From Clostridiales bacterium (lineage in GTDB: Bacteria > Bacillota > Clostridia > Peptostreptococcales > Anaerovoracaceae): DNA of 64,000 nucleotides. A model generated the notes under the pieces. It had not been told where the DNA came from. It searched no databases and saw only the letters and a program-made list of their open reading frames with translations. The translations under genes and the position numbers were made by a program. Where the stretch lies: the NCBI GenBank assembly GCA_012841925.1, contig DUTT01000052.1:1-64000 (forward strand). The letters are read 5' to 3'. Each line of letters begins with the position of its first letter. The first letter of the stretch is position 1. Below are positions 1 through 64,000 of this stretch, piece after piece.

Positions 1-299
1 ACGAACCGAAGATCGAAGAAGTCGCTCCCGGCACCTACGTGCTGGACGGGCTGTATTACCTTGAAGATCTGGAGCGCACAACCGGACTCCGCCTCGAATC
101 GGAAAATCACGAAACGATCGGCGGCTTCGTGATGGATCTGATGGGCGAGGTCCCGGACGAAAATACGTCGATCGAACGCGAAGTCGTTTTCGAAGCCTGT
201 ACATTTCGCATTCTTTCCGTTAAAGATCGCCGCATCGAAAAGATTCTGCTCACAGTCGCCGCAGCAGAATCTGAAAAAGAGGGCACGGCGGCGATATGA
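1..299 (+). CDS. HlyC/CorC-family protein, C-terminal end (partial at left edge)
   Basis: Only the last ~98 residues are inside the window; the open frame runs off base 1. The visible part matches the CorC_HlyC transporter-associated domain that follows the CBS pair in HlyC/CorC membrane proteins: a Gly-Thr-Tyr-x-Leu-Asp-Gly segment, then Asp-Leu-Glu, an ExIGGFVMDLMGEVP loop and a final strand ending with RRIEKILL. Full-length members have an N-terminal DUF21 membrane domain and are linked to Mg2+/Co2+ homeostasis; none of that can be seen here. The stop overlaps the next start (ATGA), so the two are translationally coupled. The internal GTG at base 39 is not a start: homologous sequence continues upstream of it. 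Confidence 0.8.
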   Translation, partial: EPKIEEVAPGTYVLDGLYYLEDLERTTGLRLESENHETIGGFVMDLMGEVPDENTSIEREVVFEACTFRILSVKDRRIEKILLTVAAAESEKEGTAAI

Positions 300-673
300 G
301 CGAGAGAATCCCCCACGAAATTTTAGCGATCTGTGCGATGAACGCCGCGCTGCACACCGATGGAGTATCCGGCATGGCAGGAGGACTGTCACACAGTGTT
401 CAAAAAACACTGCTTGGAATCGAGCGCCCGGCAAAAGGCATACGCATTTCTGAAGACCGCAACGGACTGATTGTCGATGTGTATGTCAATGTGTGCTTTG
501 AGGCTAAAATTCCGGTTGTGGCCTGGGAGATTCAGGAGAACGTTAAAGAAAAGCTGGATGAAATCGCAGACGCTCCCGTCTCAAAAGTCAACATCCATGT
601 GCAGGGAGTCGGTCACAAGCCGGAAGACGAAGCGGAAGATATTAAAGAGGAACAGGTGGACTGTGAGTCGTAG
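296..673 (+). CDS. Asp23/Gls24 family envelope stress protein
   Basis: 125 residues. The core has the Asp23 pattern: an N-terminal helix, a GVSGMAGG turn, then strands around residues 47-69 ([19 protein letters not shown]), a helix with [13 protein letters not shown] and a closing VNIHVQGV strand. Asp23 proteins sit at the inner face of the membrane in Gram-positive bacteria and are linked to cell-envelope stress. The C-terminal ~15 residues are acidic. Start ATG overlaps the stop of the HlyC-like gene and its end overlaps nusB by 11 bases. The Asp23-nusB neighbourhood is common in Clostridia and Bacilli. Confidence 0.9.
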
Positions 674-1070
674 TGAAGCTAGAGAGCAGCTGATGCAGAT
701 GCTATTTCAAATGGACGTTCAACAGGATTTTAGCGAGGAAGCGTTCGATTTTTATATTCAGTACCGCCTGAAAAGCCGCGCACAGATGGACTACATGCGT
801 TCCATCTACCGGCACATCTTCGAACACCGGGAGGATATCGACCGGAAGATTGACTCGGTGGCTCACAACTGGAAAACGACGCGCATGGCGCGGGTGGACC
901 TGGCGATTCTCCGGCTGTGTCTTGCTGAGATCGACTGCTTTGGACAGGCGGACATTCCGCCTGCTGTTTCGATGAACGAAGCGGTCGAGCTGGCTAAGAA
1001 ATACGGCAGTGAGGATTCGGCGAAGTTTATAAACGGCATCCTGGGCAAGCTGTCGAGATCCGGGTCGTAA
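663..1070 (+). CDS. nusB: transcription antitermination factor NusB
   Basis: 135 residues, all-helical NusB fold, usual length. Binds boxA RNA with NusE (S10) to allow antitermination on rRNA operons. Recognisable are the N-terminal [16 protein letters not shown] helix, a central [21 protein letters not shown] helix pair and the family-typical [26 protein letters not shown] near the C terminus. I place the start at GTG 663: it gives the family N terminus and has AAAGAGGA about 12 bases upstream. The same frame stays open further upstream to base 471, but that part is out-of-frame overlap with the Asp23 gene. Confidence 0.95.
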
Positions 1071-1076
1071 GGAACG

Positions 1077-1997
1077 ATGTTTTTAGGGCTGGACACGAGC
1101 AACTATACGACGTCCGCAGCGGTCGTCTGCGGTGAAGAAATTCTTCGGGATGAACGAATTCCATTGTACGTGCCCGAAGGCCGTGCCGGTTTGCGGCAGT
1201 CCGATGCGCTGTTTCAGCACTGGCGAAATCTGCCACAGCTGCTCTCCGAGCCGATGCGCACATACGGAAGCTCTCTTCAGGGCATCTGTGTCAGCGCTGT
1301 GCCCAGACCGGCGGAAGCATCCTATATGCCGGTGTTTGGCGCAGGTGTATCCGCTGCCCGCATGCTCGCCGACGCGCTTGCCATCCCGCTTTTTGAGACG
1401 AGCCATCAGGAGGGTCATATCAAAGCGGCAGCCCGCGGAACTGATATCGACCTGAGCCAGCCGCTGCTCGCCGCTCATCTGTCGGGCGGTACGACCGAGT
1501 TCCTGTATATCGACGGGGAGTCATACGAAATAGCGGGCGGCACGCGGGATATATCGTACGGACAACTGCTCGATCGCACGGGCCTGTTGCTCGGCATGGA
1601 TTTCCCCGCCGGCCGGGCTCTCGACGAGCTGGCGGAATCCGGCAGCGAAAGCGACAGCCTTAAAGCGATTGGACCGGTCTCTGTAAGCGGAGCCTGGTTG
1701 AACCTGTCGGGTATCGAAACGCAGTTGAAGCGGCATGCAGACAGAGAATCTGTACAGGCGCTGGCCTGTACGCTTTTCGCACGCATTGCGGAAAGCCTCA
1801 TCTCCGCGCTAGCGCACCTGAAGCAGGAACGCGGTACGGATCAGGTGCTGATTACCGGCGGAGTAGCGGCAAGCCGGACACTCCGAACGCTTTGCCGGGG
1901 CCAGGGATATGCATTCGGTGCGCCATCCCTGTGTTCGGACAATGCGGTCGGCGTAGCGTTGTTGAAAGGAAGGCCTCTTTGGCAATCAAACCGCTGA
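1077..1997 (+). CDS. TsaD-like (Kae1/Qri7 fold) paralogue
   Basis: 306 residues with the ASKHA/Kae1 fold of TsaD, the N6-threonylcarbamoyl-adenosine synthase for ANN-decoding tRNAs. Seen: LGLDTSNYTTS at the start, the metal-binding HxEGH-type site as SHQEGH (His110 and His114), SGGTTE at 136-141 in place of the usual SGGHTxL, DRTGLLLGMDFPAGRALDELA at 166-186, and CSDNAVG with the metal-binding Asp at 288. It is ~30 residues shorter than true TsaD and departs from consensus in the phosphate loops, so I regard it as the Clostridia-typical paralogue found between nusB and xseA rather than the tRNA enzyme itself. Function not established. Overlaps xseA by 19 bases. Confidence 0.8.
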   Translation: MFLGLDTSNYTTSAAVVCGEEILRDERIPLYVPEGRAGLRQSDALFQHWRNLPQLLSEPMRTYGSSLQGICVSAVPRPAEASYMPVFGAGVSAARMLADALAIPLFETSHQEGHIKAAARGTDIDLSQPLLAAHLSGGTTEFLYIDGESYEIAGGTRDISYGQLLDRTGLLLGMDFPAGRALDELAESGSESDSLKAIGPVSVSGAWLNLSGIETQLKRHADRESVQALACTLFARIAESLISALAHLKQERGTDQVLITGGVAASRTLRTLCRGQGYAFGAPSLCSDNAVGVALLKGRPLWQSNR

Positions 1998-3118
1998 GTA
2001 TCGCTCAGCTCAACAGTTACATCAAGCGAATCCTCTCAACGGATCCGATTCTCGGAGACGTTACCGTTACCGGCGAGATATCCAATCTCGTGTTTCACAG
2101 AAGCGGTCACGTGTATTTTGCGTTGAAGGATCAAACGAGCCGGATCAGCTGTTTTTTAGCCGGAGAGCGCGCACAACGTCTCCGGTACGAAATCAGCGAC
2201 GGCATGCAGGTGATCGCCGCCGGCGGCGTGTCCGTCTATGAGCGCGGCGGCACGTACTCTCTCAACATACGAGAGCTGGATCCGGCCGGGCTGGGAGATC
2301 TGCATCTCGCGTTTGAAAACTTAAAAAAGAAATTGCTGGACGAGGGATTGTTCGATCCCTCTAAAAAAAAGCCGCTGCCGGCACAGATCGCACGAATCGG
2401 CGTGATCACTTCTCCGACCGGAGCAGCCGTGCACGACATCATCACGGCGGTTCAGCGGAGAAACCCGCTTGTAGATATCCGGATATTTCCCTGCCTGGTT
2501 CAGGGAGAACAAGCGGCTGCATCGATTGCAGAAGCTCTGGAGCGCGCCAATGCGCAACGGAACGAAATCGACGTGCTCATCGTGGGGCGGGGCGGTGGTT
2601 CTCTGGAGGATTTGTGGGCTTTCAACGAAGAAATTGTAGCGCGCGCGGTCGCAGCATCTCACATTCCCGTCATTTCGGCCGTCGGCCATGAGACGGATAT
2701 CGTCATGAGCGACCACGCGGCCGATCTGCGTGCATCCACACCGACGGCAGCGGCGGAAATCTGTGCGGCCGACTTATCCGTCTCGCTGCAGTTCCTGCAG
2801 GAAGCGACACCGAGCGCATTCAAATCCCTGATGCTCGAATACCTCGATTCGCACGCTAAAAGAGTCGGCGCTTTAAAAGAGCTGGCCGGTTCCGCCGTGC
2901 GCGCGAACCTCGATGCGCTGAGCGCACAGCTCGATTTAGCGGAAGTGCGCATGCATCTGCTCAATCCGATGAATGTGATTCAACGGGGATATGCAGCTGT
3001 ACAGGCGGCATCCGGTGCCTGGGTCACTGGAATTGACGGTATCGAACCAAACGACAGCCTGTCGGTTGTTTTAAAGGACGGGCGCATCCGCTGTACCGTC
3101 GTGGAGGTAGAAGCATGA
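1979..3118 (+). CDS. xseA: exodeoxyribonuclease VII large subunit
   Basis: 379 residues from a TTG start at 1979, preceded by AAAGGAAGG 5-6 bases upstream; the frame is open further upstream only as a shadow of the TsaD-like gene. N-terminal OB-fold (about 1-100: LSIAQLNSYIKRIL, VTGEISNL, GHVYFALKD) binds single-stranded DNA. The catalytic core follows with IARIGVITSPTGAA, RGGGSLEDLWAFNEE and ISAVGHETD. The C-terminal helical region is short against the ~400-450 residues usual for XseA. Acts with XseB to degrade ssDNA to short acid-soluble pieces. Stop overlaps xseB start (ATGA). Confidence 0.95.
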   Translation: MAIKPLSIAQLNSYIKRILSTDPILGDVTVTGEISNLVFHRSGHVYFALKDQTSRISCFLAGERAQRLRYEISDGMQVIAAGGVSVYERGGTYSLNIRELDPAGLGDLHLAFENLKKKLLDEGLFDPSKKKPLPAQIARIGVITSPTGAAVHDIITAVQRRNPLVDIRIFPCLVQGEQAAASIAEALERANAQRNEIDVLIVGRGGGSLEDLWAFNEEIVARAVAASHIPVISAVGHETDIVMSDHAADLRASTPTAAAEICAADLSVSLQFLQEATPSAFKSLMLEYLDSHAKRVGALKELAGSAVRANLDALSAQLDLAEVRMHLLNPMNVIQRGYAAVQAASGAWVTGIDGIEPNDSLSVVLKDGRIRCTVVEVEA

Positions 3119-3351
3119 CGAGCACAATAGCATCCCGGATAGGGAAATTCGAAGAAGCAATGCAACAGCTCAAAGCGGGGGTAGAGAGACTCTCTTCAGG
3201 TGAAGCAACGCTCGAAGAAAGCATGGAACTCTACGAACGCTGTCTGCAGTACCACAGGGAATGCACCGATATTCTGGCTGAAGCAAGAAACAGAGTAGAA
3301 ATCGTCGATCCCGCAACCGGAACTATCACTGAGTTTGGAGAAGCGCAATGA
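3115..3351 (+). CDS. xseB: exodeoxyribonuclease VII small subunit
   Basis: 78 residues, all-helical, normal XseB length. The family pattern is clear: FEEAMQQLKAGVERLSSGEATLEESMELYERC. Several XseB copies coat the coiled coil of one XseA. Translationally coupled at both ends by 4-base ATGA overlaps, with xseA before and ispA after. Confidence 0.95.
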   Translation: MTSTIASRIGKFEEAMQQLKAGVERLSSGEATLEESMELYERCLQYHRECTDILAEARNRVEIVDPATGTITEFGEAQ

Positions 3352-4262
3352 AACATCAAGAGTACAACCGACTTAAAGAGCTGGTCGAGCTGCACATCCT
3401 GGATTTCCTGCCGGAAATCGACCCAAAGAGCAACACGCTGTACGATGCGATGCGATACAGTCTGATGGCCGGTGGCAAACGTCTGAGATCTGTCCTTTTA
3501 CTCGCTGCATGCGAGTTTTGCGGTGAAAGCGCTAATATCGGTCTGCCGTATGCCTGTGCGCTGGAGTATATTCAGACCTATTCGCTCATCCACGATGATC
3601 TTCCGGCCATCGACGACGACGAACTGCGAAGAGGCGTGCCGACCAGTCACATGGTGTATGGAGAGGCGATTGCGATACTCGCAGGAGACGGACTGCTCTC
3701 CGCTGCGTTTGAGACCATGAACAAGGATATGTTGCTGTATCTCGACGATCCGGAAATCCTGAACCGAAAAGTGCGGGCCGCCTTCGAAATCAGCAAAGGC
3801 GTCGGCTGCAGGGGCATGGTAGCCGGTCAGGTCGCCGATGTGGAGGCGATTAACTGTCAGTGTTCCAAGGAGATGCTCGACTACATTCACCTCAATAAGA
3901 CGGCTGCATTCATACGTTCGGCATCGCTTGCCGGCTGCTATCTGGGCGGCGGAGACAAAGAACGCTTAAACGATCTTTCAATCTATGGAGAGTGCCTTGG
4001 ACTCGCTTTTCAGATCGTCAACGATCTCCAGGACATCACCGGATGCGAAAAGCTGATCGGAAAGAAACAGGGGGCGGACTGCCGCGGGCACAAGTGCACC
4101 TATCCGACTCTGTACGGATATCGCGAATCCGTCGAAAAAGCAGCCGAGCTGCTGGGACGTGCCCGAAGCGTCATGGAAAAGTATTACGATGAAGCTGAAA
4201 TCTTTAATGCGGTCATCGATTCACTCGAAAAAGCACTTGTCAGAGAGGACGAACATGCGTAA
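3348..4262 (+). CDS. ispA: polyprenyl (farnesyl) diphosphate synthase
   Basis: 304 residues, IspA family. Condenses IPP with DMAPP and GPP to farnesyl diphosphate for quinone or undecaprenyl synthesis. The first aspartate-rich motif is the bacterial DDx4D form, DDLPAIDDD from residue 83, preceded by GGKRLR (42-47). The second motif, normally DDxxD, reads NDLQD (226-230): its first Asp is Asn. Next gene is dxs, which makes the precursor of the same pathway; the two overlap by 8 bases. The Asn change makes product length uncertain; IspA is the best fit by context. Confidence 0.88.
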   Translation: MKHQEYNRLKELVELHILDFLPEIDPKSNTLYDAMRYSLMAGGKRLRSVLLLAACEFCGESANIGLPYACALEYIQTYSLIHDDLPAIDDDELRRGVPTSHMVYGEAIAILAGDGLLSAAFETMNKDMLLYLDDPEILNRKVRAAFEISKGVGCRGMVAGQVADVEAINCQCSKEMLDYIHLNKTAAFIRSASLAGCYLGGGDKERLNDLSIYGECLGLAFQIVNDLQDITGCEKLIGKKQGADCRGHKCTYPTLYGYRESVEKAAELLGRARSVMEKYYDEAEIFNAVIDSLEKALVREDEHA

Positions 4263-6138
4263 CCGACCGGACATACCCTGCGATTTGGAACAGCTGAAGC
4301 GCATGAACCCGCAGGAGCTGTCGCTGCTTGCTGTCTGTCTGCGCGAAGCGCTGATCAATTCCGTATCCAAAACAGGCGGCCACCTCGCCTCCAACCTCGG
4401 AGCGGTGGAACTTTCGATTGCGCTGGCCAAAGTATTCGACACCGAGCACGACAAGATCGTCTGGGACGTTGGGCACCAGGCGTACGTACACAAGATGCTG
4501 ACGGGCCGATGGGATGCCATGAAAACGCTGCGCTGCATGGACGGTATCAGCGGTTTTCCGAAGCGTTCTGAGAGCATTCACGACCACTACGATGCCGGAC
4601 ACAGCGGCACATCGATTTCTGCTGCGCTCGGATATGCGAAAGCGCGAGATTTAGCCGGCGAAACGCATGCGTGCGTCGCGGTCATCGGAGACGGTTCCCT
4701 GACTGCGGGTGTTGCGTACGAAGGACTGAATGCAGTCGGCGCCGAGAAAACACCGCTGATCGTCGTGCTCAACGACAACGAAATGTCCATATCGCCCAAT
4801 GTCGGCGGTATGTCGAAGCACCTGCAGCACCTGAGGACTTCATCACCGTATCTCGGATTCAAAAAGACACTCAAAGGCCGGCTGACCTCCGTACCGAGGC
4901 TCGGAAGAGGTCTGGAACGCGCGCGAAATGCGATTAAGTACACGGTGATGCATGCGGCGGTGTTCGAAGAGCTCGGGTTTAAGTATTTCGGTCCCATCGA
5001 CGGGCACGATATCGACGAACTCATCGAAGCGCTCGAAGTCGCCCGCTCGCTGGAACGGCCGGTGCTCATACATGCCGTTACCGTAAAAGGGAAGGGCTAC
5101 CGGAATGCGGAACAGTCACCAGAACGCTATCACGGGACAGGGCCGTTTGACCCTGCCATTGGGCTGCCGCTTGAGCCTTTGCACAGCGAGACATATACCG
5201 ATATCTTTGGCACGACCATCGCAGAGCTCGCAGCAGAAGATGAACGCATCGTAGCCATCACCGCTGCGATGACCAATGGAACCGGTCTGGATTCCATGAG
5301 GCGCCTCTTCCCTGGCCGGGTCGTGGATGCAGGGATTGCCGAACAGCACGTCGTTTCGTTTGCAGCCGGACTCGCGCTCGGAGGAATGCGACCCGTTGTC
5401 GCCATGTATTCCACGTTTCTGCAGCGCGCTTACGATCAGGTGCTGACCGAGGTATGTCTCCAGAACCTGCCGGTGCTGTTTGCCATCGACCGGGCTGGAA
5501 TCACCGGCCAGGACGGCGAGACGCATCACGGACAGTTTGACCTCGCCTACCTGTCATCCATGCCGAACATGACCATACTGGCGCCCAAAGACGGGGTAGA
5601 GCTGCAGGAAATGCTACAGCATGCCATCCGGTGCGAAGGCCCGTGCGCAGTCCGCTTTCCAAAAGGACCGGCTGTCGATCTGTCCTCCTACGGGCGCACC
5701 CCCATGAACGGTGCGATTGAGCGCATTACAGGTAGCGGAAAAAATGCATTCCTGAGCACGGGAAGCATGTGCGAAACGGCGCTTCTGGCACACGAACTCT
5801 TAAAAGAACGCGGGATAGAAAGCGCTGTGTATAATCTGAGGAAAGTGAAACCCTTTCCGACAGACCGCATTCGGATGATATTGTCCGATTACGAAAATGT
5901 TCTGACGCTGGAAGACGGTTCTTTACAGGGAGGCATCGGCATGCAGATTGCAGCGCTCGCTGCCGGAAGCGGCGTCGGGCAGGCCGCGGTGCGCAGCCTC
6001 GGATGGCCGGACTGCTTTATACCGCACGGCACGATAGCCGAGCTGAAGGAGCGTTTTGGCCTGGATGCCTGGGCGGTCGCACGCCAGGCGGAGGTGTTCT
6101 TTGAGAAAACGGCTGGATATCCTCCTCACAGAGCGTAG
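4255..6138 (+). CDS. dxs: 1-deoxy-D-xylulose-5-phosphate synthase
   Basis: 627 residues from ATG 4255, which has AGAGAGGA upstream; longer in-frame starts lie inside ispA. Condenses pyruvate and glyceraldehyde-3-phosphate to DXP, first step of the MEP isoprenoid pathway. Thiamine diphosphate binding is seen as GDGSLTAG followed ~28 residues later by the Asn of NDNEMSIS; the substrate His is in WDVGHQAYVHK. The transketolase-type pyrimidine domain has GIAEQHVVSFAAGLALGG and DRAGITGQDGETHHG, and a C-terminal transketolase domain ends the protein. Overlaps tlyA by 38 bases. Confidence 0.96.
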   Translation: MRNRPDIPCDLEQLKRMNPQELSLLAVCLREALINSVSKTGGHLASNLGAVELSIALAKVFDTEHDKIVWDVGHQAYVHKMLTGRWDAMKTLRCMDGISGFPKRSESIHDHYDAGHSGTSISAALGYAKARDLAGETHACVAVIGDGSLTAGVAYEGLNAVGAEKTPLIVVLNDNEMSISPNVGGMSKHLQHLRTSSPYLGFKKTLKGRLTSVPRLGRGLERARNAIKYTVMHAAVFEELGFKYFGPIDGHDIDELIEALEVARSLERPVLIHAVTVKGKGYRNAEQSPERYHGTGPFDPAIGLPLEPLHSETYTDIFGTTIAELAAEDERIVAITAAMTNGTGLDSMRRLFPGRVVDAGIAEQHVVSFAAGLALGGMRPVVAMYSTFLQRAYDQVLTEVCLQNLPVLFAIDRAGITGQDGETHHGQFDLAYLSSMPNMTILAPKDGVELQEMLQHAIRCEGPCAVRFPKGPAVDLSSYGRTPMNGAIERITGSGKNAFLSTGSMCETALLAHELLKERGIESAVYNLRKVKPFPTDRIRMILSDYENVLTLEDGSLQGGIGMQIAALAAGSGVGQAAVRSLGWPDCFIPHGTIAELKERFGLDAWAVARQAEVFFEKTAGYPPHRA

Positions 6139-6919
6139 TCTGTTTCCTACGCGCGAGAAGGCAAAAGCAGCGGTGATGGCCGGATCGGTGATGGTCGACG
6201 GTCTGCGCTGCGACAAACCGGGCACGCAGGTCGAAGAAGATGCATTGCTCGAAGTGAAAGGGGACACCTGTCCATACGTGAGCCGGGGCGGCCTGAAGCT
6301 GGAAAAAGCGATTCGCACATTCAACCTCTACCTCAACGGTGCAGTGTGCCTGGACATCGGTGCGTCGACCGGGGGGTTTACCGACTGCATGCTGCAGGCC
6401 GGGGCGGAAACCGTCTATGCAGTCGATGTAGGATACGGACAACTCGATTACCGGCTGCGCATCGATCCGCGCGTCGTGACGATGGAACGTGTCAACATAC
6501 GCTATCTCGACCCGGATACGATCCCGGTGCGTTTCGACTTTATCGCAGCCGATGTGTCGTTCATTTCTCTCAAATTCATACTCCCTGTAGCAGCCGGCCT
6601 CCTGAACGAAAATGGGCGCTGCCTGTGCCTTGTAAAGCCGCAGTTCGAAGCGGGGCGGGATGATGTAGGGAAAAAGGGCATCGTGCGGGACCCTTCAGTT
6701 CATATACGAACGATCGAAACCGTCATCAACTATGCAAACGACAGCGGATTGTCGCCGGTCGGTCTCTCGCATTCTCCGATTACGGGAGCCAAAGGAAATA
6801 TCGAATTCCTCCTGCTTCTGTCACAGGACGCTGGGCAGGCACCTGCCTTTCGTACGGACATCGCCGACGTCGTACGACACGCACACACCGCACTGAACGA
6901 AGAACCCGGGCACGAATAA
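6101..6919 (+). CDS. tlyA: TlyA family rRNA 2'-O-methyltransferase
   Basis: 272 residues. The start is TTG 6101, with GGAGGTG 5-6 bases upstream and the family N terminus LRKRLDILLTERSLF. An S4 RNA-binding domain (about 1-62, ending before YVSRGGLKLEKAI) is followed by an FtsJ-type SAM-dependent methyltransferase with CLDIGASTGGFTDCMLQ, YAVDVGYGQLDYRLR, DFIAADVSFISLKFILP and LVKPQFEAGRDDVGKKGIV. TlyA 2'-O-methylates cytidines in 16S and/or 23S rRNA and affects capreomycin sensitivity. Usually followed by nadK, argR and recN; here mutS follows directly after 10 bases. Confidence 0.93.
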   Translation: MRKRLDILLTERSLFPTREKAKAAVMAGSVMVDGLRCDKPGTQVEEDALLEVKGDTCPYVSRGGLKLEKAIRTFNLYLNGAVCLDIGASTGGFTDCMLQAGAETVYAVDVGYGQLDYRLRIDPRVVTMERVNIRYLDPDTIPVRFDFIAADVSFISLKFILPVAAGLLNENGRCLCLVKPQFEAGRDDVGKKGIVRDPSVHIRTIETVINYANDSGLSPVGLSHSPITGAKGNIEFLLLLSQDAGQAPAFRTDIADVVRHAHTALNEEPGHE

Positions 6920-6929
6920 AGGGGCACAC

Positions 6930-9566
6930 ATGAATGTAACTCCCATGATGCAGCAATACCTGAGCATCAAAGAACAACATAAAGATTGCATCCTTTTTTT
7001 TCGGCTGGGAGATTTTTACGAAATGTTCTTCGAAGATGCGATCATCGCTTCCAGGGATATGGAGATAACGCTGACCAGGCGGGCCAGCGGGGGCGAAGAG
7101 CAGGCACCGATGTGCGGCGTTCCCTATCATGCAGCTGACGGCTATATCGCCAAACTCATCGATAAGGGTCACAAAGTCGCCATCTGCGAACAGGTCGAAG
7201 ATCCCGCGCAGGCAAAGGGCATCGTCCGGCGCGAAGTCGTGCGCATCGTAACGCCCGGAACGCTGTTGAGCCAGAGCATGCTGACCGCAAGCGAAAACAA
7301 CTACCTGGCTTCTCTGTATACAAGCGAAAATGGAACGGGTCTGGCATACTGCGATATTTCGACCGGCGAATTCTCAGCCGTGCAGTTTTCGGAGGACAAA
7401 GATGCGAGCAGCATCCGGGCCGAACTCGTAAAAATTGCTGCGAGGGAGATCCTGATCAATGCGATTGACCCGGAGGAGCTTTTGCTTCCAGACGGGTTTC
7501 TGGTTTCCGACACGGCGCTGCTCACACCGGGGAAGACCGAGTACTATGCAGAAAATCTCTGCCGGCGAGCCATCCAAAATCAGTTTGATACCAAAAACGA
7601 ACGCAGCCTCGGACTGGGGCTCGATGAGGCACCGCTTCTGTTTTATGCGACGGGTGGGCTGCTCAATTACCTGAACGAAACGCAGAAGCAGCACCTGCGG
7701 CACATGAGAAGCATTCGAATCTACAGCACGGATTCGCACATGACGCTGGATCCGGCCACGCTTCGTCACCTGGAAATTACGGAATCAATTGAGGATCGCA
7801 GGAACGGCTCGCTGCTGTCGATTCTCGATAAGACCGGCACCGCTATGGGTTCAAGGAAAATGAAGCAGTGGCTCAGAGAGCCTCTCATTTCTAAAGATGA
7901 AATCGACGCCAGGCTCGATGCCGTCTCTTCGCTGCTGGAGCAGCCTCTCTGCCTCAACAACATCCGGGAAGCTCTTAAAGGACTGTACGACTTCGAGCGC
8001 CTGTGTGCAAGAATCGCCTGCGGGACGGCCAACGGACGGGATCTGATCGCCCTGAAGTCTTCGATTCGTCATCTGCCCGATATAAAAGCCGAACTTCAAT
8101 CGACCGGCGATCCGCTCCTTGCTGCATACGACGAATCCATCGACCCGCTTTCGGATGTGTACGAACTCATCGACACGTCAATCGAAGAAGAACCGCCCGT
8201 TGCGGTGCGGGAGGGAGACTTGATCCGCCCCGGGTATTCGCAAGAGCTCGACGAACTCAAAGAATCCATTCGGGAAGGGCGCGAGTGGATCGCTTCGCTG
8301 GAGCCTGCCGAGCGCGAGCGCACCGGTATCCGGAGCTTAAAAGTTGGCTATAACAAAGTGTTCGGCTATTACATCGATGTGAGCAAAGCCAACACAGCGC
8401 TGGTCCCCGAACACTACATCCGCAAGCAGACGCTTGTAAACAGCGAGCGATACATTACGCAGGAACTCAAAGAGATCGAAACCGTCGTTCTGAGCGCCGA
8501 GACCGGCATCAACGAGCTGGAGTACCGCCTGTTTACCGAAATCAGGCTGGCGATTGCCGAGTGGATACCGGTTATACAGAAGACAGCAGCTGCGGCGGCC
8601 GCAGTCGATGTGCTGGCGTCGTTTGCCGATGTTTCGGGTAAACTGGGTTATGCAAAGCCTGTTATTACAGCCGGTGACCGCATCGAAATCCGCAAAGGCC
8701 GGCACGCGGTAATCGAACAGACCATCAAAGACGGCGTGTTTGTCTCCAATGATCTCTATATGGACCGCGCTGAGTCCAGCCTGCTTTTGATTACCGGTCC
8801 GAATATGTCTGGAAAATCTACCTATATGAGGCAGCTCGCCCTCATCGTGCTCCTGGCTCAGGCCGGCTGTTTTGTGCCTGCGGAAAGCGCGGAAATCGGC
8901 CTTTGCGACCGCATCTACACGCGGATCGGCGCATCGGATAACATCGCGCAGGGGCAGAGCACATTTTACGTGGAAATGTCGGAACTCGCCCATATTTTGC
9001 ACACGGCAACCGAGCGGAGCCTCGTGATCCTCGACGAAATCGGGCGCGGAACGAGCACATACGACGGACTGTCCATCGCCTGGGCCGTATGCGAACACCT
9101 GACGAGGCCGGAAAAGCGGATCCGGACGCTGTTTGCGACCCACTATCATGAACTGACTTCGCTGTCTGAGGTGTTTCCGGGTCTGCGAAATCTGAATGTC
9201 GATGTGACTGAGACGGACGGAACGATCGTTTTCCTGCACAAGATCGTCGAAGGCAGCGCGAGCCGAAGCTATGGCATCCACGTCGCAAGGCTTGCCGGCG
9301 TGCCGGAGTCCGTTCTGATGACAGCTGCACGAAAGCTGGACGAACTGGAGCAACTGGATCGGAGCGGAGAGAGCGATAAGCTGATGCGTTCAGCGCTTTC
9401 CGGTGGGCCGGACGGACAGATCAGCCTGTTTGAGATCCAACCCTGCCCTGTCGCAGACCGACTTGCAGACCGGCTGGAAACCCTGGATCCGATGCACATT
9501 ACTCCGGCTGCTGCCATCGAGCTGCTGCAGGAATTGAAAGAACTGGCAAAGGAGCGGACACGATGA
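6930..9566 (+). CDS. mutS: DNA mismatch repair ATPase MutS
   Basis: 878 residues, MutS1 type. The mismatch-binding domain carries the Phe-x-Glu motif in FRLGDFYEMFFEDA near residue 30. The ATPase has Walker A GPNMSGKST (about 625-633), then a helix-turn segment with ASDNIAQGQSTFYVEMSE, the Walker B region LVILDEIGRGTSTYDG and THYHELTSL. Recognises mismatches and recruits MutL. Four-base overlap with mutL (ATGA) fits co-expression. Confidence 0.97.
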   Translation: MNVTPMMQQYLSIKEQHKDCILFFRLGDFYEMFFEDAIIASRDMEITLTRRASGGEEQAPMCGVPYHAADGYIAKLIDKGHKVAICEQVEDPAQAKGIVRREVVRIVTPGTLLSQSMLTASENNYLASLYTSENGTGLAYCDISTGEFSAVQFSEDKDASSIRAELVKIAAREILINAIDPEELLLPDGFLVSDTALLTPGKTEYYAENLCRRAIQNQFDTKNERSLGLGLDEAPLLFYATGGLLNYLNETQKQHLRHMRSIRIYSTDSHMTLDPATLRHLEITESIEDRRNGSLLSILDKTGTAMGSRKMKQWLREPLISKDEIDARLDAVSSLLEQPLCLNNIREALKGLYDFERLCARIACGTANGRDLIALKSSIRHLPDIKAELQSTGDPLLAAYDESIDPLSDVYELIDTSIEEEPPVAVREGDLIRPGYSQELDELKESIREGREWIASLEPAERERTGIRSLKVGYNKVFGYYIDVSKANTALVPEHYIRKQTLVNSERYITQELKEIETVVLSAETGINELEYRLFTEIRLAIAEWIPVIQKTAAAAAAVDVLASFADVSGKLGYAKPVITAGDRIEIRKGRHAVIEQTIKDGVFVSNDLYMDRAESSLLLITGPNMSGKSTYMRQLALIVLLAQAGCFVPAESAEIGLCDRIYTRIGASDNIAQGQSTFYVEMSELAHILHTATERSLVILDEIGRGTSTYDGLSIAWAVCEHLTRPEKRIRTLFATHYHELTSLSEVFPGLRNLNVDVTETDGTIVFLHKIVEGSASRSYGIHVARLAGVPESVLMTAARKLDELEQLDRSGESDKLMRSALSGGPDGQISLFEIQPCPVADRLADRLETLDPMHITPAAAIELLQELKELAKERTR

Positions 9567-11383
9567 GCGACACTCGTAAAATCCGGGCACTGCCCAGGCA
9601 TATTTCCGATAAGATCGCTGCAGGCGAAGTAGTGGAGCGGCCGCTGTCAATCGTGAAAGAACTGCTGGAAAACGCCGTAGACGCCGGGGCGGACTCGATC
9701 GTCGTCGAGATTCGAAACGGTGGCAAATCGTACATCCGGGTGACGGACAACGGCAGCGGGATTCGCGAAGAGGATGCCGACCTCGTATTTCTGCGCTATG
9801 CCACGAGCAAAATAGAATCCGCAAGCGATCTGGAGGCCATCGGCACGCTCGGATTCCGGGGCGAAGCGCTGGCCAGCATTGCGGCGGTATCCTGCGTGGA
9901 GCTGATCACAAAGACGAGCGATGCGAAGACTGGAATCCGGATTCGAGCCTCGGGCGGCGATATCGAAGACATTTCGAAGACCGGTGCGGAGGAGGGGACG
10001 ACTGTCATCGTCACCGATTTGTTTTACAATACGCCGGCCAGAAGAGAATTTATGCGTACGGACGGAGTGGAAAGCGCTGCCATCATCGATTATCTCTCTA
10101 AAATGGCGATCGCTTATCCCTCGATTCGCTTGAGGCTCATCAGCAACGGAACGATTTTGTTTTCGACCCGGGGCAGGGGAGATGTGGTCGAAAATATCCT
10201 TACAGTCTACAGCAAGCAGACAGCGCTGGGCCTTCTGCCCGTTGCGAGTGCGGACGAGGCGAGGGATTTTCGCATCCGCGGTCTCGTCAGCCGGCCCGAC
10301 GCGGCCCGCAGCAACCGGAAGTTTCAGATCTATTTCGTCAACGGCCGCTGGATACGCAGCAGCACCATCGACGCGGCGCTTGCCGACGCCTATTCGGATA
10401 AACTCGACCGGGGGCGCTTTCCGGCTGCGTTTCTGTTCCTCGACCTGCCGCCATCCACGCTGGATGTGAACATTCATCCGAACAAGACAGAAATTCGATT
10501 TCTGGAAGAAGCTCCCGTTCGTGAGTTCATCGTGCGCAGCCTCCGCAAAAGCCTGCTCGGAGAGCTGGCTGCAGCCCCGATCGGCCGCCTGGAGTCGTCA
10601 CAGGCACCCGAAGCGCCCCACGAAATGTCTTTGAAAGATAACGTAATATATATATCGTCAACCGAAGAGGATAATCGCTTTAAACAAGTGATTTCCGAAC
10701 ATATATCAGCGAAGGAAGACGCGGATATCTTTGCAACAGGCAGTGAAAATTTGGATTTCACGTCCGAAACGCAGCAGGAGATTCCATCTCCGGAACGATT
10801 CCAGTTTTCCACACTGTCGATTCTTGGAACGGTCTTTGGCGGCTACATCCTGGCCGGCGATGTGGATACGCTCGTCGTTGTCGATGCTCACGCTGCGCAC
10901 GAGCGGGTTCTCTACGAAGAAGCGAGGGGCGCTTACAGATCGAACGGGAGCTGCGAGAGTCAGCTGATGATGACACCCTGGATTGCAGAGATACCACTCG
11001 ATCTGGTGCAGCTCGCTCCCGGTCGCTTGACACTCCTTCAGGGTCTGGGATACGATATTGAGGAATTCGGCCCCAGGGAGTTTATCATCCGTGCAATCCC
11101 GGCCTACATGACAACCGGGGAGGCGGAATCGTTTGCACAGATTGTACTCAACAGCGAACCCGGGGCGCATATCGAAGATCCGGCGCGCGAAGCGGATCGG
11201 CTGATTATGCAGGCCTGCAGAGATGCGGTAAAAGTGACGAAGAAGCTGGAAACTGAAGAGATTCGTGGTTTGTTCCGCTCTTTGGATCAAGCTGAAAATC
11301 CCTTCCACTGTCCTCATGGACGTCCGACTTTCCTGAAGCTTTCGCTTGCGGATGTGGAAAAGATGTTTGGGCGCACGCGATGA
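9563..11383 (+). CDS. mutL: DNA mismatch repair endonuclease MutL
   Basis: 606 residues. N-terminal GHKL ATPase: ELLENAVDAGA, VTDNGSGI, ATSKI, GFRGEALASI. A variable linker (about 335-410) leads to the C-terminal dimerisation/nuclease domain. The endonuclease motif DQHA(x)2E(x)4E reads DAHAAHERVLYE at about 440-451, so Gln is Ala but the metal-binding Asp, His and Glu residues remain; ACRDAV and CPHGRPT (about 583) complete the site. This fits the nicking type of MutL used by bacteria without MutH. Overlaps mutS and miaA by 4 bases each. Confidence 0.96.
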   Translation: MSDTRKIRALPRHISDKIAAGEVVERPLSIVKELLENAVDAGADSIVVEIRNGGKSYIRVTDNGSGIREEDADLVFLRYATSKIESASDLEAIGTLGFRGEALASIAAVSCVELITKTSDAKTGIRIRASGGDIEDISKTGAEEGTTVIVTDLFYNTPARREFMRTDGVESAAIIDYLSKMAIAYPSIRLRLISNGTILFSTRGRGDVVENILTVYSKQTALGLLPVASADEARDFRIRGLVSRPDAARSNRKFQIYFVNGRWIRSSTIDAALADAYSDKLDRGRFPAAFLFLDLPPSTLDVNIHPNKTEIRFLEEAPVREFIVRSLRKSLLGELAAAPIGRLESSQAPEAPHEMSLKDNVIYISSTEEDNRFKQVISEHISAKEDADIFATGSENLDFTSETQQEIPSPERFQFSTLSILGTVFGGYILAGDVDTLVVVDAHAAHERVLYEEARGAYRSNGSCESQLMMTPWIAEIPLDLVQLAPGRLTLLQGLGYDIEEFGPREFIIRAIPAYMTTGEAESFAQIVLNSEPGAHIEDPAREADRLIMQACRDAVKVTKKLETEEIRGLFRSLDQAENPFHCPHGRPTFLKLSLADVEKMFGRTR

Positions 11384-12321
11384 AAACCGTCGTGTTTGTC
11401 GTCGGACCGACGGCCAGCGGTAAAACGGACTACGCCATCCGAATCGCACAGCGATACGGGGGAGAAATCGTGTCGGCGGATTCCATGCAGGTATACCGCC
11501 ACATGGACATCGGTACGGCGAAGCCGACTCCGGCACAGCGGGCGCTCGTACCGCACCATCTGGTCGATTTTGCGGATCCGGCCGCTCCGTTTTCGGTTGC
11601 CGACTACAAAGCTCTTGCGGAAACCTGCTTCGACGAACTGTTTGCGCGTGACACGCTCCCCGTCGTATGCGGAGGGACTGGTCTGTACGTCAGCGCACTT
11701 CTGTACGATATGGATTTCTCCGCTGCTCCGGGGCAGCGGGTAGAGCGGGATGCTCTTTATGAGGAACTTGCACAAGGCGACCCGAAAGCGCTGCACGATC
11801 AACTGCGTACGCTCGATCCAAAAGCAGCCGAACTCATCCACCCCAACAACGTCAAGCGCGTTTTGCGGGCCATCGAACGGCTCCGGAGCGGTCAGGAATC
11901 GCAACTGCAGCCGTATACCGAAGCGACCGGACGTATCACGCAGCGCTTTAAACCCATTCTCATCGGGCTACGGCGCGACCGCCCGGCTCTGATCCGGCGC
12001 ATCGACGAACGGGTCGACGCTTTTATACAGCAGGGACTGGTCGACGAAGTCGCCCGCCTGCTCGCATCGGGGCTTACGGCAGAGGATACGGCGATGAAGG
12101 GAATCGGCTACAAGGAACTGATTCCGCACCTACAGGGCGAGGTGACGCTAACGATGGCCGTCGAATCGATCAAAATTCATACCCGGCAGTACGCGAAGAG
12201 ACAGATGACGTGGTTCCGCAGACTGGACGGCATGCGCTGGTTTTCCCTGGAGCGCGATGAGTGCGAGCCGCCGGTTCTGGAAGAGATGGTCGCTTACATC
12301 GACAGCGAAATGACCCGGTAA
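11380..12321 (+). CDS. miaA: tRNA dimethylallyltransferase MiaA
   Basis: 313 residues. Transfers dimethylallyl from DMAPP to A37 of tRNAs reading UNN codons. P-loop GPTASGKTDYA at residues 8-18, then VSADSMQVYRHMDIGTAKPT, the DFADP motif, GGTGLYVSALL, and the C-terminal QYAKRQMTWFR, all diagnostic. Located after mutL as in many bacteria; it uses the DMAPP made by the isoprenoid pathway encoded upstream in the same operon. The usual next gene, hfq, is absent here. Confidence 0.97.
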   Translation: MKTVVFVVGPTASGKTDYAIRIAQRYGGEIVSADSMQVYRHMDIGTAKPTPAQRALVPHHLVDFADPAAPFSVADYKALAETCFDELFARDTLPVVCGGTGLYVSALLYDMDFSAAPGQRVERDALYEELAQGDPKALHDQLRTLDPKAAELIHPNNVKRVLRAIERLRSGQESQLQPYTEATGRITQRFKPILIGLRRDRPALIRRIDERVDAFIQQGLVDEVARLLASGLTAEDTAMKGIGYKELIPHLQGEVTLTMAVESIKIHTRQYAKRQMTWFRRLDGMRWFSLERDECEPPVLEEMVAYIDSEMTR

Positions 12322-12390
12322 AACGGCTCATCGCAAGCGGATTGCCGTTTAGGCAACACCGAGCGGCACAGAGGCAATGCAGAGACAACG

Positions 12391-13542
12391 ATGAAAGAAG
12401 TTCGAATACACAACAAGTCGGCCAAGCCCGACAATATCATCGAGAAGGAGCATAAGATCTTCGAGCAGTGCGAGGCGATTGAGCGCGAGCTGCCCTCGTG
12501 GCTCAGAGGCTATTTCGCGTATTTGAGAAACAACCTGCTTCCGATGTCCAGGCTGGCATATCTGCGCGATACGCGCTTCTTCTGCCGGTACCTGGTGCGG
12601 GAAACGCAGATTCAGGAAGAAATTTCCGATACCCGTAGCCTCACGCCCGAACACTTCGACCAGCTCACCGCCGTCGATGTCAACATATATATCGATTACC
12701 TGAGACGCTATAAAGTCGAAACCGGAGACAGCATCACTGTCTACGAAAACGACCGCAGTTCGCTGGCCCGGAGGAAATCGACCGTTTCGGTGCTGTTCAA
12801 GTATCTGTACAGAGACGGTCTGGTGACCCGCAACATCACAGACGGGTTTGATCCCATCCGCCTGCCCAAAGCCGGCGAACGCGAGATTAAAGCGCTGCAG
12901 GATGACGAAGTGATGCGCATGCTCGACGCCGTGGAGCAGGGGAGTGGACTCACAAAATCCGAACGCACATACTGGAAAAAAACGAAGTATCGCGACAAGC
13001 TGATCCTGCTTCTGCTCGTAACGTACGGACTTCGCCTGTCTGAACTGCAGCAGCTGAATGTTTCGTCGTTCAATTTCGAACGCGGCGAGTTCCTCGTATA
13101 CCGAAAGCGCGCCAAGGAGTCCGCGATGCCCATCAATCGAACCATCACCAATGCTTTTAACGATTATGTAACGCTGGAGCGCCCTGCAGACGACGCACTG
13201 CATCCGGACCACGCCGATGCATTGCTCCTCTCGCTGCAGCAGACCCGTCTGACAGACCGGCAAATCCGTCAGATTGTTAAAAAATATACATCTATATCGC
13301 TGGGAACCAGCAGAAAACAGGGGTACAGCCCCCACAAGCTCCGGGCAACGGCCGCGACGTCGCTCATCGGCCGGGGACATTCTATTTTCGATGTGCAGGA
13401 GCTGATGGATCACGACCACGTGAGCACCACACAGCTGTACGCAGCGCACAGGCTGCACGCCAAACGGGAGCTGATTAAGGATTTTGAGTGGGAAGAACCC
13501 GACGCGCGCAGCGGACGATCGACAGAAACGGAAGAGAAATAA
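12391..13542 (+). CDS. tyrosine recombinase, XerS-like
   Basis: 383 residues. N-terminal SAM-like DNA-binding domain (about 25-160, with SWLRGYFAYLRNNL and RLAYLRDTRFFCRYLV) and C-terminal catalytic domain. Catalytic set complete: Arg215 (YGLRLSEL), Lys in YRKRAKES, His315 and Arg318 (HKLR), His341 (MDHDH) and nucleophile Tyr350 (STTQLY). The N-terminal pattern and length resemble the single-recombinase XerS of streptococci more than paired XerC/XerD, so a role in dimer resolution is plausible; an integrase is the alternative, but no element borders it. Sits in the miaA-ynbB gap where hfq is often found. Only weak ribosome site before the ATG. Confidence 0.8.
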   Translation: MKEVRIHNKSAKPDNIIEKEHKIFEQCEAIERELPSWLRGYFAYLRNNLLPMSRLAYLRDTRFFCRYLVRETQIQEEISDTRSLTPEHFDQLTAVDVNIYIDYLRRYKVETGDSITVYENDRSSLARRKSTVSVLFKYLYRDGLVTRNITDGFDPIRLPKAGEREIKALQDDEVMRMLDAVEQGSGLTKSERTYWKKTKYRDKLILLLLVTYGLRLSELQQLNVSSFNFERGEFLVYRKRAKESAMPINRTITNAFNDYVTLERPADDALHPDHADALLLSLQQTRLTDRQIRQIVKKYTSISLGTSRKQGYSPHKLRATAATSLIGRGHSIFDVQELMDHDHVSTTQLYAAHRLHAKRELIKDFEWEEPDARSGRSTETEEK

Positions 13543-13546
13543 CGCG

Positions 13547-14842
13547 ATGGACAATGAGACAAAAGCCTACCTTCGGGAACAGTTCGGGATTCCGGGCTGG
13601 ATCATCGAGTTGACGCAAGCCTCCGAGAGCAAACTCTCCGAGGTTTTTCAACGCCTGGACGACATCGGTGCGTACAATCAATACAAAGTTCTGTCTGCAT
13701 TTCAGGAGTGCCGGATCCAGGATCTGCACTTCGGCTGGAATACCGGTTACGGCTACGATGATCCCGGCCGTGCGGCGCTCGAAAAGCTGTACGCGACCGT
13801 ATTCGGAGCACAGGCGGCACTTGTGCGGCCGACGATTGTCAGCGGAACCCACGCGCTTGCATCCGTATACTTCGGCATTTTGCGCCCGGGTGACGAGCTG
13901 ATGTACTGTAGCGGCAGGCCCTACGATACGATGGAAACCATCATCGGCCTCGGCGAGGCCGGGCAGGGGTCTTTGAACGAATTCGGCATTACCTATCGCT
14001 GCGTGGATGTAACGGAGGAAGGAGACATCGACATACCGGCCGTCGTTGAAGCGATTTCACCGGCCACCCGCATGGTATGTATACAAAGAGCAGCCGGTTA
14101 CTCGTTCAGGCAGCCCGTCGGCATCGACCGCATCCGCGAATGGGCAGCTGCGTGCAAGGCAAAGAAGCCGGATGTCCTGTGCATGGTCGACAACTGCTAC
14201 GGTGAGTTTACGGATCGGCTGGAGCCGACCGATGCGGGCGTGGACATCATGGCCGGATCGCTGATAAAGAATCCGGGCGGAGGGCTGGCGCTGTCGGGCG
14301 GATACATCGCCGGCCGCGAAGATCTGGTTCGTCAGGTATCCTATCGCGTAACGTCGCCGGGTATCGGCGGCGAGTGCGGGCTGACGTTCGGCCAGAGCCG
14401 CTCGATGTTTCAGGGGCTCTTTCTCGCACCGAACGTCGTGTGCGGTGCTATGAAAGGTGCCGCCCTGTGCGCAGCGGTCTTTCAGGCGCTCGGATACGAG
14501 GTCTGTCCGCTACCGGAATCTCAAAACCGCGATGTCATACAGGCCGTCCTCATGGGCGATGCCACCGCCGCCTCAACCTTTTGCGAAGGTGTGCAGAGCG
14601 CTTCGCCTGTAGATGCTCATATCCTCCCGATCGCCTGGGACATGCCGGGCTACGAAGACCCGGTGATCATGGCTGCCGGTGCATTCGTGCAGGGCTCTTC
14701 GATTGAGCTTTCCGCAGACGGACCGATGAGAGAGCCGTACATCGCATATTTTCAGGGCGGACTCACCTATGAACACGCGCGTTTCGGCGTTATGAAGACC
14801 GTTTCTCATCTGCAACACAAAGGAATCATCGATCCCAGATAA
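13547..14842 (+). CDS. ynbB: methionine gamma-lyase-like PLP enzyme (YnbB, aluminium-resistance family)
   Basis: 431 residues from ATG 13547 (GGAAGAG upstream); the longer in-frame start lies inside the recombinase gene. Fold-type I PLP enzyme of the Met_gamma_lyase/aluminium resistance family, next to miaA-hfq in many Bacillota. The Schiff-base lysine is likely Lys241 in GSLIKNPGGG; MVDNCYGEF supplies the PLP-pyridine Asp and RPTIVSGTHALA the phosphate loop. Physiological substrate is unclear in the family; a carbon-sulfur lyase activity is inferred from homology only. Last gene of the left operon; no terminator hairpin is visible before the SOS promoter that follows. Confidence 0.88.
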   Translation: MDNETKAYLREQFGIPGWIIELTQASESKLSEVFQRLDDIGAYNQYKVLSAFQECRIQDLHFGWNTGYGYDDPGRAALEKLYATVFGAQAALVRPTIVSGTHALASVYFGILRPGDELMYCSGRPYDTMETIIGLGEAGQGSLNEFGITYRCVDVTEEGDIDIPAVVEAISPATRMVCIQRAAGYSFRQPVGIDRIREWAAACKAKKPDVLCMVDNCYGEFTDRLEPTDAGVDIMAGSLIKNPGGGLALSGGYIAGREDLVRQVSYRVTSPGIGGECGLTFGQSRSMFQGLFLAPNVVCGAMKGAALCAAVFQALGYEVCPLPESQNRDVIQAVLMGDATAASTFCEGVQSASPVDAHILPIAWDMPGYEDPVIMAAGAFVQGSSIELSADGPMREPYIAYFQGGLTYEHARFGVMKTVSHLQHKGIIDPR

Positions 14843-14856
14843 GATCGAACACTTTT

Positions 14857-14870
14857 CGAACAAATGTTTA
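14857..14870. promoter_or_regulatory. LexA (SOS) box 1 of 3
   Basis: CGAACAAATGTTTA, matching the Gram-positive SOS core GAAC-N4-GTTY. It lies just upstream of the -35 of the yneA-like gene. Centres of the three boxes are 29 and 27 bases apart. Confidence 0.75.
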
Positions 14871-14878
14871 TTTTCTGC

Positions 14879-14907
14879 TTTACAAAGAACATACGTTCTG
14901 TTATGAT
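14879..14907 (+). promoter_or_regulatory. SigA-type promoter of the yneA-like gene
   Basis: TTTACA (14879-14884), 17-base spacer, TATGAT (14902-14907). The spacer contains LexA box 2, and box 3 covers the expected start of transcription, so bound LexA would exclude RNA polymerase. Confidence 0.85.
14886..14899. promoter_or_regulatory. LexA (SOS) box 2 of 3
   Basis: AGAACATACGTTCT, an almost perfect palindrome with core GAAC-N4-GTTC, placed between the -35 and -10 hexamers. Confidence 0.88.
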
Positions 14908-14912
14908 GATAG

Positions 14913-14926
14913 CGAACAAATGTTTG
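14913..14926. promoter_or_regulatory. LexA (SOS) box 3 of 3
   Basis: CGAACAAATGTTTG with core GAAC-N4-GTTT, immediately downstream of the -10 at the predicted transcription start. Confidence 0.85.
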
Positions 14927-14945
14927 CGAAAGGCAGGAAATAGTC

Positions 14946-15269
14946 ATGAAGCGACACAGAATCCGTTCACCGATTCGATTCATCGTGTTTGTAACCGTAC
15001 TCATCGTCGGAACCGTATTTGCCGTCGGCTCGTTTTTCGGATTTTTCGATGCAGCGAGCACAGAAACTCCGATGGCATTCGAATACCGGGTTCAGGCCGG
15101 AGATACGCTTTGGGATATCGCCGGACGTTTTGGAGACGGACGCACAGATCGCAGACAGGCGGTTTACGAAATCTGCAGGATGAACGATATCACCGCAGGA
15201 ACATTGCAGTCAGGCATGTCCATACTGATACCGGGCACAAATCCGGGCCGGATACAGACTGGGCTGTAA
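14946..15269 (+). CDS. YneA-like SOS cell-division suppressor (membrane-anchored LysM protein)
   Basis: 107 residues: basic N terminus (MKRHRIRSPIRF), one membrane helix at about 11-33, short linker, then one LysM domain from about residue 46 (YRVQAGDTLWDIAGRF, ending SGMSILIPG). This is the architecture of B. subtilis YneA, which is made during the SOS response and delays division; in that family LysM binds peptidoglycan outside the membrane. Three LexA boxes on its promoter support the same role. The ribosome site is GCAGGA 8 bases before the ATG. In many relatives lexA lies divergently beside this gene; it is not here. Sequence identity to YneA is only architectural, so the name is an inference. 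Confidence 0.82.
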   Translation: MKRHRIRSPIRFIVFVTVLIVGTVFAVGSFFGFFDAASTETPMAFEYRVQAGDTLWDIAGRFGDGRTDRRQAVYEICRMNDITAGTLQSGMSILIPGTNPGRIQTGL

Positions 15270-15541
15270 TAAAGGCGAAACTGCAGGTATCAACGGTCGG
15301 GAACATAAAATAAAACGCTTAAATCGACGATTAGAGCCTCGGTTTAGAATCGTTGAAATTTCAACGGTTAGAGGGCTTGCATTAATTAAATTGACCTTTG
15401 AAAGAGCGATTCGATTAAAATGCAACTCAACTGTTCCCAAAATTTATATTGTAGGAATAGTTATAGCTATTTTCAAGAGCCTCTATCCCGTTTGCCTCGA
15501 ACGAAGCGTTCGCATCCCCTCTTCATTATTCTTCGATAATA
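15270..15541. other. AT-rich intergenic region with palindromes, no gene seen
   Basis: About 270 bases, clearly richer in A and T than its surroundings. It holds a perfect 16-base palindrome, CGTTGAAATTTCAACG (15351-15366), an inverted repeat CGAACG-AAG-CGTTCG (15498-15512), and promoter-like hexamers on both strands. A reading frame starting at 15391 runs through the terminator at 15542 into the neighbouring gene on the wrong strand and is not credible. It may hold a small RNA or the remains of a lost gene. Confidence 0.5.
15448..15476 (-). promoter_or_regulatory. candidate orphan promoter on the minus strand
   Basis: Read on the minus strand: TTGAAA (15476-15471), 17-base spacer, TACAAT (15453-15448). 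It would fire leftwards toward the 3' end of the yneA-like gene with no coding region downstream, so it could drive a small or antisense RNA. Hexamers alone in AT-rich DNA are weak evidence. Confidence 0.4.
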
Positions 15542-15569
15542 AAAGACCCCCGATGGCCCGGGGGTCTTT
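15542..15569 (-). terminator. intrinsic terminator after the molybdoenzyme operon
   Basis: Perfect 10-base-pair stem AAAGACCCCC / GGGGGTCTTT with an 8-base loop, ten bases after the stop of the molybdoenzyme gene. T-rich bases follow on the minus strand (TCTTTTATTAT); the plus strand also reads a T run, so it may stop transcription both ways. Confidence 0.85.
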
Positions 15570-15578
15570 GCATTTACG

Positions 15579-18401
15579 TTACGCGTCGGGAGATGACTTT
15601 CGAATGTCGACGAGATTGGAGTGCTGCGGATTTCCTTTCGCGATCGGTGTGGGCTTGTGGGTAAATGTAAGCACGTTGATGCTCCCCCGCACATCGACGC
15701 CCTTCTCGTCCGGCTTATACCAGCCTCCCTGGCTCATGGCACAGACGCCTTTCATGATGCGCGTCGTCACTTTAGCAGGGATGCGCACCGTGCCGCGATC
15801 GTTGAATACTTCCACCAGGTCTCCATCCTGTATCGAACGTTCGTTCGCATCGTACGGATGCATCCATACAGCAGGCGGATCGAGCTCTTCCATGAGCGGA
15901 TTCTGATCGTGGATCGAATGGCAGCGCCTCTTCGTGTGATAGCCCACCATTTGAAGCGGGTATTTCGCCAAGAGCGGATCTTCCGGTCCTTCGGTGAGCA
16001 GGAAGTGAATGGGAACACCGCCAATTTCCTCCGGATTGTCCAGGTCGTACAGACGCTTCGAAAAGATTTCTATTTTCCCGGAAGGCGTATTGAACGGAAT
16101 GCCCTGTTCGATGTTGTCGCGGAACGGCACGATGCATTCGTTTTCCTTATACATATAGCCGCCCTTTTTCTTGAAGGTCTCCCAGTCGGGCAATTCGGTT
16201 TCGCGCGTGCGCAGATCTTCGTAGCACGTCTCCGCCCAGCCGGCGGCATCTTCGTGTCCGTCCGTAAATTCGTCGTACAGGCCCAGATGCCGGGCAATTT
16301 CCTTAATCCACAGGTATTCGAACTTCGACTCGAATACCGGCTCGATGGCTTTATCGCAGTACAGCACGTAGTCATCGGTCGCCCACACATTGGGAATGGT
16401 CGCATTTTCGAACAGCGACGGCGCCGGAAGCACGTAGTCGGCCCACCTCGCAGAAGGTGTCATAAACAAATCCGACAGCACGATCGTTTCGCACTTGGTC
16501 GTGTCGCTCAAGATGCGCTTCGTATCGTTGATATCCGAATGTTGATTGATCAGGACGTTGCTGGACATGTTGAACAGCAGCTTGATACCGCTGGGCATGC
16601 GATCCATGTTTTTGAGGCCGTCTTCCCGCGGAGTCATCTCCTGGGGAAGGTCGATGGCTTTCGACCACAGAAATACAGGGATTTCGCCTTTAAACGGATT
16701 TTCCGGCTTGTATATTTCGGGCGGCTCCTCGTGACCCTGCGGTGTAACGGTTCCGGAAGCCCCTCCGCCCGGCACGCCGACGTTGCCCGTCATAGCCGCA
16801 AGAGCGATGGTCGCCCGGATGGCGTTTTCGCCGCCGGAAGTCCTTTGAATACCCAGACCCGGCAGAATGCAGGCCGGTTTCGCCGTCGCGTATTCGACGG
16901 CCAGCGCTTCGATCACATCTGCGGGGATACCGGTGATGCGTTCCGCCCACCGGGCATCCTTTACGATACCGTCCTTGAGACCGAACAGGTACGAATGGTA
17001 GCTTTCGCCGGCTGGAACACCTTCCGGCATGTGCTCTTCGTCAAATCCGACGCAGAACCGGTCCATAAATGCCTGATTCTGCAGACCTTTGCTGAAAATA
17101 ACGTGCGCCATCGCGTTGGCCAGCGCGATATCACCGCCCGGTTTAATCGGAATCCACTGATCCGCCATGGACAGCGCCGATTCGCTCTGCCTCGGGTCGA
17201 TGACGATGATTTTAACGCCCGCTTCCTTCGCTTTCATCAGATAATAATTTCGAAATGGTCCGATGATTGTCTCAGCCGTGTTGTGACCCCACATGATGAT
17301 CAATTTCGAATTCATCACGTCGGATACATGGCCGGCGCTGCGCAAATCTCCGAGCACATACGGCGTAATGTAGTTGGAACACGCGCTGCTGTAGGAGTTG
17401 TAGTGCGCTAAAAATCCGCCCTGCTGAATCAACAGCCTCTTGATGCAGTGATCGCCCCTCGTCACCGTACAGGTCCCGGTGCCGTAGATGACATAGCGCG
17501 ATGCGGGTCCGTACAGTCGCATCGTTTCGTCCATTTTAGCAGCGATTTCCTCCGCCGCCTGTTCCCACGTAATTCGCTCGTATTTGCCAATTCCGCGATC
17601 TTCCCGGCGCTTCATGGGATAGCGAAGCCTTCTGGACGTCAGGAACGTGTGACGGTATCCCCTGCCCCTCGGGCAGGCGCGCAGATGGAGAGGATCCTCG
17701 GGATCGGGTTCGGCCGAATCTAAAAACAGCACGCAGCCTTCCTGCACGATCGTCTCCAGCTTGCAGTTGCCTCCGCAGTTGTTGACACCGGCAGTTTTGA
17801 CAGTCCTCGCCGGCTCGACCGGTATTTCTTCGTTTCTCTCCCAGGAAGCGCTGTCGAACGATGCGACAAGATTCTCTGAATTGTCGACAGGATCTACATC
17901 TCTGCGCACAAAACGCTTCAACTGATCGCAGACATCCAGCACATCCTCGTGAATATCGGTAATGCGCCCTATAGCTTTACATAATTCTTTTACGGTATCC
18001 AATAAGAATTCGTCGATAAACTGTTCGATCGCTTCGTCGCAATCTCCCCCTGAGCGTTGGCTGCACACCGTCAGATATTCGATAAAACGTAGCTGTTCGC
18101 CGATAAAGTCGGCAGGGTTGCCGTCCATGCGTACGGGAGTGTATCCATATTTCTTATAGAATTTGATGACCGAAAGCGTCGTGTCATCGAGCAGAATATC
18201 GCCTTTTCCCTTGCAGGCAGAAGCCCACAGCGGAATGTAGATGTCTGCATCCGTTCCCTTAAACAGATCGTCATAGGCCTGCTGCTGCAGATCGGAAGGC
18301 TTTCCGGCCTGTTCCCGGTCGGATTTCCACTGCTCCAGATCCTCAAAAAACATCCGCAGCATGTGCGCATGATAGATTTGAGACGCATAGCTGTTGTTCA
18401 T
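15579..18401 (-). CDS. DmsA-like molybdopterin oxidoreductase with N-terminal TorD-type chaperone domain
   Basis: 940 residues in one uninterrupted frame. Residues 1 to ~165 look like a TorD/DmsD maturation chaperone: helical, with FYKKYGYTPV and the family motif PADFIGEQLRFIEYL (96-110). After a linker (about 166-204) comes a DMSO-reductase-family catalytic subunit close to E. coli DmsA: RACPRGRGYR, RLRYPMKRREDRG, ITWEQAAEEIA, FNMSSNVLINQHSDIN and the C-terminal GGWYKPDEKGVDVRGSINVL. The likely Mo ligand is Ser338 in HYNSYSSA, as in DMSO reductases; there is no Cys or selenocysteine. Of the four Cys ligands of the first [4Fe-4S] cluster, only Cys209, Cys213 and Cys243 are present; the first is Gly205. 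No Tat signal, so it should act in the cytoplasm. Substrate unknown. ATG overlaps the flavoprotein stop (ATGA). Confidence 0.88.
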   Translation of the reverse strand: MNNSYASQIYHAHMLRMFFEDLEQWKSDREQAGKPSDLQQQAYDDLFKGTDADIYIPLWASACKGKGDILLDDTTLSVIKFYKKYGYTPVRMDGNPADFIGEQLRFIEYLTVCSQRSGGDCDEAIEQFIDEFLLDTVKELCKAIGRITDIHEDVLDVCDQLKRFVRRDVDPVDNSENLVASFDSASWERNEEIPVEPARTVKTAGVNNCGGNCKLETIVQEGCVLFLDSAEPDPEDPLHLRACPRGRGYRHTFLTSRRLRYPMKRREDRGIGKYERITWEQAAEEIAAKMDETMRLYGPASRYVIYGTGTCTVTRGDHCIKRLLIQQGGFLAHYNSYSSACSNYITPYVLGDLRSAGHVSDVMNSKLIIMWGHNTAETIIGPFRNYYLMKAKEAGVKIIVIDPRQSESALSMADQWIPIKPGGDIALANAMAHVIFSKGLQNQAFMDRFCVGFDEEHMPEGVPAGESYHSYLFGLKDGIVKDARWAERITGIPADVIEALAVEYATAKPACILPGLGIQRTSGGENAIRATIALAAMTGNVGVPGGGASGTVTPQGHEEPPEIYKPENPFKGEIPVFLWSKAIDLPQEMTPREDGLKNMDRMPSGIKLLFNMSSNVLINQHSDINDTKRILSDTTKCETIVLSDLFMTPSARWADYVLPAPSLFENATIPNVWATDDYVLYCDKAIEPVFESKFEYLWIKEIARHLGLYDEFTDGHEDAAGWAETCYEDLRTRETELPDWETFKKKGGYMYKENECIVPFRDNIEQGIPFNTPSGKIEIFSKRLYDLDNPEEIGGVPIHFLLTEGPEDPLLAKYPLQMVGYHTKRRCHSIHDQNPLMEELDPPAVWMHPYDANERSIQDGDLVEVFNDRGTVRIPAKVTTRIMKGVCAMSQGGWYKPDEKGVDVRGSINVLTFTHKPTPIAKGNPQHSNLVDIRKSSPDA

Positions 18402-19597
18402 TTAGAAACCCCTTCCCTATTAATCCCCAATATCTCCTCTTTTAATCCCTGTGCTCTCGTCAGATTCCCGATGATCGTAGCCCCGACCAGTTTTCCGTCG
18501 ACGTAGAATCGCTTCTCGTAGGACTGCAGGTACTTCGGATTGACCCCGTAGTGCTCGGGATGCATGTTGTCTGTGATTTCGGTTTCGTACACAAGTTCCG
18601 GATTTTTCCCCGTGTCTCCGGTTGCAAAGATTGAAATCTCATCGGTGTTGAGCGTCATGGACGAGTCGATGACACCCATGGACACCCGGTCGCCTGCAGC
18701 GTTTTTGCCGGCAGCAATTCCCTGTTCGGTGGCCTGCGACCAGAGGGCATAGTTCGCACCGTTGTATTCGCAGCAGTCTCCGCAGGCGTAGACATCCGGT
18801 GCGGATGTTCGAGCAAACTCGTCGATGATGACGGCGCGGCCGCACTCGATGCCGGCTTCCGCCGCAATGCCCGTATTTGCGCGGACTCCGGTCGACACGA
18901 CGACGAAATCCGCCGGGAATTCCCGACCGTCCGCAAGGACAACGCGTTCCACGCGACCATCCCCTGCGATTTCCTGCACGGCCACGTTCGTATAAATTTC
19001 AAAAGACTGAATCGTATTTTGCAGCGTATTAGCGGTGTCTTCGTCGAGCAGTCTCGGCATCAGCACCGGCAGCGCTTCGAGCACGACGACCTGAATGCCG
19101 TACTTTGTCAGTTCGGCAGCGGTCTCGAGTCCGATGACACCTCCGCCGATTACAACGGCGTTCTCTGCGTCGACGCTCATGCGCTTGAGGCTGTAGATAT
19201 CGTCGAATGTGCGAATCGACGTAACCTCTTTGCGGTCGCTCCCCTTGATCGGCGGGATAAAATTGGATGCTCCAAGCGCATAGATGCACTTATCGTAGCG
19301 AAACTCCTGTCCGCCGCAGCGCACGGTCTTCGAGTCTGTGTCGAGTCGCTCCACTGCCGTATTCAGGAGCACATCGATGCGCGCCTCTCTGTACCAGGAC
19401 TCAGGATACAAAATCGTTTTCCTGTGATCGTACGTGCGAAGAGGGGTCTTGGTGAGCATCGGTCTTGAATACGTCAGTTCCGCTTCCTCCGATATGATGA
19501 GAATGCTCCCTTCGGGATCTGTTTCGCGAATGGATTTTGCTGCTATAAAGCCCGCATTGCCGTTGCCCAGCACAATGTAGCGATAGTGATTATTCAC
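18398..19597 (-). CDS. NAD(P)H-dependent FAD oxidoreductase (NirB-N/rubredoxin-reductase type)
   Basis: 399 residues from a GTG start with AAAGGAGGG upstream. Two dinucleotide folds: FAD-binding VLGNGNAGFIAA at the N terminus and NAD(P)-binding VVIGGGVIGLETAAEL near residue 150, plus the FAD motif VYACGDCCE and a C-terminal domain of the type seen in NADH:rubredoxin reductases (EKRFYVDGKLVGATIIGN). Related to the N-terminal part of the nitrite reductase large subunit, without the siroheme or [2Fe-2S] parts. Encoded between the ferredoxin and molybdo subunits with 8- and 4-base overlaps, it is probably the electron entry point of a soluble reductase complex. Confidence 0.9.
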   Translation of the reverse strand: MNNHYRYIVLGNGNAGFIAAKSIRETDPEGSILIISEEAELTYSRPMLTKTPLRTYDHRKTILYPESWYREARIDVLLNTAVERLDTDSKTVRCGGQEFRYDKCIYALGASNFIPPIKGSDRKEVTSIRTFDDIYSLKRMSVDAENAVVIGGGVIGLETAAELTKYGIQVVVLEALPVLMPRLLDEDTANTLQNTIQSFEIYTNVAVQEIAGDGRVERVVLADGREFPADFVVVSTGVRANTGIAAEAGIECGRAVIIDEFARTSAPDVYACGDCCEYNGANYALWSQATEQGIAAGKNAAGDRVSMGVIDSSMTLNTDEISIFATGDTGKNPELVYETEITDNMHPEHYGVNPKYLQSYEKRFYVDGKLVGATIIGNLTRAQGLKEEILGINREGVSK

Positions 19598-20159
19598 GCA
19601 CAGACCCTCCTTTTGCAGCCGCTTTCGGCAATTTAATCGTAAGCGACGGTTTTGTCTTTTCCGCGTCTTTCAATATCGAAATCGCGTTCATATCCGTTCC
19701 GTATTCTTTCTGCAGTTCGTCGAGGTCGCCAAATTTGAGCGAATGCGTCGGGCAGGCCGCCACACAGGCCGGTTCTTTCCCTTCGTTCCTCAAATCGATA
19801 CACGCGTCGCATTTCTGCCCCATTCCGTGTACCTTGCTGAACGAAATCGATCCGTATGGACAGTTCCACAGACACGTGCCGCAGCCGATACAGATTCCGT
19901 CGTCGTGTTGAACGGTGCCGTCTTCAGCCACATGCATCGAACCGGTCGTGCACGTTTCGACGCAAATTGGATTTTCGCAGTGGTTGCAAGCACCGCTAAA
20001 GTGATGATAGACCGGTCCATCCTCGCTCTCCAGGATGACCGTATCCACCCTTCGGAAGAACTCTCCCGCCTGCAGACCCTTCTTGTCCTTGCACGCTACC
20101 TGGCATGCGCCGCAGCCAAGACATGTGTTCATATTAAAAAAGAATCCCAATTTCCCCAT
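19590..20159 (-). CDS. DmsB-like ferredoxin subunit with four [4Fe-4S] sites
   Basis: 189 residues. Four cysteine groups in DmsB order: CLGCGACQVAC, CNHCENPICVETC, CIGCGTCLWNC and a spaced CDACIDLRNEGKEPACVAAC. Carries electrons between the flavoprotein and molybdenum subunits encoded after it. A DmsC-type membrane anchor is not encoded nearby. The start is only 26 bases after the ruvX stop, with AGAGAGGG as ribosome site, so it is probably read from the ireB promoter. Confidence 0.92.
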   Translation of the reverse strand: MGKLGFFFNMNTCLGCGACQVACKDKKGLQAGEFFRRVDTVILESEDGPVYHHFSGACNHCENPICVETCTTGSMHVAEDGTVQHDDGICIGCGTCLWNCPYGSISFSKVHGMGQKCDACIDLRNEGKEPACVAACPTHSLKFGDLDELQKEYGTDMNAISILKDAEKTKPSLTIKLPKAAAKGGSVRE

Positions 20160-20185
20160 CGTGTTAATCCCTCTCTTTTTAGTTC

Positions 20186-20629
20186 CTATCTGCCCTGCGG
20201 ACAGTTGCGGATTTGATCCATGTAACTTTGAAGAATGACGACAGCCGCCTGCTTGTCGATGAGCCCCTTGCGTTTTTTACGCGATACATCCCCCTGAATC
20301 AGTACATCCTGTGCGATTTTTGTTGAAAACCGCTCGTCATGCAGGATGACAGCCATCGTTTCTCCGGTGCTTCTCAACTTATTTTCCAGCATGGTCGCAA
20401 ACTGTCGCACTTTTTCGGTCTGCGGGCTGTCCTCACCGGAGAGCCGAAGCGGAAGCCCTACGACGAACGCTGTGCAACCGTGTTGCTTTCCGATTTCGAT
20501 TATGCGGTCGGCATCTTTGCGAATACCCACTCGTTCGAGCGCAAAAAGGCCGTGTGCAGCCAACAAAAGACCATCGCTCACCGCGATTCCGATTGTTTTA
20601 TCGCCCACGTCCAAACCGAGAAGTTTCAT
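20186..20629 (-). CDS. ruvX: Holliday junction resolvase-like RuvX (YqgF)
   Basis: 147 residues, RNase H-like fold. LGLDVGDKTIGIAVSD at the N terminus contains the first catalytic Asp; VVGLPLRLSGEDSPQTEKVRQFA and the closing DKQAAVVILQSYMD with the last catalytic Asp are family-typical. In E. coli the enzyme works on the 5' end of pre-16S rRNA; a resolvase role was proposed earlier. The alaS-ireB-ruvX order is standard in Bacillota. AGGAG precedes the ATG. Confidence 0.95.
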   Translation of the reverse strand: MKLLGLDVGDKTIGIAVSDGLLLAAHGLFALERVGIRKDADRIIEIGKQHGCTAFVVGLPLRLSGEDSPQTEKVRQFATMLENKLRSTGETMAVILHDERFSTKIAQDVLIQGDVSRKKRKGLIDKQAAVVILQSYMDQIRNCPQGR

Positions 20630-20647
20630 TTAGCTCCTATGGTTAAC

Positions 20648-20667
20648 CGACCGGCGGATGCCGGTCG
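20648..20667. other. hairpin in the ireB-ruvX gap
   Basis: Seven-base-pair inverted repeat CGACCGG / CCGGTCG with a 6-base loop and no T tract. It may mark an RNA-processing point or weak attenuator between ireB and ruvX. Confidence 0.4.
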
Positions 20668-20673
20668 AGTTCG

Positions 20674-20922
20674 TTATTTTTCCAGAAATGTCCTGAGCAG
20701 TTCCTCCACCAGATCATCGCGCTCGATGTGTCGTATCAGATTGCGCGCGTTGTTGTGCCCCGTGATATAGGATGGGTCCCCGGATAGAATGTAACCGACC
20801 ATCTGATCGATCGGGTTATACCCCTTTTCCTCCAGCGCTTCGTGCACGGCCTTCAGAATCTCTTCTGTCGTCTTCTGCTCGAATTTTTCGGAGCTGTTGA
20901 ACAGTATGGTATTTCTTTCCAC
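20674..20922 (-). CDS. ireB: IreB family regulatory phosphoprotein (UPF0297)
   Basis: 82 residues, very conserved family: [31 protein letters not shown], then [18 protein letters not shown]. In Enterococcus the homologue is a substrate of the Ser/Thr kinase IreK and lowers cephalosporin resistance; its role elsewhere is less clear. Start is GTG 20922 with a strong GGAGGAGGG site. Own promoter upstream. Confidence 0.95.
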
Positions 20923-20961
20923 TGAAACCCTCCTCCTTTTCCTTTGATTCGGTATACAGCT

Positions 20962-20990
20962 ATTATACTAGAAATTGCGCTGTAGGACAA
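20962..20990 (-). promoter_or_regulatory. SigA-type promoter of the ireB-ruvX-molybdoenzyme operon
   Basis: On the minus strand: TTGTCC (20990-20985), 17-base spacer, consensus TATAAT (20967-20962). It lies between alaS and ireB. No other promoter is visible before the terminator at 15542, so five genes appear to depend on it or on read-through from alaS. Confidence 0.82.
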
Positions 20991-21015
20991 GGTGTTTATC
21001 CCACAGAACACGCAT

Positions 21016-23655
21016 CTACCGCGACCCGGCATCGCTCCCGATCAACCGTTTTGCCTCTGCAAAGGCTTCGTCGATCCGCGAGAAGTCGCCGATCCCCGCC
21101 TGTGCCATGTTCGCTTTTCCTCCGCCTCCACCGCCGGCTGCGCGCGCAATATCCTTGATCATCTTTCCGGCGTGATAGCCTTCGTCCATCAGCGCATCCG
21201 CAACGGATACGATGAGCGAAGCTCCTTCGTCCTTCTGAGCTGCGAGCACCGCAATGGCCCGTTTTTCGCGCTGCCTGATCTCATCGGACAGCACGCGCAG
21301 CTCTTCGACGCTTGCCGGTCCAGTCGCTCCCAGAATCAGCTTAACGTCGCCGATGATTTCGGCGTTTTGAATCATATCGTCCAGGCTGGAAACGGCGGCA
21401 GCCCGCTTGCTGCTGTCGAGTTCTTTCCGCAGGGAGCGAGTCTCCTCCATCAGCTGTTCCGCTTTGTAAACGATATCGTTTCGGTTCGCTTTGAGCGCAT
21501 CGGCCATTTCGCGCACCAGTTCTTGCTCGCTGCGGAGTAAAACGGATACCGCTGCCCCCGTCACGGCTTCGATCCTGCGAATTCCGGCGGCCACGCTCCC
21601 CTCCGACGTAATGCGGATCGATCCGATCTGCCCCGTGTTGTCCACATGTGTACCGCCGCACAGCTCGGCGCTGAACTCGGGGATGGAAATAACGCGCACG
21701 GTCTCGCCATACTTTTCGCCAAACAGAGCCACAGCACCGAGCTGCCTGGCTTCGACGATGGGCATGATCTGCTTTTGCACCTGCTTAAAGGCGAGTATTT
21801 CGCGGTTGACGATATCTTCGATTTCCTGTATCTGCGCCTGGGACAGCGATTCGTAATGCGTAAAGTCAAAACGGAGCAAGTCGGGCATTACGTACGAGCC
21901 GGATTGTTCTACATGAGCGCCCAGCACCTGCTTTAACGCTTTGTGAAGCAGATGAGTCGCCGTATGGTTTCTCGCAGTCGCATTGCGCCTCAGCTCATCG
22001 ATCGATACCTGCGCCTCGCCGACCGAAAGCGACCCGGCTTCGACCCGAACTTTGTGTGCGTGCACCTGCTTAATGTGCACTGTGTCGAGCACCTCGGCCC
22101 GGGCATCCGCTGTCTCAATCCGGCCGCGATCGCCGATCTGCCCGCCTCCCTCTGCATAAAACGGAGTGCGGTCCAGGACAACCACGCCCTCTTCCCCTTC
22201 TTCCAGCGAATCGACGAGCCGACCGTGACGAATCAGTCCGAGTATGTTTGCCGCAATGCTTTTCTGCTCATACCCTACGAATACGGTATCCGGAAATGCC
22301 GTGTACGCTTCTTCGTTTTCACTCCATCCGTTACCGTCGTCCATTTTTCGGGCTGCGCGCGCCATATCTCTCTGCTCGTTCATCCGCCTGTAGAAACCTT
22401 CTTCGTCGACGGTGCACCCCTTTTCCTCTGCGATTTCCCTCGTCAACTCCGGCGGGAATCCATATGTATCGTATAATTTAAACAGCTGCTCACCAGTCAG
22501 CTCTCCGCTGCCGCTTTTTGCGTTTTCAGCGATGTACTCGTCCAGGATATCGGATCCCTGATCGATGGTCTTTGCAAACTTCTCTTCTTCGACCGAGATG
22601 ATTTTTCGTATGTGGTCGTAACGCTCCTCAAGCTCCGGGTAGGCGCTTTTGGATATCTCTACGACCGTTGCGGATAAGTCGGCGAGGAAGGGCTGCCGCA
22701 AGCCGAGAAGCCGGCCGTGCCGTGCCGCCCGACGCAGCAAGCGGCGCAAAACATATCCCCTGCCCTCATTGCTCGGCATGATGCCGTCGGCGATCATAAA
22801 GCTGACCGCGCGCACGTGGTCGGTGATGACGCGGATCGATACATCGTCTTCTCCGGCCCCTTCCTTGTACTCGCGCCCCGTGATGCGAACGACCTCATCC
22901 AAAATCGCGCGAATCGTGTCGACGGCGTAGATGGAATCCACATTCTGCATGATGCACGCCAGCCGTTCCAACCCCATGCCGGTATCGATGTTCGGATGTA
23001 CAAGCGGCACATACGAGCCGTCCTCCTGCTTATCGAACTGTGTAAATACGTAATTCCAGAACTCAAGATACCGGTCGCAATCGCAACCCGGCCTGCAGTC
23101 CTCCTTGCCACAGCCGCGCTCTTCGCCGCGGTCAAAATATACTTCTGAACACGGCCCGCACGGACCTGTACCGATTTCCCAGAAATTATCTTCTTTGCCG
23201 AGGCGCACAATTTTTTCGGCCGGCATATCTACGACTTCGCGCCACAGATCAAAGGCTTCGTCGTCTTCCTCATAGATGGTAGCCCACAGCTTGTCTTCCG
23301 GCATACCCAGCACCTGAGTCGCAAATTCCCAGCCCCACTGGATGGCTTCGCGCTTAAAATAGTCTCCAAACGAGAAGTTTCCAAGCATTTCAAAGAACGT
23401 GGCGTGACGATCGGTCCGCCCCACGTTGTCGATATCGCCGGTTCGTATGCATTTCTGACACGTCGTCATGCGCTTGCTCGGCGGCGTTTCTGCGCCGGAA
23501 AAATACGGCTTCAGCGGCGCCATACCGGAGTTGACGAGCAGCAGGCTTTTGTCTTTTTCCGAAACGAGCGGAAAGCTGCCTCGCGGATAGTGTTCTTTGG
23601 AGACGAAAAAGTCCTCAAACATGGTTCTCAATTCGTTGACGCCTCTGTATTCCAT
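21016..23655 (-). CDS. alaS: alanyl-tRNA synthetase
   Basis: 879 residues from ATG 23655, which has TAGGAGG 7 bases upstream; an in-frame start six codons earlier has no such site. Class II catalytic core (GSFPLVSEKDKSLLLVNSGMAPLKPYF, ATFFEMLGNFSFGDYFK), the editing domain with HTATHLLHKALKQVLG and CGGTHVDNTGQIG (zinc-binding His and Cys), and a C-terminal DHHA1 domain with the glycine-rich RAAGGGGGGKANMAQAG. Charges tRNA-Ala and clears Ser/Gly mischarging. Controlled by the T-box described at 23672-23864. Confidence 0.97.
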   Translation of the reverse strand: MEYRGVNELRTMFEDFFVSKEHYPRGSFPLVSEKDKSLLLVNSGMAPLKPYFSGAETPPSKRMTTCQKCIRTGDIDNVGRTDRHATFFEMLGNFSFGDYFKREAIQWGWEFATQVLGMPEDKLWATIYEEDDEAFDLWREVVDMPAEKIVRLGKEDNFWEIGTGPCGPCSEVYFDRGEERGCGKEDCRPGCDCDRYLEFWNYVFTQFDKQEDGSYVPLVHPNIDTGMGLERLACIMQNVDSIYAVDTIRAILDEVVRITGREYKEGAGEDDVSIRVITDHVRAVSFMIADGIMPSNEGRGYVLRRLLRRAARHGRLLGLRQPFLADLSATVVEISKSAYPELEERYDHIRKIISVEEEKFAKTIDQGSDILDEYIAENAKSGSGELTGEQLFKLYDTYGFPPELTREIAEEKGCTVDEEGFYRRMNEQRDMARAARKMDDGNGWSENEEAYTAFPDTVFVGYEQKSIAANILGLIRHGRLVDSLEEGEEGVVVLDRTPFYAEGGGQIGDRGRIETADARAEVLDTVHIKQVHAHKVRVEAGSLSVGEAQVSIDELRRNATARNHTATHLLHKALKQVLGAHVEQSGSYVMPDLLRFDFTHYESLSQAQIQEIEDIVNREILAFKQVQKQIMPIVEARQLGAVALFGEKYGETVRVISIPEFSAELCGGTHVDNTGQIGSIRITSEGSVAAGIRRIEAVTGAAVSVLLRSEQELVREMADALKANRNDIVYKAEQLMEETRSLRKELDSSKRAAAVSSLDDMIQNAEIIGDVKLILGATGPASVEELRVLSDEIRQREKRAIAVLAAQKDEGASLIVSVADALMDEGYHAGKMIKDIARAAGGGGGGKANMAQAGIGDFSRIDEAFAEAKRLIGSDAGSR

Positions 23656-23671
23656 GATTATCCTCCTAAAC

Positions 23672-23700
23672 AAAAAGCCCGCCCCACATAGGGACGAGCT
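23672..23700 (-). terminator. regulated terminator of the alaS T-box
   Basis: Ten-pair stem between 23691-23700 and 23676-23685 (two G-U pairs), 5-base loop, then five Ts on the minus strand (23676-23672). It ends 16 bases before the alaS start. Confidence 0.88.
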
Positions 23701-23864
23701 ATTCTCGCGGTACCACCCTAATTACCCCGGATTCGGGATCTCTCATCGTTGTTCAGGCTCCGAGACGGCTTCGTCCGTTCACCTGCAGAGGGCTTCCACC
23801 ACTCCCTCTTCTCTTGGCCAGGCGTGCACGGCTTACTACTTCTCATCGACACCTTATTAAAGTT
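23672..23864 (-). ncRNA. T-box leader of alaS
   Basis: Transcribed 5' leader of alaS. The invariant T-box AGGGTGGTACCGCG reads on the minus strand at 23719-23706, which pairs with the acceptor end of uncharged tRNA and forms the antiterminator. Upstream stems occupy about 23864-23725, and the competing terminator lies at 23672-23700. Uncharged tRNA-Ala should allow read-through into alaS. I could not fix the specifier codon with confidence; alanine is inferred from the downstream gene. Confidence 0.93.
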
Positions 23865-23870
23865 GAGCTC

Positions 23871-23899
23871 ATTGTAGCAAAGCCGCAGGCAATTGTCAA
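23871..23899 (-). promoter_or_regulatory. alaS promoter
   Basis: TTGACA (23899-23894), 17-base spacer, TACAAT (23876-23871) on the minus strand: a near-consensus SigA promoter. The -35 hexamer contains the TGA stop codon of mnmA. Confidence 0.9.
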
Positions 23900-24975
23900 G
23901 CGCTCGAACCGACGATGATGCCGCCGCCCAGCACGCGGTCCCCCCGGTACAGCACGGCTGACTGACCGGGCGCAGGGGCCCGCTGCAATTCGTCGAACAA
24001 GAGAAGCGCACCTTCGGTATCCGGAGCCAGGAGCACAGCTTGAGCGGCGCCGGTTGAGTAGCGGAGCTTTACCTCTACTGAGGCACCCTGCCAGGATTCC
24101 GGCACATGCCCGACCGCCCCAACATCTGTTAAAACCAGATCGCGCAGCCACACAATTCGCCGATACAGCTCCTCTTCGCATCCGAGAATCACACGATTCG
24201 AGCCGGCATCGCTGCCGATTACGTACATCGGCGTGCCGAACGTTACTCCGAGCCCTTTTCTCTGTCCGGGCGTATAGCGGTGAATGCCCTGATGGACACC
24301 GAGCACGCGGCCGCCTGCATCGACAAAATGGCCTTCCGGCGGATCAATTCCGCGATTCTTTAAAAACTCGGTGTAGGGCCCTTCTTGTATAAAACAGATA
24401 TCCATGCTTTCCGGTGCATCCCATACGGCAATTTTGCGCTCCTGCAGATACGAACGAACTTCCTGCTTGGATGCGATCTCTCCGAGCGGAAACACGCATC
24501 GATTCAAGGTCTCAGCCGAAAGCCGGTACAGCATATACGACTGATCCTTTTCTAAGCTTGCCGCCCTTCTCAGATACGGTTTTCCGTCTTGATCCCGCCC
24601 GATACGCGCGTAGTGGCCTGTAGCGATTCGCTCGATCCCAAGGCGATCCGCCTCCCGGCAGAGAGCATCAAACTTAATGTCCGGGTTGCAGATGATGCAG
24701 GGATTCGGCGTTTCGCCGCCGGCGTACGCCCTGCAAAACGGCTGCACGACCGTGTGTTCGAACGCTCCGGATACATCCAGACTGATCAGCGGTATATGCA
24801 GGCTGCTGGCCGCCTGTTCGGCTGCCTGCAGACCCTTGTCTGCATGAGTCCCCATTCGAAGATACAGCGCAGTCGGCGCGAGCCCCTGCTCCAGCAGCAT
24901 CGACGCTGCGGCCGCGCTGTCCGCACCGCCGCTGAAACCGATTAGAATCCGATGATCCTGCTCTTTGGATGACAC
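23896..24975 (-). CDS. mnmA: tRNA-specific 2-thiouridylase MnmA
   Basis: 359 residues, GTG start. ATP-pyrophosphatase loop FSGGADSAAAA (usually SGGVDS), catalytic Cys in NPCIICN and second catalytic Cys in MDICFI, with GHYARI, EKDQSYMLYRL and HRYTPGQRKGLGV between them. Thiolates U34 of Lys, Glu and Gln tRNAs. Sulfur donor gene (an IscS-type desulfurase) is not adjacent. Probably transcribed with comEA, 29 bases upstream. Confidence 0.94.
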   Translation of the reverse strand: MSSKEQDHRILIGFSGGADSAAAASMLLEQGLAPTALYLRMGTHADKGLQAAEQAASSLHIPLISLDVSGAFEHTVVQPFCRAYAGGETPNPCIICNPDIKFDALCREADRLGIERIATGHYARIGRDQDGKPYLRRAASLEKDQSYMLYRLSAETLNRCVFPLGEIASKQEVRSYLQERKIAVWDAPESMDICFIQEGPYTEFLKNRGIDPPEGHFVDAGGRVLGVHQGIHRYTPGQRKGLGVTFGTPMYVIGSDAGSNRVILGCEEELYRRIVWLRDLVLTDVGAVGHVPESWQGASVEVKLRYSTGAAQAVLLAPDTEGALLLFDELQRAPAPGQSAVLYRGDRVLGGGIIVGSSA

Positions 24976-25004
24976 CTGTGTCTCGCTCTCTTTCTCTGTT
25001 CGCT

Positions 25005-25508
25005 CTATAAACGTATGGAATCTTTAATCTTAGCGTACGTAGCCTGACCGATTCCCTTCACTTCCATCAGCTCTTCCAGCGCTCGAAACCCTCCGTACTC
25101 CTGGCGGTAGGCGATAATCGCTTTCGCTTTTGTCGGACCGATTCCGCTCAGCGTTTCCAATGTTCCCTGCGACGCATGGTTGATGCTCACCCGGCCGTCT
25201 GCTGAATCAGCCGTTCCGGGGCAACTCGCTTCCGTTGATTCACCGCTGCCGCCGCGGCTCGGTTCTCCGCCCTCTCCTGCGCTCAAAGCCTCAGAATTCT
25301 CTTCCGGAGCCGGAGAGGCGATGATCGTCCCGGAATCCGGATATTCGTATGTGTGAGGCGATTCGACTTCGGTTGCGATGTATAGAACATCGCGAACATC
25401 CGGTCCCGCCCGCCGTCCGAGCAGACCGCGCACTGCGGCCAGCAGCAAAAACACGACGATTACAATCTGGCGGACTTTCCCCCAGTCGGGCTTGCGTATG
25501 TTAAACAT
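25005..25508 (-). CDS. comEA: ComEA-like helix-hairpin-helix DNA-binding protein
   Basis: 167 residues: short basic cytoplasmic end, one membrane helix (about 13-30), a long Ser/Gly/Glu-rich linker, and a C-terminal double helix-hairpin-helix (VSINHASQGTLETLSGIGPTKAKAI onwards). ComEA binds incoming DNA outside the membrane during transformation. The SLBB domain seen in many ComEA proteins is missing, so this is a compact form. No comEC or comEB nearby, so competence is not shown by this gene alone. Confidence 0.85.
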   Translation of the reverse strand: MFNIRKPDWGKVRQIVIVVFLLLAAVRGLLGRRAGPDVRDVLYIATEVESPHTYEYPDSGTIIASPAPEENSEALSAGEGGEPSRGGSGESTEASCPGTADSADGRVSINHASQGTLETLSGIGPTKAKAIIAYRQEYGGFRALEELMEVKGIGQATYAKIKDSIRL

Positions 25509-25544
25509 ATCTCCTCCGGACTGCAGCCCGTTCCCGCTGGATAT

Positions 25545-25573
25545 AGTATAGCATAATTTACTTTAAATGTAAA
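25545..25573 (-). promoter_or_regulatory. promoter of comEA-mnmA
   Basis: TTTACA (25573-25568), 17-base spacer, TATACT (25550-25545) on the minus strand, inside a short AT-rich gap of about 130 bases. Confidence 0.82.
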
Positions 25574-25646
25574 TATTTGCCTTTCAAATAGTCGTCTTCG
25601 TATAGTTCGTTATAGAATGTGTCGTTTTCCTATGCCGTGTATCGCC

Positions 25647-26363
25647 TCACCATTCGTCCGGTTCTACGCAGTCCGACAGAGGCCGAACCGCGTCCCGGCA
25701 CATCCCGTACAGCTCCAGTCGCACGATGCGACACGTTTCTCTTTTATATTCGATGCCGAGAAACGCACATAGCGCTTCCGCAAGCTGCAGCGGGTTCATC
25801 GTCTCGCTGCCCGAAGCGCAGAGTACGGTGCGGATGTTCAGCGTCTCGCCGGCAATTTCAATTTTTTGTACATCCGTAATCAAGTGTTTCGCTTCGCGCG
25901 GAACATTCTTTTTTGTTTTTTTATCTCGTCTGTTTACGATGATGCTGTCTTGCAAAAAAAACGATTCGACAACCCCTGTAGCAGGTGGTGCGCTGCCCAG
26001 CGGTATGGAAATATCGTACGATGCATATTCCACGAGCGCCGGAATCGTTTTGGGCGAGAGTTCAATTTTGCGCGCATCGAGTATGCGGATTCCCTTCGGC
26101 AGGGCTGCGTTCGCAGAGTCCGCTAGCGAGTCTGTGTCAAACCGCTGCTCCGTCAGAAACTCTGCGTATTCGCTGACCGACTCAAAACCAAGCGACAGCG
26201 GCAGAGCAATGTACATCCGGGGCTTTGGATTATACCCTTTCGTGTGTGCAAGGTCGACACCGATGCGCCGAAACATGCGATGAAACAGCCGCTGCAGATC
26301 CAGGTGGGACAGCAGACGCATTTCTCCCTGTTTTGAAAACTTAAACATGTACCGGTACATCAT
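25647..26363 (-). CDS. TIGR03936 family radical-SAM-associated protein (DUF2344)
   Basis: 238 residues. N-terminal YRYMFKFSKQGEMRLLSHLDLQRLFHR and GYNPKPRMYIALPLSLGFES are the hallmark of this family, which nearly always follows the TIGR03960 radical SAM protein and can be fused to it. Molecular function unknown; the pair lies next to obgE/rplU/rpmA in many Clostridia, which suggests a link to RNA or ribosomes. Overlaps the radical SAM gene at an ATGATG junction. Confidence 0.9.
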   Translation of the reverse strand: MMYRYMFKFSKQGEMRLLSHLDLQRLFHRMFRRIGVDLAHTKGYNPKPRMYIALPLSLGFESVSEYAEFLTEQRFDTDSLADSANAALPKGIRILDARKIELSPKTIPALVEYASYDISIPLGSAPPATGVVESFFLQDSIIVNRRDKKTKKNVPREAKHLITDVQKIEIAGETLNIRTVLCASGSETMNPLQLAEALCAFLGIEYKRETCRIVRLELYGMCRDAVRPLSDCVEPDEW

Positions 26364-28225
26364 ACCCTCGCTCCCGCAAAGCAGTCGGCATAGCGATCGA
26401 TGCCGCAGTCATTGCAGGCATTGCGACAGTCAGGCGTCGTGCGCCCCTGCATCGCGAGTTCGTATTCGCACTCAAAATAGGCATCATCGACGCCGCAGTC
26501 GATCAAGCTGTACGGCAATATCGCTTCGGACGGGATCCGGCCGACAGAGACGTGATGCTCATCGATGCCGTGCTCGACCAGGAGCCGCTTCCATACGTCG
26601 GCCTGGAAATATTCGGTCCAGGCATCAAATCGACAGCCGGCACTCCAGGCATCGAACAGAAGCTCACCGATTCTCCGATCGCCGCGCGCCATAACCGTTT
26701 CGAGCAGACTCGTAAACGGATCGTGATAGCGGAACGAAACCCCTTTGATCTTGCGCAGCAGATCTTTCAGATAGAAGTGTTTGCGGCTCAATTCGTCCGG
26801 GGCGAGCAGCGCGCAGCGCATAAACGGGGTAAACGGCTTGGGTATAAAGTTCGACACGCTGACCGTCACATGAAAGCGGCCGCGCGCCGTCCCTTTTTCA
26901 TCGGCGGCAGCCTCCATAATCTTTCGGGCAAGGGATGCGATACCGAGGAGATCTTCGTCGGTTTCGGTCGGCAGGCCGACCATAAAGTAGAGCTTGACGG
27001 AATTCCACCCCAGATGCACCGCCTGTCGGACGGCGGAGAGAATTTCTTCTTCCGTAATGTTTTTATTGATGACGTCGCGCAATCTCTGCGTACCCGCTTC
27101 CGGTGCAAATGTAAGGCCGCTCTTCCGCGCCCCCTGAATTTCATCCAGCAGCGTAAAGCCGAGATTGTCGAGTCGCAGCGACGGCAGAGACAGGCTGATG
27201 CGGCTCTGGCGGCAGTCATCGGACAGCATCCGGACGAGATCTTCAAATTCGGAGTAATCCGACGAAGAAAGCGACATCAGCGAAAGTTCATCGTGCCCGC
27301 TGCTCGCAAGCTGCTGCAGCGCAATGTCCCTGATCTTCTCTTTACTGCGCTCCCTGACCGGACGATAAATCGATCCTGCCTGACAGAAACGGCATCCGCG
27401 GGAGCAGCCGCGGAAAATTTCAACAACCGCACGGTCGTGTACGACATCGATAAACGGTACCGGAGGCGCCGCCGGATAATCGATATCGTTGATATCCTGC
27501 ACGACGGCCTTCAGAATGCGATCGGGCGCTTCGGCCACCCGCTTATGGAATCCCGTAAGCGCATTGCCGGCATCGTACTGTGGTTCATAAAACGACGGCA
27601 CGTATACGCCCTGGAGCGTACAGATTTCCTTCAGGAAGCTCTCCCGGTTCCGGCCGCTCTCTTTCCAGAGTCCATAGCGCCTGCATAGGTCCACCGTCAG
27701 TTCTTCGCCGTCGCCGATCAGCACGACGTCTATAAAGTCGGCCAGCGGCTCGCTGTGAAAGGCACAGGGTCCCCCGGCGAGCACCAGAGGGCTGGATTCG
27801 TCCCGTTCGCTTGACCGCAGCGGAATGCCCGCAAGGTCGAGCATGTTCAGAATATTCGTGTACGACATTTCGTACTGCAGCGTAAAACCGACGATGTCCA
27901 TCTCCGACAGCGCCGTCTTTGTTTCCAGCGTAAACAGCGGCACGTGCGCCGAGCGCATTGCCTCTTCCATGTCGGGCGACGGCGCAAAGACGCGTTCGCA
28001 GTATGTGTGCTCCGTCTGATTCAGCAAATGATACAGAATCTGAAGGCCAACATAGGACATGCCGATCTCGTAACGGTCAGGAAAACAAAAGGCGAACCTT
28101 GTGAGATCCGTCCTGTTGTCCTTGACGATGCTGTTCAGTTCTCCCCCGATGTATCGGGCCGGTTTTTCCACGCGCATCAGCAGCTCTTCGAGCTGTGCGG
28201 CGTCAATCTTCGTATTTTTCATCAT
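26360..28225 (-). CDS. TIGR03960 family B12-binding/radical SAM protein
   Basis: About 621 residues. The N-terminal half resembles a cobalamin-binding fold; the radical SAM cluster motif is RGCSRGCRFCQAG (CxxxCxxC). C-terminal part includes YFQADVWKRLLVEHGIDEHH and a Cys-rich end (CRNACNDCGI). Probably modifies an RNA or protein, but no product is known for this family. Start is uncertain: ATG 28225 is chosen, with ATG 28222 and TTG 28237 as options; all overlap the end of obgE. Confidence 0.88.
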   Translation of the reverse strand: MMKNTKIDAAQLEELLMRVEKPARYIGGELNSIVKDNRTDLTRFAFCFPDRYEIGMSYVGLQILYHLLNQTEHTYCERVFAPSPDMEEAMRSAHVPLFTLETKTALSEMDIVGFTLQYEMSYTNILNMLDLAGIPLRSSERDESSPLVLAGGPCAFHSEPLADFIDVVLIGDGEELTVDLCRRYGLWKESGRNRESFLKEICTLQGVYVPSFYEPQYDAGNALTGFHKRVAEAPDRILKAVVQDINDIDYPAAPPVPFIDVVHDRAVVEIFRGCSRGCRFCQAGSIYRPVRERSKEKIRDIALQQLASSGHDELSLMSLSSSDYSEFEDLVRMLSDDCRQSRISLSLPSLRLDNLGFTLLDEIQGARKSGLTFAPEAGTQRLRDVINKNITEEEILSAVRQAVHLGWNSVKLYFMVGLPTETDEDLLGIASLARKIMEAAADEKGTARGRFHVTVSVSNFIPKPFTPFMRCALLAPDELSRKHFYLKDLLRKIKGVSFRYHDPFTSLLETVMARGDRRIGELLFDAWSAGCRFDAWTEYFQADVWKRLLVEHGIDEHHVSVGRIPSEAILPYSLIDCGVDDAYFECEYELAMQGRTTPDCRNACNDCGIDRYADCFAGARV

Positions 28226-29510
28226 CCCAGTATTCAAAATCGTAATCGATCACTCGAATCGTGTCCCCGTCCTCAAGCCCCATGTCCCGAAGTCGCTCGA
28301 TCGCTCCGCGTTCTTCGATGTAGCGCTGCAGGTGACGCAGCGAACCGGAATCATTAAAATTTGTGGAACGCACGATCTTTTCCAGCTGTTTCCCGTTCAG
28401 GATAAACAAATCCGCTTCTCTTCGAATGTAAATTTCCCGGTAGTCTTCGTCCTGTTCCGGCCTGACGGCGATGTACTCCTGCTCCGGTTGAGCGTGCTCA
28501 GCAGCTGCGCTTTCCTCTTCGCAGCGCAGAAGCAGCGCAAGGGCCGCATCCATCAGCGCATCGACGCCCTCTCCGGTGGGCGCGCAGATAGGAAAGACTT
28601 CGTATCCCAGCGCACGGATCTTCTCTTCGAACTCCTGCAGAGCAGTTTCTTCGGTCAAGTCGGTTTTGTTTGCCGCGACGATCTGCGGCTTCTGTGAAAG
28701 CGACGAACTGTAGGAGGCCATCTCTGCGTTCGTGCTGATAAAATCTGCAATCGGATCCCGTCCTTCGGAGCCGGACACATCGACGACGTGTATTAAAACC
28801 TTCGTGCGTTCGATGTGCTTCAGAAAGTCCAGTCCCAGGCCGAGCCCTTCGGAGGCCCCTTCGATCAGTCCCGGAATATCCGCAAGCACAAAGGAGTGCT
28901 CGTGCCGGTGCACGACTCCGAGGTTGGGCGTTTTCGTCGTAAACGGATAGTTGCCGATTTTGGGCCGCGCCTGCGTCGACACGGACAACAGCGTCGATTT
29001 TCCGACGTTCGGATAACCCACGAGTCCGACATCTGCGATGGATTTTAAAATCAGTTCGACCTCCACTTCCACGGCGGCGCCTCCAGCCTCCGCAAACTTC
29101 GGTGTCCGTCTCGTCGAGCTTTTAAAGCGGACATTTCCCCGGCCTCCGCGTCCGCCCCGCGCAGCGACGAGACTGTCTCCGGGACTGGCTAGATCTTTCA
29201 TCACGATCTGGGATTTCGCTTCGAGGACAACGGTGCCGACAGGTACGCGAATCACGAGATCCGCTCCTTTTTTACCGAACTGTTTTTTGCGCTTTCCATC
29301 TTCACCGTTTTCGGCCGCATATTTTTTCTTGTAGCGGAAATCCATGAGCGTTCTCAGATTCTCATCTGCAACGAACACGACATCGCCGCCCTTTCCTCCG
29401 TCTCCGCCGTCCGGACCCCCTTCGGGCACGAACGCTTCGCGTCGGAAAGAGACAGAGCCGTTTCCACCTCTGCCGGACTTAACCGAAATTTTGGCATGAT
29501 CTACAAACAT
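28203..29510 (-). CDS. obgE: GTPase ObgE/CgtA
   Basis: 435 residues. Glycine-rich Obg domain (1-158, with SGRGGNGSVSFRREAFVPEGGPDGGDGGKGGDV type repeats), central G domain with G1 GYPNVGKST, G3 DIPGLIEGA and NKTD, and the C-terminal OCT domain (about 350-430) found in Gram-positive Obg. Acts in 50S ribosome assembly and stress. Follows rplU and rpmA, its classic neighbours; a hairpin just upstream probably lowers its expression relative to them. Confidence 0.97.
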   Translation of the reverse strand: MFVDHAKISVKSGRGGNGSVSFRREAFVPEGGPDGGDGGKGGDVVFVADENLRTLMDFRYKKKYAAENGEDGKRKKQFGKKGADLVIRVPVGTVVLEAKSQIVMKDLASPGDSLVAARGGRGGRGNVRFKSSTRRTPKFAEAGGAAVEVEVELILKSIADVGLVGYPNVGKSTLLSVSTQARPKIGNYPFTTKTPNLGVVHRHEHSFVLADIPGLIEGASEGLGLGLDFLKHIERTKVLIHVVDVSGSEGRDPIADFISTNAEMASYSSSLSQKPQIVAANKTDLTEETALQEFEEKIRALGYEVFPICAPTGEGVDALMDAALALLLRCEEESAAAEHAQPEQEYIAVRPEQDEDYREIYIRREADLFILNGKQLEKIVRSTNFNDSGSLRHLQRYIEERGAIERLRDMGLEDGDTIRVIDYDFEYWDDEKYED

Positions 29511-29534
29511 CGAACTTTCTTTCCGTGCGATAAG

Positions 29535-29562
29535 AAAGCCCCTATGGGATCATAGGGGCTTT
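29535..29562 (-). terminator. hairpin between rpmA and obgE
   Basis: Perfect 12-base-pair stem AAAGCCCCTATG / CATAGGGGCTTT with a GGAT loop, 3 bases after the rpmA stop. The T tract on the minus strand is short and no promoter is seen before obgE, so partial termination with read-through is likely. Confidence 0.75.
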
Positions 29563-29565
29563 TGG

Positions 29566-29826
29566 CTACGCTTCCTGCGAGTACACGCTTACCTGTTTCC
29601 GCTTCTTGTCTTTTCTTTCGAATCTGACAATGCCGGTTTCTGTAGCAAACAGCGTATCGTCGCCGCCGATTCCCACGTTGTTTCCGGGATGGATCTTCGT
29701 CCCTCTCTGTCGAACCAATATGGTACCGGCGTTCACAAACTGACCGTCGGACCGCTTAACGCCGAGGCGTTTCGCTTGACTGTCTCTGCCGTTCTTGGAA
29801 CTGCCGACTCCTTTTTTACTTGCCAT
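29566..29826 (-). CDS. rpmA: 50S ribosomal protein L27
   Basis: 86 residues: [46 protein letters not shown]. The protein begins directly at the mature end. In most Bacillota L27 has a nine-residue extension cleaved by the protease Prp, encoded between rplU and rpmA. Here AAAGGAGGTGA sits just upstream of this ATG, and only 28 bases separate rplU and rpmA, so both the extension and prp are missing. Confidence 0.97.
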
Positions 29827-29854
29827 GGTCCTTCACCTCCTTTGTCGGATCGGA

Positions 29855-30331
29855 TTATTGCATTGCGGCTTCGATCGTTTCGATCAGCACCGCATTGGTT
29901 GCTTTTTCGTCTACGTCGATTCCATTGGCGCGCGCATAGTCGATGAGCTCGGCCTTTTTCATGGATTTAAGCGACGGTTTTTCAGCCTGATCTTTATCTT
30001 CGGAGGCGCGCTGCACACCTGCTGTAGAAATCTCTACGATTTCGAGTTCGGTAAACGGCTGCCTGTGACCCTGCTTTTTGCGATAATTCTTCTTCGCTTT
30101 GTACTTGTAAATGATGACCTTTTTCGATTTGCCGTTCTCGACAACCCTGGCGTTTACGCTCGCACCGTCGATATATGGATTTCCGATAACGGTACCGGCT
30201 TCGCTTTGCAGCATCATCACCTGATCGAGAGCGATGCTGTCTCCTTCTGCGACGGCCAGTTTTTCAACCCGAATCACGTCGCCTTTCGAAACGCGGAACT
30301 GCTTTCCGCCTGTTTCTACGATTGCATACAT
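29855..30331 (-). CDS. rplU: 50S ribosomal protein L21 with C-terminal SAP/Rho_N-like extension
   Basis: 158 residues; the ordinary L21 core covers 1-102 (MYAIVETGGKQFRV, VIIYKYKAKKNYRKKQGHRQ). A ~55-residue extension follows: an acidic/basic linker, then a helix-extended-helix segment from residue 119 (SMKKAELIDYARANGIDVD ... NAVLIETI) that resembles SAP or Rho N-terminal nucleic-acid-binding domains. L21 binds 23S rRNA. First gene of the rplU-rpmA-obgE operon. Confidence 0.95.
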   Translation of the reverse strand: MYAIVETGGKQFRVSKGDVIRVEKLAVAEGDSIALDQVMMLQSEAGTVIGNPYIDGASVNARVVENGKSKKVIIYKYKAKKNYRKKQGHRQPFTELEIVEISTAGVQRASEDKDQAEKPSLKSMKKAELIDYARANGIDVDEKATNAVLIETIEAAMQ

Positions 30332-30412
30332 ACTGCCTTTCCCTCCTCTTACCGTCTCGCCCGCATCGGGTGGCCCAAGCGCTTTAAACCCATGCAGAGC
30401 GGCAACATTGGT

Positions 30413-30441
30413 AATATATCATAGGCAGCAGACCGTGTCAA
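30413..30441 (-). promoter_or_regulatory. promoter of rplU-rpmA-obgE
   Basis: TTGACA (30441-30436), 17-base spacer, TATATT (30418-30413) on the minus strand. The leader of about 75 bases before rplU is G/C rich and could hold an L21-type autoregulatory structure, which I could not fold reliably by eye. Confidence 0.85.
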
Positions 30442-30492
30442 ACAATATTTCGCCCGCTGTCGCCTCGAAGGTCCGGTGTACCATCCGGGCAA

Positions 30493-31572
30493 CTACGCAT
30501 CTTCGATGACGCCGTCCTCGTCGGCCATCGCCGACAAATCCGCATCCACTGCCTGCTCGGGAGATTTGACAAACAGCCGCTTGATCTCGCCTTCCAGCTC
30601 TTCTAAAAGCTCCGGATGCTCGAGGAGGTAGTTCTTGACATTTTCGCGCCCCTGACCGATCCGGTTGTCTTTGTAGCTGTACCAGGCGCCGGACTTATCC
30701 AGGATATCGGCTTCCACTGCGCAGTCCAGCACGTCGCCGGCCCTGGATATCCCTTCCCCGTACATGATGTCGAACTCGGCCATCTTAAACGGAGGAGCCA
30801 CTTTGTTCTTTACGACTTTGACGCGCGTGCGGTTTCCGATCATCTGATCCCCGCTCTTGATCGTCTCGATGCGGCGGACATCCAGACGAACGGACGAGTA
30901 GAACTTGAGCGCCCGGCCGCCGGTCGTCACTTCTGGGTTGCCGAACATGATGCCGACTTTTTCGCGAAGCTGGTTGATGAACACGACGGCCGTGTTCGTT
31001 TTATTGATGATGCCGGTCAGCTTGCGAAGTGCCTGGGACATGAGCCTGGCCTGCAGCCCCACGTGGCTGTCGCCCATGTCTCCCTGAATTTCGGCTTTGG
31101 GTACGAGCGCGGCGACCGAGTCGATGACCACGACGGAGATGGCCCCGCTTCGCACCAGCATTTCGCAGATTTCGAGCGCATCCTCTCCCGTGTCGGGCTG
31201 CGACACGAGCAGCTCGTCGATGTCGACACCGAGCGCCTTCGCGTAGATGGGATCCAGCGCATGCTCGGCGTCGATGAACGCCGCTTTGCCGCCTGCCTTC
31301 TGCGCTTCGGCGATGATGTGCAGAGCCAGCGTCGTCTTTCCGGAGGATTCCGGTCCGAATATTTCCGTTACGCGCCCCTTGGGAATCCCGCCGATTCCGC
31401 AGGCGATATCCAGAGAAATCGACCCCGTGGATATGGCCCCTATGTTGACCCTGGCGCTCTCGTCTCCAAGCTCCATGATCGTTCCTTTTCCAAACCTCTT
31501 ATCGATCTGAAGAAGCGCGGCCTCCAGAGCTTTGTCTTTTTCGGATTTCGCAGCTGTTTTATCACTCGCCAT
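30493..31572 (-). CDS. recA: recombinase RecA
   Basis: 359 residues from ATG 31572; GGAGGAAACC directly precedes this codon, whereas the in-frame ATG four codons earlier overlaps that site. Walker [10 protein letters not shown], Walker [20 protein letters not shown]-binding loop 2 region [22 protein letters not shown], acidic C terminus. Catalyses strand exchange and triggers LexA self-cleavage. The promoter carries a LexA box. Confidence 0.97.
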
Positions 31573-31621
31573 GGTTTCCTCCATTCTTACCCGACTCTCT
31601 GTCCGATGAAAAACACGTCAG

Positions 31622-31635
31622 AGAACATTTGTTCT
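31622..31635. promoter_or_regulatory. LexA (SOS) box of recA
   Basis: AGAACATTTGTTCT, a perfect 14-base palindrome with core GAAC-N4-GTTC. It lies 7 bases downstream of the recA -10, over the expected transcription start. Confidence 0.92.
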
Positions 31636-31642
31636 TTTGTCC

Positions 31643-31671
31643 ATGATAATACACGGAACACTTTTCGTCAA
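31643..31671 (-). promoter_or_regulatory. recA promoter
   Basis: TTGACG (31671-31666), 17-base spacer, TATCAT (31648-31643) on the minus strand; the LexA box follows immediately. Confidence 0.87.
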
Positions 31672-31716
31672 CCGTCATTTTAGCGCTATGTTTTACATAT
31701 ATTACCATTAATTAAC

Positions 31717-32958
31717 TTATTTGTCAATCACAAGTTCCCTATACAGCACGCGGAACATATGCACGACTGCGTTGCCGCGTATGGACTGCCGATTGGAATT
31801 CCGCAGCTGATAGCGGAAGCTCTGCACGCGTCCCCGGATGCACAGACCGATATACACCAGGCCGACCGGTTTTTCCTCCGAGCCTCCGTCCGGCCCGGCG
31901 ATGCCGGTGATGGAAATGCCGATATCGCTTCCGCTCACCTCATAAATACCCCGGGCCATCTCTTCGGCCACTTCTGCACTGACCGCTCCGTGTGCAGACA
32001 GCGTCTCTTCGGACACGCCCAGCTCCTCCACTTTGGCGCGGTTGCTGTACGTGACGATGCTGCGGTCGAACACCGCCGATGCGCCCGGCCTATCGGTGAC
32101 GGCTTTCGCAAACGATCCGCCTGTGCAAGATTCTGCCGAAGACAGCGTCAGCCGATGTTCATTCAAGTAGCGGAAGACGATGGACGAAATGCTTTCGTCC
32201 TCCTCACTGTATATATAAGGACCGATTCGTTCCCGGACTAACGCGACCATCTGCTCGACCGCCTGTTCGGCTTCCGCTCGCGTTTTGCGCTTGGAGGCGA
32301 TGCGCAGCGTCGATTCGTAGTTGCTCGCATACGTGGCCAGCGTCGGATCCGTCTGCGCTTCGATCAGGTCCATGACCTGTGTCTCCAGCATGGATTCGCC
32401 GAGCTCCATCACCCGCAGGGTCTTGTAATACAATACGCCGTCACTTCTCTGCTCCAGGAGCGGCCTCACATGCTGCTCGAACATCGGGATCATCTCATTC
32501 GGCGGCCCCGGCATGGATATGATCAGCTTTTCTTCCTTTTCGAGCATAAATCCCGGCGCCGTCCCGTTTGGATTCGGCAGAATGCTGGCGTGTTCCGGAA
32601 AGTTGGCCTGCTTTAAGTTGTTGTCGCTCATCACGCGATTATACTTTTTAAAATGCGCCTGCAGGATCGCAAGCTGATCGGGAAACGGCACGACGCGCTC
32701 CCCGAACACGTCGGCAATCGTCTCTTTGGTGAGGTCATCCTGCGTCGGGCCGAGTCCGCCGGTTGCGATGATCAGATCGCAGTCTTTGTATGCGTGCTGA
32801 ATCATCTCTTTGAGGCGCTGCGGGTTATCGCCGACGGTCATGTGGTACATGACATCGATTCCAATCTGAACCATCTGCTGGGACAGATAAGCGGTATTCG
32901 TGTTGAGAATCGAGCCGAACAGCAGTTCGGTTCCCACACTCAGGATAGTGCACTTCAT
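31717..32958 (-). CDS. cinA: CinA family protein (competence/damage-inducible)
   Basis: 413 residues. N-terminal molybdopterin-binding-like COG1058 domain (VGTELLFGSILNTNTAYLSQQM, ATGGLGPTQDDLTKETIA) and C-terminal CinA domain (SSAESCTGGSFAKAVTDRPGASAVF, ITGIAGPDGGSEEKPVGLVY) with nicotinamide-nucleotide deamidase signature. The family recycles NMN and/or hydrolyses ADP-ribose. The pgsA-cinA-recA order is conserved in Bacillota. Own ribosome site GGAGGCG. Confidence 0.94.
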   Translation of the reverse strand: MKCTILSVGTELLFGSILNTNTAYLSQQMVQIGIDVMYHMTVGDNPQRLKEMIQHAYKDCDLIIATGGLGPTQDDLTKETIADVFGERVVPFPDQLAILQAHFKKYNRVMSDNNLKQANFPEHASILPNPNGTAPGFMLEKEEKLIISMPGPPNEMIPMFEQHVRPLLEQRSDGVLYYKTLRVMELGESMLETQVMDLIEAQTDPTLATYASNYESTLRIASKRKTRAEAEQAVEQMVALVRERIGPYIYSEEDESISSIVFRYLNEHRLTLSSAESCTGGSFAKAVTDRPGASAVFDRSIVTYSNRAKVEELGVSEETLSAHGAVSAEVAEEMARGIYEVSGSDIGISITGIAGPDGGSEEKPVGLVYIGLCIRGRVQSFRYQLRNSNRQSIRGNAVVHMFRVLYRELVIDK

Positions 32959-33000
32959 TCGTTCGCCTCCATTTGTGTCAACGGGCGTCGCCCGTTCGCG

Positions 33001-33519
33001 CTAAAGTGTAAAAATATGACGATTCCTGTAGACGTATTCAACTCCGGATAAAACCGTCATGATGACCGAAGCTGCCAGAAACACAACGGCTGTGCGTGCG
33101 ACCCAGGCCGGTTCGTTTACGATGAGCAGCGGTACGGCGATCATCTGCAGGACCGTCTTCAGCTTGCCCGTCATCCCGGCTGCAATGACGATTCCTTCTG
33201 CCGCAGCGACCGTCCTCATGCCGGAGACCGTAAACTCGCGGGCGAGGATGACGATGAGAATCCATGCCGGTATCGTCCCGTTCTCCACCATGCAGCAAAA
33301 CGCGGCGACGACGAGGACTTTATCCGCCAGCGGATCCATGATTTTCCCAAAATTCGTCGTCAAATCGTATGTGCGTGCGATGTAGCCGTCCAGGAAATCC
33401 GTAAACGAAGCCGCAAGAAACACGATGAGCGACGGCACGGTCAGGCCCTTCATGTACAGCGCGACAAAGACCGGAACGAGCAGCACCCGCAGAATCGTCA
33501 GCTTGTTAGGCAGGTTCAC
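33001..33519 (-). CDS. pgsA: CDP-diacylglycerol-glycerol-3-phosphate 3-phosphatidyltransferase
   Basis: 172 residues from GTG 33519, preceded by AAAGGAGG. Makes phosphatidylglycerol phosphate, precursor of PG and cardiolipin. The CDP-alcohol phosphotransferase motif D(x)2DG(x)2AR(x)8G(x)3D(x)3D is visible as TDFLDGYIART followed by FGKIMDPLADKVL. Membrane helices cover most of the rest. Start overlaps the rimO stop (GTGA). Confidence 0.95.
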   Translation of the reverse strand: MNLPNKLTILRVLLVPVFVALYMKGLTVPSLIVFLAASFTDFLDGYIARTYDLTTNFGKIMDPLADKVLVVAAFCCMVENGTIPAWILIVILAREFTVSGMRTVAAAEGIVIAAGMTGKLKTVLQMIAVPLLIVNEPAWVARTAVVFLAASVIMTVLSGVEYVYRNRHIFTL

Positions 33520-34877
33520 GGACGGACCTCCTTTCGGCCGGTTCCGGCCAAATCGTAGTCGAATGCATCTTCTACGGTCACGCACGCAAACTCTCCCGGG
33601 GAGAAATCGTCCTCGCTTGCGAACAAAACACCGTTATCGATATCCGGTGCGTCCTGCATCGTGCGCCCGGTGTAAGTACCGCCTTCGTTAACTTCGTCCA
33701 CGAGCACCCGGATCGTCTGACCGATGCGTCTGCGGTTGTGCTCGAGGGAAATAGCGCACTGGAGCTGCATAATTTCGTCCCTGCGACGCTCCTTTTCGGC
33801 TTCCGGTATCTGCGGAGCCATGAGCGCAGCCGGCGTTCCCTCTTCCTGCGAATAGGCAAACACGCCCAATCGCTCGAATTTCATCGATTCGACAAACGAT
33901 TTTACATCATCGAATTCCTCTTCTGTTTCTCCGGGGAATCCGACGATCAGCGTCGTGCGAATTGCGATATCCGGAATTTGTTTACGTAATTTATTTATGG
34001 TAGACTTGATGGACGCTCGCGTCGAAAGGCGATTCATGCGCTGCAAAATGGAGTCGCACGAATGCTGGAGCGGGATATCGATGTACTTGCAGATTTTAGG
34101 CTCGGTGCGGATCGTGTCGATCAGCTCATCGGTGATGCCCTCTTCGTAGCAGTACATCAGCCGGACCCACTCAATCCCCTCAATTTTCACCAGCGCCTGG
34201 AGCAGCCGTACGAGATGTCCGGTTCCCCGCAGATCCTGACCGTAGGCCGCCACGTCCTGCGCGACGAGTACGAGTTCTTTGCAGCCGCGACCTGCGAGCC
34301 GGCCGGCTTCCTGCAGAATGGACTCTGCGGGGCGGCTTCGGTATGGACCGCGGATGGCCGGTATGCTGCAGTAGCTGCAGGCGTTGCTGCAGCCTTCCGC
34401 AATTTTAATCGGCGCCGTGTGGATCAGCGCACCCGCACCCGAACTTCTGGGACCGATGGAGTCATCCCATCCATGAAACTCCTTCGAGCCGTTCGGTTCG
34501 TACGGTCCTGCAAATACCCGTTGCCCCTGCGGGGACGCTTCGATGAGCGTGGGCAGCATGCGGTAATCGTTGACTCCGAGAAAGTACTCGGCCTCCGGAA
34601 TGAGGTCGGACAGTTCGTCGCCATAGCGCTGAGAGAGACAACCGGTGACGATGAGTCTCTGCTCGCTGCGCTTCCCAACGGCAAAATCCAGGATGGCGTC
34701 GACAGATTCCTGCTTCGCATCCCGGATAAATCCGCACGTATTGACCAGAATGACATCGGCTGCGTCCGGATCTCCGGTTATCGTGTGACCGCTTTCTTCC
34801 AGCAGCCCCGCAACACATTCGCTGTCCACCGTATTTTTATCGCAACCGAGCGTTCGGATGTAGATGTTCAATCGCAT
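33516..34877 (-). CDS. rimO: ribosomal protein S12 methylthiotransferase RimO
   Basis: 453 residues. N-terminal UPF0004 domain with TLGCDKNTVDSE and VNTCGFIRDAKQES, radical SAM motif EGCSNACSYCSIPAIRG (CxxxCxxC), and a C-terminal TRAM domain (about 385-450). Adds methylthio to the conserved Asp of S12; distinguished from MiaB by the S12-type N terminus LGCDKNTVDSE. ATG 34877 is preferred over the GTG one codon earlier. Overlaps pgsA. Confidence 0.93.
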   Translation of the reverse strand: MRLNIYIRTLGCDKNTVDSECVAGLLEESGHTITGDPDAADVILVNTCGFIRDAKQESVDAILDFAVGKRSEQRLIVTGCLSQRYGDELSDLIPEAEYFLGVNDYRMLPTLIEASPQGQRVFAGPYEPNGSKEFHGWDDSIGPRSSGAGALIHTAPIKIAEGCSNACSYCSIPAIRGPYRSRPAESILQEAGRLAGRGCKELVLVAQDVAAYGQDLRGTGHLVRLLQALVKIEGIEWVRLMYCYEEGITDELIDTIRTEPKICKYIDIPLQHSCDSILQRMNRLSTRASIKSTINKLRKQIPDIAIRTTLIVGFPGETEEEFDDVKSFVESMKFERLGVFAYSQEEGTPAALMAPQIPEAEKERRRDEIMQLQCAISLEHNRRRIGQTIRVLVDEVNEGGTYTGRTMQDAPDIDNGVLFASEDDFSPGEFACVTVEDAFDYDLAGTGRKEVRP

Positions 34878-34884
34878 CACCCTT

Positions 34885-37413
34885 TCAATCTCTGTCCTGC
34901 GCCATGCTGTCGTACTGAAGATACTGGTCGGCAGACATCAGAACTTTTCGCGGGCGCGACCCGTCCGCGGGCCCCACGATTCCCCGCTCTTCCATCATGT
35001 CCACCAGGCGGGCGGCCCGGTTATAGCCGATGCGGAATCTCCGCTGCAGCATGGAGACCGAAGCGTGTTCGCCCTGAACGACCAGGTCGATTGCGTCGGC
35101 GAGCAGCTCGTCGTCGTCGTCTTCATCGCGGACACTGCCCGGTCCGACCCGTTCGATGGCCGCAATCACCTCTTTGTCGTAGTCCTGCTTCTCCGCATTC
35201 TTTTCCATAAAGCTGATGACGCTTCGAATTTCCGAATTGGAGACAAAGCAACCCTGCACGCGAATCGGTTTTCCTAGCCCCTGCGGACTGAAGAGCATGT
35301 CTCCCTTTCCGACCAGCTTTTCGGCGCCGCCCATGTCCAGGATGGTCCTGGAGTCGAACTGAGACGCGACGGCAAAGGCGATTCTCGAAGGGATATTGGC
35401 TTTGATGACGCCGGTGATGACGTCGACGGAGGGTCTCTGCGTTGCGACGATGAGGTGCATGCCGGCCGCCCGGGCCATCTGCGCCAGCCTGCAGATCGAT
35501 TCTTCGACCTGGGAGGGAGCGACCATCATCAGATCGGCCAGCTCGTCGATGACGATGACGATCTGCGGCAACACATGTTCCTCTTCGCCCTTCGAGCGCA
35601 TCGATTCGTTGTAATATTCGAGATCGCGCACGCCCTCTTCGGCGAATTTTTTGTAGCGCGACGTCATCTCGCTTACCGCCCAGAGCAGCGAAGAAGCCGC
35701 TTTGGCCGGCTCGGTGACGACCGGTACGAGCAGGTGCGGAATCCCGTTATAGTTACCGAGTTCAACCACCTTGGGGTCGATCAAAAGCAGCTTGACCTCC
35801 TCCGGCCTGGCCCGGTACAGCAGACTTATAATCAGCGTGTTGATGAATACGGACTTCCCTGAACCGGTCGCTCCGGCGATGAGGAGGTGCGGCATGTCCT
35901 TCAGGTCGGTGACGACGCTGTCGCCGGCGATGCTCTTGCCGACGGCGACTGCAATCCTGGAAGAGTGCGAACGGAATTCGTCCGAATCGATGAGCTCCCG
36001 CAGCACGACACGTCGAATGACTTCGTTTTCCACTTCGATGCCGATGGCCGCCTTGCCGGGGATCGGAGCTTCAATCCGTATGCTTTTCGCTTTCAGGTTC
36101 AAGGCAATGTCGTCGGCGAGGCGGACGATGCTCGCCACTTTAACTCCGGCGCTGGGTTGAATTTCAAAGCGCGTGACCGTCGGACCCTTGACGACATCCG
36201 ACACGCTGGCGCTCACGCCGAAGCTGTGCAGCGTTTCCTCCAGGAGAGTCGCCTTGCTCTGCATCGAGGAATCCTCGTCGCTGCTCTTGATCCGTTCCGG
36301 CTTTTTGAGCAGCTCTACCGGCGGGAAATGATACGTCTGCTCGACGGAAGCGTCCGTTGCTGGAATGTCCGGAGCAAGATCCGGTTCCGGTGAAGGTGCC
36401 GATGACCGTCCGTCCAGTCCATATCCTTTCGCCGGCTTATCTGAACTGCTGCCAAACAGCGTATCGTCGGTGACATATTCCAGAATTTTCTTTTTGCGAG
36501 CCGATACTTCGTCCTCCACCTGAAGCGTGGCCGGCGGAATCGGCACAAACACCGCTGCAGGCGGCTCGTCGGCCTTCATAAGTTCCGGATGTCGAGGCGA
36601 TTCAAGCGGTATCTGGGACACCGTTGTCTCTTCCGTTTCGGTCTGCTTCGCTCGCTCAGCTGCTTCCTTGACCCGTTTCGCCCGTTCGATTTCGGCTTCT
36701 ACGCGGCGTTGCTCCGCCGTGCGATCGCTTTTCTCGATGATGGAACGGTTGATGGCGAGCTGATCCTCTTTGACCTGCCTGGACGCCAGGCGGCGAATTC
36801 GCCACTGGTCGAAAAACGTTGCTACCGGGGTATCCACGATAAACAGCAGCGCTATAAAGATACCCGCGACCGATAGAATATACATCCCTTCCCGCCCGAA
36901 ATATTTAATCAGAATCGAGGCAGGGAGGACGCCGAGCACACCGCCGCTGTCCGATCCCGCGACGTACACCTCTTTGAGGAGAGCCAGCGACAGCGGTTCG
37001 TAGGTAATCGGGTACAGCGAAGCATTGATGGCGCTTATGAATAAAAACAGAAGCACGAGAAAGAGAATCGAACGCGTCGTAATGTACGATGCGCGGCGGA
37101 CAAAAACGAGCACTCCGTACAGAATCAGGTAGTACGACAGCGCGTACGCAATTCTCCCAAAACCTCCGAACAACAGACTTTGTACGAACCCGCCGATTTG
37201 TCCGGTCGCCTGCGTCTGCAGGCTGACTGCAAAAAACGTACCCAAAGCGATGAGCACAATCGCCCAGATTTCGTCGTGGAGCCTTTTTTTCTTCTCCAGC
37301 ACTTCCTGAGTCTCGCGCTCCTTTGAGCGGATTTTTTCCTTCTCCGTCTTTCTGCCGCTCGCCTTTGCGGAAGAAGTCGTTTTGGCAGCCGCGCCCTTTT
37401 TCCTGTCCGGCAT
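34885..37413 (-). CDS. ftsK: DNA translocase FtsK/SpoIIIE
   Basis: 842 residues from ATG 37413 (GGAGG upstream). Lys/Arg-rich N terminus, four or five membrane helices within about 50-210, a charged variable linker, then the RecA-like motor with Walker A GATGSGKSVFIN and Walker B IVIVIDELADLMM, and a winged-helix gamma domain at the end (QRRFRIGYNRAARLVDMMEERGIVG) that reads orientation sequences. Moves chromosomes at the division septum. Monocistronic start, with rimO following 7 bases after its stop. Confidence 0.96.
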   Translation of the reverse strand: MPDRKKGAAAKTTSSAKASGRKTEKEKIRSKERETQEVLEKKKRLHDEIWAIVLIALGTFFAVSLQTQATGQIGGFVQSLLFGGFGRIAYALSYYLILYGVLVFVRRASYITTRSILFLVLLFLFISAINASLYPITYEPLSLALLKEVYVAGSDSGGVLGVLPASILIKYFGREGMYILSVAGIFIALLFIVDTPVATFFDQWRIRRLASRQVKEDQLAINRSIIEKSDRTAEQRRVEAEIERAKRVKEAAERAKQTETEETTVSQIPLESPRHPELMKADEPPAAVFVPIPPATLQVEDEVSARKKKILEYVTDDTLFGSSSDKPAKGYGLDGRSSAPSPEPDLAPDIPATDASVEQTYHFPPVELLKKPERIKSSDEDSSMQSKATLLEETLHSFGVSASVSDVVKGPTVTRFEIQPSAGVKVASIVRLADDIALNLKAKSIRIEAPIPGKAAIGIEVENEVIRRVVLRELIDSDEFRSHSSRIAVAVGKSIAGDSVVTDLKDMPHLLIAGATGSGKSVFINTLIISLLYRARPEEVKLLLIDPKVVELGNYNGIPHLLVPVVTEPAKAASSLLWAVSEMTSRYKKFAEEGVRDLEYYNESMRSKGEEEHVLPQIVIVIDELADLMMVAPSQVEESICRLAQMARAAGMHLIVATQRPSVDVITGVIKANIPSRIAFAVASQFDSRTILDMGGAEKLVGKGDMLFSPQGLGKPIRVQGCFVSNSEIRSVISFMEKNAEKQDYDKEVIAAIERVGPGSVRDEDDDDELLADAIDLVVQGEHASVSMLQRRFRIGYNRAARLVDMMEERGIVGPADGSRPRKVLMSADQYLQYDSMAQDRD

Positions 37414-37474
37414 TGTGATTCCTCCAGCGTCCACGGGCCGCAACACGTTACAGGACCTCAAAATGGACAAGATT

Positions 37475-37503
37475 ATGTTATCACAGTTCAGCGCACACTG
37501 CAA
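37475..37503 (-). promoter_or_regulatory. candidate ftsK promoter
   Basis: TTGCAG (37503-37498), 17-base spacer, TAACAT (37480-37475) on the minus strand, 62 bases before the ftsK start. Confidence 0.6.
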
Positions 37504-37578
37504 TTACGGCCTGTTCCAACATTTTACACTGCCGCAGCCCTACACGCGTCGTAAGCGAGATCTTCTTGCGGCTTTTCC

Positions 37579-37608
37579 TTGTCTTCCGATCGATAATGCG
37601 TGTATAAT
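37579..37608 (+). promoter_or_regulatory. asd promoter
   Basis: TTGTCT (37579-37584), 18-base spacer, consensus TATAAT (37603-37608). Divergent from the ftsK promoter; the 246-base region between ftsK and asd starts shows no other feature. Confidence 0.72.
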
Positions 37609-37659
37609 GTCGTTTAATCGTTGATGCATGCACATTATATTGCGCAGGAGGTGGCGTAC

Positions 37660-38655
37660 ATGAAACGTAAACCAAACATCGCCGTCGTCGGAGCGACCGG
37701 GCTGGTCGGTTCCACATTTCTAGAGGTGCTGGAGCAGAGAGATTTCCCCATTGGAACGCTCTACGCCATGGCTAGCGCCAAATCCGCCGGGAAGAAAATC
37801 ACCTACCGCGGAAGCGAAGTGACGGTCGAAGAATTGAATGAACGCTCCTTCGACAAGGACATCGACATCGCCCTGTTTTCTGCAGGCGGCGCCCTGTCGA
37901 CCCGCTACGCACCTGTTGCGGCAGCCGCAGGCTGCATCGTTGTAGACAACAGCAGCGCATGGCGCATGGATCCGGACGTGCCCCTCGTCGTACCCGAAGT
38001 CAACCCGCACGCCGTAAAAAAAGCGGTCAGGGGAATCATCGCAAACCCGAACTGCTCCACCATCCAGGCGGTTCTCCCCCTCAAGGTGCTGCACGATGCC
38101 TATCGCATCCGTCGCATCGTCTACTCGACCTATCAGTCGGTATCCGGTGCGGGCATCAAAGGCCTGAGAGATCTCGAACAGGGGCTTGCTGGCAACGATC
38201 TGTGCGAAGCTTTTCCGCATCCCATCGCCGGCAACTGCATCCCGCACATCGATGCGTTTCTCGAGAACGGTTACACAAAAGAAGAGATGAAGATGATCGG
38301 CGAGACTAAAAAAATCCTGGAGGACGACTCGATTCGGATTACGGCGACGACCGTACGCGTACCTGTGCAGGCTGCTCACAGCGAGTCGATCAATATCGAG
38401 TTCGAAAATCCGTTCGATCTGGACGAAGCCAAAGCGTTATTGGCGGCAGCGCCAGGCATCGAAGTCATCGACGATCCGCAGAAAAACTGTTATCCGCTCG
38501 CGCGGGATGCCGCCGGCACCGACAGCGTGTACGTCGGACGGATCCGCCGGGATGACAGCCTTGCAAGCGGGCTCAACTTTTGGTGTGTCGCCGATAACAT
38601 CCGCAAGGGAGCGGCTACAAATTCCGTGCAAATCGCCGAACTGCTTATCAAGTAA
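37660..38655 (+). CDS. asd: aspartate-semialdehyde dehydrogenase
   Basis: 331 residues from ATG 37660, with AGGAGGTGG upstream. Reduces aspartyl phosphate to the semialdehyde for Met, Thr, Lys and diaminopimelate synthesis. NADP fold VVGATGLVGSTFLEVLEQR, catalytic Cys in NPNCSTIQ, YQSVSGAGIKG and the His-containing AAHSESINIEF. No other lysine/threonine pathway gene is adjacent. Confidence 0.96.
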   Translation: MKRKPNIAVVGATGLVGSTFLEVLEQRDFPIGTLYAMASAKSAGKKITYRGSEVTVEELNERSFDKDIDIALFSAGGALSTRYAPVAAAAGCIVVDNSSAWRMDPDVPLVVPEVNPHAVKKAVRGIIANPNCSTIQAVLPLKVLHDAYRIRRIVYSTYQSVSGAGIKGLRDLEQGLAGNDLCEAFPHPIAGNCIPHIDAFLENGYTKEEMKMIGETKKILEDDSIRITATTVRVPVQAAHSESINIEFENPFDLDEAKALLAAAPGIEVIDDPQKNCYPLARDAAGTDSVYVGRIRRDDSLASGLNFWCVADNIRKGAATNSVQIAELLIK

Positions 38656-38673
38656 GCATTTATCGTATATAAT
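38645..38673 (+). promoter_or_regulatory. mtnA-mtnK promoter
   Basis: TTATCA (38645-38650), 17-base spacer, consensus TATAAT (38668-38673). The -35 lies inside the last codons of asd. Confidence 0.75.
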
Positions 38674-38683
38674 GGATACAAGT

Positions 38684-38702
38684 TGTCCCACTGCCTGGGA
38701 CA
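38684..38702 (+). other. hairpin at the 5' end of the mtnA leader
   Basis: Perfect 7-pair stem TGTCCCA / TGGGACA with a 5-base loop, beginning about 10 bases after the -10, so at or near the 5' end of the transcript. It could protect the mRNA or be part of a regulatory leader of about 60 bases. Confidence 0.5.
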
Positions 38703-38744
38703 GGAGCCGCACGTCGGTAGAAATTTGATCGGGAGGGATTCAAT

Positions 38745-39776
38745 ATGAAGAGAGCGGACGAAGGATTAGGATTCATCATGAAGTACGAAAATGTCGCCTG
38801 GTACGAGGACGGGAAAGTCCGCATACTGGACCGGCGCATTTATCCCATCCGGATCGAGTACGTCGTGTGCGAAAAACACGAGGATGTTGCCCGGGCGATC
38901 GCCGATATGGTCACTCAGAGCGGCGGCCCCTACACGGCGGCCGGGATGGGCATGGTTCTGGCCTGCTACGAATCCGAAGGTCAGAAAGAACAGGAACGAA
39001 TCGCTTTTCTCGAAAAGGCTGCCTACACGCTTTCCCACGCGCGACCCACGACGTCGGCCAAAATGCAAAAGTTTACCGGCAGCGTACTCGACGCTGCAAA
39101 ACAAGCTATGCAGCGCGGAGACAATGTCGTCGATGCCGCACTGGAGCAGGCCATTGGAGATTTAAATGACCGCTACAACCGGTACGAACCTGTCGGGCAG
39201 ATCATCGCTTCACTCATACCCAAAAACGGAACCATCCTCACCCAGTGCTGGGCGGAAACCGACATCGCCATGACGCTACGGGCCTGTCGGAATATGGGGA
39301 ACGAAATCAAAGTCATCTGTGCAGAAACCAGACCCTACTTCCAGGGAGCACGCCTCACGGCGAGCTGTGCATACGATATGGGCTTCGACGTGACGGTCAT
39401 CAGCGATAATATGCCCGCCTACACGATGAAGATGAAGCCGATCGACCTGTTTACCTCTGCTGCGGACGTCATCAGCTGTGACGGATACGTCGTCAATAAA
39501 ATCGGGACGTTCCAGATCGCTCTGGCGGCCAAGTACTGGGGCATACCCTACTATGCCACCGGGAATCCAAACGAAGCGCATCCTACGATCGACACGGTCG
39601 TCATCGAGGAACGCGATCCGGAACTGACGCTGCACGCGATGGATATCAAGCTGACGCTGGACGGTGTTAAAGGCTACTATCCTGCGTTCGACATAACGCC
39701 GCCCGAACTGATTACCGGCATCGCGACCGTAAAAGGCCTCATGAAGCCGACCGAACTGGATGCATTCTTTAAGTGA
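38745..39776 (+). CDS. mtnA: S-methyl-5-thioribose-1-phosphate isomerase
   Basis: 343 residues, eIF2B/MtnA family. Converts 5-methylthioribose-1-phosphate to methylthioribulose-1-phosphate. Seen: AAGMGMVLA near the N-terminal substrate loop, ILTQCWAETDIAMT with the catalytic-type Cys, VICAETRPYFQGARLTA, and SCDGYVVNKIGTFQIALAAKYWGIPYY, containing the conserved Asp and Lys. The GGGAGGGA site precedes the ATG. Followed after 15 bases by the matching kinase, which confirms the assignment over an eIF2B-like sugar isomerase. Confidence 0.9.
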   Translation: MKRADEGLGFIMKYENVAWYEDGKVRILDRRIYPIRIEYVVCEKHEDVARAIADMVTQSGGPYTAAGMGMVLACYESEGQKEQERIAFLEKAAYTLSHARPTTSAKMQKFTGSVLDAAKQAMQRGDNVVDAALEQAIGDLNDRYNRYEPVGQIIASLIPKNGTILTQCWAETDIAMTLRACRNMGNEIKVICAETRPYFQGARLTASCAYDMGFDVTVISDNMPAYTMKMKPIDLFTSAADVISCDGYVVNKIGTFQIALAAKYWGIPYYATGNPNEAHPTIDTVVIEERDPELTLHAMDIKLTLDGVKGYYPAFDITPPELITGIATVKGLMKPTELDAFFK

Positions 39777-39791
39777 CAGGAGGAATTGCCC

Positions 39792-40979
39792 ATGTATACA
39801 GCCACCACCATTATTCCCTACACCGTGAGTATGCTACCCGACTTTTTTGCACCGGACGCACAGCTCGTCGCCGAAGAGATCGGTGACGGAAACATCAACT
39901 ACGTCTATCGCATCAAGGATAAGGATAGCGGCAAATCGATCATCGTCAAGCATGCCGAAAACGAGCTGCGCATCTACAAGGCCCGGTTTGTGGGCACGGA
40001 ACGCAACCGGATTGAGTACGAAGTCCTGGAGCTGCAGAGAAAGCTGGCACCGGATTACATCCCCGAGCTGTATCTGTACGATGAAGAAAACAACAATATT
40101 TTCATGGAGGACATGCAGGGATATGAAAATATGCGCTACGAGCTGTGCGACCATAAAATTTTCCCGCACGTCGCCGGACATCTTGCGGATTTTTGCGCCC
40201 GTGTCTACATGAACACAACCGATATGGTCGTCGGGGCGATGGAAAAAAAGGAGCTCGTCAAGCGCTATACAAACGTTTACCCGTGCGAAATTACGGAACG
40301 CCACGTGCTCACCGAGCCGTACCAGGATCTGGACGAAAACGGCGTCTGCCCCGAAAACGACGCTTTTATGCGGAAGATGATCTACGAAAATGAGGAGCTC
40401 CACGCGCGTGTGGGTGTCCTGAAGGATCGCTTTCAGACAAAGGCACAGGCGCTGATCCACGGCGATCTGCACACGGGTTCAATTTTCGTGACCCCGGAGA
40501 GGACCTGTATCCTGGATCCGGAATTTGCATTTTACGGACCCGTCGGATACGACACCGGCAACGTGATCGCCAATTTGATTTTTGCTTACGCAAATGCCGG
40601 TGTCACCATGGAGGACGGAAGCGAAAAGGCCATCTATATCGACTGGCTCCTGCAGACAATCGAAGAGTTTACGGATGAATTTCGTAAAAGAGCCATCGCC
40701 GTTTTAAAGGAAAATTCAACAGATCTGATGATGCAATCCGACTTGTTTTTCGATTTATACCTGGACGATATTTCGCTGGACGCGGCAGGATATGCCGGCA
40801 CCGAACTCATCCGGCGCACCGTAGGCAGCTCCGGCGTTCGGGATATCGCAGGAATCAAAAACGAAAGCGCCAAAGCGCGCGCGGAGAAAATCTGCCTGGA
40901 TGCCGGAATCCTTTTTATCATGGAGTCAGAACGCTTCCGGAACGGTAAAGATTACACGGACGCTTTAAAACTTCTGTGA
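39792..40979 (+). CDS. mtnK: S-methyl-5-thioribose kinase
   Basis: 395 residues from ATG 39792 with AGGAGGAA 6 bases upstream. Choline-kinase-like fold: EIGDGNINYVYRI nucleotide loop, ALIHGDLHTGSIFVTPE with the catalytic Asp, and CILDPEFAFYGPVGYDTGN as the DxE metal site. Phosphorylates methylthioribose, a breakdown product of S-adenosylmethionine, for MtnA. Later salvage genes (mtnB, C, D) or a DHAP-shunt aldolase are not in this window. Its stop codon directly abuts the coaE stop on the other strand. Confidence 0.93.
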   Translation: MYTATTIIPYTVSMLPDFFAPDAQLVAEEIGDGNINYVYRIKDKDSGKSIIVKHAENELRIYKARFVGTERNRIEYEVLELQRKLAPDYIPELYLYDEENNNIFMEDMQGYENMRYELCDHKIFPHVAGHLADFCARVYMNTTDMVVGAMEKKELVKRYTNVYPCEITERHVLTEPYQDLDENGVCPENDAFMRKMIYENEELHARVGVLKDRFQTKAQALIHGDLHTGSIFVTPERTCILDPEFAFYGPVGYDTGNVIANLIFAYANAGVTMEDGSEKAIYIDWLLQTIEEFTDEFRKRAIAVLKENSTDLMMQSDLFFDLYLDDISLDAAGYAGTELIRRTVGSSGVRDIAGIKNESAKARAEKICLDAGILFIMESERFRNGKDYTDALKLL

Positions 40980-41570
40980 TTACAGCGCTTCGATCGCCCG
41001 CTCCACTTGTGCTTTAAGCTCGGCTTCTGTGCCGGAATTGTCCAGGACCACATCGGCCCTGGACATTTTTTCTTCTTCGCTCATCTGAAGCTTCATGCGG
41101 GCGAGCACTTCCTGCTTGCGGCTGCGGTCCCGCTTGACGACGCGCTTGAGGCGTATCTGCTGAGGGGCCGTTACGAGCCACACCGAATCCGTGTACCGGT
41201 CCCAGCCGGCTTCGTACAGCATGGGCACGTCGAAAAAGCAGACATCGATGTCGCCGGACAGTTTCAAACGGTTGAAGAATTCCATGGCGCGTACGAGGAT
41301 GGCGGTCTGTACGAGCTCGTTGAGTCTGCGCGTCCCCTGCTGCGTCTCAAACGCCAGATCCGCCAGTTTCGACCGGTCCAGCGTTCCGTCCTCCTTGATG
41401 ATCTCGATGCCGAATTCGCGCACGAGCAGGCGCAAAAGCGGTGTGCCTTTCTTGCATACCTCGCGCGAGAGCTCGTCCGCATCGACGACCGTGTACCCTC
41501 TTTCTCGCAGCATCGACGTCACCGTGCTTTTTCCGGAACCAATCCCGCCCGTAATACCTATGATTCTCAT
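40980..41570 (-). CDS. coaE: dephospho-CoA kinase
   Basis: 196 residues. P-loop GITGGIGSGKSTV at the N terminus, VVDADELSREV, the lid with DRSRKQEVLARMKLQMSEEEK, and ADVVLDNSGT at the end. Last step of coenzyme A synthesis. Pairing with polA is common in Bacillota; start is 8 bases after the polA stop. Confidence 0.96.
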   Translation of the reverse strand: MRIIGITGGIGSGKSTVTSMLRERGYTVVDADELSREVCKKGTPLLRLLVREFGIEIIKEDGTLDRSKLADLAFETQQGTRRLNELVQTAILVRAMEFFNRLKLSGDIDVCFFDVPMLYEAGWDRYTDSVWLVTAPQQIRLKRVVKRDRSRKQEVLARMKLQMSEEEKMSRADVVLDNSGTEAELKAQVERAIEAL

Positions 41571-41578
41571 GTAGCCTC

Positions 41579-44284
41579 CTATTTGAGCATGTACCAGTTA
41601 TCGCCCTCGTTCAGAGAGACATCCATGGCTACCGAAAGCTCTGCAGCCTGTTTCATGCAATCCTCCAGCAGTACTTTGACGCGTCCGGATTCGCTTTTAT
41701 GTGCCTCGATGATCAATTCGTCGTGCACCTGAAGGATGAGCCTGGACTGAGGACACTCGCGCCCCAGCGCCTCTGATACGCGAATCATCGCCAGTTTGAT
41801 AATATCGGCCGCCGTGCCCTGAATGGGCGTATTCATGGCCAGGCGTTCGCCCTGCTGGCGCACGGCGAATGCAGCCGCCTGGATTTCCGGTATCGGACGC
41901 TTGCGGCCAAACAGCGTCTCCACATAGCCTTCTTCTTTACCCTGCAGGATCATAGCGTCCATAAATTGCTTGACCCGGTCGTGCTTTTCGAAATAGCCGC
42001 GGATGTATTCCTCCGCCTGTGCCCGGCTGATTTCGAGCTCATTGGACAGCCGGAAGCTGCCCATGCCGTATATGATGCCGAAGTTGATCGCTTTTGCATC
42101 GGAGCGCATCTTGTCGGTTACGAGGTCTTCGCCGACGCCGAAGATGCGCGAGGCGGTCTGACGGTGGACATCGGCCCCCGCATTGAATCCTTCGATCAGA
42201 GCCGGATCTTCCGACATGTGCGCCAGCACGCGAAGTTCGATCTGCGAATAGTCCGCACCGATCAGCACGTAGTCATCGCTCTGCGCCACAAAGACCTTGC
42301 GAAGCTGACGGCCCGGCTCCTGGCGCACAGGGATGTTCTGCAGATTCGGCTCGGTGCAGCTGATCCTTCCGGTCGCAGCGACGGTCTGCTGGAAGTGTGC
42401 ATGAATTTTCCCGCCCGGGTCGATCAGCAGGAGCAAGCCTTCCACATAGGTGCTGTTGAGTTTTGCAAGCGTCCGGTACTCCAGCACCTTCGCCACAATC
42501 TCGTAGTCGGGTGCCAGTTTTTCCAGTATCTCCGCTCCCGTAGCGTAGCCCCTCTTTGTCGGCTTGGCGCCGGGCAGATTCAGCTTTTCGAACAGCACCA
42601 GACCAAGCTGCTGAGGCGAATTGATGTTGAATGTCTCGCCAGCGAGTTCATAGATTTCGGTTTCCAGAACAGCGATGCTTTCTTTGAGCGCATCGCCGAA
42701 CTCGCTCAGAGCCGCGCGGTCCACCGCCATGCCGCTCGCCTCCATTTCGGCCAGTATCCTGCACAGCGGGAATTCAATTTCGCGCAGCACGAATCCCAGA
42801 TCCTGCTGATCGATGCGCTCGGCCTGGATGCCCGCCAGTTTCGCAAGCAGCGACAGCTTCTCGGCGGAGGCTTCCAGGCTGCGCGAATCCGAAGCGCCAA
42901 ACAGATCCAACTGCTTTTCTCCGCCGGTCGCCTCATCGTAATTCCAGTGAAATGTTTCGAACAGCAGCGTGCCCAGCTCCGGCGCCCGCTTGTTCGGTGC
43001 GAGCACATAGTACGCCAGAGCGCAGTCGAACTCCGTCACCATATTCGACGTGTCCACACCGTTCATCATGAGCGAATAATAGGATCGCTGCAGGTGGTGC
43101 CCCGTGCACGCAAGGCGCTTTCCGGACAGCGTTTCCCTCAGGATTTCAGGAAGCTCCGGGATTCCCCGTATACAGACCGCTTCTCCGTCCACGAGCCACT
43201 CCATCCCCAGGAGCACCGGTACGTCCGTGTGATTGTCGTCGCTCTGCACTTCCAGCACCACGGATGTACCGTCCGCTAACGCATCCAGCCAGGATCTGAT
43301 CTCCCCGGCTTCCTCCAGACAGCGGACCGGTGTGCCGGTCGATCGATGTTCCTCTTCGTTAGAATGTAAAGACCCGGCCGAGCCGGCCGCAGATTCCGCC
43401 GATCTCTTTGCATCCTGTTCCATCAAGCGCTTCAGATGCGTGCGGAATTCGAGCCGGGTATACAGCTCGATCAGCTCGCCGGTATCCGGAGGTTGTACCC
43501 TGCACTCCTCCAGATCCATATCCATGGGCACTTCCGTAAAAATGGTGGCGAGTCTCTTGCTCATCACGGCGAGCGTCTCGTTTTCCCGGATTCGCTCCCG
43601 CAGCTTCGGGCTGTCGATTTCATCGAGATGCTCCAGCATATTCTCAATGCTGCCGAACTGTCGCACGAGCTTGAGCGCCGTCTTTTCCCCGACCCCCGGC
43701 ACACCCGGGATATTGTCGGACGGGTCACCCCGCAGTCCCATATAGTCGATGTACTGCAGGCGGTCAAAGCCGAACTCGTCGCGCATGGCTGCGGCGTCGT
43801 ATTCAGCGAACTCGGAAATACCCTTCTTAGTGATGATGACGGTCGTATTCCCGCCGGCGAGCTGAAGCGCATCCTTATCGCCTGTAATCACATAGGACTC
43901 ATACTGCTTTTCTTCGGCGAGCTGTACGGCCGTTCCGATGATATCGTCCGCTTCGTAGCCGTCGATTTCGCACATGCGGATGTTCATCGCCTGCAGCACG
44001 TCTTTGAGCAGCGGCATCTGCATGGCAAGCTCGGGCGGCATTTTGGGACGGCCCGCCTTGTAGGCATCAAACTCCTGATGCCTGAACGTCGGCCCTTTTT
44101 TGTCCCAGGCGACGAGCAGGTGCGTCGGCTCGTATTGGGATTGAATCTTCTGGAGCATGCTCAGAAATCCGTAGATGCCCTGCGTGTAGATTCCTTCCTC
44201 TGTAATCATCGGCCGCTGAATTGCGTAATAAGCTCTGTACAGAAGGCTCGTCCCGTCTATGACGACTATTCGCTCTCTATCCAC
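41579..44284 (-). CDS. polA: DNA polymerase I
   Basis: 901 residues from GTG 44284 (AGGAG 6 bases upstream). 5'-3' exonuclease (1 to ~290: VIDGTSLLYRAYYAI, GDKDALQL, GLRGDPSDNIPGVPGVGEKTA). The 3'-5' exonuclease domain is present but its first motif lacks the DxE metal ligands (VLEVQSDDN), as in Bacillus PolA, so proofreading is probably absent. Polymerase domain with DYSQIELRVLAHMS (motif A), RSDAKAINFGIIYGMG (motif B) and QVHDELIIE (motif C). Overlaps the end of the upstream membrane protein gene by 19 bases, so it is likely co-transcribed with it and the sigma factor. Confidence 0.96.
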   Translation of the reverse strand: MDRERIVVIDGTSLLYRAYYAIQRPMITEEGIYTQGIYGFLSMLQKIQSQYEPTHLLVAWDKKGPTFRHQEFDAYKAGRPKMPPELAMQMPLLKDVLQAMNIRMCEIDGYEADDIIGTAVQLAEEKQYESYVITGDKDALQLAGGNTTVIITKKGISEFAEYDAAAMRDEFGFDRLQYIDYMGLRGDPSDNIPGVPGVGEKTALKLVRQFGSIENMLEHLDEIDSPKLRERIRENETLAVMSKRLATIFTEVPMDMDLEECRVQPPDTGELIELYTRLEFRTHLKRLMEQDAKRSAESAAGSAGSLHSNEEEHRSTGTPVRCLEEAGEIRSWLDALADGTSVVLEVQSDDNHTDVPVLLGMEWLVDGEAVCIRGIPELPEILRETLSGKRLACTGHHLQRSYYSLMMNGVDTSNMVTEFDCALAYYVLAPNKRAPELGTLLFETFHWNYDEATGGEKQLDLFGASDSRSLEASAEKLSLLAKLAGIQAERIDQQDLGFVLREIEFPLCRILAEMEASGMAVDRAALSEFGDALKESIAVLETEIYELAGETFNINSPQQLGLVLFEKLNLPGAKPTKRGYATGAEILEKLAPDYEIVAKVLEYRTLAKLNSTYVEGLLLLIDPGGKIHAHFQQTVAATGRISCTEPNLQNIPVRQEPGRQLRKVFVAQSDDYVLIGADYSQIELRVLAHMSEDPALIEGFNAGADVHRQTASRIFGVGEDLVTDKMRSDAKAINFGIIYGMGSFRLSNELEISRAQAEEYIRGYFEKHDRVKQFMDAMILQGKEEGYVETLFGRKRPIPEIQAAAFAVRQQGERLAMNTPIQGTAADIIKLAMIRVSEALGRECPQSRLILQVHDELIIEAHKSESGRVKVLLEDCMKQAAELSVAMDVSLNEGDNWYMLK

Positions 44285-44811
44285 GTAAAACTCCTGACGT
44301 ATTGGGACAGTGGCCCGTTCGAATCGCAGGCGCCGCCTGCGGGCGCGCATTCGAGAGCCGAAGGTTCATCGTTCGGATAAAAGTATACCACAAACGTATA
44401 GCTTCCGTCGTCCTCTGCAATCTGTTCGATCAGATTGTACCCGTGCCCCCTGTCGGCCGCCATGATATCGTTGTGAAAATCGGGATCCTGCAGCGCGCGC
44501 GCGAACGGATCCTTGAGCGATTCCAGGCAGTACACGCTGTCAGATACATCTGTATTGTCCAGCGATTTTTGCACAAAGAGCGCTTCGTTCGAAAGCATCG
44601 ACGAAAAGGCGATGACAAGCACAGCCGCCGCTGCGCCGAATCGCTTTCGTTGCAAAGCACGCTTCCGCTGATGAGCCGATACCCGGATGTGCTCGACATA
44701 CCGGTCCGTCAACTCCGGCGCGGCAGGCGCAGACGAGCTTCGCATAACGCAGTCGATCTGCTCAAGCTCGCTCGCTGTCTTTATTTGGTTGTTAGAATGA
44801 TCTCTGTCCAT
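44266..44811 (-). CDS. single-pass membrane protein, putative anti-sigma factor
   Basis: 181 residues, not recognised. About 57 cytoplasmic residues with a basic stretch (QRKRALQRKRFG), one membrane helix at ~58-75 (rich in Ala and Val), and an outer domain of ~105 residues with three cysteines. Located 26 bases after an ECF sigma gene, the usual place of an anti-sigma factor, but the zinc anti-sigma motif HxxxCxxC is absent. The name rests on position and topology only. Confidence 0.55.
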   Translation of the reverse strand: MDRDHSNNQIKTASELEQIDCVMRSSSAPAAPELTDRYVEHIRVSAHQRKRALQRKRFGAAAAVLVIAFSSMLSNEALFVQKSLDNTDVSDSVYCLESLKDPFARALQDPDFHNDIMAADRGHGYNLIEQIAEDDGSYTFVVYFYPNDEPSALECAPAGGACDSNGPLSQYVRSFTWIESE

Positions 44812-44837
44812 ATCCGCCCCGTTTTCTCTCGTACTGC

Positions 44838-45425
44838 TTAGACGAAAAACTCAGGGTTCTGTTCCATGAGAATATCACGCAGAGCCTGTTTAGCGCGATG
44901 AATTCGCGACTTGACCGTCCCGGGAGAAATGAGCAGGATTCGCGCGATTTCTTCGTAGGAAAACTGCTCGTACTCCCGCAGAACAAGCACATCCCGATGA
45001 TCTTTTGCCATGCAGGCCATGGCGCGCTTCAACATCCGCTGTCTTTCGCTCTGCAGCGCAGCCGCTTCGGGTGCCTCATCGGATCTCGTGTTTTCGATGC
45101 CGGCCTGCTCGACCAGAGCCTCTGCCGCCTCGCCGCCGACGGTGCGGTCTTTTTTTTGTTTCCGCAGCGCATCGTAGCAGCAGTTGATGACGATGCGAAT
45201 CAGCCAGGTTTCAAACCGGCTTTGGTGTGCAAACGTATGAAGCCTGGTAAACAGCTTGATGTAGGCTTCCTGCAGCGCATCGGATGCATCCTGTTCGTTT
45301 CGCATGTAGCGAAAAGCCACAGCGTACGCTTTGCTGTGGCAGGGGCGCACAAGCTCCGAAAACGCATCGGAGCTTCCGGAAAGCGCTTGCTCGATCAGTT
45401 GTTTCTCCCGCTCCCCGTTCGCCAT
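44838..45425 (-). CDS. ECF-type RNA polymerase sigma factor
   Basis: 195 residues from ATG 45425. Region 2 is seen as AFSELVRPCHSKAYAVAFRYMRNEQDASDALQEAYIKLF, including the DAxDxxQE-like core recognition and -10 binding segments (FETWLIRIVINCCYDALRK). Region 4 is VLVLREYEQFSYEEIARILLISPGTVKSRIHRAKQALR. Longer in-frame starts lie inside the peptidase gene, whose stop is one base upstream. Probably controlled by the membrane protein encoded next. Confidence 0.92.
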   Translation of the reverse strand: MANGEREKQLIEQALSGSSDAFSELVRPCHSKAYAVAFRYMRNEQDASDALQEAYIKLFTRLHTFAHQSRFETWLIRIVINCCYDALRKQKKDRTVGGEAAEALVEQAGIENTRSDEAPEAAALQSERQRMLKRAMACMAKDHRDVLVLREYEQFSYEEIARILLISPGTVKSRIHRAKQALRDILMEQNPEFFV

Positions 45426-45426
45426 A

Positions 45427-46419
45427 TTATTCGATGGGCCCGACCTTCGTAAAGTTAGAGGAGCACGGCAGGCCGTATGCCGGCCGGGCTTGCCGCACGG
45501 CATTGCCGACTGCGCGCGCAACCGCCATACGGGCGAGAACCCCACACGCAAGCGGATCAGCCTCTACCTCTCCGAGCGCCAGCGCAAACACCGTGTCACC
45601 GTCGAACGCTGTGTGGACAGGCCGGATTGCATCCGAATATCCGTTTTGAGCGATCTGCGCCAGCTTTGTCGCCTCCGGCTTTGTGAGCCTGCCATTCGTG
45701 ATGACACATCCGATCGTCGTGTTTTCCGAAAAGACATTTTTTTGACCGCCCTGGTTTTCCAGAATCAACCGGTTGGTATCGTCGAAGCCGTCGTATGTTT
45801 CGTTCAACACACCGGCGATCATCTCCATCGTATCGATGTCGTACACATCGCCCATGGCGTTGACAGCGACGATCGCACCGACGGTCAGGCGGCCCAGACG
45901 ATAGGCGCAGCATCCGATGCCCGATTTCACCATGCGCGCGGGACCCATGTATTTACCTACTGTAGCTCCGGTACCAGCACCGGCATTTCCCTGCAACAGC
46001 TCATCCTGCCGAAACGCAGCTTCACAGGCTTCGTACCCCATGGAAGCATCCGGCCGGACGCTCCCGTCACCAACCGCAAGATCATATAGCGATGCACCGC
46101 ACACGATCGGCACGACATAGGAACCCGTGTCGAACCCGATGCCCTTCTCTTCCAGAAAGCTCATCACACCGCCCGCTGCGTCCAGGCCGTAGGCGCTGCC
46201 GCCGGACAGCAGAATGCCGAACACCGTCTCCACCATGTTGACAGGCTGCAGAAGGTCAGTCTCGCGGGTGGCCGGCGCCGCGCCCCGGACATCCACACCG
46301 CCGGTTGCACCGTCCGGTGCGATGATGACGGTGCAGCCCGTACCTGCTTCTGCATTCTGTGCATGCCCGATCCGCACAGCTCCGACGCTGCGGATATCGA
46401 TCGTCTCAAGGCCTTTCAT
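45427..46419 (-). CDS. P1 family (DmpA/NylC-type) self-cleaving hydrolase
   Basis: 330 residues. Peptidase family S58/P1 fold: GHAQNAEAGTGCTVI, RGAAPATRETDLL, LSGGSAYGLDAAGGV, GNAGAGTGATVG. The predicted autocleavage point is Asn233-Thr234 in SENTTIGCVITN, making Thr234 the N-terminal nucleophile as in NylC (6-aminohexanoate oligomer hydrolase). Members release N-terminal D- or beta-amino acids or cleave unusual amides; substrate here unknown. Overlaps the cyclodeaminase-like gene by 14 bases. Confidence 0.88.
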   Translation of the reverse strand: MKGLETIDIRSVGAVRIGHAQNAEAGTGCTVIIAPDGATGGVDVRGAAPATRETDLLQPVNMVETVFGILLSGGSAYGLDAAGGVMSFLEEKGIGFDTGSYVVPIVCGASLYDLAVGDGSVRPDASMGYEACEAAFRQDELLQGNAGAGTGATVGKYMGPARMVKSGIGCCAYRLGRLTVGAIVAVNAMGDVYDIDTMEMIAGVLNETYDGFDDTNRLILENQGGQKNVFSENTTIGCVITNGRLTKPEATKLAQIAQNGYSDAIRPVHTAFDGDTVFALALGEVEADPLACGVLARMAVARAVGNAVRQARPAYGLPCSSNFTKVGPIE

Positions 46420-47014
46420 CAGCTGTCAGCTCCTCTTCTACTCTCGAAATGATGGCCCGGGCGCGCTGCGATTCTTCCGGAATATCGTCCTCCAGCAGAG
46501 ACGCAAGCGACGCGCGCTTCTCTTCTGAGCGCATAAATTGTACGTTGACCATAATGTTGATTCTGGCGCTTGAGAGAGCCGCCAGCGCACAGGCAGCGCC
46601 GATTCCGACGTCGCTTTGCACACTCCGGTTTCCGTATTTCTCCAAACTTTCCAGCAGGCCGAGCACGGATGAAACCTCGGAAACGGTCTGCACGGAAGGA
46701 CGGCAGGCGGCGATGTAGTCCTCATCGCCGGATCCTTTCTTCCAGGTATCCATCAGCGCCTTAAAAGCTACCGCATCTGCATCGATGAGCCCCAGCAGCC
46801 GGTCCGCCAGCTGCAGAGCCTGCCCGTTCAGCTGTGAGCACTCTTCGTCAAACGATTCGTAGCCTTTTTTACCTTCTGTCAAATGCCCGACCATCGACGC
46901 AAGACAGGCAGCGAGTGCACCGAGCATCGCCGCCACGCCGCCGCCACCCGGCACCGGCGCTTTCGATGACAGCGCACCGCACCACGCTTCGATCGTTTGA
47001 TTTTTTGCCTGCAT
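46406..47014 (-). CDS. cyclodeaminase/cyclohydrolase family protein (FTCD-like)
   Basis: 202 residues from ATG 47014 (GGAGG 8 bases upstream). Helical FTCD-C/FchA fold with the signature SSKAPVPGGGGVAAMLGALAACLASMV; the C-terminal half has SVQSDVGIGAACALAALSSARINIMVN. Related to formimidotetrahydrofolate cyclodeaminase of histidine and purine breakdown and to FchA methenyl-THF cyclohydrolase. No folate or histidine genes are next to it, so the reaction is not assigned. Confidence 0.87.
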   Translation of the reverse strand: MQAKNQTIEAWCGALSSKAPVPGGGGVAAMLGALAACLASMVGHLTEGKKGYESFDEECSQLNGQALQLADRLLGLIDADAVAFKALMDTWKKGSGDEDYIAACRPSVQTVSEVSSVLGLLESLEKYGNRSVQSDVGIGAACALAALSSARINIMVNVQFMRSEEKRASLASLLEDDIPEESQRARAIISRVEEELTADERP

Positions 47015-47068
47015 GATGAAAACCTCCGTCAAAAAAATCCCAAAGTGCCGTCAGGCCCTAATTCACGC

Positions 47069-47084
47069 CCTATCGTATGATAGG
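47069..47084. other. hairpin in the yebC - cyclodeaminase gap
   Basis: CCTATC-GTAT-GATAGG, a 6-pair stem with a 4-base loop in the 194-base gap between yebC and the cyclodeaminase-like gene. No T tract. Nothing else convincing is seen in this gap. Confidence 0.4.
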
Positions 47085-47208
47085 TGGGTTTCCTGTTACC
47101 GTTTTCTGCCTTCCTCCCGAAGAGGCCTGGCATATTCGATAAACACAGAGTCCCTTTGAAAAAGTGTAGGTTGAATTAATAGCCTTAACGAACACCCCAG
47201 GATTGATA

Positions 47209-47943
47209 TCATACATCGTACAGATCGATTGTACAGTTTGTATACACGCGCTGAACGTCATCGTCATCTTCCAGGATTTCGATCATTTTTTTTAGGTTGG
47301 CGATATCTTCCTCTGATGTCGGCGTCGATTCCATAGACGGAACGTATTCGACATCTGCTTCCACGGGCTCGAGGCCCAGCGATTTAAATTGCAAATTGAG
47401 CGAATCAAACAGGTCGGGAGCGCTCTGGACTTCGAAGCTGTCGTCGTACTCGATCACATCGTCGGCTCCGGCTTCCAGCGCCGCCTCCATCAATGCGTCT
47501 TCCGACACCGATCCGTCTTTTTCGAAAATGAACACACCTTTGCGCTCGAACATGTAGGATACGCAGCCCGGAACGCCGAGGTTGCCGCCGTATTTGTCGA
47601 ATGCGTGCTTGACACTCGAAGCGGTCCGGTTGCGATTATCGGTGAGGACGTCTACCAGCACAGCGACCCCGCCGGCTCCATACCCTTCGTAGCTTCCGGT
47701 CTCGTACGACTCTCCGTCGAGTTCGCCCGTGCCTTTCTTAATCGCACGCTGAATATTATCGTTTGGCATGTTGATGCTCTTCGCCTTGTCGATGGCGTGC
47801 TTCAACGCGATATTGTACTCCGGATCGCCGCCGGATTTCGCAGCGACTGCGATGGCCCTCGCATATTTCGTAAAGATAGCAGCCCGTTTCGAGTCCTGGG
47901 CGGCTTTCCGTCCGGCGATCGTTCCATGTCTGCCCACTGGCAT
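47209..47943 (-). CDS. yebC: YebC/PmpR family translation/transcription regulator
   Basis: 244 residues. Family pattern throughout: AGRKAAQDSKRAAIFTKYARAI, NMPNDNIQRAIKKGTGELDG, EGYGAGGVAVLVDVLTDNRNRTASSVKHAFDKYGGNLG and a C-terminal DDDDVQRVYTN. YebC proteins are DNA-binding regulators and help ribosomes through proline runs. The first codon may be GTG 47937 instead of ATG 47943, since the GGGAG site is better spaced for it and the family N terminus is MGR. Confidence 0.95.
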   Translation of the reverse strand: MPVGRHGTIAGRKAAQDSKRAAIFTKYARAIAVAAKSGGDPEYNIALKHAIDKAKSINMPNDNIQRAIKKGTGELDGESYETGSYEGYGAGGVAVLVDVLTDNRNRTASSVKHAFDKYGGNLGVPGCVSYMFERKGVFIFEKDGSVSEDALMEAALEAGADDVIEYDDSFEVQSAPDLFDSLNLQFKSLGLEPVEADVEYVPSMESTPTSEEDIANLKKMIEILEDDDDVQRVYTNCTIDLYDV

Positions 47944-48019
47944 CAGCTCCCTTCTAATTCCATGTATACTTTAGCACATTTGTGCATCGATATCAAGAAG
48001 TGCGCCGGTGAGGTGCTGC

Positions 48020-48048
48020 TTGACAGAAAAAAATACCAGCTATATAGT
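48020..48048 (+). promoter_or_regulatory. promoter of the MATE transporter gene
   Basis: Consensus TTGACA (48020-48025), 17-base spacer, TATAGT (48043-48048). Predicted transcription start about 28 bases before the ATG. Confidence 0.85.
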
Positions 48049-48082
48049 ATATGGGTATGGTATGAAAGGGGATTGCCTCAAC

Positions 48083-49471
48083 ATGACGAAAGAAATCGTT
48101 GAAGACCGCCCGGACCGGCGAACCGGCTCCGGACAGAATCGGATGGGTACGCATCCGATTTTTCCACTGATTGTTAAAATGTCGCTGCCGGCTATGTTTT
48201 CCATGCTCATTCAGGCCTTGTACAACATCGTCGACAGCGTTTACGTATCGAGACTCGGTGAAGAAGCCCTTTCGGCCGTGTCTCTGATCTATCCGGTGCA
48301 GTTGATGTCCGTCGCACTCGGTGTGGGGACTGGCGCCGGGTTGTCGTCGCTGATTTCGCGCAGACTCGGAGAAGAGCGTCAGGAAGAAGCGGATCAGACG
48401 GCGACGCACGGCTTGTTTCTCGCCGTGTGCAGCTGGGTGGTGTTTGCGCTGTTCGGTCTGTTTTTTTCTGACATATTCGTCCAGGCGTTCAGCGATGACC
48501 CCCTCCTCACCGTGCCGGCCGCCTCGTACTGCAGAATCGTTACGATGGGCTCCGTGTTCGTATTTACCGCGATCAACGCCGAACGCACGATGCAGGCGAC
48601 GGGAAGCATGATACTCCCGATGCTGTGTGCGCTGTCCGGCGCGATTGTCAACATCGTCCTGGACCCAATCATGATTTTCGGACTGTACGGATTCCCGGCC
48701 ATGGGGGTTGCGGGAGCAGCGCTTGCCACCGTCATCGGCCAGGCGATCGCCATGGTCATGGCTCTGAGCCTGCTGCTGACCCGGCCTTTTCCCGTACACA
48801 TTCGGCTACGCGGTTTTCGCCCGAGAGCGACGATTATTAAAGATGTTTACATCGTCGGATTTCCCAGCATCGTCATGCAGTCGGTGGCTTCCGTGCTTAC
48901 GCTGGGGCTCAACGCTCTGTTGATCCAGTTCAGCGCAACGGCTGTTGCTGTTCTCGGTGTCTACTACAAAGTGCAGACGTTTGTATTTCTGCCCGTGTTC
49001 GGCATGAACCAGGGCCTGCTGCCCGTATTGGGGTACAATTACGGTGCGCGAAATAAAGTTCGCCTGCAGAGAGCCTTTTCCATCGGCATCGCCACAGCGC
49101 TTGTAATCATGCTGTTTGGCACATTTGTGTTTCAGACCTATCCCAGGGAAATCATGAGCCTGTTCCGCGCAGAAGGAGATTTGATGCGCATGGGCATCGA
49201 TGCGCTGCGCATCATCAGCCTTTGCTATCCGTCGGCTGCGATTGGCATTTTAATATCGACGTTTTTCCAGGCGACCGGTCACGGCATATACGCTTTAATT
49301 TCGTCGATCATGAGGCAGCTGGTCCTGCTGCTCCCGCTCGCCTATCTCTTGGCCTATACCATGGGGCTCGATGCCGTGTGGTGGGCGTATGTGATCTCCG
49401 ACGTGGCGTCGGCCTGCGTCAGCCTGTATCTGTTGCGCAGACTGTGGAAAAAACAGATTCAATTCATGTAA
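48083..49471 (+). CDS. MATE family multidrug efflux transporter
   Basis: 462 residues from ATG 48083; AAAGGGGA lies upstream, while the in-frame ATG at 48062 has no ribosome site. About 12 membrane helices in two halves, each beginning with the MATE pattern (PLIVKMSLPAMFSMLIQALYN and DVYIVGFPSIVMQSV), with the QATG motif repeated (ERTMQATGSM and FFQATGH). Exports cationic compounds using Na+ or H+ gradients; closest to the NorM/VmrA-like DinF-type group of Clostridia. Monocistronic, with its own promoter and terminator. Confidence 0.94.
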   Translation: MTKEIVEDRPDRRTGSGQNRMGTHPIFPLIVKMSLPAMFSMLIQALYNIVDSVYVSRLGEEALSAVSLIYPVQLMSVALGVGTGAGLSSLISRRLGEERQEEADQTATHGLFLAVCSWVVFALFGLFFSDIFVQAFSDDPLLTVPAASYCRIVTMGSVFVFTAINAERTMQATGSMILPMLCALSGAIVNIVLDPIMIFGLYGFPAMGVAGAALATVIGQAIAMVMALSLLLTRPFPVHIRLRGFRPRATIIKDVYIVGFPSIVMQSVASVLTLGLNALLIQFSATAVAVLGVYYKVQTFVFLPVFGMNQGLLPVLGYNYGARNKVRLQRAFSIGIATALVIMLFGTFVFQTYPREIMSLFRAEGDLMRMGIDALRIISLCYPSAAIGILISTFFQATGHGIYALISSIMRQLVLLLPLAYLLAYTMGLDAVWWAYVISDVASACVSLYLLRRLWKKQIQFM

Positions 49472-49475
49472 CGAC

Positions 49476-49501
49476 AAGGCCGGGTTCACTCACCCGGCCT
49501 T
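49476..49501 (+). terminator. terminator of the MATE gene
   Basis: Ten-pair stem AAGGCCGGGT / ACCCGGCCTT with a 6-base loop, followed by TTTT, five bases after the stop codon. Confidence 0.92.
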
Positions 49502-49527
49502 TTTACTGGTTTTCGAAGCAGCGCTGC

Positions 49528-50361
49528 TTAAAAAATCCGCTCCATCATGATGATGTCGTTATTGTTGAGGCGAAACCCGTGTGCTCGCAGTGCATCGGCC
49601 AGATCCATCCGGTCGTGCGGAACCATACAGACGACTTTGGGAACACCCTGGCGGATTCCTTCTGCAACCGCGAGGTCGATGCAGTGGTCGACATTGCCGC
49701 ACAGCATGCCGGTGTGCAGAGCTGTTTCGTGGCGATATCTCGATCCCACAACCGCCACTGCATCTTCTTTCGCCCACACTTTGCCGTCGTCGGCCAGGGC
49801 GCGGTACAGATCGTCGTTCATCGCATAAAACGTCCGGTTCGTGCAATAGTATCCGTGGTAACCGGCAGCATACGGTACAAGGAGCTGCTCTACATCCTTG
49901 TATGGAACCCGTGTAAATCCATGGTTTAGCGGGGTGTCAATCCCCTCCAGCGAAAGTTCGTACTCATGTGTATTGAGCCGGATGCCCAGGCCGCAGCGAT
50001 ACGCTAACTTGATGGATCCGTCGTTTGTGACGTTCGTGTACATCCGGATGGCTGGTGGATTCAACCGTTCGCAGATATCCATAATCCATTCCCACATAGC
50101 GGTGCCCGCACCTCGTTTCTGGTACGGAGGATCCACCCGCAGTGTCTCAATCCAGGCGGCGTTGTCGTACTGAATCGAATAATGCCCGAAACCCGCCACG
50201 ACACCGTCGATTTCGGCGACGATCAGCTCACCTCTGTCCGGATCGTAAAACTCTTCTTCGACTTCTGCCATGTAGCGCACCGAAGGCGTCGCGACCGCTT
50301 CTATGTCTACAAGGCGCTGCAGGTCCTGCTTTTCGGCAAGACGCACACGAACGTTTTCCAT
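49528..50361 (-). CDS. GNAT family N-acetyltransferase
   Basis: 277 residues with one clear GNAT domain in the first half: VRLAEKQDLQRLVDIE, VAEIDGVVAGFGHYSI, and the acetyl-CoA loop VDPPYQKRGAGTAMWEWIM (Q/RxxGxG/A). The second half is a less conserved GNAT-like domain ending in FRLNNNDIIMMERI, so it may be a tandem-domain acetyltransferase. Substrate unknown. Sits 15 bases downstream of the ROK gene. Confidence 0.85.
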   Translation of the reverse strand: MENVRVRLAEKQDLQRLVDIEAVATPSVRYMAEVEEEFYDPDRGELIVAEIDGVVAGFGHYSIQYDNAAWIETLRVDPPYQKRGAGTAMWEWIMDICERLNPPAIRMYTNVTNDGSIKLAYRCGLGIRLNTHEYELSLEGIDTPLNHGFTRVPYKDVEQLLVPYAAGYHGYYCTNRTFYAMNDDLYRALADDGKVWAKEDAVAVVGSRYRHETALHTGMLCGNVDHCIDLAVAEGIRQGVPKVVCMVPHDRMDLADALRAHGFRLNNNDIIMMERIF

Positions 50362-50376
50362 GTCTTCGTTCCTCCC

Positions 50377-51267
50377 CTAGAGATTGTTATGTGCGATTGC
50401 TGCACCCACCAGCCCGGCGTCGTTGCCCAGGGCAGCCAGCTCGATGCGGGGTGCAGCGTGAGAAAAGCTCCGCTTCTGTACTTTGACAGACAGCGCTTCC
50501 ACCAACGGCATTCCCGCGTGAGAAACACCGCCTCCCAGTGCGATGACTTCCGGATCGAGCAGGTTGACAATCGACGTCAGCGCACCGGCCAGCGCATCGG
50601 TGTAGCGCTCCAGCGCCGGCTCCATGTCCGGATCTCCCGCACGAATCCCTTCGATGACTTCTTCGACCGGGCGACCGGGCGCTCCGGCTTTCAGCGCATC
50701 CGCATTGCAATACATCTCCACACAGCCCCGGTTTCCGCAGTCGTGATGCCGGCCGTCGTAGCGGAGCGTCATGTGGCCGAGTTCTACACCGCGGCCCATG
50801 CCGCCTGCGAACAGCTTTCCGCCCAGTATCAGCCCGCCGCCCACGCCGGTTCCAAGCGTCAGCAGAACGGATGTCCTGGTCCCTTTCAACACGCCGTACC
50901 GATGTTCGGCAAGCGTAGCGGCATCCGCATCGTTGAGCGCGACGACCGGAACTCCGGGAAACCGCTGTTCCACCGACTCCCGAACCGCAACATCGTGAAA
51001 ATCCAGATTGTACGCGTGTACGACGCGCGACCGGTCCGCATCCAGCGACCCCGGAACCGCAATCCCGATTGAACGCAAGTCGCTGGCCGTCATGCCCTGC
51101 TCGCCGAGCAGGTGTCTGACCTGCTCCTCCACAACGTCGAAGACCGCTTCGGGTCCCTTTCCTCCGGGAAAGGGTGTCGTGCTGCGCTGCAGTATCCGCC
51201 CCGTGCGCACGACGACCAGTCCGGCTTTGATATACGAACCGCCGATGTCAACACCCGCCGCAATCAT
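50377..51267 (-). CDS. ROK family sugar kinase (glucokinase-like)
   Basis: 296 residues. N-terminal phosphate loop GVDIGGSYIKAGLV, catalytic region VVALNDADAATLAEHRYG, LTLGTGVGGGLILGGKLF, and the ROK signature as GHMTLRYDGRHHDCGNRGCVE. The usual CxCGxxGCxE zinc motif has His in place of the first Cys. Probably phosphorylates glucose or an amino sugar; no sugar transporter is adjacent to narrow it down. Abuts the exonuclease gene by one base. Confidence 0.87.
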   Translation of the reverse strand: MIAAGVDIGGSYIKAGLVVVRTGRILQRSTTPFPGGKGPEAVFDVVEEQVRHLLGEQGMTASDLRSIGIAVPGSLDADRSRVVHAYNLDFHDVAVRESVEQRFPGVPVVALNDADAATLAEHRYGVLKGTRTSVLLTLGTGVGGGLILGGKLFAGGMGRGVELGHMTLRYDGRHHDCGNRGCVEMYCNADALKAGAPGRPVEEVIEGIRAGDPDMEPALERYTDALAGALTSIVNLLDPEVIALGGGVSHAGMPLVEALSVKVQKRSFSHAAPRIELAALGNDAGLVGAAIAHNNL

Positions 51268-52032
51268 TTACTCCTCCTTCAGGTCGATCGTCAGCTCGAC
51301 CGGACAGTGATCGCTGCCGTAGACATCGTCCCGGATGACCACATCCCTTACGTGTGGCATAAGCCGGTCGGACAGAACGAAGTAATCGATGCGCCACCCT
51401 GCGTTTCGCTCTCTGGCCTTAAACCGATAGCTCCACCACGTGTACGCCTCTTCCCGCTCCGGATACAGATGGCGGAATGCGTCCGTAAACCCCAGCTCGA
51501 GCAGCTGCGTAAACGCCTGGCGCTCCTCGTCCGTAAAACCGGCGTTTCTCCGGTTGGTCGAAGGATTCTTAAGGTCGATTTCGTTGTGGGCTACGTTCAG
51601 GTCTCCGCAGAGGATCACCGGCTTGGACTGATCCAGCGCGCTTAAAAACTGCCGGTTATCCGCTTCCCACTGCAGCCGGTAGTCCAGTCTGACCAGCTCG
51701 TCCTGGGAATTGGGTGTGTAGTTGTTGACGATGTAGAATCCCGGATATTCAAGTGCCAGCGAGCGGCCTTCTGTTCCGTGAATATCGATATCGATGTCGA
51801 TGAGGACGGCCAGCGGCTGATGCTTTGTAAAGATGGCGGTGCCGGAATATCCCTTCTTTTCGGCGCTGTTCCAGTACTGATGGTATCCCGGCAGATCGAC
51901 AACCGCCTGCCCTTCCTGCATCTTGGTTTCCTGGATGCAGATGACATCCGCGTCCGAATCGATCGCATAATCTAAAAACCCTTTACCCATGCATGCGCGG
52001 ATTCCGTTGACATTCCATGTAATAAATTTCAT
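51268..52032 (-). CDS. xth: exodeoxyribonuclease III (AP endonuclease)
   Basis: 254 residues from ATG 52032, with AAAGGAG upstream. Endonuclease/exonuclease/phosphatase fold: WNVNGIRAC, CIQETKMQ (metal Glu), NNYTPNSQDELVRLDYR, LCGDLNVAHNEIDL (catalytic Asp and Asn) and YGSDHCPVELTI (catalytic Asp-His). Cleaves DNA at abasic sites. Follows the por operon terminator. Confidence 0.95.
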   Translation of the reverse strand: MKFITWNVNGIRACMGKGFLDYAIDSDADVICIQETKMQEGQAVVDLPGYHQYWNSAEKKGYSGTAIFTKHQPLAVLIDIDIDIHGTEGRSLALEYPGFYIVNNYTPNSQDELVRLDYRLQWEADNRQFLSALDQSKPVILCGDLNVAHNEIDLKNPSTNRRNAGFTDEERQAFTQLLELGFTDAFRHLYPEREEAYTWWSYRFKARERNAGWRIDYFVLSDRLMPHVRDVVIRDDVYGSDHCPVELTIDLKEE

Positions 52033-52129
52033 TTTTTCTCCTTTTGCGATAAACTTACAGCCAGTATACCATAACTTTCTGCAATTCAAAGGTTGTTTTA
52101 ACCCGCCAATCTGCGTCGATCAAAAAGAA

Positions 52130-52163
52130 AAAGCCCTTCCGCATTCCCGTGCGAAAGGGCTTT
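52130..52163 (-). terminator. terminator of the por operon
   Basis: Stem AAAGCCCTT-c-CGCA / TGCG-a-AAGGGCTTT (13 pairs, one mismatch), 6-base loop, followed on the minus strand by TTTTT. It lies about 45 bases after the porB stop. Confidence 0.88.
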
Positions 52164-52208
52164 GATTCTTCTCTAGTATCGTACTGCTGTTACAGCGATG
52201 CTCTGGAT

Positions 52209-53144
52209 TTACATGGAGCACTTCTTGAGCAGCAGTTCCCACCTCTTGTCCACTTCTGCCTGAAGATTGGCAACCTGTTCTTCCTTGCCCGGCTGCAGCA
52301 GGTGACGGAACCGGCCCTGGAGCTTTAAGAACTCCTCGATGGGCAGCTTGTTTTTCGGTTCGTACGTCAGCGTCCACTTTTCGCCGTTTTCCACTTCGTA
52401 CATCGGCCAGAAGCACGTGTCGGCCGCCGCTTTACAGACCGCCATCAGGTCCTCTCCCTCGTAGCGCCAGCCTCTGGGGCACGGAGCCAGGATATTCAGG
52501 AAGCAGGCGCCTTTTGTGTAGATGGCTTTTTCTGCTTTGACCATCAGGTCTTTAAAGTTCCCGATGAGCGTCGTCTGACCGACGTAGGGAATCCGGTGTG
52601 CAGCCATCACTTCGGATAAATCCTTGCGGATCTGCGCTTTTCCATCGGATACCATGCCGCTCGGCGTCGTCGTCGTGTCGGCATACAGCGGAGTCGCTGA
52701 AGAACGCTGGATTCCGGTGTTCATGTACGCTTCGTTATCGTAGCACACGTAGACCATGTCGTGATTCCGCTCCATGGCTCCCGACAGGGACTGAAAGCCG
52801 ATGTCGTACGTGCCTCCGTCTCCGCCGACAGCGATGAATTTATAGGTGTCGTCGATCTTTCCTCTGCGCTTCAGCGCGTTGTAGGCCGCCTCGACACCGC
52901 TGGCGGTCGCCGCTGCGTTTTCAAATGCATTGTGGATGTAGCTATCGGTCCAGGCCGTGTACGGATACGTAAACGTCGAGACTTCCATGCAGCCCGTCGC
53001 ATTGGCGATGACCGCTTTATCTTCGGGCTTAATCGCCTTCATCACATTGCGAAGGGCAACCGTTCCGCCGCATCCGGCGCACATTCTGTGACCGCCGACC
53101 AGACGTTCGGGCCGGCTCATCATTTCTTTAAAATTATATGCCAT
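52209..53144 (-). CDS. porB: pyruvate:ferredoxin oxidoreductase, beta subunit
   Basis: 311 residues from ATG 53144 (AGGAGG 8 bases upstream). Thiamine-diphosphate-binding subunit: CAGCGGTVALRNVMKAI with cluster cysteines, NATGCMEVST, the TPP motif GGDGGTYDIGFQSLSGAMERN, YDNEAYMNTGIQRS, and the C-terminal CPRGWRYEG. Together with PorA, C and D it oxidises pyruvate to acetyl-CoA and CO2, reducing ferredoxin, in the cytosol of anaerobes. Confidence 0.95.
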   Translation of the reverse strand: MAYNFKEMMSRPERLVGGHRMCAGCGGTVALRNVMKAIKPEDKAVIANATGCMEVSTFTYPYTAWTDSYIHNAFENAAATASGVEAAYNALKRRGKIDDTYKFIAVGGDGGTYDIGFQSLSGAMERNHDMVYVCYDNEAYMNTGIQRSSATPLYADTTTTPSGMVSDGKAQIRKDLSEVMAAHRIPYVGQTTLIGNFKDLMVKAEKAIYTKGACFLNILAPCPRGWRYEGEDLMAVCKAAADTCFWPMYEVENGEKWTLTYEPKNKLPIEEFLKLQGRFRHLLQPGKEEQVANLQAEVDKRWELLLKKCSM

Positions 53145-53156
53145 GTTCCGCACCTC

Positions 53157-54335
53157 CTATTCTCTGACGTTTATGTAACGGTACGGAAGGCCTTTGCTCT
53201 CGAAATTGCCCGCTTCGAGATCCGCATAGATTGATTCCATATCTTCCACTGTGATATCTCTTCCGCCCAGCCCATAGACCATGGACACTATGTCCGGATA
53301 CTGCTTCGCATCGAACAGTGCCGCTTTCAACTCAGCAGCCATCGGTCCGCTGTTGCCGCTAAAGCTCTCGGCACGATCCATCGCTGCGATTGTTTTGACA
53401 TTCTTCAGGGCTTCGGCCAGCTCTTTTGCAGGGAACGGCCGGAAGACCCGGATTTTTAACACCCCGACTTTTTTGCCTTCAGCCCTCAATTTATCGCAGG
53501 CATCTTTTGCAGCGCCGGTCGCCGAGCCCATGATCACGATGACGTGATCTGCATCCTTCGTCATGTATTCTTCAAAATATCCATAGCTGCGACCGCTGAT
53601 GCCTTCGTACTCTTTGGCGACAGCCTGAATCACTCCGGCGGAATTCTTCATCGCTTCGGCCATCGCTCTCCTGGCCTCCATGTAGTAATTCGTGACCGCA
53701 TAGGGACCGACTGCCATGGGGCGCTCCGCATTCAGCAGATAGTTTTCGGGTTTATACTCGCCGACAAAGCTCTTTACGGCTTCATTTTCCAGCAGGTAGA
53801 TGTTCTGTACGGCGTGGCTTGTGATAAAACCGTCCTGGCACACCATGACCGGGAGCAGCACATCCGGATGCTCTGCGATGCGGTATGCCATGACCATGTT
53901 GTCGTAGGCTTCCTGATTGTCTTCGGCATACAGTTGAATCCAGCCGCAGTCCCGTGCACCCATGCCGTCCGAATGGTCCGCATTGATGTTGATCGGTCCG
54001 GACAGCGCGCGGTTGACGAGCGCCAATGCGATCGGAAGCCGGTCCGACGAAGCGATGTGCAGCACTTCCCACATCAGCGCAAGGCCTGCTGACGAAGTCG
54101 CCGTAACCGTTCTGGCGCCTGCAGCGCATGCGCCGACGGCGGCGCTCATGGCACTGTGCTCGCTCTCTACGGGAACAAATTCCGTATCGATGAGGCCGTC
54201 GGCGACGTACGACGAGACGTACTGTGGAATTTCCGTGGACGGCGTAATCGGGAACGCCGGCATCACATCAGGATTAATCTGCCGGATTGCAACCGATACC
54301 GCCTCGTTGCCGGATAGTCTTTCGCGTATAGCCAT
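53157..54335 (-). CDS. porA: pyruvate:ferredoxin oxidoreductase, alpha subunit
   Basis: 392 residues. Pyrimidine-binding and transketolase-like domains: INPDVMPAFPITPSTEIPQYV, EFVPVESEHSAMSAAVGACAAGARTVTATSSAGLALM, and the C-terminal VGVLKIRVFRPFPAKELAEAL. PITPSTEI and ESEHSA are typical of pyruvate-specific enzymes. Abuts porD with no gap; 12 bases before porB. Confidence 0.95.
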   Translation of the reverse strand: MAIRERLSGNEAVSVAIRQINPDVMPAFPITPSTEIPQYVSSYVADGLIDTEFVPVESEHSAMSAAVGACAAGARTVTATSSAGLALMWEVLHIASSDRLPIALALVNRALSGPININADHSDGMGARDCGWIQLYAEDNQEAYDNMVMAYRIAEHPDVLLPVMVCQDGFITSHAVQNIYLLENEAVKSFVGEYKPENYLLNAERPMAVGPYAVTNYYMEARRAMAEAMKNSAGVIQAVAKEYEGISGRSYGYFEEYMTKDADHVIVIMGSATGAAKDACDKLRAEGKKVGVLKIRVFRPFPAKELAEALKNVKTIAAMDRAESFSGNSGPMAAELKAALFDAKQYPDIVSMVYGLGGRDITVEDMESIYADLEAGNFESKGLPYRYINVRE

Positions 54336-54641
54336 TTACTTTGCCCCCTTTCTCATTTCGATTGCACCAAAGGGACAAACCTTTGCGCAGATTCCGCAAC
54401 CCTTGCAGTGATCATAGTCGAAATCGACCCGTTTTCCATCGACGACAGGAATGGAACTGTCCGGACATACCGGAACGCAGAGCAGGCACTGCTTGCACTG
54501 GTCCTCCAGGAAATGCGGCGTGTCAACGCGCCAGTCACCGGTATTGAACTGAGCGCTGCTTCCGCTGTGGACGACGCTTGTGCCGGTCGTCATGTCCTGC
54601 CATTTGACATCCAACCCCAGTTTGTTGATATCTGTTTTCAT
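54336..54641 (-). CDS. porD: pyruvate:ferredoxin oxidoreductase, delta (ferredoxin) subunit
   Basis: 101 residues. Two [4Fe-4S] motifs, CKQCLLCVPVCP and CKGCGICAKVCP, after the PorD-typical NTGDWRVDTP. Passes electrons from the TPP site to external ferredoxin. Shares one base with porC (TAATG). Confidence 0.95.
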   Translation of the reverse strand: MKTDINKLGLDVKWQDMTTGTSVVHSGSSAQFNTGDWRVDTPHFLEDQCKQCLLCVPVCPDSSIPVVDGKRVDFDYDHCKGCGICAKVCPFGAIEMRKGAK

Positions 54642-55216
54642 TACCCCTTCACCTCCACGAGCGCCAGTTCGAGCGCCTTCATATTCCCTTTGATGACTTC
54701 GGGCTTCGAAGCGAACTTGTGCTCATACGACGATTGCATTTCTTCCATGAATTTTTCTTCAGGCATGATGCCGCTCACCTTGATGACAGCCGCCAGCATG
54801 GGCGAGTTCGGGAAATACATCCCGAGCGCCTCCATCGACACTTTGCGCGCGTCGATGGTGCACACTCTGCCTTCGTACCCCTTTAACAGCGGCTTGATTT
54901 CTTCTGCATCCTTTGCCGTGTTGACGATGACCGCTCCGTCCTTTGACAGGCCGGCGGTGACATCGATGTCCTCCAGAAGAGTTTCATCCACAACGACGAC
55001 ATAGTCCGGCTCGTAGATGTTCGAGTGCACGCGGATCGGCTCGTCGCTGATGCGATTGTAAGCCGTAATCGGTGCGCCCATGCGCTCCGGTCCGTATTCG
55101 GGGAAACCCTGCACTTCGGCTCCCATACTAAAGGCGACATCCGCAAGCAGCAGAGCTGCCGTCTTTGCACCCTGCCCGCCCCGACCGTGCCATCTGATCT
55201 CGGTTAAACCTTTCAT
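54641..55216 (-). CDS. porC: pyruvate:ferredoxin oxidoreductase, gamma subunit
   Basis: 191 residues. EIRWHGRGGQGAKTAALLLADVAF, EVQGFPEYGPERMGAPITAYNRIS and LEDIDVTAGL are characteristic of the gamma subunit. First gene of the gamma-delta-alpha-beta set, the order found in four-subunit pyruvate enzymes of Thermotoga and archaea and in some Clostridia; most Clostridia use a single-chain enzyme. Confidence 0.95.
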   Translation of the reverse strand: MKGLTEIRWHGRGGQGAKTAALLLADVAFSMGAEVQGFPEYGPERMGAPITAYNRISDEPIRVHSNIYEPDYVVVVDETLLEDIDVTAGLSKDGAVIVNTAKDAEEIKPLLKGYEGRVCTIDARKVSMEALGMYFPNSPMLAAVIKVSGIMPEEKFMEEMQSSYEHKFASKPEVIKGNMKALELALVEVKG

Positions 55217-55292
55217 AGTCTGTTACCTCCGGTTGATTGATATCAGTGATTCCATGACATATATAACTAAAATAACGAGAGAATTCCCGTTT

Positions 55293-55301
55293 AGTATACC
55301 A
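55293..55301 (-). promoter_or_regulatory. extended -10 promoter of porCDAB
   Basis: TGG-TATACT on the minus strand, an extended -10 element (TGnTATAAT type), about 77 bases before porC. No good -35 is seen. Confidence 0.6.
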
Positions 55302-55329
55302 TACAGGACGCATCGATGCCATGACCGCG

Positions 55330-56208
55330 TCACACAGCAAACTCCTTTTTCAAAACGGCCAGAAACGCCGCTGTGTTGGCGTCGAATGCGGCGACCGGCT
55401 GATCCTCGTAGCCGACCACCTTCGTCATCCAGATCTGTTCCCGGCACGTCTGCATCACCTGCTCGTCCGTATCGCCTCGCGCCCACCCGTCTAAAACGAT
55501 ATCCTTAAACGCTTCTGCGCTGCTGACCGCCAGATCGAAGTATTCTTTGACCGAAGGCTCTGCAATCGTGCCGTAGTGCGGCGCGATGAGCGTCTCCGCT
55601 CCGAGCGAACGACACCGTTCGATCGACTGCATCGTCTGCTCATAGCCGGTCAGGATCGACACATCAATCCACGTCGGATCCACGTAGACCCCGCAGCTTT
55701 CCGACAGCAGCAGGATTTTATCCTCCGGTTCGAAAAATGTGAGACTGCAGTTGGTGTGTCCGGGAGTCTCGTACACGCGGAGTCTGCGAGAGCCCAGGTC
55801 GATTTCATCGCCTTCCCTGATGACTTCGTCTGCGTACAGAAGATCGTCGTCGTAGGATAGCGTAAATGTGTCGTCCCCCAGATAGGCGTCGGCAGCCTCC
55901 TGGGCAAGCGTTCGCATGACGCGGCGCGCGCCGGGGCGCTGCAGCACGTAGGCGGCATATTCGGAAGCGTACACCTTGATGCCGGGAAACGCTTCCCTGA
56001 TGGCGGGGATGCCCCCTATGTGATCGTAGTGCGTGTGGGTGAGCAGTACGAAGTCCGGCTTCCTGTCGCCGAGTTCACTTTGAATGGCCCGCACGGTTTC
56101 ATCGGCGCAGTGAAACATGCCGGTATCGAAGATGACCGATTTTTCCGGTGTGAGCAGCAGATGAAAATCGCACCCTTTGCTCGGCACGAGCCTTTTTGTC
56201 TGTAACAT
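55330..56208 (-). CDS. MBL-fold metallo-hydrolase
   Basis: 292 residues from ATG 56208 with AGGAGG upstream. Metallo-beta-lactamase fold: LLTHTHYDHIGG (HxHxDH), distal ligands in YETPGHTNCSLTFF and the final His in LIAPHYGT. The insert and lack of a rhodanese or flavodiiron domain rule out several subfamilies; the exact substrate is unknown. Encoded upstream of porCDAB on the same strand and separated from it by the por promoter. Confidence 0.88.
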   Translation of the reverse strand: MLQTKRLVPSKGCDFHLLLTPEKSVIFDTGMFHCADETVRAIQSELGDRKPDFVLLTHTHYDHIGGIPAIREAFPGIKVYASEYAAYVLQRPGARRVMRTLAQEAADAYLGDDTFTLSYDDDLLYADEVIREGDEIDLGSRRLRVYETPGHTNCSLTFFEPEDKILLLSESCGVYVDPTWIDVSILTGYEQTMQSIERCRSLGAETLIAPHYGTIAEPSVKEYFDLAVSSAEAFKDIVLDGWARGDTDEQVMQTCREQIWMTKVVGYEDQPVAAFDANTAAFLAVLKKEFAV

Positions 56209-56230
56209 GTATCCTCCTGACGTTGTACGA

Positions 56231-56260
56231 AAACTCGGAAGTCGTCCGACTTCCGAGTTT
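56231..56260 (-). terminator. terminator of megL
   Basis: Perfect inverted repeat of 14 bases (AAACTCGGAAGTCG and its complement) with a 2-base centre, followed by TTTTCG on the minus strand, 23 bases after the megL stop. Confidence 0.88.
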
Positions 56261-56283
56261 CCGACGGTCAATGTGTTTGTGCT

Positions 56284-57480
56284 TTATTTCGATGCTTCAT
56301 CCAGAGCCTGAGTGATATCCCAGATGATATCATCGGCATCTTCCAGTCCGACGGAGAGACGTACGAGGCACTTGGAGAAACCGGCCTGTTCCATTTCTTC
56401 GTCCGTGTAGGTGGAGTGCGTCATGCTGCCCGGATGCTGAATCAGCGTCTCGGCATCGCCCAGGCTTACGGCCAGCGTGCAGAGCTTGACATTGTTCATC
56501 ATTTTCTCGGCTAGTTCGGGCGTTTCGACGTCGAAGGAAATCATGCCGCCGTAGCCTTTCAGCTGCTTTTTGATTGTGGCAGCATCTTCGTGACTCGCAA
56601 GGCCGGTGTAGTACACTTTCGTGATGCGCGGGTCTTTTTCGAGCGCTTCGGCGATCTTCATCGCGTTTTCGCTGTGCTTCTGCATGCGGATTGTGAGGGT
56701 CTTAAGTCCGCGGTTGACCAGGAACGCTTCCTGTGCGCCGAGCACGGAGCCGGTCAGGTCTTTGAGTCCGATTCCCTTGATGGTGCCCATCAGCTCTGCG
56801 GAGGAGGCTGCAAATCCCGCGATGACGTCGCCGTGTCCGTTCAGGTACTTCGTTGCACTGTGCACGACGATGTCGGCGCCGAGTTCAAGCGGTTTGCAGA
56901 TCAGGCCGGTTGCAAATGTGTTGTCGACGACGACGAGGCAGTCTTTGTTCGCTTCGTGCGCGATCTTTGCGACTTCTTCGATGTCGGGTACTTTCATCGT
57001 CGGGTTGGCGATTGTCTCAAAGTAAACCATATCGGTCTTTTTTGAGACGGCCTTTTTAACCGCTTCCAGATCTCTCGTATCGATGAACTCAACGTCGATG
57101 CCGTAGCTTGGCAGCTTGTGGCAGAACAGCGAAAATGTGCAGCCGTACAGCGCTTTATCCGCGACGAGCCGGTCGCCGGCTTTCAGGAAGGCTGTGGTCG
57201 ATGAAGAAATCGCACCCATGCCCGATGCAAATGCGCAGCAGGCTTCGGCGCCTTCCAGATAAGCCACTTTTTCTTCGACCTGGGTCGTCGTAGGCGATCC
57301 GAGTCTGCTGTAGATGTAGCCGCCCTCTTTACCGGCAAAGCGCGCCGCACCCTGGGCCGTGTTCTCGAATTCGAATGTCGATGTCTGGAAAATCGGCATC
57401 TGCAGAGAACCGTAAGGATTCATCCCGTGTTTTTCGCCGTGAATGATCTTCGTATCCGGACTAAATTCTCGTTTGCTCAT
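56284..57480 (-). CDS. megL: methionine gamma-lyase
   Basis: 398 residues from ATG 57480 (AAGGAGAG upstream), the standard length. Cys/Met PLP enzyme with YSRLGSPTTTQVEEKVAYLEGAEA, catalytic Lys in HSATKYLNGHGDVIAG, and Cys in DKALYGCTFSL. This YGCT cysteine marks methionine gamma-lyases (Cys116 in the Pseudomonas enzyme), where cystathionine enzymes have Gly. Splits methionine to methanethiol, ammonia and 2-oxobutyrate; the oxoacid can enter 2-oxoacid:ferredoxin oxidation such as PorCDAB encoded next to it. Own promoter with a possible operator. Confidence 0.92.
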   Translation of the reverse strand: MSKREFSPDTKIIHGEKHGMNPYGSLQMPIFQTSTFEFENTAQGAARFAGKEGGYIYSRLGSPTTTQVEEKVAYLEGAEACCAFASGMGAISSSTTAFLKAGDRLVADKALYGCTFSLFCHKLPSYGIDVEFIDTRDLEAVKKAVSKKTDMVYFETIANPTMKVPDIEEVAKIAHEANKDCLVVVDNTFATGLICKPLELGADIVVHSATKYLNGHGDVIAGFAASSAELMGTIKGIGLKDLTGSVLGAQEAFLVNRGLKTLTIRMQKHSENAMKIAEALEKDPRITKVYYTGLASHEDAATIKKQLKGYGGMISFDVETPELAEKMMNNVKLCTLAVSLGDAETLIQHPGSMTHSTYTDEEMEQAGFSKCLVRLSVGLEDADDIIWDITQALDEASK

Positions 57481-57511
57481 TATACTCTCCTTTTGAATGC
57501 AATAAAATTGC

Positions 57512-57540
57512 AGCAATACTTTTCACTGAAAGTATATGCT
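57512..57540. promoter_or_regulatory. operator-like inverted repeat over the megL -10
   Basis: Arms AGCA-ATACTTT and AAAGTAT-ATGCT around a TCACTG centre, with one bulged base. It covers the -10 hexamer and the start of transcription, a position suited for repression of megL. No regulator gene is adjacent. Confidence 0.45.
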
Positions 57541-57559
57541 TTTAGGTGTAAAACTTCAA
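57531..57559 (-). promoter_or_regulatory. megL promoter
   Basis: TTGAAG (57559-57554), 17-base spacer, TATACT (57536-57531) on the minus strand. Confidence 0.82.
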
Positions 57560-57578
57560 GTCTAAAAGCAAAATCTAT

Positions 57579-57611
57579 GACATCAGGCCGGCATGCAGCC
57601 GGCCTGATGTC
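57579..57611 (-). terminator. terminator of rnpB
   Basis: Perfect 13-pair stem (57579-57591 with 57599-57611) and a 7-base loop. The run after it on the minus strand, ATAGATTTTGCTTTT, is only moderately T-rich. It lies 39 bases after the end of RNase P RNA. Confidence 0.78.
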
Positions 57612-57650
57612 GATCCGACTGCGCAATGCGCACTCGGTCTATCACAAAAT

Positions 57651-58023
57651 GAGTAATCCTGTAAGCCGGGTTCTGTGTTCGGCAATCATCTGTCTAGGCG
57701 CATCGTTACCGGTGCGCTCAAGCGACCTACCTCCCGGGAAGCGACGGGCCGCCGCCTTTCAGGCACTTTGCGCTCAACGCGCAGTTACCTCCCTGCTTGG
57801 TCTTGCTCCGAATGGGGTTTACACGGACGCGGAGCCGTTACCGGCCCGCCGGTGAGCTCTTACCTCACCTTTTCACCCTTACCGCTTGCGCGGCGGTTAT
57901 TTTCTGTTGCACTTTCCTTAGGGTCACCCCCACCGGACGTTATCCGGCATCCCTGCCCTGCGGAGCCCGGACTTTCCTCATGCTGCGAAATTCCTTTCGC
58001 CCACGCGACTGCCCGGATTACTC
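57651..58023 (-). ncRNA. rnpB: RNase P RNA, type A
   Basis: About 373 bases. Helix P1 joins the two ends: GAGTAATCC at 58023-58015 with GGATTACTC at 57659-57651 (minus strand). Universal core blocks are present: GAGGAAAGTCCGGGCTC near the 5' end, GTGCAACAGAAA, AAGGGTGAAAAGGTGAGGTA, and CAGAACCCGGCTTA near the 3' end. The layout is the ancestral type A, not the type B of Bacillus. Catalytic RNA that matures tRNA 5' ends. Its 5' end overlaps the stop codon of the nif3-like gene, so its promoter must lie inside that gene (a TATATT is at about 58049-58054). Confidence 0.95.
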
Positions 58024-58830
58024 ATTGTTGTGCGGTAAAATATAGTCGTACGGATTTTGAACGACTTCGCTTTCGACCACGGTCAGAGCGCCTTCGCTCT
58101 TGGACCGCAGCTGAGCGGCCATGTTTTCCACGAAGATGCGTTCCGTACCGTAGTGGCCGGCATCGACAACGGCGAGTCCCGATTCTCTGGCCCGCTGCGC
58201 TTCGTGGTGCTTAATATCTCCGCTTACGAACACATCGGCACCGGCGCAAAGTGCGCCCTGATAGTACTCGCCTCCACCGCCGCAGCAGACGGCAATTTTC
58301 TGTACCAGCCGGCTCCTGTCGCCCGAAACCTTAATGCCGCCTGGATTTCCCAGCGCGCGATTCAGGCGCTCCAGGAACTGATAAAACGGCAGCGGTTCCG
58401 GAAGCATGCCGACGCGTGCCAGCGTGCTCTCTTCGAATCCCTTCCCGGGCATGTTCAACCTCGAGAAGCGCTGAATGCCCAACAGTCCCATCAGATAGTC
58501 GTTGTTGCCATTTTTTGCCGAATCGAAACACGTATGCGCAGCGTAGACGGAAATGCCGCTGCGGATCAGCCGTACGATATAGTCGCCTTCGATCGTCGCC
58601 GAGTCGATGCTGCGCAGCGGGTCGAAGATCAGAGGATGGTGCACGACGATCATGTTTGTGATCTTAGAAACCGCCTCTTCGATGACTTCGCCCGTAATCT
58701 CCAGCGCCACGAGCACCCGTTGTACTTCTTCGTTTCCGTAATCGATTTGAAGCCCCGAATTATCCCAGGGCTCCTGAATGGAAAGCGGTGCGATATCGTC
58801 CATCAGTCCGAGCCAGCTTTTCATGTTCAT
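58018..58830 (-). CDS. Nif3-like dinuclear metal centre hexameric protein
   Basis: 270 residues, NIF3/YqfO family: EPWDNSGLQIDYG, VVHHPLIFDP (metal His), SVYAAHTCFD, and the C-terminal VSGDIKHHEAQRARESGLAVVDAGHYGTE with further metal ligands. Short form without the central PII-like insert. Function is debated; often annotated as GTP cyclohydrolase I type 2. Next to trmK, its usual partner, with a 4-base overlap. Confidence 0.93.
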   Translation of the reverse strand: MNMKSWLGLMDDIAPLSIQEPWDNSGLQIDYGNEEVQRVLVALEITGEVIEEAVSKITNMIVVHHPLIFDPLRSIDSATIEGDYIVRLIRSGISVYAAHTCFDSAKNGNNDYLMGLLGIQRFSRLNMPGKGFEESTLARVGMLPEPLPFYQFLERLNRALGNPGGIKVSGDRSRLVQKIAVCCGGGGEYYQGALCAGADVFVSGDIKHHEAQRARESGLAVVDAGHYGTERIFVENMAAQLRSKSEGALTVVESEVVQNPYDYILPHNNE

Positions 58831-59567
58831 AACAACGCCACCTTTTCCTGCAACTGCTTGATGCGATCCGTCAGTTCCACCCGCCTCGAAGCCGCAGCTG
58901 CGCCTTCTTCATTCGACAGTCCTTCGAGTACCGCCTGACTTTCTGCGATCTTTGCATCCAGAAATGCAGGCAGCAACCGATCTCCTTTTGCGAACAGGAC
59001 GGGGCTGATTTCGTAGTCGATCGAAGACCAGTCGCACGCAGTCGCTGCCATCTCGCCGCTTGCCCCGACCGCATCCGCGCGTTCCGCTTCGATGATCTCG
59101 CAGAACCGGTGCCGCTCGCGGCAGAGAAATTCGCTGGTAATGATATAACCGTTTTCCGTAACCCAGCGTCGCACCAGTTCCGAATGCGACTGCGGCTGAA
59201 GGATAAACCGTTCAAACGATGAAGTTTTTGACGGATCATCGAGGAGAATTCCCTCCATCGTGCGACCGCCCATACCAGCGATGATGACGACCGACACCTC
59301 GCCGCAGTCCAGGACGCGCAAGCCGCTGCCTCTGCGGATATCGCTCTGCGGTATTCTCAGGCCGGCCGCTTCGATGTTCTGTTTCGCCTTCTGCAGCGGT
59401 CCTGCTTTGCTGTCGGTCAGTATGACACGGGGCGAACGACCGGTCTGCAGCAGTTCGATCGGAATCTGCGCGTGATCCGTCCCGATATCTGCGACGGTCT
59501 CCCCCGGACGAACCAGGTCGGCGACGGCCTGTAAACGCTCCGATCGCACTCGTCTGCATTCGTTCAC
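58827..59567 (-). CDS. trmK: tRNA (adenine22-N1)-methyltransferase TrmK
   Basis: 246 residues. SAM-binding motif VADIGTDHAQIPIELL, then VILTDSKAGPLQKAKQNIEAAGL, RRGSGLRVL, VIIAGMGGRTMEGIL and LQPQSHSELVRRWV, all typical of TrmK. A C-terminal coiled coil (about 195-245) completes the family architecture. Methylates A22 of several tRNAs in Gram-positive bacteria. Follows rpoD by 11 bases. Confidence 0.93.
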   Translation of the reverse strand: MNECRRVRSERLQAVADLVRPGETVADIGTDHAQIPIELLQTGRSPRVILTDSKAGPLQKAKQNIEAAGLRIPQSDIRRGSGLRVLDCGEVSVVIIAGMGGRTMEGILLDDPSKTSSFERFILQPQSHSELVRRWVTENGYIITSEFLCRERHRFCEIIEAERADAVGASGEMAATACDWSSIDYEISPVLFAKGDRLLPAFLDAKIAESQAVLEGLSNEEGAAAASRRVELTDRIKQLQEKVALL

Positions 59568-59578
59568 GTCTGCTACCT

Positions 59579-60724
59579 TTATTCGAGATAATCGCGCAGA
59601 CGCTTGCTGCGATTCGGATGCCGGAGCTTGCGAAGCGCTTTGGCTTCAATCTGACGAATCCGTTCGCGCGTTACCTTAAACTGCTGCCCGACTTCCTCCA
59701 GGGTGCGTGCGCGCCCGTCGTCGAGCCCGAACCGCAGTCGAAGCACTTCCTGTTCGCGATCCGTCAGCGTGGAGAGCACTTCGACGAGCTGCTCCTTCAG
59801 CATGGAAAATGCAGCCGCATCCGCGGGCGACGGCACGTCTTCATCCGGTATAAAATCGCCGAGGTGGCTGTCTTCTTCTTCGCCGATCGGAGTCTCCAGC
59901 GAAACAGGCTCCTGGGCGATCTTCGAAATTTCGCGCACCTTTTCGACGCTGATCTCCATCTCGGCTGCGATCTCTTCCGGCGTCGGATCTCTGCCGTATT
60001 CCTGCAGCAGTTGACGCGTAATCCGGATCTGCTTGTTGATCGTCTCGACCATGTGGACCGGAATTCGAATCGTGCGCGCCTGATCGGCGATGGAGCGCGT
60101 AATGGCCTGCCTGATCCACCACGTCGCATAGGTGCTGAACTTGAAGCCCTTACGCCAGTCGAACTTGTCGACCGCTTTGATCAGGCCGAGGTTTCCTTCC
60201 TGAATCAGGTCTAAAAACAGCATGCCGCGACCGACGTATCGCTTCGCGATGCTCACGACAAGCCGGAGGTTCGCTTCGCATAAGCGCTGCTTGGCCTCTT
60301 CGTCGCCCTGCTCCATCCGCTGCGCCAGCTCCATCTCCTCTTCGGCAGTCAGAAGCGCGACTTTTCCGATTTCTTTGAGATACATGCGAACCGGATCGTC
60401 CACGGCCACCCCCTTGGGGACGGATTCCACGTCGTCCTCGGACGCTTCGGCGACCATCTCCTCCAGGTCCGCTTCGTCACCGGAATCGATGGTGACGATC
60501 TCAAAGTCCTCCGGATTCGCTTCCGTCACCACTTCGACACCCTGCAGTTCGAGATAGTCGTACACCTGGTCCTTCTGTGCCGGAGCGAACTCCATCGCGG
60601 TCAGCGTATCCTCCACTTCCCGGAATGTAACCGATCCGCTCTTCTTGGTGCTTTCAATAAATTCGGTCAGCCGAGCGACCTTTTTTTCGTCTTGCATGTC
60701 GATGCCGTAAGACATAGCCTTCAC
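59579..60724 (-). CDS. rpoD: primary RNA polymerase sigma factor SigA/RpoD
   Basis: 381 residues. Region 1.2 ([22 protein letters not shown]), region 2 ([54 protein letters not shown]), region 3 and region 4.2 ([29 protein letters not shown]). Short region 1.1 and no large NCR, as in Bacillota. Start is either GTG 60724 or ATG 60715; the sequence between them also looks like a ribosome site. One base separates the GTG from the dnaG stop. Confidence 0.97.
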
Positions 60725-60725
60725 C

Positions 60726-62486
60726 CTACCTTTGCTGTGCTTGCTGTATCATCATAAATTCCTTCATCAGCTCGTCGAGCCGCTGCTGGTCGCCCGAAGC
60801 TTCCGCAGCGGTGAGCAGTGCGATGATTTCTGTTTTTCTCTTTTCCAGACGCCGGTCCTGCAGCTTGGCGATGCAGTCTGCATAGACCTCTTCGTCTTTT
60901 TCGCCGATCTGCACCGTCGAAAGTATCTCGTTCAGATACGCTGTGGCCTCTTCGTCCAGCGCATCCGTGATTTCCTGCACATCCGGCTCTTCATCCTCGT
61001 CCGCAAGGTCCGAAAGCGCTTTATATATGCGCATACCGGCAGGTGTTCGTATCGCTTCCGAATAATCCCGGAGTCCTGCGATGTATTCGCTTCTCAAAAA
61101 AGCCAGGCGGATCAGCATCTTTTCGAGCGACAGACCGGCTTCATCGTCGACTGCCGGTTGCCCTTCGCTTCTCGCAGCCGGCTCTGCGACCGTTCCTGCG
61201 GTTACGCTCCGTCCGGAGAGGCCCTGAACCTCCCGCCTGAGCGCACCTTCGGATACGCGATATGTACGGGCAATTTTTCCGATGTACAGATCGGCTTCCA
61301 CTGGAGTCAGCCCCTGCAGAATGTGTGCCACCTGTTGCAAAAAACGCACGCTTTGCATCGTGTCTCTCAAATCGAATTGTTTTTCGAGCAGCGAAATTTT
61401 AAAATCGACGTCCGGTACAGCCTGTCGTTCGATCAGAGCCAGGAACGCTTCCCTTCCGTTTTTCTGTACATACGCATCCGGATCTTTTCCTTCCGGCACG
61501 TTCAGAATTCTTACGTACAGGCCTTCCTGACGCAGAACATCAGCGCCGCGGAGCGCCGCATCGATTCCCGCCTGGTCCGAATCGTAGCACAAGACGACTT
61601 TGTCGGCGTATCGCTTTATAAGCCGCGCCTGCTGCACCGTGAGCGCCGTACCCAGCGAGGCACACACGTTGTGGATTCCGTGCTGATACAGGCTGATGAC
61701 ATCCGTGTAGCCTTCCACGAGAACGGCGTATCCTTCTTTACTGATCGGACTTCGGGTCAGATTCAGACCGAACAGGTTATTTTTTTTCTGAAATGCGGCC
61801 GACTCCTGCGAGTTTAGATATTTCGGCTCACCGGCCCCCAGTATCCGACCGCCGAACCCGATGACCTTGCCTCTGGCATTGATGATGGGAAACATCACGC
61901 GCGAGCGGAATTTGTCGTACAGCCGTCCATTTTTCTCTGAGATGAGCCCGAGCTCCAGCAGCATGTCTTTTTCGAACCCCTGCGCAACCAGTGCGTCGGT
62001 GAGGCTGTTCCAGGATTCGTCCGCATATCCGATGCCGAACGCTTTCAACGTCGCCGGCTCGATGCCCCGGCCGGTCATGTACGTCAGCGCCGGGTTTTTG
62101 CTTCCGGCAAACATGGTGAAGAAGAAACGGGCTGCCTGTCGGTTGATTTCGTAGTACGCCTCCCGGCTTTTCCCGCCGGCTTCGTACGTATCCGGAATGA
62201 CGACGCCGCACGAGGTAGCCAGACGCTCGACTGCCTCCGGAAACGACAGGTTGTAATAGCGCTGGATGAACTCGATTACGTCCCCGCTCGCTCCGCATCC
62301 GAAGCATGTAAACCGCTGCCTGGAATCGGACACGACAAACGACGGCGTCTTTTCGCTGTGAAACGGGCAGAGCCCCTTGAGGTTCGTGCCGGCTCTCTTC
62401 AGCGGGACAACCTGAGACACGACATCGGTTATGTCGCATTTGCTTTTGATTTCTTCGATGACCGATTGATAACTGCGACGTGCCAC
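60726..62486 (-). CDS. dnaG: DNA primase
   Basis: 586 residues from GTG 62486, with GGAGGGA 7 bases upstream. CHC2 zinc finger ([14 protein letters not shown] ... [13 protein letters not shown]), the RNA-polymerase/TOPRIM core ([32 protein letters not shown]) and a helical C-terminal domain that binds the DnaB-type helicase. Forms the dnaG-rpoD part of the macromolecular synthesis operon. Confidence 0.96.
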
Positions 62487-62553
62487 ACCATCCCTCCGTT
62501 CGCTCTGTCTCATAGGATATATACGACGCAAACGGACCGTTTCCTTTATCGGA

Positions 62554-63570
62554 TTACGTTATCTTCCATCCGGTCGGGAGAAATTTTGCCGTGTATACGT
62601 TGATGGCATACCGGTCGGTCATGCTGGCGATGTGGTCTTTGACGAGCTCCTCGGCGCTGTCGTTTTCGAGCAGCTCCGGCAGATCGCATGGAAGCAGATC
62701 GGGGTTTTCCAGATAGTAATCGTATAGGGAAAACACGAGGTGACGGATTTTGTCCAGCTCCGAGTCCTGCTTAACGATGGGACTGTGATAAACGCGCTCG
62801 AACATAAATGCGCGCAGCTTGTCCATGTAGCGTTTCGCCTCTTCGGATTGAAAAATACCGTCCTTGCCGTCGCTTTCGCGTACGAGGTCGCGCACGAGTG
62901 CGTCGATCCTCGACCGGTGATCCGGCCCCAGATAGGCGATGCAGTCAGCCGGCAGCTCTTCTGCGCAGATGATCCGTCCGCGGATCGCATCGTCGATATC
63001 GTGATTGATATAGGCGATTCGGTCGGACATCCGGACGACCTGCCCCTCCAGCGTAAAAGGAATGCCTTTGCCTGTGTGGTTCAGTATGCCGTCTCGCACC
63101 TCTTCGGTCAGATTCATGCTCCGCCCTGCGTGGTTGCGGTCCAGTACATCGACCACCCTCAGGCTCTGAACGTTGTGCTGGAATCCGCCCGGATGCCGTT
63201 CGTTGAGATACACCTCCCCGTTGTGCCCAAACGGCGTGTGACCGAGGTCGTGCCCCATGGCGATGGCTTCCGTCAGATCTTCGTTCAGCGCCAGCGCTCT
63301 GGCGCACGTCCTTGCAATCTGCGCTACTTCGAGCGTGTGCGTCAGGCGGGTTCTGAAGTGATCGCCTTCCGGAGCGAGAAATACCTGCGTCTTGTGCATG
63401 AGGCGTCGCAATGACTTCGAGTGGATGATCCGATCCCGGTCGCGCTGAAAGTCCGTGCGCATGCTGCAGGGTTCCTCCGGCATCTTCCGGCCTCTGGAAT
63501 CGGCCGACTTCGCTGCATACGGAGACAGATATTCGTATTCCTGCCTTTCGAGGTGTTCTCTTGCAAGCAT
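62554..63570 (-). CDS. dgt: deoxyguanosinetriphosphate triphosphohydrolase-like protein
   Basis: 338 residues, HD-domain dNTPase: RRLMHKTQVFLAPEGDHFRTRLTHTLEVAQIART, the HD pair in AIAMGHDLGHTPFGHNGE, and RMSDRIAYINHDIDDAI with the last metal Asp. Hydrolyses dNTPs to deoxynucleoside and triphosphate. Common upstream of dnaG in Clostridia. With the dUTPase-like gene next to it, this forms a nucleotide-pool clean-up pair. Confidence 0.92.
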   Translation of the reverse strand: MLAREHLERQEYEYLSPYAAKSADSRGRKMPEEPCSMRTDFQRDRDRIIHSKSLRRLMHKTQVFLAPEGDHFRTRLTHTLEVAQIARTCARALALNEDLTEAIAMGHDLGHTPFGHNGEVYLNERHPGGFQHNVQSLRVVDVLDRNHAGRSMNLTEEVRDGILNHTGKGIPFTLEGQVVRMSDRIAYINHDIDDAIRGRIICAEELPADCIAYLGPDHRSRIDALVRDLVRESDGKDGIFQSEEAKRYMDKLRAFMFERVYHSPIVKQDSELDKIRHLVFSLYDYYLENPDLLPCDLPELLENDSAEELVKDHIASMTDRYAINVYTAKFLPTGWKIT

Positions 63571-63647
63571 CTCTCTACCTCTCTGAGCGCTTCTGTTTTG
63601 AGCACTTCTGTGTTTCGCTCTGCGTTTCCATGCTATCTTATAATTTC

Positions 63648-64000
63648 CTATACTTTCGTCGATCCGAATCCTCCGGTTCTGGAGGATTCGGCGCTGTCGC
63701 TGTGAGTGATTCCAAACGGAACGAAAATGCCTTGAACAAAGGCTTTCCCTGCATCCAGAGACAGCGTCCGCTCCTGACGGCTGTCGTTGGTGATGCGCAC
63801 CAGGATGTGGCCCTGATTTTCCGCTCCGTAATAATCCGAATCGACGATGCCCACCGTGTTGTCGAGCTGAAGGCGGTAAGTAAAGCCCAGTCCGGATTTT
63901 GGACAGATCAACAGCATCCAGCCTTCATCGATTCTCACCCGAAGCCCCGTAGGAACCGTCATCGATGAACCCGGCGCCAGTGCAAGCGGCAGAGGCAGAA
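63648..64000 (-). CDS. dut: dUTPase (partial at right edge)
   Basis: At least 117 residues; the frame continues past base 64000. Motifs in order: LAPGSSMTVPTGLRVRI (motif 1-2 region), CPKSGLGFTYRLQLDN (usually RSSLG, here KSGLG), GIVDSDYYG with the catalytic Asp, and RTGGFGSTKV, the C-terminal motif 5 that closes over the substrate. Converts dUTP to dUMP and keeps uracil out of DNA. The KSGLGF form is found in clostridial and phage enzymes; no other phage genes are nearby. The ATG at 63962 is internal, not the start. Confidence 0.85.
   Translation of the reverse strand, partial: LPLPLALAPGSSMTVPTGLRVRIDEGWMLLICPKSGLGFTYRLQLDNTVGIVDSDYYGAENQGHILVRITNDSRQERTLSLDAGKAFVQGIFVPFGITHSDSAESSRTGGFGSTKV

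Follow-up and report, generated by a model that had tools for sequence, protein, structure and literature searches.

A TorD/DmsD-type chaperone domain joined in frame to a DmsA-type molybdoenzyme in anaerobic bacteria

The window, a stretch of 64,000 nucleotides from the genome of a Clostridiales bacterium, encodes a single protein in which an N-terminal TorD/DmsD domain is joined in frame to a DmsA-type catalytic subunit. We are fairly confident that the fusion protein serves as catalytic subunit in a soluble NAD(P)H-driven complex of the DMSO reductase type in the cytoplasm, with the chaperone acting in cis. With slightly less assurance, we place it in a molybdoenzyme clade that carries the chaperone as a permanent domain and that probably arose with a shift from Tat-exported, quinol-linked to cytoplasmic, NAD(P)H-linked function, with loading, proofreading and catalysis on one polypeptide; the fusion in one other genome (G134) would be separate.

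Results

Fusion gene and TorD domain

The reading frame begins with an ATG at 18401, ends with a stop codon at 15579 and encodes 940 residues with zero internal stops (Table 1). Both FYKKYGYTPV and PADFIGEQLRFIEYL are found in it. The linker between the two parts sits where an unfused DmsA would start after its signal peptide. The AlphaFold2 model of the full-length protein, computed with 42 homologues, has a pLDDT of 92.1 and a pTM of 0.91, and the alignment across the TorD–Mo junction is conserved among homologues.

Table 1 Features of the fusion gene and its surroundings in the window
Feature	Position	Strand	Basis
TorD-DmsA fusion protein, 940 aa	15579..18401	minus	Single ORF; Pfam and NCBIfam domains; AF2 model
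TorD/DmsD-fold chaperone domain, aa 1-186	17844..18401	minus	PF02613; domain model; VIA-align to DmsD 3efp, Z 14.7
GNPxD(Y/F)xG motif, aa 94-101	18099..18122	minus	Alignment of 45 N-domains
Short linker, about aa 187-195	17817..17843	minus	Boundary from model secondary structure and aligned ranges
DmsA/YnfE-type catalytic part, aa 196-940	15582..17816	minus	PF00384, PF01568, TIGR02166
Fe-S ligand region, C209, C213, C223, C243	17673..17777	minus	Alignment
S338, presumed Mo-ligand serine	17388..17390	minus	Alignment
FAD/NAD(P)H oxidoreductase (Pyr_redox_2, NirB-N/NorW-like), 399 aa	18398..19597	minus	ORF, Pfam, NCBIfam
DmsB-like ferredoxin subunit, 189 aa	19590..20159	minus	TIGR02951; Cys count
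GC-rich hairpin and T-rich DNA	15546..15572	minus	Read directly from sequence

The original prediction, that the first ~165 residues resemble TorD/DmsD, is borne out by both profile and fold. The N-domain matches Pfam PF02613 (NarJ/TorD/DmsD family) over residues 38–137 with an E-value of 1e-8 (35.8 bits against a cut-off of 22.2), and the same profile is matched by 45 of 45 aligned homologous N-domains (E <= 0.01). When the full-length model was compared with the PDB, molybdoenzymes filled the list, which was therefore uninformative on the N-domain. For this reason, the N-domain was folded alone (pLDDT 95.2). The nine best PDB entries for this model are all redox enzyme maturation proteins (REMPs; Z 12.5–14.7), led by E. 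coli DmsD (3efp_A, Z 14.7, rmsd 2.7 over 157 residues) and including 3cw0 (Z 14.5), 1s9u (14.1), TtrD (2xol, 13.6) and YcdY (9m26, 13.3), so that the domain has the all-helical TorD fold and not some other one. The first unrelated fold appears at Z 6.5, and the gap rules out a plain helical bundle mistaken for TorD. The REMP family also ranks first with Foldseek alone, with weak E-values (about 0.01–0.1), and a single-sequence phmmer search of the N-domain against PDB sequences is weak as well (DmsD, E 0.7).

Nine N-domain residues are invariant (Y43, W59, S61, L70, G94, N95, P96, D98 and G101). In the profile alignment, W59 falls on the PPWGS segment of DmsD and P96-x-D98 on the EPxDH segment. 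W59 is the equivalent of DmsD W87, a known signal-peptide-binding residue (PMC5203670). The GNPxD(Y/F)xG motif is the equivalent of EPxDHxG in DmsD; its P, D and G are invariant, and its histidine is replaced by Tyr or Phe in 45 of 45 sequences. The replacement would fit a relaxation of signal-peptide recognition, and the function of the fused TorD domain may have changed.

Catalytic part

A DmsA-like catalytic subunit follows in frame, as had also been proposed. It scores 800.4 bits against TIGR02166 (DmsA/YnfE; cut-off 777.7), a model that itself takes in selenate reductases, and a second fused paralogue in the host genome scores 785.9 bits. Against TIGR00509 (BisC-type), the catalytic part lies far below the cut-off. 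Its best structural match is TorA (9h4t_A, Z 43.2, rmsd 2.4 over 703 residues); DMSO reductases match as well. S338 is invariant across 65 fused and 26 other aligned rows, and we take it to be the Mo ligand from what is known of the DMSO reductase family.

The cysteines of the Fe-S site are rearranged. Instead of the C-x3-C-x3-C-x27-C motif of DMSO reductases, the fused clade has C-x3-C-x9-C-x19-C. The canonical first cysteine (position 205) is missing in 64 of 65 fused rows, and C223 (window 17733-17735), ten residues past C213, is a cysteine in 65 of 65 fused and 0 of 26 other sequences. On the simplest reading, C223 would be a relocated fourth Fe-S ligand. Several unfused members above the TIGR02166 cut-off also lack the first cysteine; thus its loss does not rule out DmsA/YnfE membership. 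As the cysteine is already gone from several of the nearest unfused enzymes, the loss probably came before the gain of C223.

Operon partners

The FAD/NAD(P)H oxidoreductase gene lies directly upstream of the fusion gene and overlaps it by 4 bp; the upstream position is kept in most loci. The ends of the DmsB-like and flavoprotein genes overlap too (19590 versus 19597), on the same strand as the fusion gene. The DmsB-like subunit contains 16 cysteines in four groups of four and matches TIGR02951 best (161.9 bits, below the cut-off of 214.1). Just past the fusion stop codon, the hairpin is likely the terminator of a three-gene operon. No DmsC anchor (PF04976) is present in the operon, in the host genome (G000) or in six relatives.

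In the fused clade, the operon usually also encodes a DmsB-like protein of the 4x[4Fe-4S] type and a flavoprotein of the NAD(P)H type. Among 72 loci, 11 encode FAD-TorD-Mo proteins of about 1356 residues, 4 encode FeS-TorD-Mo proteins and 3 have the FeS and FAD parts fused to each other. These rearranged fusions suggest a single working complex of FeS, FAD, TorD and Mo parts. In about a dozen loci, the flanks are long enough but show no recognisable FAD or FeS partner, indicating that this electron donor is not universal in the clade.

MobA-like genes lie within the flanks of 21 of the 72 loci. MobA was not detected in the host genome (89% complete); a genome of the same genus (G037) has a match. 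At the DSM 17811 locus, genes resembling moeA and moaC (assigned by eye) follow the fusion. The fused gene of [Clostridium] asparagiforme DSM 15981 (L051) comes after selD-like and cysteine-desulfurase-like genes, again by eye, which suggests a shared Mo/Se maturation cluster. Erysipelotrichaceae loci (L072:6087-7921, L075:8789-11132 and similar) contain MobA fused to a P-loop NTPase (NTPase_1), adjoining a membrane protein of the PF09819 type and a small protein that looks secreted and has no Pfam match; this cluster may perhaps serve uptake of molybdate, a cofactor precursor or the substrate. Contexts differ between clades, and the neighbouring genes gave no lead to the substrate.

Distribution and phylogeny

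In the host family, six of 99 genomes carry the N-domain, in frames of 922–976 residues and one frame cut by a contig end. The host genome has two copies; both of its PF00384 proteins are fused, and it has no others. The second paralogue (L116:3891-6689; G000:C29:160890-163688, minus; 932 residues from the first ATG) adjoins a ketol-acid-reductoisomerase-like gene and is convergent with a membrane ferredoxin (Fer4_5) gene, which stands in place of the FAD/FeS pair.

A scan of 84,980 species genomes returned 72 loci in Spirochaetota and in Bacillota (Clostridia, Lachnospiraceae, Oscillospiraceae and Erysipelotrichaceae); most come from rumen, gut and termite-gut metagenome assemblies, and a few from isolates. 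The TorD and Mo parts share one frame in 71 of them, and the fusion is found in the complete chromosome of DSM 15981 and in the isolate Clostridium sp. DSM 17811. Among 398 sampled genomes of the phylum, nearly all PF02613 domains stand alone (about 160–300 residues); frames longer than 900 residues contain the two of the host and just two more.

A tree of 91 Mo domains gathers the 65 fused rows in one group (SH-aLRT 100) that is nested among unfused DmsA sequences and distinct from the unfused DmsA rows belonging to the same phylum. The N-domain served to find the fused rows and a sampled search the unfused ones, and the clade may hold unfused members as well. The survey across genomes thus returns one conserved fusion clade.

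Genome G134 (L114:4496-7573) encodes a TorD-DmsA fusion of 1025 residues with a canonical EPDDH motif, a DmsB-like gene downstream and TatC. It is placed among the unfused rows with moderate support (87) and looks like a separate event. A Treponema genome encodes a stand-alone relative of the fused TorD domain (L071:5857-6648; 263 residues, hydrophobic N-terminus), with no molybdoenzyme within 6 kb. In genome G031 (L082:1354-3053), a PF02613 domain is joined to a C-terminal Fer4_22 ferredoxin domain in a protein of at least 566 residues, adjoining a DmsB-like gene and an unfused Mo subunit.

Tat system and signal peptides

The original prediction described a cytoplasmic enzyme without a signal peptide, and both points are supported. 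The Tat motif is absent from the N-terminus of the window protein. SRRxFL-type signals are present in 20 of 25 unfused proteins; among 64 fused proteins, none has a signal that is credible. The host genome and 13 relatives lack TatC, which is also absent from 33 of 35 further carrier genomes, including those with the DSM 15981 and DSM 17811 loci. Of 21 genomes whose DmsA-type enzymes fall outside the clade, G134 included, 20 have TatC. Counted over unique genomes, TatC is found in 2 of 40 carriers (and so is missing from 38) versus 19 of the 20 genomes whose DmsA-type enzymes are unfused (Fisher p about 2e-12, for genomes that are not phylogenetically independent and many of which are incomplete).

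All PF02613 domains in the host and 35 carriers lie in fused frames, with no stand-alone TorD. TorD exists solely within the fused enzyme in these carriers; therefore, the fused chaperone is not an addition to an existing set. Altogether, the architecture, distribution and cytoplasmic location of the fused enzymes are well supported. The minus strand, the operon partners, the alternative fusions, the correlation with Tat loss and the relocated Fe-S cysteine go beyond the original prediction.

Discussion

We infer chaperone activity in cis, the electron path and the substrate class from these observations. The ancestor would have been a Tat-exported, DmsD-assisted enzyme of the DmsA type that lost its signal peptide in anaerobes without Tat, and the chaperone would have become covalently attached at the signal peptide's former place. 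TorD is known to bind the TorA core, to promote insertion of the cofactor (bis-MGD) without a signal peptide and to contact MobA (reviewed in PMC10609526). The fused TorD domain may likewise protect the apo-enzyme, hold it open and promote bis-MGD insertion in cis, and it may remain bound once the enzyme is mature. NAD(P)H would reduce the FAD protein, which would hand its electrons to the DmsB-like subunit with its four [4Fe-4S] clusters; from there they would reach the catalytic subunit's own Fe-S cluster and then the bis-MGD Mo held by Ser338, with an S-oxide, N-oxide or similar compound as the final acceptor. An S- or N-oxide is the default substrate suggested by family membership. The FAD and DmsB-like partners are adjacent, and in some lineages fused on, which argues for one stable complex.

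The main rival to the cis-chaperone model is a purely structural TorD domain, one that is no longer a chaperone and has become a permanent structural or docking domain of the mature enzyme (an FeS/FAD platform or a lid, for instance), retained because the enzyme had turned into a soluble complex of several subunits. The replacement of the EPxDH histidine in every aligned N-domain (45/45) would fit, as would the fusion of the modules in several orders with TorD always beside the Mo domain, and the full-length pTM would suggest a fixed arrangement. However, W59 (the counterpart of DmsD W87) never varies, nor do P and D in the motif; the TorD domain is retained in loci without FAD or FeS genes, and more than a quarter of loci (21/72) have MobA-like genes nearby; we consider a purely structural role unlikely. 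Far less probable is a role in trans, in which the TorD domain would help other molybdoenzymes and its fusion would be just a means of co-production. Three carriers (G037, G046 and G050) do encode further unfused molybdoenzymes, but the only two PF00384 proteins of the host are both fused, and each fused paralogue has its own TorD domain. Most loci come from metagenome-assembled genomes, which could raise the suspicion that a sequencing, assembly or frame error has joined two genes. Such an artefact, to which we give next to no weight, is ruled out by the fused state of 71 of 72 other, independent loci, including the DSM 15981 chromosome and DSM 17811, together with the conserved junction alignment and the confident model.

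A different question is what the enzyme reduces. It is conceivable, although we would not favour it, that the enzyme is another reductase of the family (a dehydroxylase, say, or an oxyanion reductase), with the same cis maturation; this alternative is not exclusive of the cis-chaperone model. In its favour, sequence alone does not specify the substrate, and paralogues adjoin a ketol-acid-reductoisomerase-like or a mandelate-racemase-like gene. Against it stand the score above the TIGR02166 cut-off (though the model includes selenate reductases), the serine ligand, and TorA and DMSO reductase as the nearest solved folds. The literature on urolithin and catechol dehydroxylases, checked for a candidate function, offered no link.

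The fused system resembles E. coli DmsABC with DmsD (and YnfEFGH) in its TIGR02166 catalytic part, its putative four-cluster, DmsB-like subunit and its DmsD-fold chaperone. In E. coli, however, DmsD is separate and acts on the Tat signal peptide, whereas in the fused clade the chaperone is covalent and the signal peptide is lacking. DmsABC is an exported complex that DmsC anchors to quinol; the fused system has an NAD(P)H-type flavoprotein in the anchor's place and no DmsC. BisC-type S/N-oxide reductases belong to the DMSO reductase family and, like the fused enzyme, are cytoplasmic and have no Tat signal, but they have no fused chaperone and no DmsB-like or FAD partner. NarG/NarJ provides a cytoplasmic molybdoenzyme with a chaperone of the PF02613 family; unlike the fused domain, NarJ is separate and transient, and NarGHI is membrane-bound and nitrate-specific. 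E. coli TorA/TorD shares the TorD fold and the catalytic fold, and its TorD engages the core of the enzyme and takes part in inserting bis-MGD (PMC10609526), but TorA works in the periplasm, lacks an Fe-S cluster and depends on maturation in trans.

It had been stated that no characterised enzyme is built in this way. In the open-licence papers searched, we found no natural fusion of a complete molybdoenzyme with a TorD domain, in agreement with that statement, but NarX of M. tuberculosis is a partial precedent. NarX includes a NarJ-like part together with an incomplete NarG part and a membrane NarI part, and we know of no demonstration of nitrate reductase activity for it. Unlike the window protein, it is not a complete catalytic subunit. 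It has been called a 'fused nitrate reductase', a natural fusion related to the NarGHI subunits (PMC7759655). The parts of the window protein belong to known families; as far as our searches show, their arrangement, the altered cysteines and the association with Tat loss have not been described.

A current debate is whether the main target of TorD-type chaperones is the Tat signal peptide (proofreading) or the core of the enzyme (cofactor loading). On this question, the fused enzymes amount to a natural experiment: with no signal peptide and no Tat, what the fused chaperone domain still does must be the core function. A structure of the chaperone–molybdoenzyme interface on the enzyme core is still sought (PMC10609526), and the covalent complex is a stable sample for solving it. 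The clade points to a soluble, as yet uncharacterised reductase in anaerobes of the rumen, gut and termite gut, in which the fusion probably turned an exported respiratory enzyme into an internal, NAD(P)H-driven one.
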